Origin: Parasphingorhabdus sp.
GTDB lineage: Bacteria; Pseudomonadota; Alphaproteobacteria; Sphingomonadales; Sphingomonadaceae
Assembly (NCBI GenBank): GCA_030373505.1
Contig: JAUCYS010000001.1
Location: 62,001-126,000 of the forward strand
Direction: 5' to 3'
DNA length: 64,000 bases
The notes beneath the pieces were generated by a model that searched no databases, was not told the DNA's origin, and saw only the letters and a list, made by a program, of their open reading frames with translations. Positions 1 through 64,000 of this stretch are shown here, in pieces. Within the stretch, counting starts at the first letter, position 1. Every line of letters begins with the position of its first letter. A program made the translations under genes and the position numbers.

Positions 1-23
1 TGCGACTAGCAGCCGCCCGGTTT

Positions 24-662
24 TTACTCGGCTGGCGCTGCCTCTGCGCCTTCGGCAGCTTCTGCACCTTCGGCCGGCTCTTCCGTGCCAGCGGCTTCAG
101 CCTCATCGCCTTCTGCCGGAGCCTCTTCCGCGACCGGCGCTGCCGGCAGCGGCAGGTTCGAACCCTGCGCGTTCAGATAGACCATCAGATTGGCCCGGTC
201 TTCTGCCTTGCCGAGGCCGGCAAAGGTCATTTTCGTGCCCGGCGCATAAGCGCGCGGCGAGGTCAGCCAGGCGTTCATGCCTTCCCAGTCCCAGTTGCCG
301 GGAACGCTTTTCAGCGCATCGCTATAGGCAAAGCCTGCAACATGACCGTGCGGCTTGCCCATGGCGCCCCACAGATTTGGTCCGATACCATTGGCGCCGC
401 CCTGGTTGATCGTGTGGCAGGCCGCGCATTTGCCAAAAACCTTTTCGCCCGCTGCGATATCAGCGGTCTGCAGCAGCGTTTCGATCGAGGGGCCGGCATC
501 CGCAGCGCCGTCAGAGGATTCGACGCCCTCGATGACATAGCCCATCACTTCGGGGCGTTCATGTTTGCCGGCGTGGAAATATTTGCTGCTGACAATGGAA
601 AAACCCAGAGCCGCGATGCCGCCAGCCAGTACCCAACCTGCAATGGTGTTATTGTTGCTCAT
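24..662 (-). CDS. membrane-anchored cytochrome c (CycM-type)
   Basis: Probable inner-membrane cytochrome c that carries electrons from the bc1 complex to a terminal oxidase on the periplasmic side. The 212-residue product has one uncleaved N-terminal membrane segment (about residues 7-25), a class I haem c domain with CAACH at 79-83 and the likely axial Met145 in GTKMTFAG, then a tail of about 37 residues made almost only of Ala, Glu and Pro. Open reading continues upstream, but the ATG at 662 begins the anchor directly and the extra residues look like non-coding sequence. It is divergent from prephenate dehydratase. The family call is firm; the partner oxidase is inferred. Confidence 0.9.
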   Translation of the reverse strand: MSNNNTIAGWVLAGGIAALGFSIVSSKYFHAGKHERPEVMGYVIEGVESSDGAADAGPSIETLLQTADIAAGEKVFGKCAACHTINQGGANGIGPNLWGAMGKPHGHVAGFAYSDALKSVPGNWDWEGMNAWLTSPRAYAPGTKMTFAGLGKAEDRANLMVYLNAQGSNLPLPAAPVAEEAPAEGDEAEAAGTEEPAEGAEAAEGAEAAPAE

Positions 663-873
663 AAATTGTCTCAAACCCCTGAGTGAGCGGCGGCCAAGGA
701 CCTGCCAAATTTGTGCTGTCTGTAAAGAGGGCGAGGGAGCAACGCAAGGCCTCAATTGCCGTAATTTGCGCTTCGCCCGATGGCAAATTCGCCATAGGCT
801 GACCGGAAGGCCACTTCCCTCTTGCCCCGCTGCGTCCCGTTCGACTATCGGAGCAGCGCAGAAGAGGGACGAG

Positions 874-1773
874 ATGGACAGCTTTCCGAAAAACGCATTG
901 GGCATGGTCAGAAAATTGGCCGAAAAAGCTGCTGAACAGCCGGAAAAAGCGATTGCCTTTCAGGGAGCACCTGGCGCCAATTCGCATCTGGCAGCGCTGG
1001 ATTACGCGCCCGACGGGCTGCCGCTGCCCTGTTTCTCGTTCGAGGATGCCATCGATGCGGTGAAGCATGGCAAGGCAGGCTGCGCGATCATCCCGATTGA
1101 AAATTCGCTGAACGGCCGGGTCGCGGACATCCACTTCCTGTTGCCCGAATCGGGCCTGTTCATCGTCGATGAATATTTTATGCCGATCCGGCACTGCCTG
1201 ATGGCGCAATCTGCCGATGTGGCGATCCACACGGCGATGAGCCACCCGCAGGCGCTCGGCCAGTGCCGTCATTATCTGCGCAAGCGCGGTATCATCCCGG
1301 TGGCCTATGCCGATACGGCTGCGGCGGCAGCCTTTGTCGCGCAGCATGACGACCCGCATGCCGCCGCGATCGCACCCCGGCTGGCGGCCCAGATCTACGG
1401 CCTGCAGCCGATCGAGGAAGCAATCGAGGATGCGCCCGACAATATGACCCGCTTCGTCGTGCTGGCGCCGGAGGCAGCGATGCCGGAAGCCAACGGGCCG
1501 CTGATGACGACCTTCGTGTTCGAGGTCAAAAATATCCCGGCCGCCCTGTACAAGGCCCTGGGCTGTTTTGCGACCAATGGCGTCAACATGACCAAGCTGG
1601 AAAGCTACCAGCAGGGCAGCAGCTTTGCCGCGACCGAATTTTACGCCGACATCGAGGGCGCTCCCGGCGACCCGGCGATTGACCGGGCGCTTACCGAACT
1701 CGGCTTTCACTGCAACAGCGTGCGGCTGCTCGGGACCTATCGGCAAGCCCGACCGCGGACGGTCATCGACTAG
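874..1773 (+). CDS. pheA: prephenate dehydratase
   Basis: Converts prephenate to phenylpyruvate in phenylalanine synthesis. The 299-residue protein is the monofunctional type: a periplasmic-binding-like catalytic domain (about 27-200, with AFQGAPGANS near the start and the catalytic TRF motif at 192-194) followed by an ACT domain (about 210-290, ligand-site motif ESYQ at 243-246 where many homologues have ESRP) expected to bind phenylalanine for feedback control. There is no chorismate mutase domain. The ATG at 874 is preceded by AGAGGGACGAG and begins the protein shortly before the conserved domain, whereas upstream in-frame codons overlap the divergent cytochrome leader. Confidence 0.95.
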   Translation: MDSFPKNALGMVRKLAEKAAEQPEKAIAFQGAPGANSHLAALDYAPDGLPLPCFSFEDAIDAVKHGKAGCAIIPIENSLNGRVADIHFLLPESGLFIVDEYFMPIRHCLMAQSADVAIHTAMSHPQALGQCRHYLRKRGIIPVAYADTAAAAAFVAQHDDPHAAAIAPRLAAQIYGLQPIEEAIEDAPDNMTRFVVLAPEAAMPEANGPLMTTFVFEVKNIPAALYKALGCFATNGVNMTKLESYQQGSSFAATEFYADIEGAPGDPAIDRALTELGFHCNSVRLLGTYRQARPRTVID

Positions 1774-1780
1774 GCCTTGT

Positions 1781-2992
1781 TCAGCCGTTTGACGATTCGA
1801 CGTCATTGCCGAACAGCACGATCATCAGGCCGAGTATCGCCAGCAGGATGAAGCCGAAGCCCCTGAGCCGGTTGCCGGGAATCAGAAACGCCCGGCGCGC
1901 GGCGATCACCGACTGCAGCGTGTAATAAAGCGCAAAGGCGCGGCTGGCATAAGCGATGATCTGGAAAATATTGACGCTCCAGGTCATCAGCAGGCCGATG
2001 CTGACCAGAATCGCATAGCCGGTGCGCGCCTTGATCCTGCCCCTGGTCAGTTCCTCGATCAGCCCGCCCGAGCCGCTGGTATCGGCGATCGCGGCGCTGA
2101 ACTGAGCGGCCAGCGCAGCGGCGACCAGCAGCAGCGGCAGGATCGGGGTGATAATCCCCATCATGTCGATGATCGCGGTCTCGCTGAGCGCGAATTGTTC
2201 GCGCTCGAAACTATAGGCAAACAGGCCGATATAGACCATGTAGATCAGCGCGCTGACGAACTGCGCCAGACGCATCGACCGGATTCGGGTGGCGGCGTCA
2301 TAATTATGGCCCAGATAGCGCGAGGTTTCAAAGCCCTGCACCGTGATGATCAGCCCGAAGGCGAGGGTGATCGCCGGCCAGCCGGACAGCAGCGGCGGAT
2401 GGAGGAACAGGGTTCCGGCGCTGGCCTTCTGGTAGAAATACCAGGTCAGGCCGACCAGCAGCCCGACGATGATTGCCAGTTTCAGCGTGACCGCGCCATA
2501 TTCCATATTTTCCAGTGCCTTGAACCCGCGCGTCCAGCCGACGATCAGGATCAGGATATAGATGATCGAGGTCAGCAGCTTGGCATTGGCAGGGGTATCG
2601 AAGCTGGTCAGGCTGACGCCGAAGGCACCGAACAGATTGAGATAATAGCCGACCGAAATGGTGAAGGCGAAGACCAGCGCCCAGGAAGCGGCCAGTTCCA
2701 ACCGGTCGATTCCGTTATTCTGCACCGGCTTATCGACGTTGCGGTGGAGGATATTGAAGCGGATGGCCGATCCGAACAGAAAGGCACCGAGGCACAGGCC
2801 GGCCATGATCAGCGGCGCGATATAGCCATAGTCCGACACCAGGATCGGCGCGAGCACGAGAAAGCCGCTGCCGATGATCGAGGCCAGGGGCGTCACAGTC
2901 GCTCGCCAGACCGGCATTTTTGAAAGGCGCGGAGCGAGCAGCAGCAAGCCGGTCGCGATCACCGACAGGATGATGAGAATATTGAATATCAA
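1781..2992 (-). CDS. multi-spanning membrane protein, APC-transporter-like
   Basis: A 403-residue, very hydrophobic protein with about eleven predicted membrane segments and short loops. The early stretch IIGSGFLVLAP resembles the unwound first helix of amino-acid/polyamine/organocation transporters, so a solute transporter of that superfamily is the best guess, but I cannot name a substrate or family. It ends 8 bases beyond the convergent prephenate dehydratase. The only start that captures the first helix is a TTG at 2992 and no clear Shine-Dalgarno is visible, so the start is uncertain; a GTG eleven codons in is an alternative. Confidence 0.65.
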   Translation of the reverse strand: MIFNILIILSVIATGLLLLAPRLSKMPVWRATVTPLASIIGSGFLVLAPILVSDYGYIAPLIMAGLCLGAFLFGSAIRFNILHRNVDKPVQNNGIDRLELAASWALVFAFTISVGYYLNLFGAFGVSLTSFDTPANAKLLTSIIYILILIVGWTRGFKALENMEYGAVTLKLAIIVGLLVGLTWYFYQKASAGTLFLHPPLLSGWPAITLAFGLIITVQGFETSRYLGHNYDAATRIRSMRLAQFVSALIYMVYIGLFAYSFEREQFALSETAIIDMMGIITPILPLLLVAAALAAQFSAAIADTSGSGGLIEELTRGRIKARTGYAILVSIGLLMTWSVNIFQIIAYASRAFALYYTLQSVIAARRAFLIPGNRLRGFGFILLAILGLMIVLFGNDVESSNG

Positions 2993-3136
2993 GGCAAAAT
3001 CCGATGGTTCGGGCTGATGGCGAAGGAAGGCGAGCAGGATAGCCCTGTGGCCAAGCGCTTGTCGACGGGTTTTTCACCGATCGGGCGGAGCGGCGGCATA
3101 TAGGCGGTGGACAGGGTCACACGGGTCACACCCCCT

Positions 3137-3940
3137 TTAGGGGAAAGGTCTGCTGTCCGGATCGGGCCAATCCCCCGAGTCATCGTCATCTTCATCGCCG
3201 TCATAGTCGAGGCCTTCGGGAGCCACTTTCTCCCAGAAATCCGGCTCGTCCATCATGCCGCTGCGTTCAGCGCGGGCCCATTGCAGATCGTCCCATTCTT
3301 CTGCCTTGCAGGGATCAAGATCGGACGTGTCGATGTCCTCCGGCGGGGTCTGCGCTATCCGATCGCGTTCCTGACACATCTCGAGTCGGGCAAACAGCTC
3401 CTCATCGCTCGGACCCGAGCGGCTGCGGCCTGAGACAAAGGTGCGCCGGGCGCGGGCTGTCTCATCCTGCCGTGCCAGCATTTCGTCGCAATCATCGCCT
3501 TCGCCAATCGCTTCCACCATCGCGTCAAAATCGGCGGCGGCTTCGCGTGCGGCTTCACCGGCCATATCGATGCCCTCGGCCTTGGCATCGAGTCGGGCCA
3601 GCGCCGCGAGCAGGAGGCCGGGTGAAAAGCGGGTGCGCTCGCCGACCTCCTCGCCATGATACCAGACGGTCTCCGTCCAGCCATGGAGGCCGGTTTCGAG
3701 CAGGGTCTCTGCATAAAGATCGCGCGCATGGATCAGCGCTGCATCCCAGGCGCGGTCGAAGGCGCGCCCTTCCTGCTGCCGGCGCAGGCGATAGGCCCCT
3801 TCGCGGCTCATCCCGACATAGGCGGCAGAAGCCTTGACCGAGCCGCAACGAGCGAGGGCTTCCAGAAATTCACGCTGTTTTTCCGGGGTCCAGCTTGGCT
3901 GGGGCGATGGAGGAAGATCATCAAAGGGGTCTATATGCAT
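3137..3940 (-). CDS. hypothetical protein with N-terminal helix-turn-helix
   Basis: A 267-residue protein of unknown function. Residues about 18-70 form a helix-turn-helix-like segment (KQREFLEALARCGSVKASAA, then an SREGAYRLRR recognition-helix-like stretch), reminiscent of phage terminase small subunits and of a sphingomonad protein family that I know only as hypothetical. The C-terminal third is strongly acidic and ends in Asp-rich runs. The ATG at 3940 gives a protein that begins immediately before the domain; codons upstream lie in an AT-rich tract (3945-3995) that is probably its promoter region. No other phage gene is nearby, so a cellular DNA-binding role is more likely, but this is inference. 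Confidence 0.6.
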   Translation of the reverse strand: MHIDPFDDLPPSPQPSWTPEKQREFLEALARCGSVKASAAYVGMSREGAYRLRRQQEGRAFDRAWDAALIHARDLYAETLLETGLHGWTETVWYHGEEVGERTRFSPGLLLAALARLDAKAEGIDMAGEAAREAAADFDAMVEAIGEGDDCDEMLARQDETARARRTFVSGRSRSGPSDEELFARLEMCQERDRIAQTPPEDIDTSDLDPCKAEEWDDLQWARAERSGMMDEPDFWEKVAPEGLDYDGDEDDDDSGDWPDPDSRPFP

Positions 3941-4028
3941 GACATCATTCTTTCTTATGGTGAAAAAGGAATGATATATATAACCTATATGGTTTGTTGT
4001 AGGAAAGGCCCGGCTAGACTTTTGATGC

Positions 4029-4071
4029 AAAAATATGAATTGCTACCGGCTTCGGCGACCGGGAGCAATTC
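4029..4071 (-). terminator. intrinsic terminator after the homocysteine methyltransferase gene
   Basis: Arms GAATTGCT (4037-4044) and AGCAATTC (4064-4071) are perfectly complementary, continued by CCGG/CCGG inside one mismatch. Read on the minus strand the stem is followed by ATATTTTTG, which is the expected order for transcription leaving the gene that ends at 4082. Confidence 0.7.
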
Positions 4072-4081
4072 GCAGATCATG

Positions 4082-5026
4082 CTAGGCCGCCTGTCTGTGC
4101 AACAGCTTTGATACGCAGCCGACATGGCGGTGATCGGTGCCGCAGCATCCGCCGACCACGCGTAGGGATGGCAGCAATGCGGCCAGTTCGTGGTGCAGCT
4201 CGCCAAATTCCAGCGGGTCGCCGGCGTCGAGCGTTTCGGCCTCGTCCAGTTCCGCGTGGCTGAGCCGCGAGGCATTGGCGCGGACGCCGCCGATGCGCGA
4301 GGGCCAGCCCGATCCCGAAGCGAGCGTGTCGCGGAAATGGTCGGGGTGAGCGCAATTGACCATATAATAAGCCGGTGCTGTGCCGGTTTCCCGGTCGACC
4401 GCTTCGATGGCCTCGCCGAGCAGATCGCCGCTGGGCAAGCGACCATCGGTTTCGACCGTGAAGGATATGACCGAGGGCAATCCCTCTGCCTGAGCGGCAC
4501 GGGCAATGCCGACCGCTTCCGGGATGCCGGTCATGGTGATCGCCGAGATCATGTCGACGCCGCTCGCTGCGAGGGCGTGGATTTGCAGCGTGTGAATGCG
4601 CTGCGCGGTTTTCGCATCGGTGATCGTGCCGGCTTCATAGCCGTCACCTGCCGGGCCGATGACCCCGTTGACGAGAATGTCGGCAACGCGGTCAGACCAA
4701 TTGCTGCGAATATCACGGGCAAAATCGACGGCGTCGCGGCTCAGCCGCAGCAAGTCCGCTTCCGACCGGCCAAGCTTGTCTGCCCATATCGGCGTGCCGC
4801 GCCAGGTTGCGGTGTCGAGCACAAATCCCGTGTCCGCCCGATCGGCCATTTCCAGGAATCCGTCAAAATAGCGGCGCAACGCCGCTCGGGCCTCGTCATC
4901 GTCCAGCAGCACAATCGCGGCAAATTCGGGGGCCGAGAAACCCTGCTGGAAGAACAGCCAGGTCTCCAGTCCGCCATCGGTGAGCCAGGGCCGGTCGGCC
5001 TGCATCAGTCTGTCAATTGTCGTCAT
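4082..5026 (-). CDS. homocysteine S-methyltransferase family protein
   Basis: A 314-residue cytoplasmic enzyme expected to move a methyl group to homocysteine, giving methionine; the donor is probably S-methylmethionine or a betaine-like compound. It is the short, single-domain form (no cobalamin or folate modules). Zinc ligands are all visible: Cys225 in NCAHPDHF and the pair Cys294-Cys295 in GGCCGTDHRH; LTDGGLETWL near the N terminus is the usual opening strand. The ATG at 5026 has a strong GAGGAGAT site just upstream. A TetR gene is divergent and the shared region carries a repeated palindromic element, suggesting local control. Donor specificity cannot be read from sequence. Confidence 0.87.
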   Translation of the reverse strand: MTTIDRLMQADRPWLTDGGLETWLFFQQGFSAPEFAAIVLLDDDEARAALRRYFDGFLEMADRADTGFVLDTATWRGTPIWADKLGRSEADLLRLSRDAVDFARDIRSNWSDRVADILVNGVIGPAGDGYEAGTITDAKTAQRIHTLQIHALAASGVDMISAITMTGIPEAVGIARAAQAEGLPSVISFTVETDGRLPSGDLLGEAIEAVDRETGTAPAYYMVNCAHPDHFRDTLASGSGWPSRIGGVRANASRLSHAELDEAETLDAGDPLEFGELHHELAALLPSLRVVGGCCGTDHRHVGCVSKLLHRQAA

Positions 5027-5091
5027 AGAATATCTCCTCATATCTGGTGACGGGAGCGGCATATCCATCGAACGCGATGATGAGACTAGTC

Positions 5092-5108
5092 GATCCGTGG
5101 TACGGTTC
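5092..5108. promoter_or_regulatory. candidate TetR operator, copy 1
   Basis: GATCCGTGGTACGGTTC is a near-palindrome (GA.CCGT...ACGG.TC) between the homocysteine methyltransferase and TetR genes. Its core CGTGGTAC recurs once more at 5195-5202 in the same gap. Confidence 0.4.
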
Positions 5109-5190
5109 GGCCAGTTCAAAAGAATATAATATTTACAGAAATTTACCGGAAAAGGGCCAAAGCGGCCGGGGCGCGCGTTGCAAAAAACCA

Positions 5191-5206
5191 TACTCGTGGT
5201 ACAGTA
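5191..5206. promoter_or_regulatory. candidate TetR operator, copy 2
   Basis: TACTCGTGGTACAGTA shares the core CGTGGTAC with the site 99 bases upstream and has symmetric outer arms TACT/AGTA. It lies 29 bases before the proposed TetR start, a natural place for autorepression. Confidence 0.4.
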
Positions 5207-5234
5207 AATCTCCACGCAGGTGGAGGGACAGGCA

Positions 5235-5843
5235 GTGGCGCGCGGCAGTGAAACCCGTTCGAAAATCATGGATGTCGCACAGGCTGCGATCCTCGCCAAA
5301 GGCTTTGAAGCGACCTCGATCGAAGAGATTGTCGCGGGTTCCGAGATTACCCGCAGCGGTTTCTTTTATCACTTTCCCGACAAAAATGCCCTGGCTCATG
5401 CCCTGATCAAGCGCCATATCGAGGTCGAGAACGAGCTGTTCGGGCGCGCCGCCGCACTGGGCGAGGGGCCGCTGCAGACCATGCTGATCGGTCTCAAGCT
5501 GATGGCGGAGTTGCTTGACGATATGCCGAATGGCCATCCGGGCTGCATCGTCGCGACCGCCGCCTATCAGGACCGGCTGTTCAACCGGGATGTGCGGGAC
5601 GCGAACAAGCGTGCGGCGCTTGGCTGGCGCAGCCGTTTTCGCGGAATGTTCGAGGATATCGTCGCCACTCACAGGATGCGAGACGATGTCGACATCGACC
5701 AGCTGGCCGATATGGTGAGCGCGATTATCGAGGGCGGACTGATCCTGTCACGGGCGGTGGACGAGCCGTCTGTAACCGCGCAGCAGGTCCGGTTGCTGCA
5801 ATCCTATGTAAAGCTGCTGTTCGCGCCGGAGCCCGGCCTGTGA
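5235..5843 (+). CDS. TetR/AcrR family transcriptional regulator
   Basis: A 202-residue one-component repressor. The N-terminal helix-turn-helix (about 10-55) includes ATSIEEIVAGSEITRSGFFY, which fits the TetR recognition helix, and the rest is a helical ligand-binding domain typical of the family in length. A GTG at 5235 lies 8 bases after GGAGG (about 5222-5226) and is preferred to the in-frame GTG at 5220, which has no such site. It is divergent from the homocysteine methyltransferase gene, so that gene is the likely target; two copies of a CGTGGTAC palindrome lie between them. The ligand is unknown. Confidence 0.88.
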   Translation: MARGSETRSKIMDVAQAAILAKGFEATSIEEIVAGSEITRSGFFYHFPDKNALAHALIKRHIEVENELFGRAAALGEGPLQTMLIGLKLMAELLDDMPNGHPGCIVATAAYQDRLFNRDVRDANKRAALGWRSRFRGMFEDIVATHRMRDDVDIDQLADMVSAIIEGGLILSRAVDEPSVTAQQVRLLQSYVKLLFAPEPGL

Positions 5844-5852
5844 CGAAGCCGC

Positions 5853-6173
5853 CTATTTCCGGCGTTTCTTGCGTGCCGCATAGCGTTCGTCGCGAGCGGC
5901 CTTTTTCTCGGTTTCGGTCAGGCCAAGCGCGAGCTTGGGCTTTGCCTTTTCCTTCGCCGCCTTGCGGTCGGCCTTCTGCTGTTCGAATGCGGCGCGTTTC
6001 TCTGCGCTGGCGGCGGCCTGTTTTTGCTCGCGGGCGAGTTCGGCTGCCTTGCGCTCGGCCAGGACTTCCGGGCTGAGGGGCTTTTTGGCCTTCAGTTTTT
6101 TGAGCGCATCCTGCTTGGCCTTCGCGGCCATACGAGTGCGTTCCTGGAAACCTGGTTCTGAAAATGGCGGCAT
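5853..6173 (-). CDS. DUF6481 family protein
   Basis: A 106-residue, highly charged protein rich in Lys, Ala, Glu and Arg. After a short FSEPGFQERTR-like opening it is predicted to be one long, mostly coiled helix, ending in a very basic tail (AARKKRRK). This arrangement matches small alphaproteobacterial proteins labelled DUF6481, whose function is unknown; binding to nucleic acid or ribosomes is only a guess from charge. I chose the ATG at 6173 because AAGGA sits about 12 bases upstream; a TTG four codons earlier is too close to that site. The gene converges on the TetR gene with a 9-base gap. Confidence 0.7.
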   Translation of the reverse strand: MPPFSEPGFQERTRMAAKAKQDALKKLKAKKPLSPEVLAERKAAELAREQKQAAASAEKRAAFEQQKADRKAAKEKAKPKLALGLTETEKKAARDERYAARKKRRK

Positions 6174-6446
6174 ATGCGTTGACAATTCCTTGCTGGAGAT
6201 GGCGGGTTATCGGATGGAACCCGAAAGCAGTTGCTGCCCCTACAGACAATGACCCGGTCGGGCAATGTTTAAGCGTTCGGCGCGGACGGGGCGGTAGATT
6301 ATAAGCTTTGCCGCCGGGAACCATTGCAGCGTCCGGACGTAAAAACAGCATCAGCTGGCGGATATGCCCCGCCGGTTCGGACCTGCGGTGGTCTTCGCCG
6401 GTCGAGCCACCGCTATCATCTGCCTCCAGGGAAGGACGCCGTCATC

Positions 6447-6956
6447 ATGGAAACCACAGAACTGACCGTCAATGGCAAGCGCCATGAGCTGGAGGCCGAC
6501 AGCCGGGTCACCCTGCTCGATGCGCTGCGCAATCATCTCGGGCTGACCGGGACCAAGAAGGGCTGTGACCATGGCCAGTGCGGGGCCTGCACCGTGATCG
6601 TCGAGGGCCGGCGGATCAACAGCTGCCTGACCTTGGCCTGCATGCACGACGGTGACGAGATTACCACCATCGAGGGGCTGGGCGAACCGGGCAATCTGTC
6701 CGACCTGCAGGCGGCCTTTGTCGCGCATGACGGTTTTCAGTGCGGCTATTGCACGCCGGGTCAGATCTGCTCCGCAACGGCGATGATCGAGGAAGCGAAG
6801 GCGGGCTGGCCGAGTTTCGTGTCGGACGATCTGGCGGGGCCGGATGCGCTGAGTGACGAGGAAATATCGGAGCGGATGAGCGGCAATCTGTGCCGCTGCG
6901 CCGCCTATCCCAATATCGTCAATGCGATCCGTCAGGTTGCGGGAGGCAAGTCATGA
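6447..6956 (+). CDS. paoA: aldehyde/xanthine oxidoreductase, 2Fe-2S subunit (PaoA/YagT-like)
   Basis: Small electron-transfer subunit of a molybdenum hydroxylase. The 169-residue chain has the N-terminal ferredoxin fold with Cys40, Cys45, Cys48 and Cys60 for one 2Fe-2S cluster, and the C-terminal helical domain with Cys99, Cys102, Cys149 and Cys151 for the second. E. coli PaoA starts with a twin-arginine signal; this protein starts [10 protein letters not shown] with no signal, so the complex should be cytoplasmic. It is the first gene of a three-gene operon, and its stop overlaps the next start by four bases (ATGA). The precise substrate (aromatic aldehyde or purine) is not determined. Confidence 0.9.
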
Positions 6957-7942
6957 AGCCTTTTACCTATGCCAAGGCGAATGACCGCGCCGATGCGACC
7001 AGCCAGGCGGCGGACGATGCGACCTTTATCGCCGGCGGCACCAATCTGCTCGATCTGACGAAGCTGGAGGTGATGGCACCCGACAGGCTGGTCGATATCA
7101 ACCGGCTGGACTTGGCGGAGATCAGCGAGACCGACGAGGGCGGGCTGCGGATCGGCGCGCTGGTGAGCAACAGCGACTGTGCCGCCCATGTCCGCGTGCG
7201 GCAGGTCTATCCGGTGCTGTCGCGGGCGATCCTCGCGGGGGCCAGCGGACAGTTGCGCAATAAGGCGACCACCGGCGGCAATCTGTGCCAGCGGACTCGC
7301 TGCTATTATTTCTACGACACGGCGATGCCGTGCAACAAGCGCGAGCCGGGTTCCGGCTGCCAGGCGCTGCAGGGGTTCAACCGCATCCACGCGATCCTGG
7401 GCGCGAGCGAGGCCTGTATCGCGACCTATCCCGGCGACATGGCGGTGGCGATGACCGCGCTGGATGCTGCGGTCGAGATCGAGAGCGCGGCTGGCGAGGT
7501 TCGGCTGATACCGGTCCGGGATTTTCACCGGTTGCCAGGGGATCATCCGGAGAAAGACAATATTCTGGAGGCGGGCGATCTGATCACTGCGGTGATTCTG
7601 CCGCCTCCGGTCACCGGCAGGCAGATTTACCGCAAGGTCCGCGACCGCGCTTCCTATGCCTTTGCGCTCTGTTCGATGGCGGCGGTGGTCGAGATGGACG
7701 GCGACAGGATCGCCTCGGCCGCGCTGGCCTTTGGCGGGCTGGCGCACAAGCCGTGGCGGGACGAGGCGGTCGAGGCGCTGCTGGTCGGGGAAAAGCCGAG
7801 CGCGGCCCTGTTTGGCCGGGCAGCGGATCAATTGCTCGCCGAGGCCAGGGGCTATGGCAGCAATGATTTCAAGATAGCATTGACGCGGCGGGTGCTGATT
7901 GCCGTCCTCACAGAAGCCACGCAAGAAGGAGCCGCCGCATGA
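6953..7942 (+). CDS. paoB: aldehyde/xanthine oxidoreductase, FAD subunit (PaoB/YagS-like)
   Basis: Medium subunit that carries FAD and passes electrons to the final acceptor. In the 329-residue chain the FAD-binding motifs are AGGTNL (27-32) and TTGGNL (107-112 region). Just after it, Cys112, Cys117, Cys127 and Cys136 lie in an inserted loop (CQRTRCYYF ... PCNKREPGSGC); such a loop binds an additional 4Fe-4S cluster in E. coli PaoB and in 4-hydroxybenzoyl-CoA reductase, and separates this group from ordinary xanthine dehydrogenases. The gene overlaps both neighbours by four bases, indicating translational coupling. Confidence 0.9.
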   Translation: MKPFTYAKANDRADATSQAADDATFIAGGTNLLDLTKLEVMAPDRLVDINRLDLAEISETDEGGLRIGALVSNSDCAAHVRVRQVYPVLSRAILAGASGQLRNKATTGGNLCQRTRCYYFYDTAMPCNKREPGSGCQALQGFNRIHAILGASEACIATYPGDMAVAMTALDAAVEIESAAGEVRLIPVRDFHRLPGDHPEKDNILEAGDLITAVILPPPVTGRQIYRKVRDRASYAFALCSMAAVVEMDGDRIASAALAFGGLAHKPWRDEAVEALLVGEKPSAALFGRAADQLLAEARGYGSNDFKIALTRRVLIAVLTEATQEGAAA

Positions 7943-10146
7943 CCGCGCATCAGAAAATGGACAAGGCGGACGAACGCAACCGGCTGGATGATATGGTGCA
8001 GGGGCTGGTCGGCACGCCGATGGACCGTCCCGAGGGGCCGCTCAAAGTGTCCGGACAGGCGACCTATGCGCATGAATGGGATGTGCCGGACATGCTCTAT
8101 GGCGTGCTGGCCCGCGCGACGATCTCCAAGGGCCGCGTCACCGACGTCGCGAGCAGCGGCTTGATCGGCAAGAATGGCGTCCGCGCGGTGATTACCGATG
8201 ACCGGCTGCTGCGGCGGCCGGCGCAGGGCGGTGCCGACGAAGCGCCGGCGCAGGGTGCCAAGCAGGTTGACTATTTCGGCCAACCGATCGCGCTGGTGGT
8301 TGCCGAGACGTTCGAGCAGGCACGGCACGGGGCGAACCGGCTGGAGATCAGCTACGAGGCCGAGGGCAATGCGGCCTTTGATCCCGAGGCGGAGGATACC
8401 GACACCGATCTGCCGGAAGACGACCAGCTCGACCAGGGCGATCTTGATCAGGCGATGCGGGATGCGGCCTTCACCGTCGACCAGGTCTATCGCACGCCGG
8501 GCCACAACAGCGCCGCGATGGAGCCGCATTGCGCCATTGCCAGCTGGGACGGCGACAAGCTGACGCTGCGCGGCAGCTACCAGATGCTCAATTTCAATAT
8601 CAACGAACTGGCCGACGCGCTGCATATCGTGCCGGACAATATCCATATGCTCTCGCCCTATGTCGGCGGCGGCTTTGGCTCCAAGCTGGGCATTTCTCCG
8701 GAAGCGGTTTCGGCGGCGCTGGCCGCCAAGGAAGTCGGGCAGCCGGTCTGTGTCGCCCTGTCACGGCCGCAGGTGTTCGAAACCACGATGCGCCGGTCGG
8801 AAACGCGCCAGCATGTCCGTCTGGCGTGCGGCGAAGATGGCGTGCTGACCGGGATCGGCCACGAATGTCTGGTGTCCAACCTGCCGGGCGAAGGCTTTTA
8901 CGAGCCCGTCACCCAGGCGACCCATTTCCTTTATGGCGGCAAGCACCGCAAGCTCGGCATCGAAGTGGCGCGCGTCAACCGCACCTGCGGCGGCTCGGTC
9001 CGCGCGCCGGGCGAGGCGGTCGGGATGCAGGTGCTGGAAAATGCGCTGGACGAGCTGGCAGAAGCGTCCGGGATCGACCCGGTGGAACTGCGCAAGCGCA
9101 ATGTCCCCGACCGGCATCCGGAACAGGATATACCCTATTCCTCCCGCCGCTTCGTCGAGGCGCTGGATGAGGGCGCCAGACGGTTTCAGTGGGACGAGTG
9201 CAACAAGAAGCCTGGCTCCTTGCGCGAAGGCGACTGGCTGATCGGCCATGGCATGGCCGGCGCGTCGCGAGTCAATATCCTGTCGGAAGCCAAGGCGAGA
9301 GTGACGCTGCAGGCGGATGGCAGCGCGCTGGTTGAAACCGACATGACCGATATCGGCACCGGCACCTATGCGATTCTGACGCAGATTGCCGGCGAGATGC
9401 TCGGTCTGCCGGCAGCGAAGGTCGAGACGCGACTGGGCGACACCGATTTCCCCCGCGGCCCGGGTTCTGGCGGATCGTGGGGTGCGGCTTCCACCGGTTC
9501 CGCCGTGTTTCTCGCCTGCGAGGAAATTCGCGGGACAATCGCCGAAGCGATGGGCATCGAGGAAGATGAGCTGACGCTGGCAGACGGCAAGGCAGGGAAA
9601 GGCGAGGCGGCCCGACCGCTAGCGGATATTCTTGCCGGCAAGCCGCTTTCGGCAATCGGCCATATCGAACCCGGCCAGACGCTCGAAGAGATGCAGCAGG
9701 CGACCTACGGGTCCTATTTTGCCGAAGTGGCGGTCAATGCGGTGACCGGGGAAACCCGGGTCCGGCGGATGCTCGGGGTATTTGGCGCGGGCCGGATCCT
9801 CAACGAGAAAACCGCGACCTCGCAATGCTATGGCGGGATGATCTGGGGCATCGGCAGCGCGCTGACCGAGGAACTGGTGTTCGACAATCGCGATGGCCAT
9901 ATCGTCAACCATGATCTGGCGGAATATCATATTCCGGTCAATCTGGACGTGCCGCAGATCGAGGTGGTGCTGCTCGAGGAGCGGGACGAATATGCCAGCC
10001 CGATCCAGGCGAAGGGTATCGGCGAGCTGGGCATATGCGGGGCGGCGGCGGCGGTTACCAATGCGATCTACAATGCGACCGGAATCCGGGTGCGCGACTA
10101 TCCGGCGACGCTGGACAAGTTGCTGGCGGACCTGCCGGAGGCCTAG
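7939..10146 (+). CDS. paoC: aldehyde/xanthine oxidoreductase, molybdenum subunit (PaoC/YagR-like)
   Basis: Catalytic subunit of 735 residues that should bind the molybdopterin-cytosine-dinucleotide cofactor and hydroxylate the substrate. The two-part fold is complete: the small domain near the N terminus (GTPMDRPEGPLKVSGQATYA region) and the large cofactor domain with YVGGGFGSK, SVRAPGEAVG and the C-terminal IGELGICGAA stretch, in which Glu696 is the expected catalytic base. The 735-residue length is typical for the PaoC group. No dedicated cofactor-insertion chaperone (PaoD/XdhC) is encoded next to it. It begins inside the end of the FAD subunit gene (4-base overlap). Confidence 0.92.
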   Translation: MTAHQKMDKADERNRLDDMVQGLVGTPMDRPEGPLKVSGQATYAHEWDVPDMLYGVLARATISKGRVTDVASSGLIGKNGVRAVITDDRLLRRPAQGGADEAPAQGAKQVDYFGQPIALVVAETFEQARHGANRLEISYEAEGNAAFDPEAEDTDTDLPEDDQLDQGDLDQAMRDAAFTVDQVYRTPGHNSAAMEPHCAIASWDGDKLTLRGSYQMLNFNINELADALHIVPDNIHMLSPYVGGGFGSKLGISPEAVSAALAAKEVGQPVCVALSRPQVFETTMRRSETRQHVRLACGEDGVLTGIGHECLVSNLPGEGFYEPVTQATHFLYGGKHRKLGIEVARVNRTCGGSVRAPGEAVGMQVLENALDELAEASGIDPVELRKRNVPDRHPEQDIPYSSRRFVEALDEGARRFQWDECNKKPGSLREGDWLIGHGMAGASRVNILSEAKARVTLQADGSALVETDMTDIGTGTYAILTQIAGEMLGLPAAKVETRLGDTDFPRGPGSGGSWGAASTGSAVFLACEEIRGTIAEAMGIEEDELTLADGKAGKGEAARPLADILAGKPLSAIGHIEPGQTLEEMQQATYGSYFAEVAVNAVTGETRVRRMLGVFGAGRILNEKTATSQCYGGMIWGIGSALTEELVFDNRDGHIVNHDLAEYHIPVNLDVPQIEVVLLEERDEYASPIQAKGIGELGICGAAAAVTNAIYNATGIRVRDYPATLDKLLADLPEA

Positions 10147-10149
10147 GGC

Positions 10150-10899
10150 CTATTTGCCGGCGAGTTTTTTCGCTTCCGCCAGATGGGTCCGGCCGATGCG
10201 GATTTCGGTGCCGCATTTCAGGCAGGCTATCCACACCCCGCCGCCGTCATGGCGGAGGCCGGCAATCCAGTCCCGGCGGACCAGGTGCGAGCGGTGCAGC
10301 CGGATGAATTCTTCCGGATTGAGCCGTTCTTCCAGGCCGGTGATCGTCTGGTGCAGCAGATAGCTGACGGGGCCGACATGCAGCCGCATATAGTCGCGCT
10401 CGGCCTCAACCCGGTCGATTTCGGTGGCGACGATGCGGCGCAGCTCGGATTTGTAGGGCACCCAGAATTCTTCCGCCCAGGGCGAGTCGTCGCCCTCGCC
10501 GGTACGCGGCTCTGCCGTGCGTTCGCGGACCCGGGAAATGGCCAGGCTGAGCCGCTGGTTCTCGACGGGTTTCAGGACATAGTCGATTGCGGCGACGTCG
10601 AACGCCTCGACCGCAAAACGGTCAAAGGCGGTGACAAAGATGATCGCCGGGGCATCGGCCTTGCCGGACAATGCGCGCGCGACATCCAGGCCGTCCTTGC
10701 CGGGCATGGCGATATCGAGCAGCAGCAGATCGGGTTTCAACTGTTCGGTCAGGCGCAGCGCCGCCTCGCCATCGCTGGCGGTGCCGATCAGGTTAATGTC
10801 CGGCTGACGCGCGCAGAGCAGTTGCAGCCGTTCGATCGCCAGCGGTTCGTCGTCGACGATCAATGTGGTCAGCGGTTTGCGTTCGATGTCTTCGGTCAT
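10150..10899 (-). CDS. LytTR-family response regulator
   Basis: A 249-residue DNA-binding response regulator. The receiver domain (about 10-125) has the acidic pair in VDDEPL, the phospho-acceptor Asp62 in LLLLDIAMPG, and the switch Thr in VTAFDRFAVEAF; the C-terminal LytTR domain (about 150-249) ends with the characteristic FIRLHRSHLVRRDW-type motif. Its ATG overlaps the stop of the upstream sensor kinase by four bases, so the two form a co-translated two-component pair. Target genes are not evident here; the adjacent molybdenum oxidoreductase operon is convergent and need not be a target. Confidence 0.93.
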   Translation of the reverse strand: MTEDIERKPLTTLIVDDEPLAIERLQLLCARQPDINLIGTASDGEAALRLTEQLKPDLLLLDIAMPGKDGLDVARALSGKADAPAIIFVTAFDRFAVEAFDVAAIDYVLKPVENQRLSLAISRVRERTAEPRTGEGDDSPWAEEFWVPYKSELRRIVATEIDRVEAERDYMRLHVGPVSYLLHQTITGLEERLNPEEFIRLHRSHLVRRDWIAGLRHDGGGVWIACLKCGTEIRIGRTHLAEAKKLAGK

Positions 10900-12029
10900 G
10901 GATTATCCAGCATCAATGGCAGGGTCAGTTGCGCAATATAGCCGCCTTCTTCCGGACGTACAGTCTGCAGGCTGGCTTGCCGGCCAAAGCGGGTTTCGAG
11001 CCGGTCGCGGACATTGGCAAGGCCGATGCCGTTGCTCATACCCTCGTCGTGCAGGTCGACGGGGCGCGGATCGCCGTCGTCGGCGACGGTGAGGATCAGA
11101 TTGTCGCCATCCGATCGCGCGCTGATCGCGATCGTGACCGGCCGCTTGCTGTGCGCAACGCTGTGCTTGATCGCGTTTTCGACCAGGGGCTGGAGGATCA
11201 GGCCGGGGACCAGCACGCCGAGCAGCTCGTCGGGAATATTGACCTTGGTGCGCAGCCGCTCGGGGAAACGGACCGCCTCGATATCGAGATAGAGATTCTG
11301 CAGATGCACTTCTTCCGACAGCGGAACGTCTTCCAGCGGATCGCCCGACAGGCTGGTGCGGTAGAATTTCGACAGGTTGAGGATCATTTCCTCCGCCTCT
11401 TCCGGCTGGCTGCGCATCACCAGGGTGCTCAGGCTGTTCAGCGTGTTGAACAGGAAGTGTGGATTGACCTGATAGCGCAGCGAGCGCAGTTCCGCATCCT
11501 GCGCGGCCTGGGCGAAGCGGGCGGCCTTGCGCTCGACCTGGCGCACCTCTCCGGCATAGCTGAGCGTCAGGTAGAGAGAGGCCCAGCTGATGATGAAGAA
11601 AAAGCGCGAGGTGGCGTCTTCCGAGATTGCCTTCAGCGCGAGATTTTCCTGAGCCATATATTTGCGCATTTCCTCGACATGCGTTTCGTCCCACAGGTTC
11701 TCCGGATAATAGACGTTGAAAACCAGATGGTTGAACGAGGCGATGATGAGCGCGCAGGGGATCGCGGCGGCAAAGGCAGTGATGATCCGGGTGGACAGCG
11801 CCTTGTCCTCGAACTGCCGGAGGACGAGATAGAGAAGATAGGTGATGCCGATACCGAAAATCGTCACGACAATGCGCCGCACCGCCATTTCGCCCTGTGC
11901 CGGCCAGTCGCCGATCGAGGCCCGCAGCGTCAGCACGATGACGTAGAACAGCCAGAACCCGAGTATCGACAGAATGGCAACCTGATGGCCGACCGACGGC
12001 TTGTGATTTCCCAGTTCAAATTTTCTCAT
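10896..12029 (-). CDS. LytS/YehU-type sensor histidine kinase
   Basis: Inner-membrane sensor of about 377 residues. Four hydrophobic segments occupy roughly the first 150 residues, followed by the short His-kinase domain with the phospho-acceptor His in YQVNPHFLFNTLNSL and an ATPase domain (ADDGDP; GIGLANVRDRLETRFG). There is no PAS or HAMP domain, so the signal probably acts on the membrane part. I chose the ATG at 12029; a TTG four codons upstream is also open and neither has a strong ribosome-binding site. It precedes and overlaps the LytTR regulator gene, its evident partner. Confidence 0.9.
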   Translation of the reverse strand: MRKFELGNHKPSVGHQVAILSILGFWLFYVIVLTLRASIGDWPAQGEMAVRRIVVTIFGIGITYLLYLVLRQFEDKALSTRIITAFAAAIPCALIIASFNHLVFNVYYPENLWDETHVEEMRKYMAQENLALKAISEDATSRFFFIISWASLYLTLSYAGEVRQVERKAARFAQAAQDAELRSLRYQVNPHFLFNTLNSLSTLVMRSQPEEAEEMILNLSKFYRTSLSGDPLEDVPLSEEVHLQNLYLDIEAVRFPERLRTKVNIPDELLGVLVPGLILQPLVENAIKHSVAHSKRPVTIAISARSDGDNLILTVADDGDPRPVDLHDEGMSNGIGLANVRDRLETRFGRQASLQTVRPEEGGYIAQLTLPLMLDNP

Positions 12030-12263
12030 AAATATGTGCAATTCACCATTTCAGGGCAGCTTAGGACAATATGGTATCAATTGTCTCTAGGGGAATCGTG
12101 ACCGGTCGAAACAGGGTTGCGGTTGGTCGAAACTTTCTGAGTCAGCGGCGCAATTTTCCGACTTTTCCCGTCCAAGGTGCAATAAACCCGACCATGCTTA
12201 ACCAGTTGCTAACCATGTTTGTGTCAAATGTGCCTGTGGGAAGTCCACAAGGAGTTGTGACAT

Positions 12264-12815
12264 ATGACCAAGGAAATACGCCCCGTTCCCGGCGCCCTGA
12301 CGCTGACCGAAATGAAGGAATTCGCGAGTTTCAGCTCTGCGGCGCAGCGCTATATCCGCCGTTCGCTGGATGTCGGGCTCGAACGGTCCGATGCGATCGA
12401 AACCTGGTCGCGTGACAAGGTCGAGGAAGCCGGGATCAAGGTCCAGATGTCCCTGTACCGGCGGCTCCCGGAGATTCGAAAAGCCATTCCCCAGGATTGC
12501 GCGATCGACAGCATCGAAGCTTTCATGCCGCCGCTGATTTCGCTGGCCGCCTATGATCTGGGTCAGGGGCGCATCCAGAGCTTCCCCGCCTTCCGTTTTC
12601 TCTACGAGCGTCTGCTGGGCCCGGATTCCCGCCCTTGGCTGCCCGGTGCCTTTTGCGCCGCATCGGCCTTGCCGCACCTGCATCCGAAAACCCGCAAGGG
12701 CCTGTTGCAGTCGATCAGCGAAGCCGCCGCGACGGCACCCGGCTGGTCCAACCGGGAACCCAGTTTCTTTCCGGAATGGGTTGAAAAAGTCGATATGAGC
12801 AAGGCCGCTCACTGA
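12264..12815 (+). CDS. conserved hypothetical protein
   Basis: A 183-residue soluble protein with no signal peptide, membrane segment or motif that I recognise. It is moderately basic in the middle, predicted largely helical, and contains single aromatic-rich patches (FPAFRFLYERLLG; FFPEWVEKV). The start is well supported: ATG at 12264 follows AAGGAGTT by about nine bases. It stands alone between the divergent sensor-kinase gene and a convergent PF10118 gene. Codon use is like its neighbours, so it looks resident. Function unknown. Confidence 0.7.
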   Translation: MTKEIRPVPGALTLTEMKEFASFSSAAQRYIRRSLDVGLERSDAIETWSRDKVEEAGIKVQMSLYRRLPEIRKAIPQDCAIDSIEAFMPPLISLAAYDLGQGRIQSFPAFRFLYERLLGPDSRPWLPGAFCAASALPHLHPKTRKGLLQSISEAAATAPGWSNREPSFFPEWVEKVDMSKAAH

Positions 12816-12825
12816 ACATTTCCCG

Positions 12826-13725
12826 CTAGGCGGTCGCCGGTTTTCCCGTCATCGCCGCTTCATAGTCGCTTTCGGCGCGCTGGATCAGATGCCGGTCGTC
12901 CTCGTTCCACGGATGGAAACCGGGCAGAAAAAATTTGCACCACGGGATGATGATCGCTCGGGCAATGCCTGGCTTTACCAGCAGGAATTTCAGGAGTCTG
13001 AGCTTCACCCGCCAGCCGGTCAGACCGTCCTGCGCAAGCAGGTCGAGCGCGTCCTGCCAGCGGTTGCCCCAGAAATTGCGGGTGATGACCAGCATCATCA
13101 GCGCCTTTACCTTCCAGCGCTGCCAGCGGCTCCAGTCGCGGGTCGCATAGAGCCAGGTGTCATAGGCGACGCCCTTGTGCTCGATCTCTTCCAGCGCATG
13201 CCAGCGCCACAGTTCGGCGGTTTCCGGATCGGAATCCTGCCAGTGCCGGGGATTGGCCAGGAATTGCTGCGCCATGATCGCGGTAAAATGTTCCAATATC
13301 ATCGTCGCCGCCAGATTGGCGATCTTGGGCCGGCCCTTGGTCATGGCCAGCGATTCGATGATGCGCTGTTCGATCCGACTGGTGTCATAGCCATTTTCCT
13401 CGACCCGGCGGTTCAGCGCCAGATGTTCGCGGCTGTGAATCACTTCCTGCTGGACGAAGGCGCGGATTTCCTTTTGCAGCTTTGGCGGTGTCTGATCGCG
13501 AAACTGCTTGACGCTCTCGATGAAAAAGGCCTCGCCGCGCGGGAAGGTGAGGGACAGGCAATTGTAGAAGGCGGTCGCCACCGGGTCGCCATTCTGCCAA
13601 TATTTGTCAGGATCATATCCCGTGTCCCGGCCGAAACGGCGGTCGCGGGGCGTGATTTCATGGCCCGCTGGCGTCGGCGTGTGAATGGTTTCGGGGGGAG
13701 TGGTGACGGTGCCAAGCATATTCAT
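12826..13725 (-). CDS. PF10118 family protein (annotated 'metal-dependent hydrolase'), copy 1
   Basis: A 299-residue, helix-rich soluble protein. Family databases call PF10118 a predicted metal-dependent hydrolase. The residues I would expect to bind metal are spaced like a ferritin-type di-iron site: a Glu in FPRGEAFFIE (64/70), ExxH at Glu94-His97 within QQEVIHSREH, Glu145 in ILEHFTAI, and ExxH at Glu180-His183 within HALEEIEHKGVAYDTW. The ATG at 13725 follows GGAAG at suitable spacing. A divergent TetR gene begins 67 bases away and is the obvious candidate regulator. A close paralogue lies at 19414-20376. Reaction and substrate unknown. Confidence 0.82.
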   Translation of the reverse strand: MNMLGTVTTPPETIHTPTPAGHEITPRDRRFGRDTGYDPDKYWQNGDPVATAFYNCLSLTFPRGEAFFIESVKQFRDQTPPKLQKEIRAFVQQEVIHSREHLALNRRVEENGYDTSRIEQRIIESLAMTKGRPKIANLAATMILEHFTAIMAQQFLANPRHWQDSDPETAELWRWHALEEIEHKGVAYDTWLYATRDWSRWQRWKVKALMMLVITRNFWGNRWQDALDLLAQDGLTGWRVKLRLLKFLLVKPGIARAIIIPWCKFFLPGFHPWNEDDRHLIQRAESDYEAAMTGKPATA

Positions 13726-13792
13726 CGGATGCTTCCATTTTGCGAAATGCAGACTATAGCTAACAGCGACTAGAATAAGGTTGCTTACATAA

Positions 13793-14389
13793 ATGTCAAT
13801 AGCGAAGCGTCGACTTTCCCCTGAACAAAGCCGCGGCATGGCGCTGGCTGCCGCCCGCGATCTGCTGATCGAAACCGGGCCGCAATCGGTGACTCTGAAG
13901 GCTGTCGCCGGACGGATCGGGCGGACCCATGCCAATCTGCTGCACCATTTCGGCTCCGCCTCGGGCCTGCAAAAGGCGCTGGCTGCCTATCTGTCGGACG
14001 AAGTTTGCGGAACCATCAGCCAGGCCATTGTCAAGTCGCGGACCGGCGAAGGGTCTGTGCGCGATATCGTCGACCTGACCTTTGACGCCTTTGACAAGCA
14101 GGGCGCGGCGGCGCTCTGGTCGTGGATGATGCTGACCGGCAACGAGGACGCGCTCGACCCGATCGTGGATGCGATCCACACGCTGGTCGACGATATCGGC
14201 GAGGGCGGGCACGAGGACCGGGAAATGCACGAGGACACGCTGACGCTGGTGCTGATGGCGCTCGGCGACGCGCTGATCGGCGACCGGCTGTCGGGTTCGC
14301 TGGGGCTGGCCCGCGATTCCGCGCGCGACATGGCGGAGCGGCAGCTGACCGGTGCACTGGATCGCTGGAAAAGCGAGCACGAAGCCTGA
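13793..14389 (+). CDS. TetR/AcrR family transcriptional regulator
   Basis: A 198-residue regulator with an N-terminal helix-turn-helix (about 10-58; VTLKAVAGRIGRTHANLLHH) and a helical C-terminal domain. The recognition helix has THANLLHHFG in place of the common SxGxLYxHF, a variation seen in some family members. It is divergently placed 67 bases from the PF10118 gene, so it probably controls that gene and itself. The ATG at 13793 has only a weak AAGG far upstream. Ligand unknown; its partner gene might hint at a fatty or aromatic substrate but that is speculation. Confidence 0.88.
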   Translation: MSIAKRRLSPEQSRGMALAAARDLLIETGPQSVTLKAVAGRIGRTHANLLHHFGSASGLQKALAAYLSDEVCGTISQAIVKSRTGEGSVRDIVDLTFDAFDKQGAAALWSWMMLTGNEDALDPIVDAIHTLVDDIGEGGHEDREMHEDTLTLVLMALGDALIGDRLSGSLGLARDSARDMAERQLTGALDRWKSEHEA

Positions 14390-14413
14390 CATTGCGAATC
14401 CACCAGCTTGTCC

Positions 14414-14463
14414 CGTCATCCTGAGCCCAAAATCACGGGGGTCCTGAAACGGTCGGGATGACG
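14414..14463. repeat. intergenic palindromic element
   Basis: CGTCATCC at 14414-14421 and GGATGACG at 14456-14463 form 8-base complementary arms around a 34-base centre. Elements opening with CGTCATCCTGAG are common dispersed intergenic repeats in many bacterial chromosomes. It lies between convergent genes, where such units are usually found. I saw only this copy in the window. Confidence 0.5.
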
Positions 14464-14474
14464 AAGGCGAGCGA

Positions 14475-14912
14475 TCAGTCCTTGGCGAACAGCTGGTCAT
14501 CGCTGGCAAAGGCCTTGAATTCCAGCGCATTGCCGCTCGGGTCCTGAAAGAACATCGTCGCCTGTTCGCCGACCTGCCCGCGGAAACGGACCGTCGGCGC
14601 GATGACAAAGGCGATCGCCGCTGCGGTCAGCCGGTCGGCCAGCACCTGCCATTCTGACATCGTCAGCACGACGCCGAAATGCGGCACCGGGACCTGCTCG
14701 CCATCGACCGGATTGGCCAGCGGCCGCGGCTCGAAATTCTCGTCGAGATGAGCGACAATCTGATGCCCGTAGAGGCTGAAGTCGATCCAGTGCGGGTCGC
14801 TGCGGCCTTCTGCGCAGCCAAGCAGCCCGCCGTAGAAATTGCGGGCGGCGTCGAGATCATGGACCGGGAAGGCGAGATGGAAGGGGCGCACGGCGGCGGC
14901 ATCAGTGTTCAT
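14475..14912 (-). CDS. VOC (glyoxalase/bleomycin-resistance) family protein
   Basis: A 145-residue vicinal-oxygen-chelate fold protein made of two babbb modules: the first opens with [20 protein letters not shown] and the second with [10 protein letters not shown], closing with [14 protein letters not shown]. Candidate metal ligands are His12 and His of HFGVV plus Glu near the C terminus (LEFK). Members act as dioxygenases, isomerases or resistance proteins, and the reaction here is not evident. Its start overlaps by eleven bases the end of the hypothetical gene upstream, so the two are co-transcribed. Confidence 0.85.
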
Positions 14913-15591
14913 TGCGGGGTTGCCTGTCTTCCGGCGCGGCCAGAACGAAACAATGGTCGAAATCCAGATCGGCGCCCTGACCTTGCGATTCCCGCTTCCT
15001 GACGTCGGCCAGCATGGCTTCGCGGCTCTGCGTCAGGACAATGTCGCTTTCCTGGCCGCTGAGCCCTTCGGCGCGCAGCTGATCGCGCGCGCGGCTGTCG
15101 AGCACCGCGGCCAGCGTCTTGAGATCCTGCGCGGTCTTCGACAGGCCTTCGCGCTTGTGGACTTCCTCATAGGCCAGTTGCAGCATGCCGGCGCACTGCG
15201 TCAGGTCGGGCTGTGGCTTCGGTGGCACGGCAGTGTCGAGCAGGGGCAGGCAGGTCGCCATTTCGTTGCGGACCAGATCATCCGGATCGGTCGCATCCTT
15301 TGCCAGCGCCTGCTGGGCGGCCACCGCTGCCAACATCTCTTCGCGCACCTGTTCCCGGCTTCTGCCGGTGTCGGTCATGATGCGCTCGCCGACCAGCCCG
15401 GCATAGGTTGCGCCGCGTTCGCTCAGCAGAGGGTAGGCCAAGGCGCTTTCCACGCCTTGTTCCTGCTCTGAAGCAACGATCGCCAGCACCGCGACGCAGG
15501 TCAGGTCGCGCTTCTGGCTTTCGTCGAGCGGGGCGGGCGGGACGGGTGCGGGCTGGGACAGAGCCAGGATCAGCAGGGAAAGGATGTTCAT
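14902..15591 (-). CDS. hypothetical exported protein
   Basis: A 229-residue protein of unknown function. The start at ATG 15591 gives a short hydrophobic N terminus ([11 protein letters not shown]) followed by a Pro/Ala stretch, consistent with a signal peptide or anchor, and the rest is helical and soluble with two well-spaced Cys residues (TCLPLL; TQCAGM) that could form a disulfide. An upstream in-frame codon at 15627 would only add a charged leader. It is followed, with an eleven-base overlap, by the VOC gene. Confidence 0.65.
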
Positions 15592-15669
15592 CGCGGGATA
15601 ATAGCAAGCAAATCGCGCTCGGGGCAATTAGCAATTGAATGGCGCCCGCGAACACGGCAAAAGCCGCCA

Positions 15670-17217
15670 GTGTCAAAAATCCAGCAAATGATCGCCCGCC
15701 ATCCTTTCGGATTCGCGCTTGTCGCCGGGGGGATCAGCGCCACCGGCTTTGCCCCGCTCAATCTCTGGCCGCTGACGATAGCGATGCTCGCGCTGTGGAT
15801 CGCCATCCTGCTGCAGGCGCAAAGCCGCAGGACGGCCTTCTTGAGCGGCTGGCTGTTCGGTCTGGGCCATTTCGTCGTCGGCCTGAACTGGATTGCCAAG
15901 GCCTTTACCTTTCAGGCGGCGATGCCGGAATGGCTGGGCTATGTGGCGGTGCTGCTGCTGTCTCTCTATCTCGCGCTCTTTCCGGCGCTGGCGGCGCTGG
16001 GCGGCTGGTGGATCGGCAGGGGCAGGCCACTGGTGCTTACCGTCGCGCTGGCCGGCATGTGGATCGTCACCGAATGGCTGCGCAGCTGGCTGTTCAGCGG
16101 CTTCATCTGGAATCCGCTGGGCGCGGTGGCGCTGCCGCTCGGACGGATAGCCGATCTCAGCATGTTCATCGGCTCCTATGGCCTGTCGGCGCTGCTGTTT
16201 GCCGGAGCCGGCGGTCTGTGGCTGCTGTGCCGGAAAGACTGGCGAGCGGGATTGCCGCTGATCCTTCTGTTCGCTGCACTCGCGCTCTGGCCGCGTCCCG
16301 ATGCCGGCCTGATTCCCGCGGACCAGCCGCTGATCACCGTGGTCCAGCCCAATATCGGCCAGCAGGACAAGTGGCAGGCGGGCTATGAGGATCAGAATCT
16401 GACCAAGCTCGCGCAGCTGACGCTGCGGACAGACGATCGTCCGCGGCTCATCTTCTGGCCGGAAGCGGCGATCCCCGACTATCTCGAGAGCGGCTATCCG
16501 GCGCGCTATTATTATGGCCGGCCGCCGGAATTTGTCCGCCGCCAGCTGGCGTCGCTGATGAAGCCCGGCGACATGCTGGTGCTGGGCGCGCTGAAACTGG
16601 AATTTGACGAGGCCGGCGAGCGGGCGATCGGTGCCCGCAACAGCGTTTTTGCCATGGATGCCCGGCGGAACCTGCTGGGGCGCTATGACAAGTCCCATCT
16701 CGTGCCTTATGGCGAATATCTGCCGATGCGGCCGCTATTGTCGGCGATCGGCCTGTCCCGCCTGGCACCCGGCGACTTCGATTTCTGGCCCGGTCCCGGC
16801 GCTCGCTCGCTTGATCTCGGTCCGTTTGGCAAGGTCGGCCTGCAGGTCTGCTATGAAATCATCTTTTCCGGTCAGGTGGTCGACCGCAGCAACCGGCCGG
16901 ATTTCATCTTCAACCCATCCAACGACGCCTGGTTCGGCAGCTGGGGACCGCCGCAACATCTGGCGCAGGCGCGTCTGCGGGCGATTGAGGAAGGGCTGCC
17001 GGTGATCCGTTCCACCCCGACCGGGATTTCCGCGGTGATCGACGCCAACGGTACGGTACGGGCCAGCGTGCCGATGGCGCAGGCGGGCCGGATTGACAGC
17101 CGCTTGCCGCAGGCAAAGGCCGCGCCGCTTTTTGCCCGCCATGGCAATATCCTGCCGCTCGGCCTGGCGCTGATTTTGCTGCTATCGGCCATTGCCATCC
17201 GGCTGCGCGCTCGTTAA
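15670..17217 (+). CDS. lnt: apolipoprotein N-acyltransferase
   Basis: Inner-membrane enzyme that adds the third acyl chain to the N-terminal Cys of lipoproteins. The 515-residue chain has about six N-terminal membrane helices, a periplasmic nitrilase-like domain (about 220-480) and a last C-terminal helix. The Glu-Lys-Cys triad is visible: Glu in FWPEAAIPDY, Lys in YDKSHLVPYGEYLP, Cys in QVCYEIIF. The reading begins at GTG 15670; an ATG six codons in is an alternative. It is followed by metK and trmB, an order also seen in other alphaproteobacteria. Several lipoproteins in this window would be substrates. Confidence 0.95.
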   Translation: MSKIQQMIARHPFGFALVAGGISATGFAPLNLWPLTIAMLALWIAILLQAQSRRTAFLSGWLFGLGHFVVGLNWIAKAFTFQAAMPEWLGYVAVLLLSLYLALFPALAALGGWWIGRGRPLVLTVALAGMWIVTEWLRSWLFSGFIWNPLGAVALPLGRIADLSMFIGSYGLSALLFAGAGGLWLLCRKDWRAGLPLILLFAALALWPRPDAGLIPADQPLITVVQPNIGQQDKWQAGYEDQNLTKLAQLTLRTDDRPRLIFWPEAAIPDYLESGYPARYYYGRPPEFVRRQLASLMKPGDMLVLGALKLEFDEAGERAIGARNSVFAMDARRNLLGRYDKSHLVPYGEYLPMRPLLSAIGLSRLAPGDFDFWPGPGARSLDLGPFGKVGLQVCYEIIFSGQVVDRSNRPDFIFNPSNDAWFGSWGPPQHLAQARLRAIEEGLPVIRSTPTGISAVIDANGTVRASVPMAQAGRIDSRLPQAKAAPLFARHGNILPLGLALILLLSAIAIRLRAR

Positions 17218-17231
17218 AGCACATATAAACA

Positions 17232-17285
17232 TTTCCTTATGTCACAGCGGTCAGCCCTTTTCTGACCAAAAATCAGGAACTTACT
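17232..17285 (+). promoter_or_regulatory. structured metK leader, SAM/SAH-riboswitch-like
   Basis: The 68-base gap before metK begins with GTCACAGCGG (17241-17250), which is 9 of 10 identical to the conserved opening of SAM/SAH riboswitches as I remember it. A 6-base-pair hairpin GGTCAG/CTGACC (17249-17254 with 17262-17267, 7-base loop) precedes the ribosome-binding site AGGAA (17275-17279). That site can pair with TTCCT at 17233-17237 or, with a wobble, with the loop. GTCA (17241-17244) can alternatively pair with TGAC (17263-17266), the P1 register of the known class. The length from GTCAC to the ATG is 45 bases. Assignment to the class is inference. Confidence 0.4.
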
Positions 17286-18497
17286 ATGCGTTCAGAATTT
17301 ATCTTCACCTCCGAATCAGTCTCCGAAGGCCATCCGGACAAGGTTTCCGATCAGATTTCCGACGCGATCGTCGATCTGTTCCTGTCCAAGGATCCGGAAG
17401 CGCGGGTCGCGTGCGAAACGCTGACCACAACGGACCGGGTGGTGCTGGCTGGCGAAGTGCGTGGCAAGGGCATGATCGACACCAATGGCAACTGGGCACC
17501 CGGTGCACAGGAAGAAATTCAGACCGCTGTCCGCGAAACGGTCAAGAATATCGGTTATGAGCAGGACGGATTTCACTGGCAGAACCTGACCTTTGAAAAT
17601 TACCTCCACCCGCAGTCAGCCCATATCGCACAGGGCGTTGACGAGAGCGGCAACAAGGATGAAGGCGCCGGTGACCAGGGCATCATGTTCGGCTATGCCA
17701 GCGACGAAACGCCGGAACTGATGCCGGCGACGCTGCATTATTCCCACCAGATCCTGAAGCAGATGGCCAATGATCGTCACAGCGGCGCAGCGCCGTTTCT
17801 GGAGCCGGACAGCAAGAGCCAGGTGACCCTGCGCTATGTCAACGAAGTACCGGTCGAGGCGGTCGCGCTGGTGGTTTCCACCCAGCATGCGCCCGGCTAT
17901 TACAAGGACAGCGACAATCCGGCTTTGTACCAGGAATTGCGCGACTATGTGATGAGCGTATTCCACAAGGTGCTGCCGGAAGGCTTCATCACCGACAAGA
18001 CGGTAATCCACGTCAACCCGACCGGACGCTTTGAAATTGGCGGTCCGGACGGCGACGCCGGTCTTACCGGCCGCAAGATCATCGTCGACACCTATGGCGG
18101 CGCCAGCCCGCATGGTGGCGGTGCCTTTTCCGGCAAGGATCCGACCAAGGTCGACCGCTCGGCTGCCTATATCACTCGCTATCTGGCGAAAAATGTTGTC
18201 GCCGCCGGTCTTGCCAAGCGCTGCGCGATCCAGCTGTCCTACGCCATCGGCGTTGCCGAGCCGCTGTCGATCAATGTCGACCTGCACGGTACCGGCACGG
18301 TGAGCGAAGAGAAGCTGGAAGAAATATTGCCAAAGCTGGTGCGCCTGACGCCCAAGGGCATCCGTACCCATCTCGGCCTGAACAAGCCGATCTATGGCCC
18401 TACCGCAGCCTATGGCCATTTCGGTCGCAAGGCAGAGGGTGACCTGTTCACCTGGGAGAAGACCGATCTGGTGGATGCGCTGAAAGCTGCGCTCTGA
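17286..18497 (+). CDS. metK: S-adenosylmethionine synthetase
   Basis: Makes S-adenosylmethionine from methionine and ATP. The 403-residue protein is full length; the ATP-binding motif EGHPDK near residue 13, the [12 protein letters not shown] hexapeptide region near 118, and the [19 protein letters not shown] loop are all intact. The ATG at 17286 follows AGGAA by seven bases. It sits between lnt and trmB in the same orientation. The leader carries a hairpin that may sense its own product. Confidence 0.98.
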
Positions 18498-18527
18498 GCC
18501 TGATGTGCCTGCTATATTGCCGGACCA

Positions 18528-19223
18528 ATGACCGCATATAAGGACGGCGACCCGACCACGATTCGCCAGCTCTATGGCCGACGCCAGGGCCATGCCTTGC
18601 GCGATCAGCAGGTGGAGCTGGTGGAAAAACTGCTGCCGCAAATTGCCGTTCCGACCGAGGGTCCGGTAACGGCGGCAGCGCTGTTTGGCACCGACCGGCC
18701 GATGCATTTCGAAATCGGCTTTGGCGCCGGCGAGCATCTGGCCAGCCGGGCCGACATGCTGCCCGATCACGGCTTTATCGGTTGCGAACCCTATCTCAAT
18801 GGCGTGGTTGGCGCGCTGCAGCATGTTCGCGACCAGCATCTCGGCAATGTTCGGCTGCATATGGGCAATGCGCTGGACGTGCTCGAACGAATCCCGGACG
18901 GTTCGCTGAGCTTTGTCTACCTGCTCCACCCCGACCCCTGGCCCAAGGCGCGTCATGCCAAGCGTCGCTTCATGAATCACGGACCGGTGGATCTGATCGC
19001 GGCAAAATTGAAGCCCGGCGGAGAATTCCGCTTCGGAACCGATCACCCGGTCTATCTGGAATGGGCCATGATGATCATGAGCCAGCGGGACGAGTTCGAA
19101 TGGCTGTGCCAAAGTCCCAAGGACTGGATGGTCCGTCCCGGCGGCTGGCCGGAGACGCGCTACGAAGCCAAGGCCCGCAGGCAGGGCCATGATGTGTGGT
19201 ATTTTCGCTACCGGCGCAAGTAA
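18528..19223 (+). CDS. trmB: tRNA (guanine-N7-)-methyltransferase
   Basis: Methylates G46 of the variable loop in a subset of tRNAs, using S-adenosylmethionine. The 231-residue protein has the Rossmann motif I EIGFGAGEHLA, the acidic strand-2 region CEPYLNGV, and the TrmB signature LHPDPWPKARHAKRRF. It starts 30 bases after metK, so the enzyme that makes the methyl donor and this user of it probably share a transcript. Confidence 0.96.
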   Translation: MTAYKDGDPTTIRQLYGRRQGHALRDQQVELVEKLLPQIAVPTEGPVTAAALFGTDRPMHFEIGFGAGEHLASRADMLPDHGFIGCEPYLNGVVGALQHVRDQHLGNVRLHMGNALDVLERIPDGSLSFVYLLHPDPWPKARHAKRRFMNHGPVDLIAAKLKPGGEFRFGTDHPVYLEWAMMIMSQRDEFEWLCQSPKDWMVRPGGWPETRYEAKARRQGHDVWYFRYRRK

Positions 19224-19413
19224 ACCATAGCGGATCCAAACCGTTCATATTGGAACGCTCGGGTTTTTCCCTGATCCCCGCCGAATACACATAAATTTAA
19301 CGATGTTTGTAAAGCATCCTGTGATGCCGATCCTTAACCTTCCTTGTCTATCCGGCGTTTAACAAAACTTGGTCGCGCAGGTTAACAAAATACCGGGAGG
19401 TACACAGCCAGAT

Positions 19414-20376
19414 ATGGACATTGCTCCGACTACCGTTTCTTCGGCGACCGAAGTTCCCGCGCACAATCAAAGCGCAACCCCGGCCGATCTGCAAATCCGA
19501 CCCCGCAATCGCAATTTTGCCAGCGCCGTGATCGAGCGCCGCCGCTGGGTAGGCGGGGACCCTTATGCATCGGCATTTTTCAACGCCCTTTCGGTGACCT
19601 TTCCCGAAGGCGAGATTTTCTTCATCGAATCGCTCAAGAAATTTCGCAAGCGCGTGCCTGCGAAATTGCAGCGGGAGATTCGCGCCTTCATCCAGCAGGA
19701 GGCGATCCACAGCCGGGAGCATCACAGCTTCAACGAGCATCTGAAAGATTGCGACTTTGAAATCGGCCGGCTGGAAGATGCAATTTGCCGCGTCGTCAAC
19801 GGCATTCGCAAGCGGTCGGAATATGACCAGCTGGTGGCGACCATGTGCATCGAGCATATTACCGCGATTCTCGCTGCCGAAGTGATTTCCAATCCCGCGC
19901 ATTTCGAACATGCCGATGAAGAACAGCGCAAATTGTGGCTATGGCATGCATCGGAGGAGGTCGAGCACAAGGGCGTGGCCTATGACACCTGGCTGCACGT
20001 CACCAAGGACTGGACTCCGCTAAAATGCTGGTTCGTACGGTGCAGCTTCATGGCCAAGATCGCTCTAGGCTTTACCAAGAACCGGGCCAGAGGCGTCCTC
20101 GACCTGCTGCGCCAGGACGGCATTTCGGGACCGCGCGCCTGGTGGGGGCTTGCGCATTATGCCTTTTTCGGCAAGGCGCCGTTCCGCCGGACGCTGTGGC
20201 CCTTGCTGCAATTTTTCAAACCCGGCTTTCACCCGTGGGATATCGATGACCGTTCGCTGATCCGGCTCGCCGAAAGCGAATATGAGGCGGCCATCATGGT
20301 CGAAGTGGAGGCCGGTTCCGAACGGCAACAACGCCCCCGCCTCCATCAGATCGAAGAACTGAAAAAAGTCGCCTGA
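19414..20376 (+). CDS. PF10118 family protein (annotated 'metal-dependent hydrolase'), copy 2
   Basis: A 320-residue paralogue of the protein at 12826-13725, with the same ordered motifs: FPEGEIFFIESLKKF, then ExxH in QQEAIHSREH, Glu-His in CIEHITAI, and ExxH in WHASEEVEHKGVAYDTW. It is longer at both ends: an unstructured Thr/Ala-rich N terminus of about 35 residues and a basic C-terminal tail. The ATG at 19414 is used; GGGAGG lies 13 bases upstream, a little far. Unlike copy 1 it has no regulator beside it. Its stop is immediately followed by the convergent acetyltransferase stop. Function unknown; the spacing of acidic and His residues suggests a di-metal centre. Confidence 0.8.
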   Translation: MDIAPTTVSSATEVPAHNQSATPADLQIRPRNRNFASAVIERRRWVGGDPYASAFFNALSVTFPEGEIFFIESLKKFRKRVPAKLQREIRAFIQQEAIHSREHHSFNEHLKDCDFEIGRLEDAICRVVNGIRKRSEYDQLVATMCIEHITAILAAEVISNPAHFEHADEEQRKLWLWHASEEVEHKGVAYDTWLHVTKDWTPLKCWFVRCSFMAKIALGFTKNRARGVLDLLRQDGISGPRAWWGLAHYAFFGKAPFRRTLWPLLQFFKPGFHPWDIDDRSLIRLAESEYEAAIMVEVEAGSERQQRPRLHQIEELKKVA

Positions 20377-20928
20377 TCAGGCTGCCAGCGGTCGCATGTC
20401 GTCGCTGTCCGCCTCATCCTCCAGCAGACAGGACAGTTCTATCGCCCGGACGTCGCTGTTGCGGCCCAGGCTGAACAGCTCCACCGTCCGGCCCGTCGGC
20501 TTGAACCCCAGTTTGCGCAAAACCGAGGCCGAGGCAGGATTGTCGACAAAATGGCTGGCAACCAGCTGTCTGTGCCCAAGCGCCCGTGCGTTCTGCAGCA
20601 CGGCCCGGCCAGCCTCGGTAGCGTAGCCGTTGCCCCAGTACGGGCGGCTGATCCAGTAGCCCAGTTCGATCTCGCCCCGGTCCCGCGAATCGATCCCGAT
20701 GCAGCCGACGAGCCGGGGCTTGCCACCGGTACGGCTGAAGATCAGCCAGCGGGGGTGGTTGCGGTCATCGGGCAGGGACAGGAACTGCCGTGCATCCTCC
20801 AGCCGGTAGGGCCAGGGCGCGCGTGCCATATTGCGGACGATTGCTTCATCATTGATCGCGGCGAACAGGGCACCGGCATCTTCCGGCCAGCCGGGCCTCA
20901 GCAACAATCTTGGGGTAACGGCGAACAT
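20377..20928 (-). CDS. GNAT family N-acetyltransferase (RimJ/RimL-like)
   Basis: A 183-residue acetyltransferase of the Acetyltransf_3 type. It opens with the TPRLLLRPGWPEDAGALF strand-helix unit, has a central GYWISRPYWGNGYATEAGRA stretch that contains the acetyl-CoA pyrophosphate loop (NGYATEA), and the following HFVDNPASASVLRKLGF motif. RimJ/RimL relatives modify N-terminal residues of ribosomal proteins, but many members act on small molecules. It stands alone and ends one base from the PF10118 stop. Confidence 0.88.
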   Translation of the reverse strand: MFAVTPRLLLRPGWPEDAGALFAAINDEAIVRNMARAPWPYRLEDARQFLSLPDDRNHPRWLIFSRTGGKPRLVGCIGIDSRDRGEIELGYWISRPYWGNGYATEAGRAVLQNARALGHRQLVASHFVDNPASASVLRKLGFKPTGRTVELFSLGRNSDVRAIELSCLLEDEADSDDMRPLAA

Positions 20929-21026
20929 CGGGACTCTCCATTGTCAAATTGCGACGCCCCTGTCTTGACTGGTTAGCCCGCTAGCGGGAATCCATGACAA
21001 GACCGTGACGTTACGACAGGGAGAGA

Positions 21027-21056
21027 CAAAAAAAGGGAGAGGATGACCCTCTCCCT
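21027..21056 (-). terminator. intrinsic terminator of rplU-rpmA
   Basis: A nine-base-pair stem AGGGAGAGG (21034-21042) / CCTCTCCCT (21048-21056) with a five-base loop is followed, on the minus strand, by seven T residues. It lies about 70 bases past the rpmA stop. Confidence 0.85.
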
Positions 21057-21124
21057 GAAATTGACGGTTCTGTAGAACCTGCCGGGTCATCCCTCTGGTG
21101 GATAACCCTTTATCGATTATCCGG

Positions 21125-21394
21125 TTATTCTGCGGCTTCCGCCATGAGGTCGACGGACACATATTTGCGGCCGAGCTTGCCCTTGTGGAATTCCACCTTG
21201 CCATCGACGAGCGCAAACAGAGTATGGTCCTTGCCCATACCGACGTTGCGACCCGGATGGGTCTTGGTTCCGCGCTGGCGGATGATGATATTGCCGGCGA
21301 CAACGGCTTCGCTGCCGAATTTCTTGACGCCCAGACGACGGCCTGCGGAGTCGCGACCGTTGCGGGATGAACCACCTGCTTTTTTATGTGCCAT
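21125..21394 (-). CDS. rpmA: 50S ribosomal protein L27
   Basis: Large-subunit protein at the peptidyl-transferase centre. The 89 residues are standard, starting [16 protein letters not shown], so no N-terminal cleavage extension as in Firmicutes is present. It follows rplU after a 3-base gap and ends before a strong terminator. Confidence 0.98.
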
Positions 21395-21397
21395 GGT

Positions 21398-21913
21398 TTA
21401 GTCCTCTTTCTTCGCAGCCGGCTTCTTGGCTGCTGGCTTTTTCGCTGGCGCCTTCTTTGCGGCAGCGGCTTTGGTTTCGGTTTTTGCAGCAGCCTTTTTC
21501 GCTGGTGCTTTTTCGGCTGCAGCCTTTTCAGCCGGAGCAGCCTTGGCTTTCGCAGCCGGCTTGTCTTCGGCAGGAGCCGCTTCCTTTGCAGGAGCCGCCT
21601 TCTTCGGTGCCTTTTCGGAGCCGATGGCGCTGATCTTCAGGACTGTGTGCTGCTGGCGATGGCCGTTTTTGCGGCGATAATTGTGCCGGCGGCGCTTCTT
21701 GAAGATGATGACCTTCTCGCCTTTTTCCTGTCCGAGTATCTCTGCCGAGACGGTCAGGCCCTTGACGTCCTTGATGTCGTCGCCGTCGCCGGCCAGCAGA
21801 ACGTCGTCCAGGGTTATCGAATCACCAGCTTCACCAGCTAGTTTTTCGACTGCGATAATATCTCCTGCGGCAACCCGATATTGTTTGCCGCCGGTGCGCA
21901 CAATTGCGAACAT
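21398..21913 (-). CDS. rplU: 50S ribosomal protein L21 with Ala/Lys-rich tail
   Basis: The first about 103 residues are a normal L21 (opening [28 protein letters not shown] near residue 80). The remaining about 68 residues are a low-complexity tail of Ala, Lys, Pro and Glu repeats in register such as [12 protein letters not shown], giving 171 residues compared with about 103 in E. coli. The tail is likely disordered and basic and would extend from the ribosome surface. The gene leads the rplU-rpmA operon. Confidence 0.97.
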
Positions 21914-22119
21914 GGCTATGTTTCCGTTTCAAATTTATGGTTCCAGCGCACAAGGCCGTTAACGCGAGTCTTTGGGCTCACGCTGGAAAGAGTGGGCAGC
22001 TAACCGATGAGACCGGGACTGTCAACCAGCTTAAGGCGATTTTTCGGCAATTCCCTGCCGCATGCCGAGTCGATGGAATTTGCGTTGCAGGCCATGGGGT
22101 GCGGTTCTAAAAGAATTTC

Positions 22120-22638
22120 ATGATAGCAAAAACCCCGCTCCTGTTGTTGACGATCATTGGCCTTTCTGGATGCGCGATGCAGGAAGGCGACTTTCCCTCG
22201 CTTGCCAAGCGCCCTTTTGAAGACGGACCGATGATTGCGGAACCCGATTCTGTCGTGCCGCCTCCGGCTGCCAGCATGTCACCGGCGGTACGCGCTGCCG
22301 TCGAAAAGGCGACCGCGACGAGTAATGCGGCTCACAATGAATTTCTCGCTCGTCTGCCCGCTGTTCAGAAGCAGGTGCGCGCGGCTCGCAATTCGGCCGT
22401 TTCAAGCGAATCCTGGGTGGTCGCACAGATGGAAATGGCGGCGCTGGAAATGACCCGCAGTCCGTCGGTAGAGGCTTTGGCCGATATGGACCGGCTGTAC
22501 CTGCAACAGCTGCAGGCCGAAGCGGACGGCGCAGCTGCCGGCAGTGCGGCGATCGTGGCCGAGCAGAAGCAGGGAATCGCAGAACAAGTCAGCAAGCAGC
22601 AAAGCGCGATAGACGGGCTCAAGGATATCATCCGCTGA
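22120..22638 (+). CDS. hypothetical lipoprotein
   Basis: A 172-residue protein with a clear lipoprotein signal (MIAKTPLLLLTIIGLSGC, modified Cys at 18). The mature part has a short Pro-rich linker, then about 110 residues predicted as Ala- and Gln-rich helices, possibly coiled coil. The residue after the Cys is Ala, which favours sorting to the outer membrane. I recognise no family. It is followed by a PilZ gene in the same direction 95 bases on. Confidence 0.72.
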   Translation: MIAKTPLLLLTIIGLSGCAMQEGDFPSLAKRPFEDGPMIAEPDSVVPPPAASMSPAVRAAVEKATATSNAAHNEFLARLPAVQKQVRAARNSAVSSESWVVAQMEMAALEMTRSPSVEALADMDRLYLQQLQAEADGAAAGSAAIVAEQKQGIAEQVSKQQSAIDGLKDIIR

Positions 22639-22732
22639 TCGGCAATCCCCGGAAAAGCTAATCTATGTTTATGCTGGCCACCGCTGGTTTCGCTAGAGGC
22701 TCGGGCCAGTATAATTATGGCGGATCTGAGTT

Positions 22733-23047
22733 TTGCAGAATAATAATGAAGTCCGGCCGTCGGAGCGCCGGCGCTCGGGTGAGCGAGCGGTTATTGATTG
22801 CACCGTCAAGATCAAGCCGCGCGACCGGAGCTATTTCGAAAGCGTGATGAGCGATCTTTCGACCACCGGTTTTCAGGTGAGCTGTCCCGCCGATCTGGAG
22901 GTTGGCGCCTCCATTCTTGTGGCCATCCCGGGCCTCGAAATGCTGCCGGCCCGTGTCCAGTGGAAGTCAGGTTTTACCTATGGATGCAAATTCGAGCGCG
23001 AATTATATCCGGCCGTCTTTGACCATATCGTACAAAAGGCCCGCTGA
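22733..23047 (+). CDS. PilZ domain protein
   Basis: A 104-residue single-domain PilZ protein, a probable cyclic-di-GMP receptor. The RxxxR ligand motif appears near the N terminus (RRRSGER), and the D/NxSxxG motif as DLSTTG at about 41-46, followed by the beta-barrel with QVSCPADLEVG and WKSGFTYGCKF. The only start in this frame that includes the RxxxR motif is TTG at 22733; two nearby ATGs are out of frame. Its partner is not evident from neighbours. Confidence 0.85.
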   Translation: MQNNNEVRPSERRRSGERAVIDCTVKIKPRDRSYFESVMSDLSTTGFQVSCPADLEVGASILVAIPGLEMLPARVQWKSGFTYGCKFERELYPAVFDHIVQKAR

Positions 23048-23056
23048 TCTGCTCCT

Positions 23057-23614
23057 CTACCGGCTGGCCGCTTCGATGGCCGCCTTGTGGGCCTTGGCAT
23101 TCTCGACATAATGGGCGACGCCCATGCGCATGCCGGCGATCGCCTGTTCCGGCAGGTCGCGCATGAATTTGGCCGGGGATCCGGCCCACAGCTGTCCCGA
23201 GGGAATGCGCTTGTTCGGGGTCAGGGTCGCGCCGGCCGCCAGCATTGCATCGCCCTCGATCACGCAGCCGTCCATCACGGTGGTGCTCAGGCCGACAAAG
23301 GCGCGGTCTTCCAGCGTGGCGCCGTGCAGCATCACCATATGGCCGACCAGCACATCATCGCCGATGATGGTCGGATGGCCATTGGGCGTCGCCGGGGAGG
23401 CGCTGTCGCAGTGGATGGTGCTGCCATCCTGGATATTGCTGCGCGCGCCGATGCGGATGAAATTCACGTCGGCCCGGATCACGCAATTGTACCAGACGCT
23501 CGATTCGGGACCGATTTCGACATCGCCGATGATCTTGCAGCCCGGCGCGATAAAGGCGCTGGGGTGGATTTTCGGGCTCTTGCCGTTGAACGGCAGGATC
23601 AGCGGATCGGTCAT
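23057..23614 (-). CDS. gamma-carbonic anhydrase family protein
   Basis: A left-handed beta-helix trimer protein of about 185 residues with many hexapeptide repeats (IIGDVEIGP; NCVIRADVN; IGARSNIQDGS). The three zinc-ligand His residues of gamma carbonic anhydrases are present: His in TIHCD and the pair in VGHMVMLHGA. PaaY and YrdA members have this shape, with or without strong anhydrase activity. ATG 23614 is chosen because homologues start a few residues before LPFNGKSP; an ATG five codons earlier is possible. It overlaps the end of the upstream GNAT gene by four bases, in a run with hemB. Confidence 0.9.
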   Translation of the reverse strand: MTDPLILPFNGKSPKIHPSAFIAPGCKIIGDVEIGPESSVWYNCVIRADVNFIRIGARSNIQDGSTIHCDSASPATPNGHPTIIGDDVLVGHMVMLHGATLEDRAFVGLSTTVMDGCVIEGDAMLAAGATLTPNKRIPSGQLWAGSPAKFMRDLPEQAIAGMRMGVAHYVENAKAHKAAIEAASR

Positions 23615-24180
23615 ATTCTCGAATTCCATTCGTCTGCAGTGATTTTATAGACAATCGTCGGGTTCAGATCGTCGCCATAATTGGGGTCGTGGAAATCCAG
23701 TTCCGGATAATGGACCATGCCCAGCCGTTTCATCAGGCCCCAGCTCGGTTCGTTTCCGGCTACGGTCAGCGCCACCACGAAGGGTGCGTTCCAGCGAGTG
23801 AAGGCGGCGTTCATCGAGGCGCTTGCCGCTTCCTTGGCATAGCCCTTGCCCCAGGCATCCTCGCGCAGGCGCCAGCCGATCTCGTGCGCGCCGGTCAGCT
23901 TCGGCTGCGGCGCATTGACCCGTTTAAGTCCGCAAAACCCGAGGATTTCCGCGTCGGCCTTGCGCTCGACAATCCAGAATGTATGGCCAAAGTCGCGATC
24001 ATAGCCTTCCAGCCGGGTGAGCGCCGCGTCGAATTTTTCACGGCTTTGCACCCCGCCCAGCCAGCGCATCACATTGCGGGTATTGAGATGCTGCAGGAAC
24101 GGTTCGCTGTCGCCGGCGCGCCATTTGCGCAGGATCAGCCGTTCGGTTTCCAGCACGATATCGGCGGCGGTCTCACCCAT
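23611..24180 (-). CDS. GNAT family N-acetyltransferase
   Basis: A 189-residue acetyltransferase of the RimJ/RimL type. It has the opening LETERLILRKW, the middle GAHEIGWRLREDAWGKGYAK stretch (acetyl-CoA loop GKGYAKEA), and the NEPSWGLMKRLGM motif. Its ATG at 24180 lies eight bases inside the end of hemB and its end overlaps the carbonic-anhydrase-like gene, so the three genes are translationally coupled. The substrate is unknown. Confidence 0.88.
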   Translation of the reverse strand: MGETAADIVLETERLILRKWRAGDSEPFLQHLNTRNVMRWLGGVQSREKFDAALTRLEGYDRDFGHTFWIVERKADAEILGFCGLKRVNAPQPKLTGAHEIGWRLREDAWGKGYAKEAASASMNAAFTRWNAPFVVALTVAGNEPSWGLMKRLGMVHYPELDFHDPNYGDDLNPTIVYKITADEWNSRI

Positions 24181-25174
24181 GGAGCAGGCGCGCCGCATCG
24201 GCGGCAAAATAGGTCAGGATGCCGCTGCAGCCGGCGCGCTTGAAGGCGATCAGTTTCTCCATCATCAGCGCGTCATGGTCGCCAATGCCGGCGGCGGCCC
24301 CGGCCTTGACCAGCGCATATTCGCCCGACACCTGATAGGCGAAGACCGGCACGTTGAATTCCGACTTGGCCCGATAGATGATGTCGAGATAGGCAAGGCC
24401 CGGCTTGACCATCACGCTGTCGGCACCCTCGGCAATGTCGATGGCGATCTCGCGGATCGCCTCGTCGCTGTTGGCCGGGTCCATCTGATAGGTTTTCTTG
24501 TCGCACTTGAGCAGGCCGCCCGATCCGACGGCATCGCGGAACGGACCGTAAAAGGCGCTGGCATATTTGGCGGCATAGGCCATGATCTGGACATTGTGAT
24601 GATGGGCCAGTTCGAGCACGTCGCGGATCGCACCGACTCGGCCATCCATCATGTCGGACGGGGCGATGATGTCGGCACCGGCATTGGCCTGGTTCAACGC
24701 CTGCTTGGTCAGCATGTCGAGCGTCCGGTCATTTTCAACATAGCCGTGCTCGTCGATCAGCCCGTCCTGGCCGTGGCTGGTATAGGGATCGAGCGCGACG
24801 TCGGTCAAAATGCCGATATCATTGCCCAGCGCATCCTTTACCGCTCTGGTGGCGCGGCACATCAGATTGTCGGGGTTGAGCGCTTCCTTGCCCTCGTCGC
24901 TGCGCCTGTCGGCAGGCGTGTTGGGAAACAGGGCGATGCAGGGAATGCCAAGATCGCGGGCCTCGCGAGCGCGCTCGACAATGCCGTCGACCGACCAGCG
25001 GGAAACGCCGGGCAGAGTGGTGACGGGCTCCTCGACGCCTTCGCCTTCGGTAATGAACAGCGGCCAGATCAGATTGGCGGGAGACAGGCGGTTCTCCCGG
25101 ACCATCTCCCGGCTCCAGCCATGGGAGCGCGTGCGGCGCAATCTTGTATGCGGAAAAGAGGCTTGCTGTTTCAT
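24173..25174 (-). CDS. hemB: delta-aminolevulinic acid dehydratase (porphobilinogen synthase)
   Basis: Condenses two 5-aminolevulinate molecules to porphobilinogen for haem synthesis. The 333-residue protein has both Schiff-base lysine regions (AYAAKYASAFYGPF and MVKPGLAYLD). The metal site reads DVALDPYTSHGQDG with Asp where zinc enzymes have Cys, so it belongs to the magnesium-dependent group known from Pseudomonas and Bradyrhizobium. Its ATG at 25174 begins the standard N terminus. It heads a compact run with a GNAT protein and a carbonic-anhydrase-like protein. Confidence 0.97.
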   Translation of the reverse strand: MKQQASFPHTRLRRTRSHGWSREMVRENRLSPANLIWPLFITEGEGVEEPVTTLPGVSRWSVDGIVERAREARDLGIPCIALFPNTPADRRSDEGKEALNPDNLMCRATRAVKDALGNDIGILTDVALDPYTSHGQDGLIDEHGYVENDRTLDMLTKQALNQANAGADIIAPSDMMDGRVGAIRDVLELAHHHNVQIMAYAAKYASAFYGPFRDAVGSGGLLKCDKKTYQMDPANSDEAIREIAIDIAEGADSVMVKPGLAYLDIIYRAKSEFNVPVFAYQVSGEYALVKAGAAAGIGDHDALMMEKLIAFKRAGCSGILTYFAADAARLLHG

Positions 25175-25245
25175 GGCGGATGCTTAGCCGAGCGGGCAGC
25201 GCCGCTCAACTCTTCTGTGCAACTCTTTGGTGGCCGGGTTCGCCT

Positions 25246-26850
25246 CTAGCTCTTCAGCGGCTTGTTGAGCCGGTTGATCTCGCGTTCGGGTTCGACCTGC
25301 GTCGAGGCGCTTTTCAGCGCGCTCAGGGCGGCACCCGGTTCGACGCGCTGCAATTTCTGCAGCTCGCCCTTGAAGCGGCGCAATTCCTGTCCGCCCAATT
25401 GCGCACGTTCGACAAATTTGACCGACTGCGGATTGATCGTGCGGCCGCCGCGATAAAGTTCGTAATGGAGATGGGGGCCGGTAGACAGGCCGGTCGAGCC
25501 GATATAGCCGATGATCTGGCCCCTGCGGACCCGGGTGCCGTTGCGCACCGCGATCCGGCTCATATGGCCATAGCCGGAGGCGAGACCGCCGCCATGCTGC
25601 AGCTTCACATAATTGCCAAAGCCGCCCTTGCGGCCCGAATAGACCACCGTGCCATCGGTCACCGCATAGATCGGGGCACCATAGCCGCCGCCGAAATCCA
25701 TGCCGCTGTGCATGCGCTTGTAGCGCAGGATCGGATGTCGCCGCATGCCGTAGCTCGAGGTGATCCGTCCGTTGGTTGGCCGGGCCAGTTCGCCGTTCGA
25801 CTGGCCGACCCCGGAAGCCTCGAACCAGTTGGTGCGGCCGCCGCTCTGCCATTTCAGCATCTGCGCCGCTGGCTTGCCGTCGCGTTCCAGTCCGGCATAG
25901 ATGAGGTCGCCGACCTCCACCTCGCCGGTTTCGGCGCGCCGGTAGGAGAGGATGATGTCAAACTGGTCGCTGCTGCGAATGTCGCGGGATACGGACATTT
26001 TGGAGCCGATCACCTGCAGATATTTCTGGACCGCGTCTGACGGTGCGCCGGCCGCACGCGCCGACCGGTAGAGGCTGGAACCGACCGTGCCCTTGATGCG
26101 CAAGGGCGTATCGTCGACCAGGATCGGCTTGCGGTTCAGTTTCAGCCGGCCGCCGTCGCGGACGATTTCGAGATTGAGGTCAAAGCGCGCGCGAAAGGCG
26201 AGCTGGTCGAGCGGCCGTGCCTGATTCTTTGCCGGACGGCGCCCCAATATCACATCGATCTTGGTGCCCGGCCTGATGTCGCCCAGCGAAACCGCGCCGC
26301 CGACCAGGTCATTCACCTGGACGGCCTCTTCGCTGGCGACTCCGGCGCGTTGCAGCACCCGGCGCAGGCTGTCGCCGCGGCCCAGCGTGGCAACCAGCTC
26401 GATCGATGGCCGTTCGGGGCTTTCCGCCAGCGGGCGCACCGCGTCGGTGGCCGCCATCCGGATGCCGGTGTCGGACCCGTAAGCAAGCGGTGCGATCATT
26501 TGCGACCGGGCCTGGTCGGCGCGATAGCCGCTGAGCGGTTCCGGTCGATGGCCGGTGATCGGACCAAAATCGGGCAGGCAGCTGATCGCGAAACCGCACA
26601 GGGCGGTCAGGGTGACGAGGCCGCGAAACCAGGTCGGGCTGCCGATATCGACGCCCAGATCGGGGACCCAGTCGATTTCGGCCATATCGTCCCGCCACTC
26701 TGCGATTTTTTCTTGCAGGGAAGGAGCTTCGGGTAACGGCGACCGCAGGGGAGTTGTCGCTGCGATGGCAGCCCCCTGACCGTTCCATTCGATATCATCG
26801 ATACTCTTGAACAAACGCACCCCTCGGTGATGCAGGTTTTCGCCATACAT
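25246..26850 (-). CDS. M23 family murein endopeptidase
   Basis: A 534-residue envelope protein. One membrane segment lies at about 75-92 (VTLTALCGFAISCLP), followed by a LysM/OapA-like region (SLRRVLQRAGVASEEA), a linker, and the lysostaphin-type peptidase domain with the zinc motifs HSGMDFGG and HLHYELYRGG. It probably cleaves peptidoglycan cross-links in the periplasm during growth or division. The start is uncertain: ATG 26850 or a GTG ten codons later, which lies immediately behind GAGGGG. Divergent from the SUV3-like helicase. Confidence 0.9.
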   Translation of the reverse strand: MYGENLHHRGVRLFKSIDDIEWNGQGAAIAATTPLRSPLPEAPSLQEKIAEWRDDMAEIDWVPDLGVDIGSPTWFRGLVTLTALCGFAISCLPDFGPITGHRPEPLSGYRADQARSQMIAPLAYGSDTGIRMAATDAVRPLAESPERPSIELVATLGRGDSLRRVLQRAGVASEEAVQVNDLVGGAVSLGDIRPGTKIDVILGRRPAKNQARPLDQLAFRARFDLNLEIVRDGGRLKLNRKPILVDDTPLRIKGTVGSSLYRSARAAGAPSDAVQKYLQVIGSKMSVSRDIRSSDQFDIILSYRRAETGEVEVGDLIYAGLERDGKPAAQMLKWQSGGRTNWFEASGVGQSNGELARPTNGRITSSYGMRRHPILRYKRMHSGMDFGGGYGAPIYAVTDGTVVYSGRKGGFGNYVKLQHGGGLASGYGHMSRIAVRNGTRVRRGQIIGYIGSTGLSTGPHLHYELYRGGRTINPQSVKFVERAQLGGQELRRFKGELQKLQRVEPGAALSALKSASTQVEPEREINRLNKPLKS

Positions 26851-27019
26851 CCGATGTTTAGATTATCTCTGTGCAGGAAGTTGGTTAAAGTCAAATTAAG
26901 CCGCCACTATGAGTCTGGACATGCGGCGAGCCGTGTAAAATCACGGTTATCCGGTCTGCCGCTCCGCTTTTTGCACAAGCCCCTTGCAACTCTCCGCCCG
27001 ATCGGCTGTTGTGCGAACA

Positions 27020-29839
27020 ATGTCCCGGTTTTCCCAGTCGTCTCTTGTCGCCGTTCTCGGCCCGACCAATACCGGCAAAACCCATCTTGCCATCGAGCGC
27101 ATGTGTGCCCATTCAAGCGGGATGATCGGTTTTCCGCTGCGCCTGCTGGCGCGGGAAGTCTATGACCGGGTGGTGGCGCTCAAGGGCGCCAACCGGGTGG
27201 CGCTGGTCACCGGCGAGGAAAAGATCATCCCGAAAGATGCGCAGTGGTTTCTGTGCACCGCTGAAGCGATGCCGATGGACCGCGAATTTGCCTTTGTCGC
27301 GATCGACGAGGCGCAAATCGGTATCGATCCGGAACGCGGGCATATATTCACCGATCGCATGCTGCACGCACGCGGGCGGGATGAAACCATGATCCTGGGG
27401 TCGGAGAGCCTGCGGCCGCTGATCGAGGCGCTGCTGCCCGATGCCGAAATCGTCACCCGACCGCGCTTTTCGACGCTGAGCTATGCCGGTCCCCGGAAAT
27501 TGTCGCGGCTGCCCCGGCGCTCGGCGATCGTCGCCTTCTCGGTCGAGGATGTTTATGCGATTGCCGAGATGCTCCGGCGTCAGCATGGCGGCGCGGCGAT
27601 CGTCATGGGTTCGCTGTCGCCGCAGACCCGCAACGCGCAGGTCAAGATGTATCAGGATGGCGAGGTCGACTATCTGGTCGCCACCGACGCGATCGGCATG
27701 GGGCTGAATCTCGACGTCACCCATGTCGCCTTTGCCGCGCTGAAGAAATTTGACGGTCATCGCCGGCGCCGCCTCACTCTTGCGGAGATCGGCCAGATCG
27801 CCGGCCGGGCGGGTCGCCACCAGAAGGATGGCAGTTTCGGCATATTATCCGGGCTGGCTTCCTCCGATTCCCTGCAGCCGGAAGAAATCGAGAATCTGGA
27901 ATCGCATCGCTTTCCGAAGCTGGAATGGCTGTACTGGCGCAACGCGCGGCCGGACTTTGGCTCGGTCGAGAGCCTGATCCGGTCGCTCGAGGAAAAGCCG
28001 CAGGTCCGCAGATTGCACGCGGCGCCGGAAGCGGTCGATCTGGCGGTGCTGAAGCGGCTGGCGCAGGATCCGGCGCTGTCCGCGCTGGCGACATCGCCGG
28101 CGCAGGTGCGGCTGTTGTGGGAAGCGGCGTCGATTCCGGATTTTCGCAAGGTCGGTGCGGACCATCAGGCACGCTTTGTCGCATCGCTGTGGCCGCATCT
28201 TGCCACAGGGTCTGGAAAAATTCCCCATGCCCGGATGGCGCAGGAAATCGCTCGGCTGGAAAATGTCCAGGGCGATATCGCCACGCTCGGCGCGCGCATC
28301 GCTGCCGCGCGCAGCTGGAGCTATATCGCACAAAAATCCCGCTGGGTGGAGCAGCCCGAGGCGATGATGGATCGCACCCGCGCTCTGGAATCGCGGCTCA
28401 GCGATGCCATGCACAGCCTGCTGACCCAGCGTTTTGTCGACAAGCGCACACGGGTATTGCTGCGCGGTCTGCTGAAAGATACACTGCCGCAGGATGTCGT
28501 GGTCGATGAAGATGGCAGGGTCCTGGTCGAGGGGCAGGAATTGGGAACACTCAAGGGCTTCCAATTTCTCGTCCCTTCCGATAGCCGGAGAGAGGATCGC
28601 AAGATGCTGCTTGCGGCCGCAGAGAGATATTTGGGACGAATTATGACAGATAATGCAGACGCTCTAGCCAAGGCACCGGATTCGGTGCTGGCACTGGTCC
28701 CCGATGCCACGGGGCAGCCGGCGATCATGTGGGGCGACAGCCGACTGGCGGTTCTGGCCAGGGGCAAGACGCTGCTGCAGCCCGAGATCAGGTTCGAACG
28801 GTCGATCAAGGATATGGCGCCGGAAGACAGCCAGAAGGTCATCGACCGGGTCAAGGCCTGGGTCGACGCCATGAAGGCGAAGCATTTGCAGGGGCTGATG
28901 AAAATTGACGCGCTCGCCAATGATCCGGCAACTCCGCCGGCGGTTCGGGCCTTATTTGCGCAGATTGTCGATGCCGGCGGGATATTGTCCCGGCGCGATA
29001 TCGACCAGGCCGTCCGCGCGCTGGACAATGACATGCGCGGCCATGCCCGCCGTGCCGGTCTGGTGTTCGGCGCGCTCGATATTTTCCATCATGCGTTGAT
29101 GAAACCCGGTGCGGTGCTCTGGCGGACAGCGCTGTTCGCGGCCTTTGATTCCGAACCGATGATCGAGCAGGCGCCGGACAATGCGGTCCATCTCAAGCAG
29201 GGCACCTTTGCCGCCGCCCATCATGCAGCCCGGCTCGGTTTCCGCAGGATTGGCGATGATTATGTCCGGGTCGACATGGTCGAGCGGCTGGTCAAGGAGG
29301 CGCACGAGGCGCGCAAGCAGGGCGATATATTTGCCGTCGAGCCTGCGCTTGCGACCTCTCTCGGCCTGTCAGGCGCCTGTCACGAAGCGTTGCTGTCGCT
29401 CGCCGGCTTTGTCAAAAGCGATGCTCCGCCCGCTGCGGCGGAAAAGCCTGCCGCTGCCGACGGTTCGGCACCCCAGCCGACCGCCGACCAGGCAGACAAT
29501 GCGGATAATGCAGACAAGGCCGAGCCCGTGCCCGAAGCGGGCAAGACCGAAGAGGCCGCGGCATCGGACAGCGCCGAGACGGTCGCTGTGGAGCCGGATG
29601 CCGACCTCGTCGATGCTGTCGATTCTGCCGCCGCGCCGGAACCACCGGTTGCGGCGGTCCAATATTGGCGCTGGAAAGGCATGGCGCGCGCCCAGAAACG
29701 TAGCCAGTTCAAGTCCGGTGATAATCGTGCGAAAAAGCCCCGCAATACCCCTGTCAAGCGCAAACCGGAGCCCGTGCTGGCAACCGCTGGCGGCGCCTTT
29801 GCCGAACTGGCTGCGCTCAGGGACAGCATGAAAAAATAG
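27020..29839 (+). CDS. SUV3-like superfamily 2 RNA helicase
   Basis: A 939-residue ATP-dependent helicase related to mitochondrial SUV3. Motif I is GPTNTGKT (14-21), motif II is DEAQ in AIDEAQIGID, and motifs V-VI are ATDAIGMGLNLDVTHVAF and GQIAGRAGRHQKDG. After the helicase core comes a helical region, then from about residue 810 a low-complexity tail rich in Ala, Glu, Asp and Pro, ending in a basic segment. Bacterial members are common in alphaproteobacteria and are thought to act in RNA turnover, by analogy with SUV3-exonuclease complexes. It leads a helicase / S4 / ferredoxin cluster. Confidence 0.93.
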   Translation: MSRFSQSSLVAVLGPTNTGKTHLAIERMCAHSSGMIGFPLRLLAREVYDRVVALKGANRVALVTGEEKIIPKDAQWFLCTAEAMPMDREFAFVAIDEAQIGIDPERGHIFTDRMLHARGRDETMILGSESLRPLIEALLPDAEIVTRPRFSTLSYAGPRKLSRLPRRSAIVAFSVEDVYAIAEMLRRQHGGAAIVMGSLSPQTRNAQVKMYQDGEVDYLVATDAIGMGLNLDVTHVAFAALKKFDGHRRRRLTLAEIGQIAGRAGRHQKDGSFGILSGLASSDSLQPEEIENLESHRFPKLEWLYWRNARPDFGSVESLIRSLEEKPQVRRLHAAPEAVDLAVLKRLAQDPALSALATSPAQVRLLWEAASIPDFRKVGADHQARFVASLWPHLATGSGKIPHARMAQEIARLENVQGDIATLGARIAAARSWSYIAQKSRWVEQPEAMMDRTRALESRLSDAMHSLLTQRFVDKRTRVLLRGLLKDTLPQDVVVDEDGRVLVEGQELGTLKGFQFLVPSDSRREDRKMLLAAAERYLGRIMTDNADALAKAPDSVLALVPDATGQPAIMWGDSRLAVLARGKTLLQPEIRFERSIKDMAPEDSQKVIDRVKAWVDAMKAKHLQGLMKIDALANDPATPPAVRALFAQIVDAGGILSRRDIDQAVRALDNDMRGHARRAGLVFGALDIFHHALMKPGAVLWRTALFAAFDSEPMIEQAPDNAVHLKQGTFAAAHHAARLGFRRIGDDYVRVDMVERLVKEAHEARKQGDIFAVEPALATSLGLSGACHEALLSLAGFVKSDAPPAAAEKPAAADGSAPQPTADQADNADNADKAEPVPEAGKTEEAAASDSAETVAVEPDADLVDAVDSAAAPEPPVAAVQYWRWKGMARAQKRSQFKSGDNRAKKPRNTPVKRKPEPVLATAGGAFAELAALRDSMKK

Positions 29840-29848
29840 GATGCAGGC

Positions 29849-30151
29849 TTGAGCAGCAGAGCAGCGGATCCGAACCCCGCAGCGCTTCCTGCGCTGCGGA
29901 TAGACAAGCTGCTCTGGTTCCTGCGCTTTGCCCATAACCGGGTGCTGGCGCGCAAGCTGGCGGAAAAGGGGCATGTCCGGATGAACGGCCGCCGCATCGA
30001 GCGTGGCCATGTCAAGGTGCGGCAGGGCGACATCCTCACCATCCCGCAAGGCCAGCTGGTGCATGTGGTGCGGATCATCGCATTGCCCGAGCGCCGGAGC
30101 AGCGCCGCGCAGGCGCAATCCTGCTATGAGATATTGCAGACTGGTAATTGA
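29849..30151 (+). CDS. S4-domain RNA-binding protein (Hsp15/HslR-like)
   Basis: A 100-residue basic protein with a single S4 RNA-binding domain (LRIDKLLWFLRFAHNRVLAR, KGHVRMNGRRIERG). E. coli Hsp15 binds stalled 50S subunits that still carry a peptidyl-tRNA; a like role is inferred. The start is a TTG at 29849 behind AGGATGCAGG, nine bases after the helicase stop. Its place directly behind the RNA helicase supports a shared RNA or ribosome function. Confidence 0.9.
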   Translation: MSSRAADPNPAALPALRIDKLLWFLRFAHNRVLARKLAEKGHVRMNGRRIERGHVKVRQGDILTIPQGQLVHVVRIIALPERRSSAAQAQSCYEILQTGN

Positions 30152-30171
30152 ATTAGCGGCCAAACCAACTG

Positions 30172-30200
30172 TTGACGTGCCAGAAATTGCGCAATAGCTA
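30172..30200 (+). promoter_or_regulatory. predicted sigma70-type promoter of fdxA
   Basis: TTGACG at 30172-30177 and TAGCTA at 30195-30200 with 17-base spacing lie 55 bases before the ferredoxin ATG. This suggests that fdxA is not only read through from the helicase operon. Confidence 0.55.
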
Positions 30201-30255
30201 GGACGAGATTTCTGACCTCGAGTGGCGGACCGGATTAGGGGAGTTTCACGACCAT

Positions 30256-30594
30256 ATGACTTATGTTGTTACCGAAGCCTGCATCAAATGCAAATATATG
30301 GACTGTGTGGAAGTCTGCCCGGTGGATTGCTTTTACGAAGGCGAGAACATGCTGGTCATCAACCCCAGCGAGTGCATTGATTGCGGCGTCTGTGAACCGG
30401 AATGCCCTGCCGAAGCCATTCTGCCCGATACCGAGGACGGTCTTGAAAAATGGCTGGAGGTGAATACCAAATTCTCCGAAGAGTGGCCGAATATCACCGT
30501 CAGCCGCGAGCCACCGGCCGACGCCGACGAGTTCAAGGGCATGGAAGGCAAGTTTGAAGCCTTTTTCTCGGAAAAACCCGGCGAGGGCGATTAA
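30256..30594 (+). CDS. fdxA: seven-iron ferredoxin
   Basis: A 112-residue low-potential electron carrier with a 3Fe-4S and a 4Fe-4S cluster. The Cys pattern matches Azotobacter-type FdI: Cys9, Cys17 and Cys50 for the 3Fe cluster and Cys21, Cys40, Cys43 and Cys46 for the 4Fe cluster, with extra Cys12 and Cys25. The C-terminal extension (about 60-112) is the usual one for this type. It converges on the Sel1 gene with a four-base overlap of stops. The electron partner is not identified here. Confidence 0.96.
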
Positions 30595-31538
30595 GGACTA
30601 TTTTGCGGATCATATTTCGCAGATAATTCATCCAGCATCTCGAGCATTTTCTCTGACTTGGCGCGCTGTTCGGGCTGATACGCATTGGTTTTTGCCAATT
30701 CGAACCACTCCCGAGCCACCTTCATCTTTTTGAGATCGATGCCGGTGATTTTGTCGTCCGTATAGATGAACATCTTGGTTACATTTGCGTTGCCCAGATG
30801 GAATGAGGCATCCTTGCGCCCGGCTTGATAGGATGTCTTCCACCATTTCTCCGCTTCTTCTCTGTTCCTCTCGACGCCATCACCATTCCAGTAAATCTGG
30901 GCAAGAACGAACGACGCATTGGCGTGTTTTTGTTCAGCGGCGGCCATGAACCATTTGCGCGCTTCGACAACATCTTTTGCGACGACCTCCCCAAGCAGAA
31001 GGTAGCCGGCCAGATCGGCTTGAGCGTCAGCCACGCCCGCCTCCGCCGCTTCCCGGCAAAGCGCCATGCCCCGATCGATGTCCATTGCACCACCCTCCGC
31101 CGCGATAAGCATGTTGCCATAGGCGCATTTGGCTTTGGGATATCCCAGTTCAGCAGCTTGTTTGTAGAGTGATCTCGCTTGGCTATAATCCTTTGGCCTG
31201 CCATCGCCGGAATAGGAGCAGGTCGCGAGATTGTGCAATGTGTCCGGTCTCACTTCCACCACTCGCTCAAAATAGGAGCAGGCCTTGGCATTGTCCCGTT
31301 CGAAGCCAAAGGCTCCAGAGTGAATTTCGCCGAGCAATTCCAGGGCGCTGTCATCTCCTGTGCGGCCTAATGCGTCGAGAGAGTCCATCATTGCGACATT
31401 GCCGATTTCATCGCGCGCGTTCAGCAGATCACGGACTTCCTCGGTAACCGCAATTTCTGCTTCTGCTGGGGACGGTTCTGTTTGGGCACCAACAATCAGC
31501 AGTGGCAGGACCAATTGCAGAAGTAGCGATTGCAACAT
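30591..31538 (-). CDS. Sel1-repeat exported protein
   Basis: A 315-residue protein with a signal peptide ([18 protein letters not shown]) and about five Sel1-like/TPR repeats, e.g. [18 protein letters not shown] and [18 protein letters not shown]. Such repeats form a curved helical scaffold for protein partners in the periplasm. ATG 31538 is chosen because GGAGG lies just upstream, rather than an ATG five codons earlier. The gene sits, in opposite orientation, between fdxA and carD. Confidence 0.87.
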
Positions 31539-31839
31539 CAAGCCTCCGACCATCTTGCGGAGCGTTAGATTAGATCAAGTCGAGTCGAATCGCAATCAAC
31601 ACCGCCGATGGGAATGGTTTGTGTATCCCGTTCACGATTCCATGATCGGTTGTGCATTGCAACGATAAATTGCTTTTTTGTGACGAATCTGTTAATGATG
31701 CGCCAGTTGGCGGCTGGACACTCGTGGGAGCGGGCAGTGTTCGGTCGTTAAACATATGTACGAAAGGGTTTTTTCGTCACTGACCACGAAAATCGAACGT
31801 TAGCAGCGTTCTTTTCCAATGTACCAAGAAAGGCTTTTT
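31539..31839. other. gap between Sel1 gene and carD
   Basis: No gene is supported in these 301 bases. The right part should hold the carD promoter and leader. Two short hairpins are visible: ACGAAA/TTTCGT (31760-31765 with 31772-31777) and GAACG/CGTTC (31795-31799 with 31807-31811), the latter followed by TTTT just before the carD ribosome-binding site, so an attenuator is possible but weak. Confidence 0.4.
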
Positions 31840-32370
31840 ATGGCTGCGAATGTGCTGTCCTTTGATGTGGGCGATTATGTTGTTTATCCAAAACACGGCG
31901 TTGGCCGGGTTGTCGAGCTGCAAAATGAAGAAATTGCCGGCATGCAACTCGAACTCTATGTTTTGCGCTTCGAAAAAGAGCGGATGACCTTGCGGGTTCC
32001 GACCAACAAGGCAGAAGGCGTCGGAATGCGCAAACTGTCGTCGGACAAGACGCTCAAGGAAGCCATGGAAACGCTGAAAGCGAAGCCCAAGGTCAAGCGG
32101 TCGATGTGGTCGCGCCGGGCCCAGGAATATGAAGCGAAGATCAATTCCGGCGATCTGGTATCGATTGCCGAAGTGACCCGCGACCTGTTCCGCGCCGACG
32201 ACCAGCCGGAACAAAGCTATTCCGAACGGCAGATTTTTGAAGCGGCGTCCAGCCGTCTCGCTCGCGAACTGGCGGCGATGGAAGAAACCGACGAGCCGAC
32301 GGCTCTGACGAAGATTCTGGAAATCCTCAATATCGCTGCACCGCAATATTACGAGAACAAGGACGATTGA
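31840..32370 (+). CDS. carD: CarD/CdnL family transcription factor
   Basis: A 176-residue protein that binds RNA polymerase beta and stabilises open promoter complexes. The N-terminal RNAP-interaction domain (FDVGDYVVYPKHGVGRV ...) is a Tudor-like fold also found in the repair factor Mfd, and the C-terminal helical domain (about 70-170) binds DNA upstream of the -10 box. ATG 31840 follows AAAGG; an ATG seven codons earlier would add MYQERLF. Single gene with its own terminator. Confidence 0.95.
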   Translation: MAANVLSFDVGDYVVYPKHGVGRVVELQNEEIAGMQLELYVLRFEKERMTLRVPTNKAEGVGMRKLSSDKTLKEAMETLKAKPKVKRSMWSRRAQEYEAKINSGDLVSIAEVTRDLFRADDQPEQSYSERQIFEAASSRLARELAAMEETDEPTALTKILEILNIAAPQYYENKDD

Positions 32371-32404
32371 TCGACGCACCTGCGTTTTTCGTCGAAACCA
32401 TCAA

Positions 32405-32440
32405 GGGGTTGCCGCAGCAATGTGGCAACCCCTTTTTTTT
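32405..32440 (+). terminator. intrinsic terminator of carD
   Basis: A perfect nine-base stem GGGGTTGCC (32405-32413) / GGCAACCCC (32424-32432) is followed by eight T residues, 35 bases past the carD stop. Confidence 0.95.
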
Positions 32441-32472
32441 GCGGTGAGGGCGTTGCAATATTTTGGTTGATC

Positions 32473-32518
32473 TCCTCCACGGACAGGCGTATTATATACA
32501 TAATACAGTGATGGAGGA
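32473..32518 (+). promoter_or_regulatory. possible ribosome-binding-site-sequestering hairpin
   Basis: TCCTCCAC at 32473-32480 is complementary to GTG and GGAGGA at 32508-32518 with a two-base bulge, so the Shine-Dalgarno of the DUF2807 gene at 32523 could be masked. The region between holds a perfect TATTAT/ATAATA palindrome (32490-32505) that may also be an operator or -10 element. It acts on RNA only if transcription starts upstream of 32473. Confidence 0.35.
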
Positions 32519-32522
32519 CTAG

Positions 32523-33263
32523 ATGAAGAAAATCCTATTTTTGGCGCCGCTGCTGATGCTTGCCGGCTGCGAAGGCTCGATCGCCGAGGCGGTCGGCGAT
32601 GCCGCTTCGGGAAACAGCAGCTTCTCCGACGGGATTGCGATCAGCACCAGCGCCAGCAACCCCGGCGAATTTGCCGGAGTCACCCTGGCGGGGCCGGACA
32701 ATATCATTTTCACCAGGGGCGACTTTTCGATCCGGGCCGAAGGGGACGCCGGTGCCCTCGAGCAGCTGCGCTACAAGATTTCCGGTGACGAGATAAAGAT
32801 CGGCCGCGAACAAAGCCGCTCAACCGTTGGGGACAGCGACCGGGCGACGATCTATCTCAGCGCGCCTTCGCTGAAAAGCGCCAAGCTGGCCGGTTCGGGC
32901 AATCTCGACGTCGATGCGATGACCACGGAATCGGTGAAACTGAGTATCGCCGGCTCCGGCAATATCCGGGTGGCGAAGATTGATACCAGTGCGCTGGATT
33001 CAAGAATTGCCGGTTCCGGTAATCTGACCCTGGCGGGCAAAGCGGATACGGTCGACATCTCGATTGCCGGATCGGGCGATGTCAGCGGCAAGGATCTGAA
33101 AGCCGACAGCGCCAGCATCTCGATCGCCGGTAGCGGCGATGTCGAGCTGTCTTCGGACGGGTCCGTCAATGCCAAGGTCATGGGGTCGGGTGACGTGCGG
33201 ATTCTCGGTGATGCCAAGTGCAAATCGCGGGCCATGGGATCGGGCGAGATAACCTGCGGATGA
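32523..33263 (+). CDS. DUF2807 (head GIN domain) lipoprotein
   Basis: A 246-residue lipoprotein (lipobox LAGC, Cys16) whose mature part is a DUF2807 domain. The second half is a series of short beta repeats with the recurring tetrapeptide-like unit IAGSGN or IAGSGD (at least six copies), as expected for a single-stranded parallel beta-helix. Members are secreted or surface proteins of unknown function, common in Bacteroidetes and sphingomonads. It has a strong GGAGG site five bases before the ATG. A methyltransferase and a second DUF2807 gene follow in the same direction. Confidence 0.88.
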   Translation: MKKILFLAPLLMLAGCEGSIAEAVGDAASGNSSFSDGIAISTSASNPGEFAGVTLAGPDNIIFTRGDFSIRAEGDAGALEQLRYKISGDEIKIGREQSRSTVGDSDRATIYLSAPSLKSAKLAGSGNLDVDAMTTESVKLSIAGSGNIRVAKIDTSALDSRIAGSGNLTLAGKADTVDISIAGSGDVSGKDLKADSASISIAGSGDVELSSDGSVNAKVMGSGDVRILGDAKCKSRAMGSGEITCG

Positions 33264-33323
33264 ACCGCTGCCGCTGCTGAAATCGCTTGGCGATCTGCTG
33301 CGCCTGTGGCAGATTCGCCGGTG

Positions 33324-33947
33324 ATGCCAAATCTATGGGAAAAATACGCGGTTCCAAGGCTGATCCGGTTCGCCTGCTCGCAACCGGCGGTGATGAAAGA
33401 CCGCAGCAAGATCGTGCCCAGGGCGGATGGCGCGGTGCTTGAACTTGGCTGCGGCGGCGGGATCAATCTGCAATTTTACGACCGGAGCCGCGTTACCAGC
33501 CTGACCGGTCTCGATCCGTCCGCAGAATTGCTCGACTATACCCGCCGGGAAGCGAGCGAACGCGGCTTTGCCATGGAAATTATTGACGGTATTGGCGAGG
33601 CCATGCCTTTTGCCGATGCGAGTTTTGATACGGTGCTGACGACCTTCACGCTCTGTTCGGTGCAGGACGGGGCGCAGGTCCTGTCCGAAATGCGGCGGGT
33701 GTTGAAACCCGGCGGCAAGATTCTGTTTCTCGAACATGGCCGGGCGCCCGACAAGGGACCGGAAAAATGGCAGCAGCGGATCGAGCCGGTGTGGAAATAT
33801 ATTGCCGGCGGATGCCATCTGCATCGGCCGGTCAGCAAATTGTTTGAAGCCGGGGGCTTCGCCCTGGCGGACAGTCACGGCCATTATGCCCCGAAAACGC
33901 CGCGCTGGCTGGGCTGGATGGAATCAGGAGAGGCCCGACCATTATGA
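33324..33947 (+). CDS. class I SAM-dependent methyltransferase
   Basis: A 207-residue cytoplasmic methyltransferase of the UbiE/Methyltransf_11 kind. Motif I is LELGCGGGINLQFY, the acidic end of strand 2 lies in TGLDPSAELL, motif II is DTVLTTFTLCSV and motif III is KPGGKILFLEHG. The sequence resembles phospholipid N-methyltransferases and small-molecule enzymes, but the substrate is not evident. Start taken as ATG 33324 (GTG 33306 also open). It overlaps the next DUF2807 gene by ATGA. Confidence 0.88.
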   Translation: MPNLWEKYAVPRLIRFACSQPAVMKDRSKIVPRADGAVLELGCGGGINLQFYDRSRVTSLTGLDPSAELLDYTRREASERGFAMEIIDGIGEAMPFADASFDTVLTTFTLCSVQDGAQVLSEMRRVLKPGGKILFLEHGRAPDKGPEKWQQRIEPVWKYIAGGCHLHRPVSKLFEAGGFALADSHGHYAPKTPRWLGWMESGEARPL

Positions 33948-34651
33948 GACTGCTGCCCGTTGTTCTGGTCTCCGTCTCGCTGCTGCTGTCCTCGGCAGGG
34001 CAGGCGGCGGAACGCAAATTTTCGATCTTCGGTTTTGACGATATCCGGATCGGCAATGGCGTCGATGTGGTGCTGACCTCCGGCAAGGGGCCGTCGGCGC
34101 GAGCGGAAGGCAGTAACCGCGAGATTCTGGACCGGGTCTCGCTGCAGAAAAACGGCAAGCAGCTGGTCGTGTCGGTGCGGCCCAAGTCGCTCGACCGGAA
34201 CAATTATGAAGAGGATGCACCGGTCACTCTCTATCTCAGCAGCTTTGCGATCGAGAATCTGACGCACATGGGTTCCGGCATGGTCACGCTCGACACATTG
34301 TCTGGCCGGACGCCGAAAGTGCGGCTTGGCGGCTTTGGCACGCTCCGGATCGATTCGGTGGAGGCCGACCGGCTTGACGTGGTGATGGCCGGTGGTGGCC
34401 AGCTGACGATGGCTGGAGAAGCGGTCGCCGCCCGGCTCGAATTGCAGGGCGCGAGTATTTTCGAAAGCCCGAATCTGGAGGTCGAAAAGCTGATTCTGAT
34501 CCAGCGCGGCCCGGTCAGCAGCCATCTGGCGGTCGAGCGGGAAGCGAATATCACCAATTTCGGTACCGGACGCATCCAGATCGAGGGCCGCCCCAATTGC
34601 ATGGTACGAACCGACGGATCAGCGGAAATCATCTGCAACCCGGACCGTTAG
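33944..34651 (+). CDS. DUF2807 (head GIN domain) periplasmic protein
   Basis: A 235-residue protein with a cleavable signal peptide (RLLPVVLVSVSLLLSSAGQAAE) and no lipobox, followed by a DUF2807 domain (IFGFDDIRIGNGVDVVL through the beta-helix). Unlike its neighbour at 32523 it lacks the repeated IAGSGN units and is less repetitive. It shares the ATGA overlap with the methyltransferase, so it should be translated with it. Function unknown. Confidence 0.87.
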   Translation: MRLLPVVLVSVSLLLSSAGQAAERKFSIFGFDDIRIGNGVDVVLTSGKGPSARAEGSNREILDRVSLQKNGKQLVVSVRPKSLDRNNYEEDAPVTLYLSSFAIENLTHMGSGMVTLDTLSGRTPKVRLGGFGTLRIDSVEADRLDVVMAGGGQLTMAGEAVAARLELQGASIFESPNLEVEKLILIQRGPVSSHLAVEREANITNFGTGRIQIEGRPNCMVRTDGSAEIICNPDR

Positions 34652-34667
34652 GCGCCGGGCAGGAAGA

Positions 34668-34877
34668 TCAGTGCACCGTCCCGATTGTCTGATCGATCGA
34701 CAGCAGAATGCACAGCCGTTCCACCTGCCGCCATTTGCAATAATGGATATGGTTGCCCAGCGACCGGCTCTTGTCGGCGCGGTTGGCAGCCTCCAGGCCA
34801 GCTTCCTCGCCATAGTTGCTGATCAGCAGTTCGGCGGCGCTATAATGGGTGGAGTCAATGAACACGGGTAACAGCAT
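34668..34877 (-). CDS. small conserved hypothetical protein (69 aa)
   Basis: A 69-residue soluble protein with no motif I can name. The central GNHIHYCKWRQVER stretch and the ending IDQTIGTVH look familiar from small sphingomonad proteins of unknown function. AGGAGCC lies seven bases before the ATG at 34877, a strong site that argues that this is a true gene. It is isolated between two plus-strand genes. Confidence 0.72.
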   Translation of the reverse strand: MLLPVFIDSTHYSAAELLISNYGEEAGLEAANRADKSRSLGNHIHYCKWRQVERLCILLSIDQTIGTVH

Positions 34878-35039
34878 TTATGGCTCCTGTTTCGGGGAAG
34901 CTGATCCGCTTCCAACATGACCGGACGCCTAGAGGAGACGAGTGGAAATATGTTCAAAAGCTAGGGTTACCAATATGTTAACCATAAGTGCAACGGGAAG
35001 CTCTGGTCATCGGCAGGATTGTCGTTTAGGGCTTCAGCC

Positions 35040-35243
35040 ATGAATCCTGAACAGCCCGAACATGCTTCCAATTCTTCCAGCAACGGATCGCAGAACCGCA
35101 ATGGCGGCGGCGTATTTATCGCCATCGGTGCCATTGTCGGCGCGATTGGTGGCGGCCTGATGGGCCAGCCGTCCGCCGGCCTGCTGGCCGGACTGGCGCT
35201 GGGTGCCGTCGTTGCTCTGCTGATCTGGTGGCAGGGCCGCTGA
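35040..35243 (+). CDS. small membrane protein (67 aa)
   Basis: A 67-residue protein with a polar Asn/Ser/Gln-rich N terminus of about 24 residues and two hydrophobic Gly/Ala-rich helices (FIAIGAIVGAIGGGLMG; GLLAGLALGAVVALLIWW). The glycine zipper pattern suggests tight helix packing. ATG 35040 is preceded by an AGGG. No family recognised; it may be a short regulator or an envelope protein. Confidence 0.6.
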   Translation: MNPEQPEHASNSSSNGSQNRNGGGVFIAIGAIVGAIGGGLMGQPSAGLLAGLALGAVVALLIWWQGR

Positions 35244-35294
35244 CTATTTCAAAGCGCGCTTGTCAGGTCCTTTGACGCCACCTATTATCGCTTC

Positions 35295-36653
35295 ATGCTG
35301 AAACATATTAGAAACGTCGCGATTCTGCTCATCATCCTGGGGTTGGCCGCAGGATATTATTTCACTCGCGGCGACACCGCCCGCCTGCCGCTGGAGGCAA
35401 CCGAGGGCGTGGAACCGGCGCTGACCAACGTCCGCAAGGAAACATTCCCGACCATCAATATCGCGAAGGCGCAACCCTGGGGTGAAGAGGGCGGCCCGGT
35501 TGCCGCCGAAGGCCTTGTGGTGGAGCGCTTTGCCGAAGGTCTTGACCATCCGCGCACCATGTTCCGGCTGCCCAATGGCGATATTCTCATCGCCGAGACC
35601 AACAGTCCGCCAAGAACCAACAAGGGGATTGAAGGCTGGATCATGCGCAATCTGATGAGCAAGGCCGGCGCGGCGGGTGAATCCGCCAACCGCATCAGCC
35701 TGTTGCGCGACAGCGACAAGGACGGCACCGTCGACGAGAAATTCACCTTCCTCGACAATCTGAATTCGCCGTTCGGCATGGCACTGATCGATGACACGCT
35801 TTACGTCGCCAATACCGACGCGGTCTATGCCTATCCCTATGCGGAAGGAGATACGAAAATCACCGCCGAGGGCCGCAAGGTTGCCAATCTGAACGCCAAG
35901 GCGCCGAACAACCACTGGACCCGCGACCTGCTCGCCAGCAAGGACGGGGAATATCTGTACATCTCGGTCGGCTCGAACAGCAATATCGGCGAAAATGGCA
36001 TGGATATCGAGAAACAGCGCGCCGCCATCCTGCAGGTCGAGCTCGCAACCAACAAGAAAACCATCTATGCCGACGGCATGCGCAATCCGGTGGGCATGGC
36101 CTATCTGCCGGGTACCGACAAATTTTACACGGTGGTCAACGAGCGGGACATGCTGGGCAGCGACATGGTGCCCGACTATCTCACCGAAGTCCGCTGGGGC
36201 GCGCATTATGGCTGGCCCTGGCATTTCTGGGGCGGCTATGTCGACCCGCGGGTAGAGCCGAAAAATCTCGATCACCGCCAATATGAACGGCGTCCAGACT
36301 ATGCGCTCGGCGCGCATGTGGCGCCACTGGGCCTTGCCTTCACTCATGGCCAGGCGCTGGGCAAGCCCTTCGCAAGCGGCGCGGTGGTGGCGCGGCATGG
36401 CTCGTGGAACCGGCAACCGCTGGCGGGCTATGATGTGGTCTACGTTAACTTCAACCAGCGCGGAGAACCGGAAGGCAAGCCGGTCACCATCCTGAGCGGA
36501 TTTGTCGATGACGAGAAAGAGGCCCGCGGCCGCCCGACGATGGTCGCCTTTGACCAGACCGGCGCCTTGCTGGTGAGCGACGATGTCGGGGGAATCATCT
36601 GGCGGGTCTCGCGTAAGGGCGCAACCAAGCCCGACCTCGAAGCGAGGAAATAA
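35295..36653 (+). CDS. sorbosone/glucose dehydrogenase-like PQQ beta-propeller protein
   Basis: A 452-residue exported protein, anchored by one N-terminal helix (VAILLIILGLAAGYYF). The rest is a six-bladed propeller of the soluble glucose dehydrogenase/L-sorbosone dehydrogenase family; visible units are RFAEGLDHPRTMFRLPNGDI near the start, the central NRISLLRDSDKDGTVDEKFT (a calcium-like DxDxDG), and RNPVGMAYLPGT. A PQQ-dependent sugar oxidation in the periplasm is the usual guess, but many family members have no demonstrated substrate. It converges on the DUF815 ATPase, one base apart. Confidence 0.87.
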   Translation: MLKHIRNVAILLIILGLAAGYYFTRGDTARLPLEATEGVEPALTNVRKETFPTINIAKAQPWGEEGGPVAAEGLVVERFAEGLDHPRTMFRLPNGDILIAETNSPPRTNKGIEGWIMRNLMSKAGAAGESANRISLLRDSDKDGTVDEKFTFLDNLNSPFGMALIDDTLYVANTDAVYAYPYAEGDTKITAEGRKVANLNAKAPNNHWTRDLLASKDGEYLYISVGSNSNIGENGMDIEKQRAAILQVELATNKKTIYADGMRNPVGMAYLPGTDKFYTVVNERDMLGSDMVPDYLTEVRWGAHYGWPWHFWGGYVDPRVEPKNLDHRQYERRPDYALGAHVAPLGLAFTHGQALGKPFASGAVVARHGSWNRQPLAGYDVVYVNFNQRGEPEGKPVTILSGFVDDEKEARGRPTMVAFDQTGALLVSDDVGGIIWRVSRKGATKPDLEARK

Positions 36654-36654
36654 T

Positions 36655-37485
36655 CTAGGCCAGAGGCTTTCCGGCGCGCCCGGCCAGTTCGACAATATAT
36701 TGCCAAGCCACCCGGCCGGACCGGCTGCCGCGCTGCCTGGCCCAGAGCAGGGCATCGTCGCGGTCGAAGTCCAGGCCGTGGGCGTCCGCATAGCGGATGA
36801 TCATCGCCAGATAGTCGTCCTGCGATGCGGCATGAAAGCCGAGGCGCAGCCCGAAGCGATCCGAAAGCGCCAGTTGGTCATCGACCGCGTCGCGCGGATT
36901 GATCGGATCATCCTGCTCGCTCATTTGGCGTGACACGATATGGCGGCGGTTTGAGGTGACATAGAGGCGGACATTGGCTGGCCGTTCGCTGGTACCGCCT
37001 TCCAGCATCGAACGAAGCAGACGTGGCTCGGCACTGCCTTCGCTGAAGCCAATATCGTCGATGAAAATCACAAAGCTGCGCGGCACGGCGGCCAGCATTT
37101 CGAACAATTCCGGCAGTTTCTCAAGCTGGTCCGACGGGGCCTCGACCAGAGCGATATCTTCCCCTCTGGCCTGCAAGGCCCGGACCACGGATTTGGAAAG
37201 GGCGGATTTCCCCATGCCGCGAGAACCCCAGAGCAGCACGTCATGCGCCGGATGCCCCTTGGCGTGGCGGCTGCTGTTGTCGAGCACGCGTGCCTTCTGC
37301 TGGTCGATGCCGGTGAGCAGGTCGATGTCTATCGGATGGAACGGCGCGACCGCCTTGAGTCCCCGTCCATTCCACACGAACGCTTCTCCCGATGCCAGAT
37401 TGACCGGCGGGGCCGCTGGCGGCACCAGCCGCTCGAGCGCATCGGCGATGCGGCTCAGGACATCGTCATTGGCGTGGCCGGTCAT
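36655..37485 (-). CDS. DUF815 AAA-type ATPase
   Basis: A 276-residue ATP-binding protein. The Walker A motif is GSRGMGKS, Walker B is FVIFIDDIGF, and the arginine-rich second half (YVTSNRRHIVSR) resembles sensor 1 and 2 regions. DUF815 proteins are common in Proteobacteria but their role is not established; the AAA core suggests a remodelling activity. It lies two bases behind the acyl-CoA dehydrogenase gene in the same direction, so the two are co-transcribed. Confidence 0.88.
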   Translation of the reverse strand: MTGHANDDVLSRIADALERLVPPAAPPVNLASGEAFVWNGRGLKAVAPFHPIDIDLLTGIDQQKARVLDNSSRHAKGHPAHDVLLWGSRGMGKSALSKSVVRALQARGEDIALVEAPSDQLEKLPELFEMLAAVPRSFVIFIDDIGFSEGSAEPRLLRSMLEGGTSERPANVRLYVTSNRRHIVSRQMSEQDDPINPRDAVDDQLALSDRFGLRLGFHAASQDDYLAMIIRYADAHGLDFDRDDALLWARQRGSRSGRVAWQYIVELAGRAGKPLA

Positions 37486-37487
37486 GA

Positions 37488-39239
37488 TCAGCCAGCCAGT
37501 TCGGCGCTGTCGAGGCGATACAGGATATCGGCTCCGCCCATGGCAGCGGCCTTCAGGCCGAGCGCTTCGGGGACCAGATGATCGAGATAATAGCGGGTGG
37601 TGACCAGTTTCGCCTTGAGAAAAGCATCGTCGCCGTCCGCGAGTTCGGCGCTGGCAATCCGGTGCTGCTTCTGCATCAGCATGCCGCAGGTGGCCGTCGC
37701 CAGCATCGTCATGAGCGGATAGCTTCCCGCCAGCCGGTCATCGATCGACGCATCACCGCTTGCCATCCACTGCCGGATCTCTTCACAGGCTTGAGCGAGG
37801 GCCATCAGACTGCTGCCGTCCTCGGCTTCGGCGCGGATTTCGGCGACGAATTGCTGCATCGCCTCGCCACCATCAAGGCCCAGCTTGCGGCCGACCAGAT
37901 CGGCGGCCTGGATACCGTTGGTACCTTCATAAATTGGCGCGATCCGCGCATCGCGGAAATGCTGGCCGGCTCCGGTTTCCTCGATGAAGCCCATGCCGCC
38001 ATGGACCTGCACGCCGATCGACGCCACTTCGTTGCCGATATCGGTGCCATAGCCCTTGATCAGCGGCGTCAGGATTTCGGCGCGCGACTTGGCGCCCTCG
38101 ATGCCCAACGTGGCGCGATCGACGCTTGACGAGGCATAATAGAGCAGGGCGCGGGCGGCCTGGGTCAGCGCCTTGGAGCGGAGCAGCATCCGGCGCACGT
38201 CGGGGTGCTCGATGATCGGTACCGGCGCCTTGTCGCCGCTGCCGGCGCGCGCCGACTGGATGCGCTCCATCGCGAAGCGGCTGGCCTGCTGGGTGGCGCG
38301 CTCGGCGATCTGGACGCCCTGCGAGCCGACGTTGATGCGGGCGTTGTTCATCATCGTGAACATCGCTTTCATGCCGCCAAATTCGCCGCCAATCATCTCG
38401 CCGATGCACTCGCCCTGCTCGCCATAGGCCATGACGCAGGTCGGTGAGGCGTGGATGCCGATCTTGTGCTCGATCGAGACGCAGGTCACATCATTGGGCG
38501 CACCGGCCTTGCCGTCCGCATCCAGATGAAATTTCGGGACGATGAACAGCGAAATGCCGCGGGTTCCCTCAGGCGCACCCGGTGTGCGGGCCAGCACCAG
38601 GTGGATAATATTGTCGGTCAGATCATGTTCGCCGAAGGTGATATAGATTTTCTGCCCCTTGATCCGGTATTTGCCGACATGCTCGCCTTCGCTGATCGGT
38701 TCGGCGGTTGAGCGCAGCGCGCCGACATCGGATCCGGCCTGGGGCTCGGTCAGGTTCATCGTCCCGGTCCAGGCGCCGGAAATCAGATTGGGCAGATATC
38801 TGGCCTTCTGTTCGTCGGAGCCATGGACATGGATCGCCTCGATCGCACCGAAGCTGAGCATCGGGCAGAGCGTGAAGGCAAAATTGGCGGCACCGCAGGT
38901 TTCCAGGATCAGTGCGGATAGCGAATAGGGCAGGTCTTGGCCGCCAAACTCTTCCGGACCGTCGATCGAGGCCCAGCCGCCCTCCACGAAATGGGCATAG
39001 GCTTGCTTGTAGCCCGCTGGCAGGGTGACCTTGCCGTCGCGCCATTGCGCGCCTTCGGTGTCGCCGATCCGGTTGAGGGGAGCAAATTCGCCTTCGGCAA
39101 ACTGGCCGATTCCTTCAACAATCGCCTCGACCATATCTTCGCTGGCACCGGCAAAGCGGTCATGGCTGGCCAGTTCGCCGATATCGGCAATATGTTTGAG
39201 GACGAAATTCTGTTCGCGACCGGGGGCTGTAAAGCTCAT
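37488..39239 (-). CDS. acyl-CoA dehydrogenase
   Basis: A 583-residue flavoprotein that introduces the 2,3-double bond in acyl-CoA during beta-oxidation. It has the two conserved acyl-CoA dehydrogenase segments (GTMNLTEPQAGSDVGALRS for FAD binding; GGMGFIEETGAGQHFRDARI late), the IYEGTNGIQA motif that holds the catalytic Glu, and a long C-terminal extension typical of the large (about 590-residue) subfamily. ATG 39239 gives the normal N terminus. Chain-length preference is not predictable. Confidence 0.93.
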   Translation of the reverse strand: MSFTAPGREQNFVLKHIADIGELASHDRFAGASEDMVEAIVEGIGQFAEGEFAPLNRIGDTEGAQWRDGKVTLPAGYKQAYAHFVEGGWASIDGPEEFGGQDLPYSLSALILETCGAANFAFTLCPMLSFGAIEAIHVHGSDEQKARYLPNLISGAWTGTMNLTEPQAGSDVGALRSTAEPISEGEHVGKYRIKGQKIYITFGEHDLTDNIIHLVLARTPGAPEGTRGISLFIVPKFHLDADGKAGAPNDVTCVSIEHKIGIHASPTCVMAYGEQGECIGEMIGGEFGGMKAMFTMMNNARINVGSQGVQIAERATQQASRFAMERIQSARAGSGDKAPVPIIEHPDVRRMLLRSKALTQAARALLYYASSSVDRATLGIEGAKSRAEILTPLIKGYGTDIGNEVASIGVQVHGGMGFIEETGAGQHFRDARIAPIYEGTNGIQAADLVGRKLGLDGGEAMQQFVAEIRAEAEDGSSLMALAQACEEIRQWMASGDASIDDRLAGSYPLMTMLATATCGMLMQKQHRIASAELADGDDAFLKAKLVTTRYYLDHLVPEALGLKAAAMGGADILYRLDSAELAG

Positions 39240-39291
39240 GAAATTGCTATCCGTTGTTGCCTGAATTTGCGCTGGCCTATAGCGCAGGGTC

Positions 39292-40251
39292 ATGTCCGGC
39301 TCAAATGATCATATTGGCGCAGCAGCCCGTCGCTACGGCAAGGCGACGCTTGCAGAGGCCGTCGCGCGCTTGCGCGATGGTGGGCTGGTCGCGGTGCCGA
39401 CGGAAACCGTCTACGGCCTGGCTGCCGATTCGACCGATGCGGCGGCTGTCGCCGAGATTTACCGGGCCAAGGGGCGGCCGGATTTCAATCCGCTGATTGT
39501 TCATGTCTCCGATCTCGATACCGCCCGGACGCTCGGGCAGTTCAATGAACGCGCCGCCGGTTTCGCCGCAGCGTTCTGGCCGGGACCCCTGACGCTAGTC
39601 GTCCCCAAAACCGAAGACTGTCCGGTGACGGCAGCGGTAACCGCCGGTCTCGATACGATCGCGCTGCGGGTTCCTGCCCATCCAGTGATGCGCGAATTGC
39701 TGCAGGTTTCCGGTCTGTTTCTGGCCGCGCCGTCCGCCAATCGCAGCGGCGGGATCAGTCCGACCACGGCAGATCATGTGACCCGCAGTCTCGGCAAGGC
39801 CGTGCCGCTGATTCTCGACGGCGGCCCTTGTGAACGTGGCATTGAATCGAGCATTGTCGCGATCGACGGCGATGATTACAGGATCTTGCGGCCCGGTCCG
39901 GTGACGGCCGCGCAGCTGGAAACTATTGCCGGCAAGCCGCCGGCGACGGCGCGCATCGGCAAGATTGAGGCGCCCGGCCAGCTGGCTTCACATTATGCGC
40001 CTGCCAAGCCGGTTCGGCTCGGCGCGCAAACAGCCATGGCGGATGAATATCATATCGGCTTTGGCCCGGTTGCCGGGGATATGAACCTGTCCGAAGACTC
40101 CGATCTGGCAGAAGCAGCAAGTTTGCTGTTTGCCGCGCTTCACGACGCGGACGCGAGCGACAGGCTGAGGATTGCCGTCGCGCCGATCCCGGAGACCGAA
40201 ATCGGACTGGCGCTCAACGACCGCCTGCGCCGCGCGGCTTCGCCGAAATAG
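39292..40251 (+). CDS. tsaC: L-threonylcarbamoyladenylate synthase
   Basis: Makes the threonylcarbamoyl-AMP intermediate for t6A modification of ANN-decoding tRNAs. The 319-residue form has the N-terminal YrdC/Sua5 domain (ETVYGLAADST, KGRPDFNPLIVHV, SANRSGGISPT) followed by a Sua5 C-terminal domain of about 110 residues, so it is the long Sua5 type. It is divergent from the acyl-CoA dehydrogenase gene with a 52-base gap. Confidence 0.94.
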   Translation: MSGSNDHIGAAARRYGKATLAEAVARLRDGGLVAVPTETVYGLAADSTDAAAVAEIYRAKGRPDFNPLIVHVSDLDTARTLGQFNERAAGFAAAFWPGPLTLVVPKTEDCPVTAAVTAGLDTIALRVPAHPVMRELLQVSGLFLAAPSANRSGGISPTTADHVTRSLGKAVPLILDGGPCERGIESSIVAIDGDDYRILRPGPVTAAQLETIAGKPPATARIGKIEAPGQLASHYAPAKPVRLGAQTAMADEYHIGFGPVAGDMNLSEDSDLAEAASLLFAALHDADASDRLRIAVAPIPETEIGLALNDRLRRAASPK

Positions 40252-40312
40252 CCTGTCTGTCCAAAATCAGCCTCGCCTGAACTGGCGCGTCGTATCTGAA
40301 CGGCTGGCTTGG

Positions 40313-40324
40313 CCGACCGGTCGG
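40313..40324. promoter_or_regulatory. palindrome upstream of the RND efflux operon
   Basis: CCGACCGGTCGG is a perfect 12-base palindrome 134 bases before the adaptor-protein start. Repressors of RND efflux operons often bind such sites; no regulator gene lies next to it, so any repressor would be encoded elsewhere. Confidence 0.35.
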
Positions 40325-40457
40325 AACCCGCCCTGTGGTAACTGACACTTTAATAACACAGTCGCGGACAAGGTTGTAACAATCCGCTCCCTTCGGTTTT
40401 CTTTTGCAATTTTCTGTTGGTCAACGCCCGGTTGTGACTTTAGACAAGGATTCAGGG

Positions 40458-41525
40458 GTGGAAACGCGCGATATGACGCTTGGCAGAACGATAATATCGA
40501 TTTTGACCGGTCTGGTTTTTTTAACCGGGTGCAGTTCGAGCGAATCGAAATCCAGACCCGATCCCGACGAGCCGATTCCCGCTGCGGTTTCCGTGGTCCA
40601 GCCGTCCGGAGAAAATGAAATACTGACTGCCGCTGGTACGGTGCGTTTGCGCCGCGAAACGGCGCTGGGCTTCACGACACCCGGCAAGGTTGCCTCGGTC
40701 CGCTATGAAGAGGGCGACAGGGTCAAGCGGGGTGCGCTTCTGGCCGCTCTGGATTCGAGCACCGTGGCGGCGGATCTCAGTGCGGCGCGCGCCGAGCGCG
40801 ACCGGGCGGCGGCAGAATATGCCCGCGTCGAGAAATTGTACAAGGATGGCTGGGTCACGAAATCCCGGCTGGAGCAGGCGGAGGCGGCCGCCCGGGCGGC
40901 CCGGGCGCAGGTGGAATCCGCCGGATTTGCCAGTCGGACATCGCTGATCCATGCGCCCAGCAACGGGATTTTGCTGACGCGCAATATTGATGCCGGGCAG
41001 ATCGTGGCAGCGGGCGAGACCGCGCTGGTGCTTGGAGAGATCGACAAGGGTTACGTCCTGCGGGTGCCGATGACCGACCGCGATGCGTCCCGCTTGCGGG
41101 TTGGTATGCCGGCTGTCGTCCGCGTTGGCGGGGCTGATACCGATCCCATCCGCGCGGTGGTCAGCGAAAAGGATGGCCGGGCGGATCAGCGAACCGGCGC
41201 GTTCGAGGTCAGCTTCAGCCTTCCCGCCAGTGACCGGCTGCGCTCCGGTCAACTGGGCAGCGTCGAGGTCGCAGTGTCGCGCGATCGTTCAGACAGCTTC
41301 GCCGTGCCCGCCAATGCCATATTCGGCGTCCGCGCCGGTGAGGGGCTGGTTTATATCGTCGATGACAAAAATCGCGTGAAGCAGCGCAACGTCCAGATCG
41401 GCAAGCTGAACGACAAAAGTCTCGAGATTCTTGCCGGCCTGTCGGAGGGAGACGTGATTGTCACGCGCGGGATCGAAAAGCTTCGGGATGGCGATGTGAT
41501 AAAGCCGATCCGGGTTGCAAAGTGA
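40458..41525 (+). CDS. RND efflux periplasmic adaptor, lipoprotein
   Basis: Membrane-fusion protein of about 355 residues that bridges an inner-membrane RND pump to an outer-membrane channel. It has a lipoprotein signal (LVFLTGCSSS), a barrel-sandwich domain with the long coiled hairpin (AAYARVEKLYKDGWVTKSRL), and beta-barrel segments. GTG 40458 is placed seven bases after AAGGA and is preferred; ATG 40473 is the alternative. The permease gene follows 36 bases on; no outer-membrane channel gene is nearby. Confidence 0.9.
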   Translation: METRDMTLGRTIISILTGLVFLTGCSSSESKSRPDPDEPIPAAVSVVQPSGENEILTAAGTVRLRRETALGFTTPGKVASVRYEEGDRVKRGALLAALDSSTVAADLSAARAERDRAAAEYARVEKLYKDGWVTKSRLEQAEAAARAARAQVESAGFASRTSLIHAPSNGILLTRNIDAGQIVAAGETALVLGEIDKGYVLRVPMTDRDASRLRVGMPAVVRVGGADTDPIRAVVSEKDGRADQRTGAFEVSFSLPASDRLRSGQLGSVEVAVSRDRSDSFAVPANAIFGVRAGEGLVYIVDDKNRVKQRNVQIGKLNDKSLEILAGLSEGDVIVTRGIEKLRDGDVIKPIRVAK

Positions 41526-41561
41526 CGGATTCGGCCAAGCAAGAGGATCGTCCGCGCTGAT

Positions 41562-44500
41562 ATGCTTGCCCGGTTCGTAATATCCCGCTGGCAACTCAGT
41601 CTCGTGCTCTTCGCCTTGCTGGCGATGCTGGGCATTTCTGCGCTGGTCAATATTCCCAAGGCTGTGGATGCCCATTTCCCGATCCCGGCGGTCAACATCA
41701 TTGCCATTCAGCCGGGGGCGGATGCGAAGGAAATGGAAGAGACGGTTGCCAAGCCGATCGAAGAGATCGTCCAGGGGCTGGATGACATTGTCAAAGTGCA
41801 GTCGACAAGCACCGACGGCGGTACGATCATCCATGTCGAATTCAGCGAATGGTCCGGAGATGTTGACGGCTATTATGACGATGTGGTGCGGGCGGTATCC
41901 GCGATACGGGACCGGTTGCCCGCGGGCCTGCAGCGGCTTGATTTTCGGAAGATCCGGACCACGGAAGCGGCCGTCATGCAGGTCGCGCTGGTCAGTGAAA
42001 ATGCGTCCTGGCGGCGGATGGAAAAATATGCGGATGATATGGCGGACGTGTTCATGCGGAACCCCGGCGTTCGAGAATCGCGGATTTTTGGACTGCCGCA
42101 ACCCGAGGTCAGCGTCGAAGTCGATGCCCAGAAGCTCTCCGAACTGCGGGTTCCGGCGAGCACTGTTGCCGACGCAGTACGGCAGGGCGGAACGGAATTG
42201 CCTGGCGGTGCGGTGCAGAGCGGGGAGCGGCGGCTCAATGTCGAGGCCGGTGGTGCCTATCGGGAACTGGATGCGATAAGCGGCCTGCCGCTGCGGGCCT
42301 CCGATGGATCGCTTTTGACCGTGGGCGATGTTGCAAAGGTCAAATGGGGCGCCGAAGAGCAGATCTATCGTGCCCGTCACAACGGGAAGCGCGCCGTTTT
42401 CCTGACCGTGACGCAAAAGGACGGGGTGGATGTGACCCGGCTCAAAAAGCAGCTGGACAGCGAGTTGGAGCGGCAGCAATCGATTCTGCCGCCGGACATC
42501 AAGCTGGTGATGCAGTTCGACCAGAGCCGGGATGTGCAGCGGCGCTTGAACGAACTCACCCGTGATTTCACCATCGCGATTGTGCTGGTTGTGTTTACCC
42601 TGCTGCCGCTGGGCTTGCGGTCATCCGCCATCGTGATGATTTCGATCCCGCTGTCCTTGGCGTCGGGTCTGCTGGTGCTTTATGCCGCCGGCTTCAACAT
42701 GAGCCAGCTTTCGATCGCCGGCTTTATCGTTGCACTCGGCCTGCTGGTAGACGACAGCATCGTGGTAACGGAAAATATCGCACGACATCTGCGCATGGGC
42801 AAGACGCGGACCCAGGCTGCCATCGATGCCACGCTCGAGATCAGGGCTGCGGTCATCGGCTCGACATTCGTGCTGGTCTTTGCCTTTGTCCCCCTGCTGT
42901 TTCTGCCCGGCGGCGCTGGGTCCTATACGCGGTCCTTTTTCGTCGCGATTATCGCGACCGTGATTGCCTCGCTGCTGATTTCCCTGTCGCTTATCCCGTT
43001 TCTCGCCAGTCGAATCCTGCGGCGGGACGAGAATCCGGAAGGCAATGCCGCGCTGCGCTGGGTCAATGACAAGATCCAGCGCTTCTACCGGCCTTTCTTG
43101 CATATATCGCTGGACGCACCGGCGAGCACCGTCGGCCTGGCGATGGTCCTGTGCCTGTCCGCTTTCGCGCTGGTGCCGGTACTGGGCTTCTCGCTGTTCC
43201 CGTTCGCCGACGCTCCCTATTTTCGCGTATCGGTCGAGTCCGAGCAGGGGAGCAGTCTCGACCGCACCGACCGGATTGTTTCCGAGGTCACCAAGATTCT
43301 GGAGACCGAGCCGAGCATAAAGGTGCGGGCTGAAAATATCGGCAACGGCAATCCCCAGGTGTTTTACAATGTCGGGCCAAGGGCCGAGCGGGTCAATTAT
43401 GGCGAGGTCCTGGCGGTGCTGGACGAGTGGGATACAATCGAAGGCCCGAAAATGATCGACCGGTTGCGCCGGCAGCTGGATCAAATCGCCGGTGCCCGTG
43501 TGAAAATCGAACTCTTCCAGAACGGGACCCCTGTCGAAGCGCCAATCGTTATTCGCGTTTCAGGGCCGGAACTGGACAAGCTCAAGCAACTGTCCGGCAC
43601 GGTCGCTGACGTGTTGCGGCAAACGCCCGGTGCGCGGGACATTGTCAACCCGGTGGAAACCGACAAGGTGGACCTGGATATTGGTCTGGACGAACAGAAG
43701 GCGGCATTGCTCAATATCCCATCGGGTGAACCGCGCCGGGCCATCCGGCTGGCGTTAAGCGGTGAGCGGTCGGCCTCTTTTCGGGACGAGGAAGGGGATG
43801 ATTATCCGGTCGTCGTCCGTTTCCCGTTTGAAAACAACTTGCCGATATCGGTGCTGGACAAGGTCTATGTTGCCACGCGCTCTGGCGATCCGGTGCCGCT
43901 TGCGCAAATAACCAGTCCCCAATTGATCAATGTTTCACCGCAAATCCAGCGTTACCAGCTGCAGCGTTCCGTGCTGGTGACAGCCCAGGTGGATTTTGGC
44001 GAGATCCCGTCGACGATCACCAATCGTGCCGTAGAGAAACTGGAGACGATCGACTTCCCCGAGGGCTATCAATGGTCGATTGGGGGCGAATCCGAGGCGA
44101 TCGGGGACACATTTGGTGACTTTGGCCCGCTGATTCTCACTGCGATCATGCTGATTTTCGCGATTCTCGTGGCCGAGTTCCGGCGGTTTCGCGAGACGAT
44201 CGTCGTGGCCGGTGTCATCCCTCTTGGCACCTTTGGCGGGCTGCTGGCGCTGCTTGTCACCGGCAATTCGCTGAGTGTCATGGCGATCATCGGCTTTATC
44301 GCGCTGATCGGTATCGAGATCAAAAATTCGATCCTGCTGGTCGACTTCACGACGCAATTGCGCGCCCAGGGCATGGGTTTGCGCGAAGCGATCGAGAAAG
44401 CGGGCGAGGTCCGTTTCCTGCCGGTGCTTCTCACTTCGATCACCGCAATTGGCGGTCTGACGCCGCTCGCCTTCTGGGGCGGCGCGCTCTACGCACCACT

Positions 44501-44639
44501 GGCTGCCATCATTATCGGGGGTCTGATCAGTTCGACCCTCTTGTCTCGCGTGGTCACACCCGCCATGTATCTTCTGGTCGCACGACGCGATGATGCGAAC
44601 AGCGATGTAAAGAACGGAGGCGATGCCGCCACCGCATAA
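41562..44639 (+). CDS. RND efflux permease
   Basis: A 1025-residue proton-driven pump with the AcrB-like layout: an N-terminal helix, a large periplasmic loop, five helices, a second loop and five helices. The motif LGLLVDDSIVVTENIARHL in the fourth-helix region contains the acidic pair of the proton relay. It belongs to the HAE1/CzcA-type exporters; the cargo (drug, dye or metal) is not decided by sequence alone. It follows the adaptor gene and precedes msrA by eleven bases. Confidence 0.93.
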   Translation: MLARFVISRWQLSLVLFALLAMLGISALVNIPKAVDAHFPIPAVNIIAIQPGADAKEMEETVAKPIEEIVQGLDDIVKVQSTSTDGGTIIHVEFSEWSGDVDGYYDDVVRAVSAIRDRLPAGLQRLDFRKIRTTEAAVMQVALVSENASWRRMEKYADDMADVFMRNPGVRESRIFGLPQPEVSVEVDAQKLSELRVPASTVADAVRQGGTELPGGAVQSGERRLNVEAGGAYRELDAISGLPLRASDGSLLTVGDVAKVKWGAEEQIYRARHNGKRAVFLTVTQKDGVDVTRLKKQLDSELERQQSILPPDIKLVMQFDQSRDVQRRLNELTRDFTIAIVLVVFTLLPLGLRSSAIVMISIPLSLASGLLVLYAAGFNMSQLSIAGFIVALGLLVDDSIVVTENIARHLRMGKTRTQAAIDATLEIRAAVIGSTFVLVFAFVPLLFLPGGAGSYTRSFFVAIIATVIASLLISLSLIPFLASRILRRDENPEGNAALRWVNDKIQRFYRPFLHISLDAPASTVGLAMVLCLSAFALVPVLGFSLFPFADAPYFRVSVESEQGSSLDRTDRIVSEVTKILETEPSIKVRAENIGNGNPQVFYNVGPRAERVNYGEVLAVLDEWDTIEGPKMIDRLRRQLDQIAGARVKIELFQNGTPVEAPIVIRVSGPELDKLKQLSGTVADVLRQTPGARDIVNPVETDKVDLDIGLDEQKAALLNIPSGEPRRAIRLALSGERSASFRDEEGDDYPVVVRFPFENNLPISVLDKVYVATRSGDPVPLAQITSPQLINVSPQIQRYQLQRSVLVTAQVDFGEIPSTITNRAVEKLETIDFPEGYQWSIGGESEAIGDTFGDFGPLILTAIMLIFAILVAEFRRFRETIVVAGVIPLGTFGGLLALLVTGNSLSVMAIIGFIALIGIEIKNSILLVDFTTQLRAQGMGLREAIEKAGEVRFLPVLLTSITAIGGLTPLAFWGGALYAPLAAIIIGGLISSTLLSRVVTPAMYLLVARRDDANSDVKNGGDAATA

Positions 44640-44650
44640 AAGGAGTGTCT

Positions 44651-45184
44651 ATGGCAAATCAGGAAGCCATTTTTGCCGGTGGCTGTTTTTGGTGCACCGA
44701 AGCGGTATTCAACGATATTGCCGGCGTCCATGCGGTTGAGAGCGGCTATATCGGCGGTGCGAAGCCGGACCCCACTTATCGCGAGGTCTGCTCGGGCACG
44801 ACCGGCCATGCCGAGGCGATCAAGATCGGGTTTGACGATTCGGTCGTCAGCTATTCCGATCTGCTCGATATTTTTTTCGCCACCCATGACCCGACGCAGC
44901 TGAATCGCCAGGGCAATGATATCGGCACCCAATATCGCTCGGCGATATTTCCGGTGAATGATGACCAGCGCGGCGAAGCACAAGCAGCAATCGAGCGCGC
45001 CAGCGAGGGACGGTCGGAACCGGTTGTGACGACGATCGAAGGACCGGCGACCTGGTATGTCGCGGAAGATTATCATCAGCAATATTGGGCTGACGAGGGG
45101 CGCGGTAATCCTTATTGTGTCGCGACCATCCCACCGAAGCTGCAAAAGCTGCGCACCAGTTTTGCCGACAAGTTGAAGGACTAA
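44651..45184 (+). CDS. msrA: peptide-methionine (S)-S-oxide reductase
   Basis: Repairs S-sulfoxides of methionine in proteins. The 177-residue protein starts with the catalytic motif GCFWC (Cys12) and carries the conserved HDPTQLNRQGNDIGTQYRS core; a C-terminal Cys in NPYCVATIPPKL is the likely resolving residue. AAAAGGAG lies just before the ATG at 44651. It directly follows the efflux permease, so oxidative or toxic stress may be the common theme. Confidence 0.96.
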   Translation: MANQEAIFAGGCFWCTEAVFNDIAGVHAVESGYIGGAKPDPTYREVCSGTTGHAEAIKIGFDDSVVSYSDLLDIFFATHDPTQLNRQGNDIGTQYRSAIFPVNDDQRGEAQAAIERASEGRSEPVVTTIEGPATWYVAEDYHQQYWADEGRGNPYCVATIPPKLQKLRTSFADKLKD

Positions 45185-45193
45185 GACAGAGCC

Positions 45194-46063
45194 ATGAAAC
45201 CGATCAAGAAAGCCGTATTCCCGGTTGCAGGAATGGGAACCCGTTTTCTGCCAGCCACCAAGGTTATGCCCAAGGAACTGTTCCCGATCGTTGATCGCCC
45301 GCTACTGCAATATGCTGTGGATGAAGCATTGGAAGCCGGGATCGAGCAGATGATCTTTGTCAACGGCCGTGGCAAGGGGATGATCGAGGACCATTTCGAT
45401 ATGGCGTTCGAGCTGGAACGGAACATGGCAGATCGATCGAAGGACCGGTCGGTGCTGGAGGGTACCCGTCTCAAACCGGGCGACTGCGTTTTTATCCGGC
45501 AGCAGGAGCCGCTAGGCTTGGGCCATGCGATCTGGTGCGCCCGCGACATTATCGGCGACGAACCCTTTGCGATCTTCCTGCCCGACGAGTTCATGGTCGG
45601 CTCTCCCGGTTGCATGAAGCAGATGGTGAGCGCCTATGACAGGCTGGGTGGCAATATTGTTTGCGCGCTGGAGATTCCGATTGAGGACACGCCGTCTTAT
45701 GGCGTGATCGATCCGGGCTATCGTGACGGCCCGATCACCGAGGTCAAGGGACTGGTGGAGAAGCCGGCCGCGGGTACGGCGCCTTCGAATCTGATCCTGC
45801 CGGGCCGCTATATATTGCAGCCCGAAGTGATGCGGATCCTGGAGACGCAGGAAGCGGGCGCCGGCGGCGAGATCCAGCTGACCGACGCGATGGCGCAGAT
45901 GATCGGCAAGCAGCCGTTTCATGGTGTTACCTTTGACGGCAAACGCTATGATTGCGGTTCCAAGCAAGGCTATGTCGAAGCCAATCTGGCGATGGCGCTG
46001 GCCCATCCGGACATTGGCGGTGACATCCGTGCGATGGCCGAGAAGCTGCTGGCCGGGTCATGA
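45194..46063 (+). CDS. galU: UTP-glucose-1-phosphate uridylyltransferase
   Basis: Makes UDP-glucose for polysaccharide and lipid synthesis. The 289-residue protein has the nucleotide-binding motif AGMGTRFLPATKVMPKELFP at its N terminus and the catalytic EIQLTDAMAQMIG region later; length is normal for the bacterial enzyme. It begins 9 bases after msrA and precedes a small lipoprotein gene. Confidence 0.96.
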   Translation: MKPIKKAVFPVAGMGTRFLPATKVMPKELFPIVDRPLLQYAVDEALEAGIEQMIFVNGRGKGMIEDHFDMAFELERNMADRSKDRSVLEGTRLKPGDCVFIRQQEPLGLGHAIWCARDIIGDEPFAIFLPDEFMVGSPGCMKQMVSAYDRLGGNIVCALEIPIEDTPSYGVIDPGYRDGPITEVKGLVEKPAAGTAPSNLILPGRYILQPEVMRILETQEAGAGGEIQLTDAMAQMIGKQPFHGVTFDGKRYDCGSKQGYVEANLAMALAHPDIGGDIRAMAEKLLAGS

Positions 46064-46126
46064 ACCGTTCCGGCATTCAGCCGGACTTCATCCTGCCGGG
46101 TGCAAACGACGTCTGAGGAGTATTTG

Positions 46127-46396
46127 ATGCGCGCATTTCCCCTATTGTCGGCGGCCCTGATCCCCCTGATGCTGACCGGCTGCGTCAGCAAGATCGTCAC
46201 CGCTCCATTCCGGGCTGCCGGCACGGTCGTCGAGACAGCGGTCGACGCCACCACCCAGACCCAGTCCGAAAGGGAAGAGGATCTGGGCCGCAAGGTGCTC
46301 GCGGACCGCAAGAGGCAGCGGGACCTCTGTCTGGACGAGGCGCAGACCAAGCAGGAGCGCCGAAACTGCGAGGACGCCTACAGGCGGGACGACTAG
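46127..46396 (+). CDS. small hypothetical lipoprotein
   Basis: An 89-residue protein with a typical lipoprotein signal (LIPLMLTGC). The mature part is about 70 residues, charged and helical, with two further Cys residues (LCLDEAQ; NCEDAYR) that may form a disulfide. GAGGAG lies seven bases before the ATG at 46127. It follows galU by 63 bases and may be on the same transcript. Function unknown. Confidence 0.75.
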   Translation: MRAFPLLSAALIPLMLTGCVSKIVTAPFRAAGTVVETAVDATTQTQSEREEDLGRKVLADRKRQRDLCLDEAQTKQERRNCEDAYRRDD

Positions 46397-46397
46397 A

Positions 46398-47423
46398 TCA
46401 GTCGAGTCCGGCCAGCAGCGGCGGCGCATATTTGCCGTTGACCGGCTCCGTTGCTGCCATTTTCTTCCTTTCCTCTTCGAACAACCGGACCCGCTTTTTC
46501 CAGCGATAATGGGTTGAAGCCGAGAAGATTCCCTTGCCATGTTCCTTGCCATAGCGGGTCCAGAAACGGATCGCGGCCTGCGGGTCATAGCCAGCATTGG
46601 CCATCAGCCAGACCGATAGCCGGTCCGCCTCGATCTCGGTGCTCTTGATCTGGCTGGCGCTCTTGCCGAACTGGCCGAAAAAGCCGCGATTCACCTCTGC
46701 CGCATCAAGCCGGTTCCGGTGCTTCAGCAGATTATGCGCCAGTTCATGCGCGACCACGGCGGCAAATTCATCATCGTTCAGAAAATATTCTGCCATGCGC
46801 GATGTGACGGACACTATTTTCCCGTCGGCAGAAGCACCGCGATCCTCACTGACTGTGATCTGGAAGCGGCTCGGGCAGGCTTGCTGCGACGCGACGGTCA
46901 TCTTCATCCGTTCGCCACCGCGCAAGATATCGAGAGTCGCATCCGCTTCGACCAAAACCTTGTCGAGCATTTCATTTACCGCAGCGATCCGCCGATATTC
47001 TACCGGTTCTTTGGCGAAAGCGGGGTCGTCCGCCGGGACATCCTCGATGCTCACTCCATTTATGGCCAGAATATCATCGCCCGGCAACAGCCCTGCTGTT
47101 GCACCCGGGCTGTCGGGGGCGACCGCAATGATCGTTACCGCGGTGTCAAAACCCAGAGCGAATCGCGCGACCGCAGGGTCGGGATATTGATCAATATCGT
47201 GCAGCAGCAATCCCGTCTGGGCCGCTTTTCGAGGGCAATAAGGCGTGTTCGCCTCGGCTAGCCGGTATCCGATCGCATTCAGCCGCTGGTCCAGTAACTG
47301 CAGCCCCTTCAGCGCCAGAATGGCGTCCGGATCGAACCCGCTTGCGGGCGTATCCTGCGCAGATAGCGGGCTGGCAAAGAGGAGAGCCAACAAGGATAAA
47401 CAGATTCGGATCATCGCGCTCAT
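46398..47423 (-). CDS. M48 family peptidase with PDZ domain
   Basis: A 341-residue exported protein (signal peptide MIRICLSLLALLFASPLSA). A PDZ-like domain (about 85-150; GATAGLLPGDDILAINGVSI) precedes the zinc peptidase domain with the HExxH motif HELAHNLLKHR and the third ligand Glu in TEIEADRLSVWL. Periplasmic M48 peptidases act in outer-membrane protein quality control (BepA/HtpX groups), but the exact role here is unclear. It immediately follows the LysE gene, with no space between stop and start. Confidence 0.9.
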   Translation of the reverse strand: MSAMIRICLSLLALLFASPLSAQDTPASGFDPDAILALKGLQLLDQRLNAIGYRLAEANTPYCPRKAAQTGLLLHDIDQYPDPAVARFALGFDTAVTIIAVAPDSPGATAGLLPGDDILAINGVSIEDVPADDPAFAKEPVEYRRIAAVNEMLDKVLVEADATLDILRGGERMKMTVASQQACPSRFQITVSEDRGASADGKIVSVTSRMAEYFLNDDEFAAVVAHELAHNLLKHRNRLDAAEVNRGFFGQFGKSASQIKSTEIEADRLSVWLMANAGYDPQAAIRFWTRYGKEHGKGIFSASTHYRWKKRVRLFEEERKKMAATEPVNGKYAPPLLAGLD

Positions 47424-48104
47424 CTAGCCCATCTTGCCTTGCGTCAGGTTGAACGCGCTCTGCATGGCACCGTCGGTCAGATTCCACCAGGCCAATATCA
47501 ACGCAGCGGTAATCAGCACGGCCGCAGCGATTTTCTGGAACAGGGGCTGCGCCTGATCGGCACGACCCAGTTTGCGAGCCCGGGAGGCGAGGCTGGCGTA
47601 GAAGGTGAGGCCGGTCGTCTCGGTAATCACGGTCAGGCCTGCCAGGATCGCGAACTGCAGCAGCAAGGGACCATCCGGGTCGATGAACGGCGGGATGATG
47701 GCGGTATAGAACAGAAGCGCCTTGGGATTGGACATATGCACCGCCAAGCCATTGAGAAAGCCTCGGCCAAAGCTGGCGCGCTCTGCCGATTGCCGGGCAA
47801 GCGCGCTATGTCCGCCACGCAGCATCCGCAAGCCCAGCCAGAAGAGATAGATAACACCGATCCAGCGCAGCACCGAATAGGCTGTCGGAAACGCCTGTAT
47901 CAGCGCGATCAGGCCAAAGGCCGTCAGGCCATACCAGAGGAAATTGCCGATGTTCACGCCGACGATGGGTCCGAGCGCACCGCGCATGCCTCCGGCGGGG
48001 CCGTGCGGCAAGGCGTGGCTGACGGTGACCAGGGTTGCCGGACCGGGAGTCAGGCAAAAGGTCAGGTCTGTAATCAGAAACAGCAGAATGGTTTCGAGCG
48101 CCAT
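47424..48104 (-). CDS. LysE family amino-acid exporter
   Basis: A 226-residue inner-membrane protein with six predicted membrane helices. The opening LTFCLTPGPATLVTVSHAL carries the PGP motif of the LysE/RhtB family. Members export lysine, threonine, homoserine or related compounds. It heads a two-gene run with the M48 protease. Substrate not determined. Confidence 0.92.
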   Translation of the reverse strand: MALETILLFLITDLTFCLTPGPATLVTVSHALPHGPAGGMRGALGPIVGVNIGNFLWYGLTAFGLIALIQAFPTAYSVLRWIGVIYLFWLGLRMLRGGHSALARQSAERASFGRGFLNGLAVHMSNPKALLFYTAIIPPFIDPDGPLLLQFAILAGLTVITETTGLTFYASLASRARKLGRADQAQPLFQKIAAAVLITAALILAWWNLTDGAMQSAFNLTQGKMG

Positions 48105-48330
48105 TAATATGGGGCCCGACTTTCCTGATGAACTTTACAAACTTTACAGTGTAAGAGAAGAAGTTCGCCGGTTCCCGATTGCCATTCGAAAGACGCCCTT
48201 TCGGGTGCGCGGATTGCCGTTCGAGGAGAATTTTTCGCCATAACTTCAGACCGGTATTTCATGGGTTGCGGCTGGCAGAATACAGGATGCGCGTGGTGTA
48301 GGACAGCGAATAATCGCAGCCAGCGCCGGC

Positions 48331-49221
48331 CTATCGCAAATGGTCTTTCAGGAAGTTGACCAGTGCGTCGACCCGCGCGGGACGCAGGGGCGAGGGCGGC
48401 ATGATGATATTGAGAGCGATATCCCCCATGTGCCATCCTGGCAGAACGTTGACCAGATCGCCCGCATCCAGCGCTGGCTGACACAGAAAGTCGGGCAGAT
48501 AGCCGATACCCCGACCGGCAACGAGGGCCGGCAGCATGACATCACCATTGTTGCTCTGGAAACGGCATTTGGGCCGCACGTTGGCAATCTGGCCATCGGG
48601 ACCGGTGATTTGCCAGAACGCCGGACTTGGTGTGTTGGAATAGAGAAAGCAGTCATGATCCGCCAGATCGGCGGGCGCCTCGGGCTGGCCCATGCGCTTG
48701 ATATAGAGCGGGGCAGCGATGAAATAGCCAGTGACCTCGCGCAGCCGGATTGCCCTCAGACTGCTGTCCGGAAGCGCGGCGATCCGGATAGCACAATCGA
48801 AGCCTTCGTCGACCAGATCAACCCGAGCGTCATCGAGTTGAAGATCGACGGTGATCTCGGGATAGGCGCACATGAAATCAGCAATCACCGGCGCCAGGTG
48901 GGAGATGCCGTAACTCAGCGGTGCGGCCAATCGCACCTTTCCTCTTAGCAAATGGGTCGTATCGCGCGCCGCTTCCATGGCCGTCTCTCCGTCGCGGGCA
49001 ATTTGCTGGGCATGCGGGAGCAGTGACTTGCCCGCTGTGGACAGGGATATTTTGCGCGACGTGCGGTGAAACAAGACGGTGCCGAGCGACGCTTCCAGAC
49101 GCGATATCGCTTTCGAGATCGTCGGCTTGGAAAGCGCCAGTTCATCGGCAGCAGCGGTGAAGCTGCCGAGCCGAGCCACGGTTGCAAAAATCGCCCATGC
49201 TTCATAATCAGGTAAAGCCAT
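48331..49221 (-). CDS. LysR family transcriptional regulator
   Basis: A 296-residue regulator with the N-terminal winged helix (YEAWAIFATVARLGSFTAAADELALSK) and a C-terminal ligand-binding domain (about 90-290). It is divergent from pirin and wrbA, so those two genes are the likely targets, and an inverted repeat is present in the shared region. A quinone or other redox-active compound is a reasonable guess as inducer because of what its targets do, but this is not shown. Confidence 0.93.
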   Translation of the reverse strand: MALPDYEAWAIFATVARLGSFTAAADELALSKPTISKAISRLEASLGTVLFHRTSRKISLSTAGKSLLPHAQQIARDGETAMEAARDTTHLLRGKVRLAAPLSYGISHLAPVIADFMCAYPEITVDLQLDDARVDLVDEGFDCAIRIAALPDSSLRAIRLREVTGYFIAAPLYIKRMGQPEAPADLADHDCFLYSNTPSPAFWQITGPDGQIANVRPKCRFQSNNGDVMLPALVAGRGIGYLPDFLCQPALDAGDLVNVLPGWHMGDIALNIIMPPSPLRPARVDALVNFLKDHLR

Positions 49222-49235
49222 CAGCGCATATTAGG

Positions 49236-49266
49236 CAATATTTGGAAACAATCAAATTCTATATTG
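49236..49266. promoter_or_regulatory. candidate LysR-binding region
   Basis: Inverted arms CAATAT (49236-49241) and ATATTG (49261-49266) flank a second pair TTTG/CAAA (49241-49244 and 49253-49256) in the AT-rich gap between the LysR and pirin genes. LysR sites usually have T-N11-A dyads of this kind. Confidence 0.4.
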
Positions 49267-49346
49267 TCTATTTAAGAAACAGAGAAATGCTCCTATTTCC
49301 CTAGCATAAGGAGCGGAACAGATGCCGCTCGAACAGGAGCAAGTCG

Positions 49347-50063
49347 ATGATGGAGAAACGCGAATTCAAAGATCTGGCGCATGTGGACCACGATTGGCTG
49401 CAGGCACGCCACCATTTTTCCTTTGGCAATTATTGGGACCCCGCCCGCATGGGCTTTGGCCCGATCCGGGTGTGGAATGATGATGAAATTCAGCCAAAGA
49501 CCGGGTTTCCAATGCACGGCCACAAGGATATGGAAATCATCACCTATGTCCGGGAAGGGGCGATCACCCACCGCGACAATATGGGCAATGAAGGCCGTAC
49601 CGAGGCCGGCGATGTTCAGGTGATGAGCGCCGGTACCGGCGTGATGCACAGCGAGTATAATCTTGAGGACGAGCAGACCCGTTTGTTCCAGATCTGGATC
49701 CAACCCCGGGCGGCCGGCGGTGCTCCGCACTGGGATGCAAAAGCCTTCCCCAAGGGCGAGCGTGCCGATCAACTGGAAATTCTTGCCAGCGGATTCGAAG
49801 AAGACATCGCCGCCGGTGCGCTGAAGATCGGAGCGGAAGCGCGCTTTTATGGCGCGACGCTGACGGCCGGGACTGTGATCGAGCATGAGATTGCCGATGG
49901 CGCCCATATCTATCTGGTCGGCTCTGCCGGTCAGGTCCGGGTCAACGGCGAACTGGTCGGAGCCCGCGATTCGGTGGCGATCCGGGACGTCGCATCGCTG
50001 AAAATCGAGGCGATCGACAATTCCGAGTTCGTCTTTGTCGAAGCCTGGGAATCGCAAAACTGA
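49347..50063 (+). CDS. pirin family protein
   Basis: A 238-residue two-cupin protein. The first cupin has the metal ligands in MHGHKDMEIITY and THRDN, and the HSE of GVMHSEYN. Bacterial pirins include quercetin dioxygenases such as E. coli YhaK; the reaction here is unproven. AGGAG lies seven bases upstream of the ATG. It is followed by wrbA in the same operon and faces the LysR gene. Confidence 0.93.
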   Translation: MMEKREFKDLAHVDHDWLQARHHFSFGNYWDPARMGFGPIRVWNDDEIQPKTGFPMHGHKDMEIITYVREGAITHRDNMGNEGRTEAGDVQVMSAGTGVMHSEYNLEDEQTRLFQIWIQPRAAGGAPHWDAKAFPKGERADQLEILASGFEEDIAAGALKIGAEARFYGATLTAGTVIEHEIADGAHIYLVGSAGQVRVNGELVGARDSVAIRDVASLKIEAIDNSEFVFVEAWESQN

Positions 50064-50138
50064 CACCCGCAAGGAGCAGCGCCGGATGAACTGGCGCTGC
50101 TCCATTTACCCCCCAACCGAAACAAACGGAGAATGAAA

Positions 50139-50738
50139 ATGGCGAAAATACTGGTATTATATTACTCTTCTTATGGTCATGTCGATGCGCTGGCTCAGGC
50201 GATTGCCGATGGCGCAAGCGAAGCCGGCGGTGAAGTGACGATTGGGCGCGTGCCCGAGACCGCACCGGCTGAAGTTGTCGAAGCAGCGGGCTTTTCCTCC
50301 AATGAGGATCATCCGGTGATCGAACCGGATCAACTGGCCGACTATGATGCGATCATCGTCGGGTCGCCAACCCGCTTTGGCCGTATGTCGAGCCAGATGG
50401 CGTCCTTTTGGGACCGTACCGGTGGCCTGTGGATGAAAGGCGCGCTGGTCGGCAAGGTCGGTGCCTCGTTCACCTCGACAGCCTCCCAGAATGGCGGTCA
50501 GGAAACCACGCAGTTTTCGATTCTCACCAACCTGCTGCACCAGGGCATGACAATCGTCGGGCTGGATTATGGCTTTCAAGGGCAGATGAGCAATGAGACG
50601 ATCGTCGGTGGTTCGCCTTATGGCGCATCGACCGTGGCTGGCGGTGACGGCAGCCGGACGCCGCACGAGATCGATATTGCCGGCGCCAAATATCTGGGCG
50701 ACAAGGTCGCACGGACAGCAGCGAAGCTTATCGCATAA
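50139..50738 (+). CDS. wrbA: NAD(P)H:quinone oxidoreductase
   Basis: A 199-residue flavodoxin-like enzyme that reduces quinones by two electrons, avoiding semiquinone radicals. The FMN phosphate-binding loop is YYSSYGHVD; SPTRFGRMSSQM and GGLWMKGALVGKVGASFTS are typical WrbA signatures. ATG 50139 is preferred because GGAG lies at a good distance. Together with pirin it looks like a quinone-detoxification pair under LysR control. Confidence 0.94.
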   Translation: MAKILVLYYSSYGHVDALAQAIADGASEAGGEVTIGRVPETAPAEVVEAAGFSSNEDHPVIEPDQLADYDAIIVGSPTRFGRMSSQMASFWDRTGGLWMKGALVGKVGASFTSTASQNGGQETTQFSILTNLLHQGMTIVGLDYGFQGQMSNETIVGGSPYGASTVAGGDGSRTPHEIDIAGAKYLGDKVARTAAKLIA

Positions 50739-50756
50739 CAAGCGACCATCAAAAAA

Positions 50757-50785
50757 CCCCGCCGGAACCGTTCCGGCGGGGTTTT
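50757..50785. terminator. bidirectional terminator between wrbA and the outer-membrane protein gene
   Basis: An eleven-base perfect stem CCCCGCCGGAA / TTCCGGCGGGG with a CCG loop, flanked by a run of A before and T after, so it can end transcription from both sides. Confidence 0.93.
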
Positions 50786-50808
50786 CATTTTGTCAGGGCA
50801 CTGTCGGA

Positions 50809-51381
50809 CTAGAAGTGCGCTACGATACCCGCAGTCGGGCGCAGGCTGCCGAAATCGTCAAAAGTCTGGACTTCCATGCGGAGCCGGATGCCGGACTGGC
50901 CAGTCACGCCGCCGAGACCGATGTCTTTCGGACCCACTTCCACACCAAAACCGTACAGCATGCCGTCATAGTCCGGGCTGTTGTTTCCGAGTGCGTCGAA
51001 ATTGACCCACTGATAGCCAACCTTGCCGTAAATAAGGCCGCTTTCGCCAACGCGCGCACCAGCGCGGCCCGCTGCACCGTAGGACCAGTCGATGTCGCCA
51101 TCGACGCCCTTGGCAACGCTACCTTCTGCACCGACAAAGAACGCGCCGAGCGGAACGTTCACGCCAGCGAGACCCTCGACGATGGTGCCGGAATAGCCGA
51201 CCGGGGGAATGCCGGATTCAAGAACCTCGGTGTCAAATTCATGGCGACCAGCCATCACTGCGACATAAGGTTCAATGCCGAATGCTTTCGAACCGTCGGG
51301 CGATTGATCCTGCGCCAGCGCTGGCGATGCAGTCAGGCCGAGGGACAGCAGCGAGGCTGCAGCGAATAGATATTTTTTCAT
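50809..51381 (-). CDS. outer-membrane beta-barrel protein
   Basis: A 190-residue protein with a clean signal peptide (cut after SPALA, about residue 23) followed by alternating polar and aromatic/hydrophobic residues of an eight-stranded barrel; the final residues end in Phe, the usual outer-membrane sorting signal. It resembles OmpA/opacity-like porin-fold proteins (YAVMAGRHEF, GAEGSVAKG, YGKVGYQW). It is isolated, with long AT-rich upstream DNA that contains two inverted repeats. Confidence 0.87.
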   Translation of the reverse strand: MKKYLFAAASLLSLGLTASPALAQDQSPDGSKAFGIEPYVAVMAGRHEFDTEVLESGIPPVGYSGTIVEGLAGVNVPLGAFFVGAEGSVAKGVDGDIDWSYGAAGRAGARVGESGLIYGKVGYQWVNFDALGNNSPDYDGMLYGFGVEVGPKDIGLGGVTGQSGIRLRMEVQTFDDFGSLRPTAGIVAHF

Positions 51382-51444
51382 TAGGGGGAATACTCCACAT
51401 TCATTTTCTTGTTACGCAACTTCATCCAGGGTGCAGAAAACCAC

Positions 51445-51465
51445 CGTTACGAAACGCTCGTAACG
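51445..51465. promoter_or_regulatory. inverted repeat upstream of the barrel gene
   Basis: CGTTACGA and TCGTAACG are perfect eight-base arms around AACGC. Either a repressor site or an RNA hairpin in the leader of the outer-membrane protein gene. Confidence 0.35.
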
Positions 51466-51572
51466 CCGGATTCCATCCTGCCCCTGCATGATAGGCTCTA
51501 CGTGGGTATAAGTTCTGTGGTTACAATGCGTTGCCCGGCAAATGGGACGGTTTTGCAAATTATCCGAATATC

Positions 51573-51588
51573 GTGACACTAATGTCAC
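51573..51588. promoter_or_regulatory. GTGACA-N4-TGTCAC dyad
   Basis: A perfect six-base dyad separated by CTAA, with the geometry of CRP/FNR-type operators. It lies about 190 bases before the barrel gene, downstream of rpoC. Confidence 0.35.
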
Positions 51589-51659
51589 TGATTATGAACC
51601 GCCAATAAACGACTTCGGGTTCTTCAGGAAACGGCGATCCACACTGGAGCCCTGTTCAT

Positions 51660-51698
51660 AAAAAAAGCCCCGCTGAATGAACTCCAGCGAGGCTTTTT
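51660..51698 (-). terminator. intrinsic terminator of rpoBC
   Basis: GCCCCGCTG (51667-51675) pairs with CAGCGAGGC (51685-51693) with one mismatch; on the minus strand the stem is followed by seven T residues. It is 16 bases past the rpoC stop, so the operon ends here. Confidence 0.9.
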
Positions 51699-51713
51699 CA
51701 CTATTTCAGGCGA

Positions 51714-56111
<4,398 letters not shown>

Positions 56112-56174
56112 GTCTTAATTCCTCTTGGGCTTTCGCCCCAAATTTGAAATGCTGCGGGGTGTGAAACTAGCGCC

Positions 56175-59100
56175 TCACTCCGCCGCGATCGCAATTCCGT
56201 CGTCGCCTTCCTCGTCATCTTCGTCTCCAAAGCTGGAGAGCTGGATGTTGAGGCCGAGCGACCGCATTTCCTTGACCAGAACGTTGAAGCTTTCCGGAAC
56301 GCCGGCCTCGAACGTGTCGTCACCCTTGACGATCGCTTCGTAGACCTTGGTCCGGCCGATCACGTCATCGGACTTGACCGTCAGCATTTCCTGCAACGTG
56401 TAAGCCGCGCCGTAAGCCTGCAATGCCCAGACTTCCATTTCGCCGAACCGCTGTCCGCCGAATTGCGCTTTACCGCCAAGAGGCTGCTGCGTGACGAGGC
56501 TGTAGGGTCCGATCGAACGGGCGTGGATCTTGTCGTCGACCAGATGGTGCAGCTTGAGCATGTAGATATAGCCCACGGTTACCTTGCGGTCGAACTTGTC
56601 GCCGGTCCGGCCGTCGTAAAGATCGACCTGACCGCTGCGATCCAGACCTGCCAGTTCCAGCATGTCGGAAATGTCACCTTCGTGCGCGCCGTCAAATACC
56701 GGTGTGCCCATCGGAACGCCGTGACGGAGATGGCCGACCATTTCGACGATCTCGGCTGTGTCACGGGAGTCGATATCTTCATGATATTGCTCGCCGTAGA
56801 TGACCTTGAGCCGTTCCTTGACCGCGTCCGGTGGCGGAGCCGCTTCCGGATCGGGGTTGGCCAGGCGCCATTCTTCCAGCGCTTCGGTGACCTGCTGGCC
56901 CAGACCACGTGCGGCCCAGCCCAGATGGGTTTCGAAAATCTGTCCGACGTTCATACGCGAAGGCACACCCAGAGGGTTCAGCACGATGTCTACCGGCGTA
57001 CCATCCTCGAGGAAGGGCATGTCTTCCTGAGGCAGGATGCGGGAGATAACGCCCTTGTTGCCGTGACGGCCAGCCATCTTGTCGCCCGGTTGCAGCTTGC
57101 GCTTCACCGCGACAAAGACCTTGACCATCTTGAGCACGCCCGGTGCCAGTTCGTCGCCGCGTTCCAGCTTCTCGCGACGGTCTTCGAACCGTTCGTTGAT
57201 CAGCTTGATCGCTTCGTCATATTGCTGACGCGTGGCTTCGAAATCGGACTGAACCTGGTCGTCCTTGACCGCGATCTTCCACCAGTCGACCTGTTCCAGT
57301 TCGGACAGGCTTTCCTCGGTGATTTCTGCACCCTTCTTCATCGGCTTTGGCGCGGAAGTCGCGGTCTGGCCGATCAGCATGTCCTTCAGCGTGTTGAAGG
57401 TTGCGCGGTTGAGGATGGCGCGTTCGTCGTCGCGATCCTTGGTAAAGCGTGCAATTTCCTCGCGTTCGATCGCCAGGGCGCGTTCGTCCTTGTCGATGCC
57501 GTGACGGTTGAACACGCGGACCTCGACCACCGTGCCGGCGACGCCGGGAGGCAGACGCAGGGAGGTATCACGAACGTCAGATGCTTTTTCACCGAAGATG
57601 GCGCGCAGAAGCTTTTCTTCCGGCGTCATCGGCGATTCACCCTTCGGCGTGATCTTGCCGACGAGAATATCGCCTGGCTCGATTTCCGCACCGATATAGA
57701 CAATGCCGGCTTCGTCGAGGTTGCGCAGGGCTTCCTCGCCGACGTTCGGAATGTCGCGGGTGATATCTTCCGGTCCGAGCTTGGTGTCGCGGGCCATGAC
57801 TTCAAATTCTTCGATATGAATCGAGGTGAAGACGTCGTCTTTCACGATCCGCTCGGAGATGAGGATCGAATCCTCGTAGTTGTAGCCATTCCAGGGCATG
57901 AAGGCGACGAGGCTGTTCTTGCCCAGCGCCAGTTCACCCATGTCGGTGGACGGGCCGTCGGCAATCGTATCGCCCTGCTGGACGATTTCGCCGACCTTCA
58001 CCAGCGGACGCTGGTTGATGCAGGTGTTCTGGTTGGAACGCTGGAATTTCTGCAGCGTGTAGATGTCCACACCGGACTTGCCGGCTTCGACCGCACCCGA
58101 GGCGCGGATGACGATACGGGTGGCGTCCACCTGATCGACGATACCGGCGCGGCGTGCCGCGATGGCAGCGCCAGAGTCGCGGGCCACGGTTTCTTCCATG
58201 CCGGTGCCGACAAACGGTGCTTCGGCTTTCACCAGAGGCACGGCCTGACGTTGCATGTTCGAACCCATGAGGGCGCGGTTGGCGTCATCATTTTCCAGGA
58301 ATGGGATGAGCGATGCGGCGACCGACACCAGCTGTTTCGGACTGACGTCCATCAGCGTGATGATGTCGCGCGGCGCCATCAGGAATTCGCCAGCCTGACG
58401 CGAGGAAACGATTTCCTCCACGAAGCTGCCGTCTTCGGTCAGTTCGGCATTGGCCTGAGCGACCGTGTGCTTCTGCTCTTCCATGGCGGAGAGATAGACC
58501 ACATCGTCGGTGACCTTGTTGTCCACGACTTTCCGGTATGGCGTTTCGATGAAGCCATATTGGTTGACGCGGCTGAACGAGGCCAGCGAGTTGATCAGAC
58601 CGATGTTCGGGCCTTCCGGCGTTTCAATCGGGCAGATCCGGCCATAATGGGTCGGGTGAACGTCGCGGACTTCAAAGCCGGCGCGTTCGCGGGTCAGACC
58701 ACCGGGGCCCAACGCTGACACGCGGCGTTTGTGAGTGACTTCCGAAAGCGGGTTGGTCTGATCCATGAACTGCGACAGCTGCGAGGAGCCGAAGAATTCG
58801 CGGACGGTCGCGACGGCAGGTTTCGCGTTGATCAGGTCGTTGGGCATCACGGTGGATACATCGACGCTGCTCATGCGTTCCTTGACGGCGCGTTCCATGC
58901 GCAGCAGGCCGACACGATACTGGTTTTCCAGCAATTCGCCCACGGAACGGACGCGGCGGTTGCCGAGATTGTCGATGTCATCGACTTCGCCCTTGCCGTC
59001 CTTCAGGTCGACCAGGGTCTTGACCACGGCGATAATATCTTCCTTGCGCAGGATGGTATAGTCGGCCGGTGCGTCGAGCTCGAGACGCATGTTCAGCTTG

Positions 59101-60569
59101 ACGCGGCCCACGGCGGACAGGTCATAGCGTTCCGGATCGAAGAACAGGCCTTCGAACAGGGCTTCGGCGGTTTCGCGGGTTGGCGGTTCGCCGGGGCGCA
59201 TGACGCGGTAGATGTCGGACAGGGCGCCGTCACGGTCTTCGGCCTTGTCGGCTTTCAGCGTGTTGCGGATCCACGGTCCGGTCGTGACATGGTCGATATC
59301 GAGCAATTCGAGCGCGTCGATGCCGGCATTGTCGATCTTCTCGAGATTTTCGGCGGTCACTTCGTCGCCGGCTTCGATGTAAATCTCGCCGGTTTTCTCG
59401 TTGATCAGGTCAAAGGCGCTGTAGCGGCCAAAGATTTCCTCGGTCGGGATGACGATATTCTTCATGCCATCGCTTTCCGCCTTTTTGGCGGCGCGCGGAG
59501 TGATCTTGGTGCCTGCTTCAAACACGACTTCGCCGCTCTCGGCGTCGACAATGTCAAAGGTCGGCTTCAGGCCACGCCATTGCTCGGTGACGAATGGAAT
59601 GGTCCAGCCGTCCTTGGCGCGCTTGTAGACGATGCGCGCATAGAACAGGTTGAGGATATCCTCTTCGGAATAGCCCTGCTTGACGATCTTGACGAGCTGG
59701 GCGCTCTTGGTGCGGCCCTCGTCCTCGATCTTGCCCTGGACGTCGATGGCGCCCATCGGTTCGCGGATGGTGATCAGATTGCCGTCGATTTCGAGAATTT
59801 CGGCGGGCTGTTTCATGCCGGCCACGCGGACCATTTCACCGACCTGGAAGTCAGGCTTCTTTTCCTTGACCTCGAGGATCGCGTCGCCGAGCGAACGCAG
59901 CAATGCGGTCACCGGCAGCTTGCGCTTGCGGTCGATGCGGACGTTGACGATGTCCTTGGCGTCAAATTCAAAGTCGAGCCAGCTGCCGCGGTACGGAATG
60001 ACGCGGGCGGCGAAGAGGAACTTGCCGGACGAGTGGGTCTTGCCGCGGTCATGGTCAAACAGCACACCGGGCGAACGGTGCATCTGGCTGACGATAACGC
60101 GCTCCGTGCCGTTGATGACGAACGTGCCGTTCTTGGTCATCAAAGGCATGTCGCCCATGTAAACATCTTGCTCTTTAATATCGAGAACCGAGCGGGCTTC
60201 GGTTTCGGGATCGACCTCGAACACGATCAGGCGAAGGGTGACCTTCATCGGTGCGGCATAGGTGATGCCCCGCTGACGGCATTCCTCGACATTATATTTT
60301 GGATCTTCGAGCTGATAGTTGACGAAGTCCATTTCGGCGGTGCCGGCAAAATCGCGGATCGGGAAAACGCTGCGCAGCGTCTTTTCGAGGCCCGACACAT
60401 ATCCGATCGAGGGATCCGAGCGCAGAAACTGTTCGTATGATTCGCGCTGCACTTCGATGAGATTCGGCATCTCGATGACTTCGTGGATGTCCCCGAAGAT
60501 CTTGCGAATGCGCTTCTTGCGGGTGGGGGTCGGAGCCGTGGTCTTGACCGATGCTGCGTGGGTAGCCAT
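56175..60569 (-). CDS. rpoB: DNA-directed RNA polymerase subunit beta
   Basis: Second-largest RNA polymerase subunit, 1464 residues compared with 1342 in E. coli, with extra sequence chiefly in lineage-specific regions. The rifampicin pocket reads [16 protein letters not shown] and [14 protein letters not shown], i.e. the susceptible residues at the common resistance positions. ATG 60569 follows AGAAGG; an ATG seven codons upstream would add MARRQNF. It has its own promoter, and rplJ-rplL are not upstream. Confidence 0.98.
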
Positions 60570-60639
60570 AAAGTTTTGCCTTCTCGCCATCGCCGGAAAA
60601 CCGGCGGAAAATCAAAATGTGGAGGCGCTTCAAGACAAC

Positions 60640-60679
60640 AAAAGCCGCATGTCTCCCGGAGAGGGTGACTGCAGCTTTT
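60640..60679 (-). promoter_or_regulatory. rpoB leader hairpin, possible attenuator
   Basis: AAAAGCCGCA (60640-60649) and TGCAGCTTTT (60670-60679), in plus-strand sense, form a ten-base stem with one G-T wobble and a 20-base loop that itself contains a small CTC/GAG stem. In the rpoB transcript the stem ends in TTTTGTTGT, which is weakly terminator-like. Confidence 0.45.
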
Positions 60680-60765
60680 TAGCGTCCTGAAAACCGTGCA
60701 AATTTCATTTCTTCTGGCGCGCCGCGCGACTGCACGCCCTGTCTCGAAATCTGTGGTGAGGTGGC

Positions 60766-60794
60766 GATATAGGATGTTGTTGGATTTGGGTCAA
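60766..60794 (-). promoter_or_regulatory. predicted sigma70-type promoter of rpoBC
   Basis: On the minus strand TTGACC (60789-60794) and TATATC (60766-60771) are separated by exactly 17 bases, giving a leader of about 190 bases before the rpoB ATG. Confidence 0.65.
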
Positions 60795-60825
60795 GGGGGC
60801 GCGTCGAACATTGCCCGGATATCGG

Positions 60826-62805
60826 TCAGTCGGATGGCGCGTCTGCCCGGTTTTGCCATCGGGCGGAACCCCAGATTCGGATCAGTCGCTCGACGCGATC
60901 CTTGAAGCCTCCGCTCAGCTTGCGGACATTGGCGCATTGCTTCTGCTCCACCAGGCAGGCTTCGCCGGTGTCGAGCCGCAGGCTGGTGAGGCGTGATCCG
61001 CTTTCGGCCATGCCGATCTGGGTCGGATGATCGAGATCGCCGACCGTCATCAGTACCGGTTTGGCATCGACATGCGGCTTCTTGCCCTGAAGCAGCGAGA
61101 GGATGATGGCGCGATAGTCGCTCAGACCAATGGGGCCGTCACTGGTGACTCCCGGGCGGTTGGTCACCAGGAAGGTGCCGTTCTGGCGGACAGTGATATT
61201 GTGGCCATGGCCGAGCAGGCCCTGCTCGAACAGCTCCTCCCCATGATCGCCGGTGATCATGACCACGCTCTTGTCCCATAGCCCGTCCCGCTTCAGCCGG
61301 GCCACCAGCTGGCCGAGCTGCTGGTCGGAATAATGGACCGCGTTCCAGTAGGTCTGCTGCAACCGCTCCTGATTGTCGGGGCTGATATCGGACCGGGGCA
61401 GGGGCGCATCGGTCAGTGCGAGCGGCATGCCTTCGTGGAAATAGGGGAAATGCGGCGACTGGAAATTGAAATAGACAAATTGCGGCTGGTTCCATTGTGC
61501 CGGGCTGGCATAATGGTCGTCAAAGGCCTGCAGCAGATGTTTTTCGTCGATCAGGATCGAGCCTTGCGCGCCGTTGCCGAAGGCGCGGAGATGTTTCAGC
61601 TTGTCGCCATCGATGAAGATATCGGCATTGTCGCGCATGCCAACGGTTTCGGAGATGTCGCCGAAATCCTCGGGCTGGCCGGAGAAGACGGCAATTTTAT
61701 AGCCGCTGGCCTTGAGTTCGCGGAACAGCGAGGGCGAACCGGCGGCCGGTTGCTGGGCGCCGCCGAAGATCGACTTGAGCGAGGCGGTGGTGAAGCCGAC
61801 ATGGCTGAAGACGGGGGCGAGCACGCTGCCCGTTCTGGCAATGGCCTCCAGATTGGGCGCTACGGGCTGGCCGTTGATGCGCTTGCCGATCGCGTCATAG
61901 CGGGTGCTCTCCATGACGATGAGGATCAGATTGGGGCGCGGGCCGGCGATCAGGGTTTCGGGTTGCTGCGACGGCAGGGAAACAAGCTGCAGATCGCCGC
62001 CATAGCCATCCTCGTCGACACCATTGCCCGGGATGTCCAGTGCCAGCGGGTAGCGGGAGCTGTCGAAGGGATGGCGGTCGGGCATGCTGGAGACCCAGCC
62101 ATAGCCGTCCTGGTCGAAATCGGTGAGCCTGTTGGCAGCATCAGTGAACAGTCCCCAGGCGAGGGTGCGGTTGAGGCCGTTGCGGACATCGGCCGACGCT
62201 GCGGGCACGGCGAGAGCGAGCAACAGACTTGCAAAACATGATGCGATGACCAAGCGGCCGTGGGCCGACCATCGGGGGCCGTCGGTCCGTACCGGGAATT
62301 TCCGGGAAAGCCAGCGGTAGATCGAGATATAGGCGACCAGTCCGAGCAGTAGCGCAGTGATGCCAACGACAATTTCGTTGGAGACGAACAGCATGGCATC
62401 GGTCAGGCTGCCGCCGCCGAGATTGGCCATCAGCGCAAAGCTCATCGTGTCGCTGAAATATTGGCCGAGCTTGAAGGTCAGGGCGAGCAGCAGGACATAG
62501 GCGCCGCCGGTGAGGGTCACCAGGAAGAACAGCGGCGGCCATGATGCCCGGCTGCGGAAAATCCGGACGATGATCCACCAGATGATCATGATCAGCAGGG
62601 TTATGGAGCAGAGATAGCCCGTCGCGAAGAGCAGCCGTTCGGCGAGCGTGTCGACGGCCTGTGACTGGCCAAATCCGCCCGTGAACAGCCCATATTTGCG
62701 GTCGGCGAGCGCAAGTTCGAGTGTTCCCAGAATCCCGATCAGGGCAAGGATGATGGCGGCAAGGCGCTTTCCCTGCTGATCGCTTCTGCGGAAGACTTGT
62801 CTCAT
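60826..62805 (-). CDS. membrane sulfatase-fold protein (LTA synthase / phosphoethanolamine transferase-like)
   Basis: A 659-residue protein with about five membrane helices in the first 205 residues and a periplasmic alkaline-phosphatase-fold domain after about 285. The nucleophile position is Thr301 in VMESTRYDAIG, not the CxPxR of true sulfatases, and the metal site ITGDHGEELFEQG is present, as in polymer-group transferases. Between membrane and catalytic parts lie two DxDxDG-like calcium motifs (DFDQDGYGW 229-237; GNGVDEDGYGGD 260-271). It probably moves a phosphoglycerol or phosphoethanolamine group; which one is not known. It lies upstream of rpoB in the same direction. Confidence 0.85.
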   Translation of the reverse strand: MRQVFRRSDQQGKRLAAIILALIGILGTLELALADRKYGLFTGGFGQSQAVDTLAERLLFATGYLCSITLLIMIIWWIIVRIFRSRASWPPLFFLVTLTGGAYVLLLALTFKLGQYFSDTMSFALMANLGGGSLTDAMLFVSNEIVVGITALLLGLVAYISIYRWLSRKFPVRTDGPRWSAHGRLVIASCFASLLLALAVPAASADVRNGLNRTLAWGLFTDAANRLTDFDQDGYGWVSSMPDRHPFDSSRYPLALDIPGNGVDEDGYGGDLQLVSLPSQQPETLIAGPRPNLILIVMESTRYDAIGKRINGQPVAPNLEAIARTGSVLAPVFSHVGFTTASLKSIFGGAQQPAAGSPSLFRELKASGYKIAVFSGQPEDFGDISETVGMRDNADIFIDGDKLKHLRAFGNGAQGSILIDEKHLLQAFDDHYASPAQWNQPQFVYFNFQSPHFPYFHEGMPLALTDAPLPRSDISPDNQERLQQTYWNAVHYSDQQLGQLVARLKRDGLWDKSVVMITGDHGEELFEQGLLGHGHNITVRQNGTFLVTNRPGVTSDGPIGLSDYRAIILSLLQGKKPHVDAKPVLMTVGDLDHPTQIGMAESGSRLTSLRLDTGEACLVEQKQCANVRKLSGGFKDRVERLIRIWGSARWQNRADAPSD

Positions 62806-62912
62806 CGGCTCTGCTGTGGATTCCCGCTCGTGACTGGTGCTGCAGCGCTAGCAGACGCAGGTAAAAGGCAGGTTAAGCATGGCAAAGCGGGAGCAGCCCG
62901 CCGGCAGACAGG

Positions 62913-63504
62913 TCAGGCGGCGCAGAAGTCCGTCATCAGCACCACCTTGCGGATCATCGCCGGATCATAGTCGATCTGGCCGTCGAGGATCAGCATCGCC
63001 AGGCCATGGACCAGCGACCAGGCGTGCAGCGTTGCCGCAGTACGCTCCTCCGATGCAAGGTCGCCCGGCATCTTTGCCGCTATGCCCTTGCGCAACTGGC
63101 GGAAGGCCTCGCCCATCGCGGACGGATCGTCGATCGCGAGATCGACCCGGCCGACCCGGCTGTAGATCAGGCGGAGCAGAGCGGGATGCTGGACCGCCCA
63201 TTCGACATAGGTGATGCCGACCTCGGCAAAGCCGGCCTCACCGCCACCGGCAGCTGTCCGCCGCTTCGGCCTGACTGTGACCGAGGCGGCTTAGGCCTTC
63301 CCAGGGCCAGCGCGTCGAGCAGCGCATCCTTGTTCGGGAAGTGCCGATAGAGCGCGGTTGCCGACACGCCGAGATCGCGGGCCAGGGCGCGCAGCCCGAG
63401 GTCTGGCTGTTCCTGATCAGCCAGCTTTCCATGCCCATCTGCAGCGCTGCCGCGCGCAGGTCGCCGTGATGATAGGGCGCGTTCACTGGAAGAACTGGAA
63501 GCAT
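62913..63504 (-). pseudogene. TetR family regulator interrupted by three frameshifts
   Basis: The pieces of one TetR protein are spread over three reading frames. From ATG 63504 the first frame gives the N terminus (YHHGDLRAAALQMGME). Near 63425 it must switch to the frame that holds the recognition helix (LGLRALARDLGVSATALYRH). Near 63300 it returns to the first frame (EGLSRLGHSQAEAAD), and near 63255 it switches to a third frame (AGFAEVGITYVEWAVQHP) that reads to the stop at 62913 (VLMTDFCAA). Joined, the pieces make a normal protein of about 195 residues. The three events are one missing base and two extra bases. As given the gene cannot make a full regulator; base-calling error is a real alternative. 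Confidence 0.8.
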
Positions 63505-63525
63505 GTTCTGCTTCCCCGAAAAGCC

Positions 63526-63544
63526 ATGTTGACACTGTTAGCAT
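63526..63544. promoter_or_regulatory. candidate TetR operator and promoter of the carotenoid oxygenase gene
   Basis: ATGTTGACACTGTTAGCAT is a near-palindrome (14 of 19 positions symmetric) in the divergent gap; it contains a TTGACA -35-like box for the oxygenase gene. Confidence 0.45.
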
Positions 63545-63631
63545 TGATTGGCATGTTAACGGCATAAACATTGCGAGTCGATTTGCCAATAGTCGTGTTG
63601 CCGATTTTGCGATCAAGGAAAGGAACCGCCG

Positions 63632-64000
63632 ATGGCCTCCGTAATCGAGAAAACAATCCGTTCCGCCGTGACTCCGGTGATTGCCGCCGTCGCCAATTAT
63701 AACCGCAAGCGGCTGCCCGAACCCAATGGCGGCCATCCGTTTCTCGACGGGCTGCATGCGCCGATGGCGAGCGAGGAAACGATTTCGGCGATGCAGGTGA
63801 CGGGCACGATCCCCGACCAGCTCGACGGGCGTTATCTGAGGATCGGGCCCAATCCGCTGAAAAAACCGCACAGCCCCAGCCATCACTGGTTTGTCGGCGA
63901 CGGCATGGCGCATGGCATCCGGATCAGGGGCGGCGAGGCGGTCTGGTATCGCAACCGCTGGATCCGCAGCAATGCGGTGAGCGATGCGCTGGGCGAACCG
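63632..64000 (+). CDS. carotenoid oxygenase, 5' part only
   Basis: The first 123 codons of a gene that runs off the window. The protein opens MASVIEKTIRSAV and has PEPNGGHPFLDGLHAPM, DGRYLRIGPNP and HHWFVGDGMAHGIRI, which match the N-terminal blade of the carotenoid-cleavage/lignostilbene dioxygenase family. The first iron-ligand His is not yet reached. Members cleave carotenoids or stilbenes at double bonds with oxygen. AAGGAAAGGAAC precedes the ATG. The broken TetR gene is divergent and was probably its regulator. Confidence 0.88.
   Translation, partial: MASVIEKTIRSAVTPVIAAVANYNRKRLPEPNGGHPFLDGLHAPMASEETISAMQVTGTIPDQLDGRYLRIGPNPLKKPHSPSHHWFVGDGMAHGIRIRGGEAVWYRNRWIRSNAVSDALGEP

Follow-up and report, generated by a model that had tools for sequence, protein, structure and literature searches.

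The window analysed here, a 64,000-nucleotide stretch of a Parasphingorhabdus draft genome (bases 62001–126000 of contig 28; 3.13 Mb in 28 contigs, with an estimated completeness of 87.9%), ends in a divergent pair of genes. On the minus strand, positions 62913–63504 hold a gene for a TetR-type regulator with a TetR_N and a putative TetR_C_33 domain (hereafter tetR), the frame of which is interrupted three times; on the plus strand, a dioxygenase gene begins at 63632 and continues beyond the window end at 64000. The dioxygenase frame is open and encodes 480 aa (complete in locus L001, 2333–3772), and its product scored 784.9 bits against NF052295 (cut-off 675), with residues 12–479 matched; by this curated score it is an 8'-apo-carotenoid 13,14-cleaving dioxygenase, for which cleavage at the 13,14 position is predicted. 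The genes on either side of tetR are both open throughout, including the adjoining sulfatase gene, which shows one 2-base gap in a pairwise alignment yet remains open. Three further features lie in or before the start of tetR: two 19-bp dyads that are putative TetR operators (63526–63544 and 63553–63571, no strand assigned) and one copy of a clade-specific dispersed motif, TGGAAGNNNTGGAAGCAT (63487–63504, plus strand), whose CAT end is the start codon of tetR on the minus strand.

A reading made from the sequence alone had described the regulator as pieces lying in three frames within 592 bases, and the reading frames and domain matches agree with that description. The first piece (63427–63504, inner edge approximate) carries the start and the N-terminus, MLPVLPVNAPYHHGDL...; the second (63302–63425, edges approximate) lies in another frame and contains the helix-turn-helix, matching TetR_N with an E-value of 2.4e-9 (37.2 bits, cut-off 24; profile positions 17–47 of 47); the third (63257–63300, edges approximate) returns to the frame of the first; and the fourth (62913–63254), in the third frame, contains the putative C-terminal domain. 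The TetR_C_33 match, that of a 67-aa piece, reached 26.1 bits, just below the cut-off of 26.8; the C-terminal piece matched a profile of orthologs with E 2e-58. In an alignment with nine intact relatives, the frame shifts by one base at three points over ~170 bases, close to 63426, 63301 and 63256 (one base fewer and two more), and the same three were recovered by a different aligner in a pairwise comparison with one relative. None of the three falls within a homopolymer of four bases or more. As assembled, tetR therefore lacks a continuous single reading frame on account of these three changes.

The ortholog profile, built from 19 intact orthologs, was then used to search 32 genomes of the genus with a match threshold of E 1e-20. 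Matches were obtained in 29 of them; the gene formed one open frame in 28, and the genome under study alone carried a broken gene, seen as two separate matches. One of the 28 (G008) was listed with one stop because the profile match extends beyond the gene start, yet its 196-aa open reading frame (ORF) is whole. The profile found no match in G002, G017 and G021, which are 80, 97 and 73% complete, respectively. The closest of the 32 genomes shows only 79–80% identity at the tetR locus, so no second genome of the same species is among them. Within the genome under study (87.9% complete), no second relative of the regulator was detected at E 1e-20, and a paralog replacing the broken gene was rejected on this basis.

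Comparable loci are found in named species. Parasphingorhabdus flavimaris and P. marina likewise have the orthologous regulator, both dyads and the dioxygenase gene adjoining, but each encodes the regulator in a single frame, of 196 aa in P. flavimaris and 193 aa in P. marina, and the latter differs further by a small ORF between the two genes. Among several relatives, a small ORF, membrane-protein-like by eye, separates tetR from the dioxygenase gene at loci L011, L021, L027, L028, L033 and L035. On plasmid pNL2 of Novosphingobium aromaticivorans, a TetR/AcrR regulator (SARO_RS18770) and an 8'-apo-carotenoid 13,14-cleaving dioxygenase (SARO_RS18775) form a similarly divergent pair, although this is a different genus, the regulator is annotated as whole and the DNA match is patchy (11% query coverage). 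Among solved structures, the best match of the ortholog profile was PDB 3on2 ('Probable transcriptional regulator'; profile positions 17–189, E 1.3e-19), a distant relationship.

The block upstream of tetR proved to be strongly conserved. The dyad at 63526–63544, already noticed in the sequence-only reading, is present as a zero-mismatch match to ATGYTRACANTGTYARCAT, and the second, weaker dyad of similar pattern at 63553–63571 lies 27 bp from it. Elsewhere in the window, ATGYTRACANTGTYARCAT was matched once, at 14651 with three mismatches, and shuffled sequence gave a mean of 0.09 matches at three or fewer mismatches, a figure that is not independent because the pattern was derived from the site. 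The core of the dyad block upstream of tetR is conserved in 27 of 28 genus relatives: ATGTTTATGnTGTTAACAT (tetR strand) was found in 27, with a one-base difference in G003 and in the genome under study, and TAACAGTGTCAACAT likewise in 27, preceded by ATGn in 16 (as in the genome under study) and by AAGn in 11, the one relative lacking it being G001. The second dyad is one base off the form shared by 27 of the 28 relatives, the same change being present in G003. The distance from dyad to dyad was 27 bases in all 29 loci that have both, including the locus described here and that of G033, a member of another genus whose dyads show one changed base. Furthermore, the N-S-V-N codons of the dyad block showed no third-base variation, so that the DNA itself seems to be conserved. 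We regard the two dyads as putative operators of the tetR product.

The sequence-only reading had also placed a good promoter before the dioxygenase gene; this could not be upheld, as a simple scan of 63400–63700 returned no sigma-70 promoter. A TTGACA hexamer is present at 63529–63534, inside the first dyad, and a simple scan found no terminator near the tetR start. At one locus (L013, G001), tetR is intact and one dyad has been lost through a 27-base deletion, equal to the dyad spacing. In part of the genus (loci L022–L038), the frame of the regulator runs open through the dyad block, which may form its N-terminus; in the group of the genome under study, tetR starts further in, inside the dispersed motif.

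To describe constraint on the interrupted gene, tetR was read in its ancestral frame (185 codons), which gave pairwise dN/dS values of 0.12–0.25 against nine relatives, compared with 0.06–0.17 for pairs of intact relatives. Across the 28 intact orthologs, 88 of 186 alignment columns are invariant, and the broken gene is identical at all 88. At other positions it has changed quickly: in a three-genome comparison its share of amino-acid change on its own branch was 0.564, above every one of 51 control genes (median 0.271, maximum 0.475; controls being those with a total dN of at least 0.05 among 73, with the ORF antisense to tetR left out). Its share of silent change was also high (0.400 versus a control median of 0.228), and its branch dN/dS of 0.235 was reached by 6 of 69 controls, from a 74-gene set that still included the antisense ORF. 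Residues unseen in any ortholog at their column numbered eight in this gene, eight in G010 and three each in G005, G012 and G015, and the terminal branch of the gene ranked fourth longest of 29. Complete retention of the invariant residues together with fast change elsewhere indicates that tetR evolves quickly at free positions and that its protein was under selection until very recently.

Silent divergence on the same branch amounts to ~0.39 substitutions per synonymous site, and the lack of any change at the 88 invariant columns caps a neutral phase at ~0.015 synonymous substitutions per site, or ~4% of the branch. The best-case probability that two further real indels arose in that time while all 88 invariant codons stayed untouched was 0.5–4%, calculated with three assumed indel-to-substitution ratios (0.05, 0.1 and 0.2); for one Pseudoalteromonas, the counts given are 41 indels to 205 substitutions (PMC12053903).

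Frame changes elsewhere on the contig were surveyed by comparison with the relative G005. By tblastn, 13 of 277 genes on the contig showed one frame change each. In 8 of them it fell within the initial quarter, and 2 had a piece below 50% identity; the remaining three satisfied a stricter rule, by which the change must lie past the initial quarter and be flanked on each side by sequence of 70% identity or more. They comprise tetR and two others, one located near 407.6 kb and one with the change close to its own end. In the reverse direction, 13 of 272 G005 genes were flagged, and 2 of 272 under the stricter rule. A base-level comparison of interior gaps of one or two bases flagged 13 of 270 genes on our contig; run in reverse, it flagged 11 of 264. 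Because the numbers of genes flagged by tblastn are alike in both directions, poor base quality over the whole contig was rejected; the remainder of the contig is fairly clean, so any error must be very local.

The base-level comparison also brought out a second clump of such changes: a 73-base stretch towards the end of a gene unrelated to tetR (404740–404812 of contig 28; L076 18740–18812) contains four additional single bases. All four extra bases are lacking in each of the 11 relatives aligned (12 loci kept, from 29 genomes with a match, 28 besides the genome under study), and in the reverse comparison more than two gaps of one or two bases were seen in none of the 264 genes save this one. 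Of the 13 genes flagged at base level on our contig, the alignments inspected besides tetR were of a phosphatase-like gene, a glutathione-S-transferase-like gene (both named by reading their peptides) and a gene with gaps before its likely start; four of the other nine have two gaps. An isolated extra base at ~407,610 of the contig (L077), in the glutathione-S-transferase-like gene, was compared with G005 only.

At face value, the locus would present a repressor that was lost while its operator remained, and the sequence-only reading had weighed recent loss of this kind against base-calling error. Of these two accounts the latter is favoured and the former less so: the retention of all 88 invariant residues, the preserved dyads and a second insertion clump found only in this assembly argue for local error over loss of regulation. 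Local errors also account more readily than two independent losses would for a pair of clumps in genes that are unrelated and otherwise conserved. On the comparative sequence evidence, the three frame changes are thus probably errors of the sequence or its assembly, confined to this region, and tetR is likely to be an ordinary and functional gene in the cell. A functional TetR-type repressor, transcribed away from the carotenoid-cleaving dioxygenase gene, would then bind the intergenic region at two 19-bp operators in tandem and repress the dioxygenase, the extra and missing bases in tetR being artefacts of the local sequence or assembly. Local errors in a draft genome can in this manner mimic the loss of a repressor with a retained operator; the locus nevertheless yields two well-conserved dyads, together with a regulator–enzyme pair that is open to testing.

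We consider it rather unlikely that the loss is real and very recent, three small changes having disabled the repressor, orphaned the operators and left the dioxygenase possibly constitutive. The frame changes are present in the assembled sequence beside an open dioxygenase gene, the accelerated amino-acid change on the branch of this genome fits relaxed selection, the terminal branch is among the longest of the set, and three other genomes of the genus are without a match to tetR, although two of these are only 73–80% complete. The cleanness of the remaining contig and the position of all three changes outside homopolymers of four bases or more also speak against error. However, three independent indels are improbable within so short a neutral phase, the second clump elsewhere indicates error, and relaxed selection is itself weakened by the raised share of silent change and by the controls that reach the same branch dN/dS. 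Recoding by programmed frameshifts, or separate production of the helix-turn-helix piece from an upstream start, is very improbable: the helix-turn-helix frame is indeed open upstream through the dyad region, but recoding would need three shifts of mixed sign in a gene that forms one plain frame in all 28 relatives possessing it. An old pseudogene decaying without selection, to which the raised dN on this branch might point, was rejected as having next to no probability, with none of the 88 invariant residues changed, the dyads kept and the pairwise dN/dS values set against those of intact pairs as given above.

The more unusual feature of the locus is the motif at the start of tetR. It was found unexpectedly, when a search of the genome with the tetR-start stretch matched short perfect copies elsewhere. 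Allowing up to three mismatches to a 20-base form, the genome contains 40 copies, divided 21 to 19 between the strands, whereas the reversed control of this form gave zero copies; among the 27 of these 40 sites that were aligned, CTGGAAGAACTGGAAGCATGTT is the commonest form of the core. A survey of 98 genomes (32 of the genus and 66 others) with TGGAAGRAYTGGAAGCAT at one mismatch or fewer revealed 13–40 copies in 14 of the genus genomes, one or two copies in 2 and none in 16, compared with a single copy in 3 of the 66 other genomes and none in 63; the reversed control occurred once across all 98. Context was examined for 27 of the 40 sites, which showed copies within open frames of both orientations (translated as LEELEAC or HASSSSS), copies that are apparently intergenic and copies at some gene starts, such as those of tetR and of a gene whose peptide reads as the GyrB N-terminus.

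Copies are partly retained between relatives. In 400 kb of G005, all four motif sites were orthologous to sites in the genome under study, with flanks 78–89% identical; conversely, of the seven sites on our contig, four had a copy in G005, one had decayed (15 of 18 bases) and two were not alignable. We take the motif to be a putative protein-binding site. More tentatively, and with slightly less than even confidence, we suggest that it could be recognised by a DNA-binding protein specific to this clade, with a role in organising or regulating the chromosome; if bound here, such a protein would cover the tetR start. A search of 5.39 million open papers for the motif, spelled out in six forms, returned no paper. 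The middle bases of the motif vary by species, being mostly GAAC in the genome under study, GAAT in G005 and GATT in G024. Spacing of the copies was mixed: in G010 the smallest gap was 22.6 kb, equalled in a fraction of 0.000 of 5000 random draws, whereas spacing in G024 was ordinary (0.254), and regular spacing was accordingly rejected as a general property of the motif.
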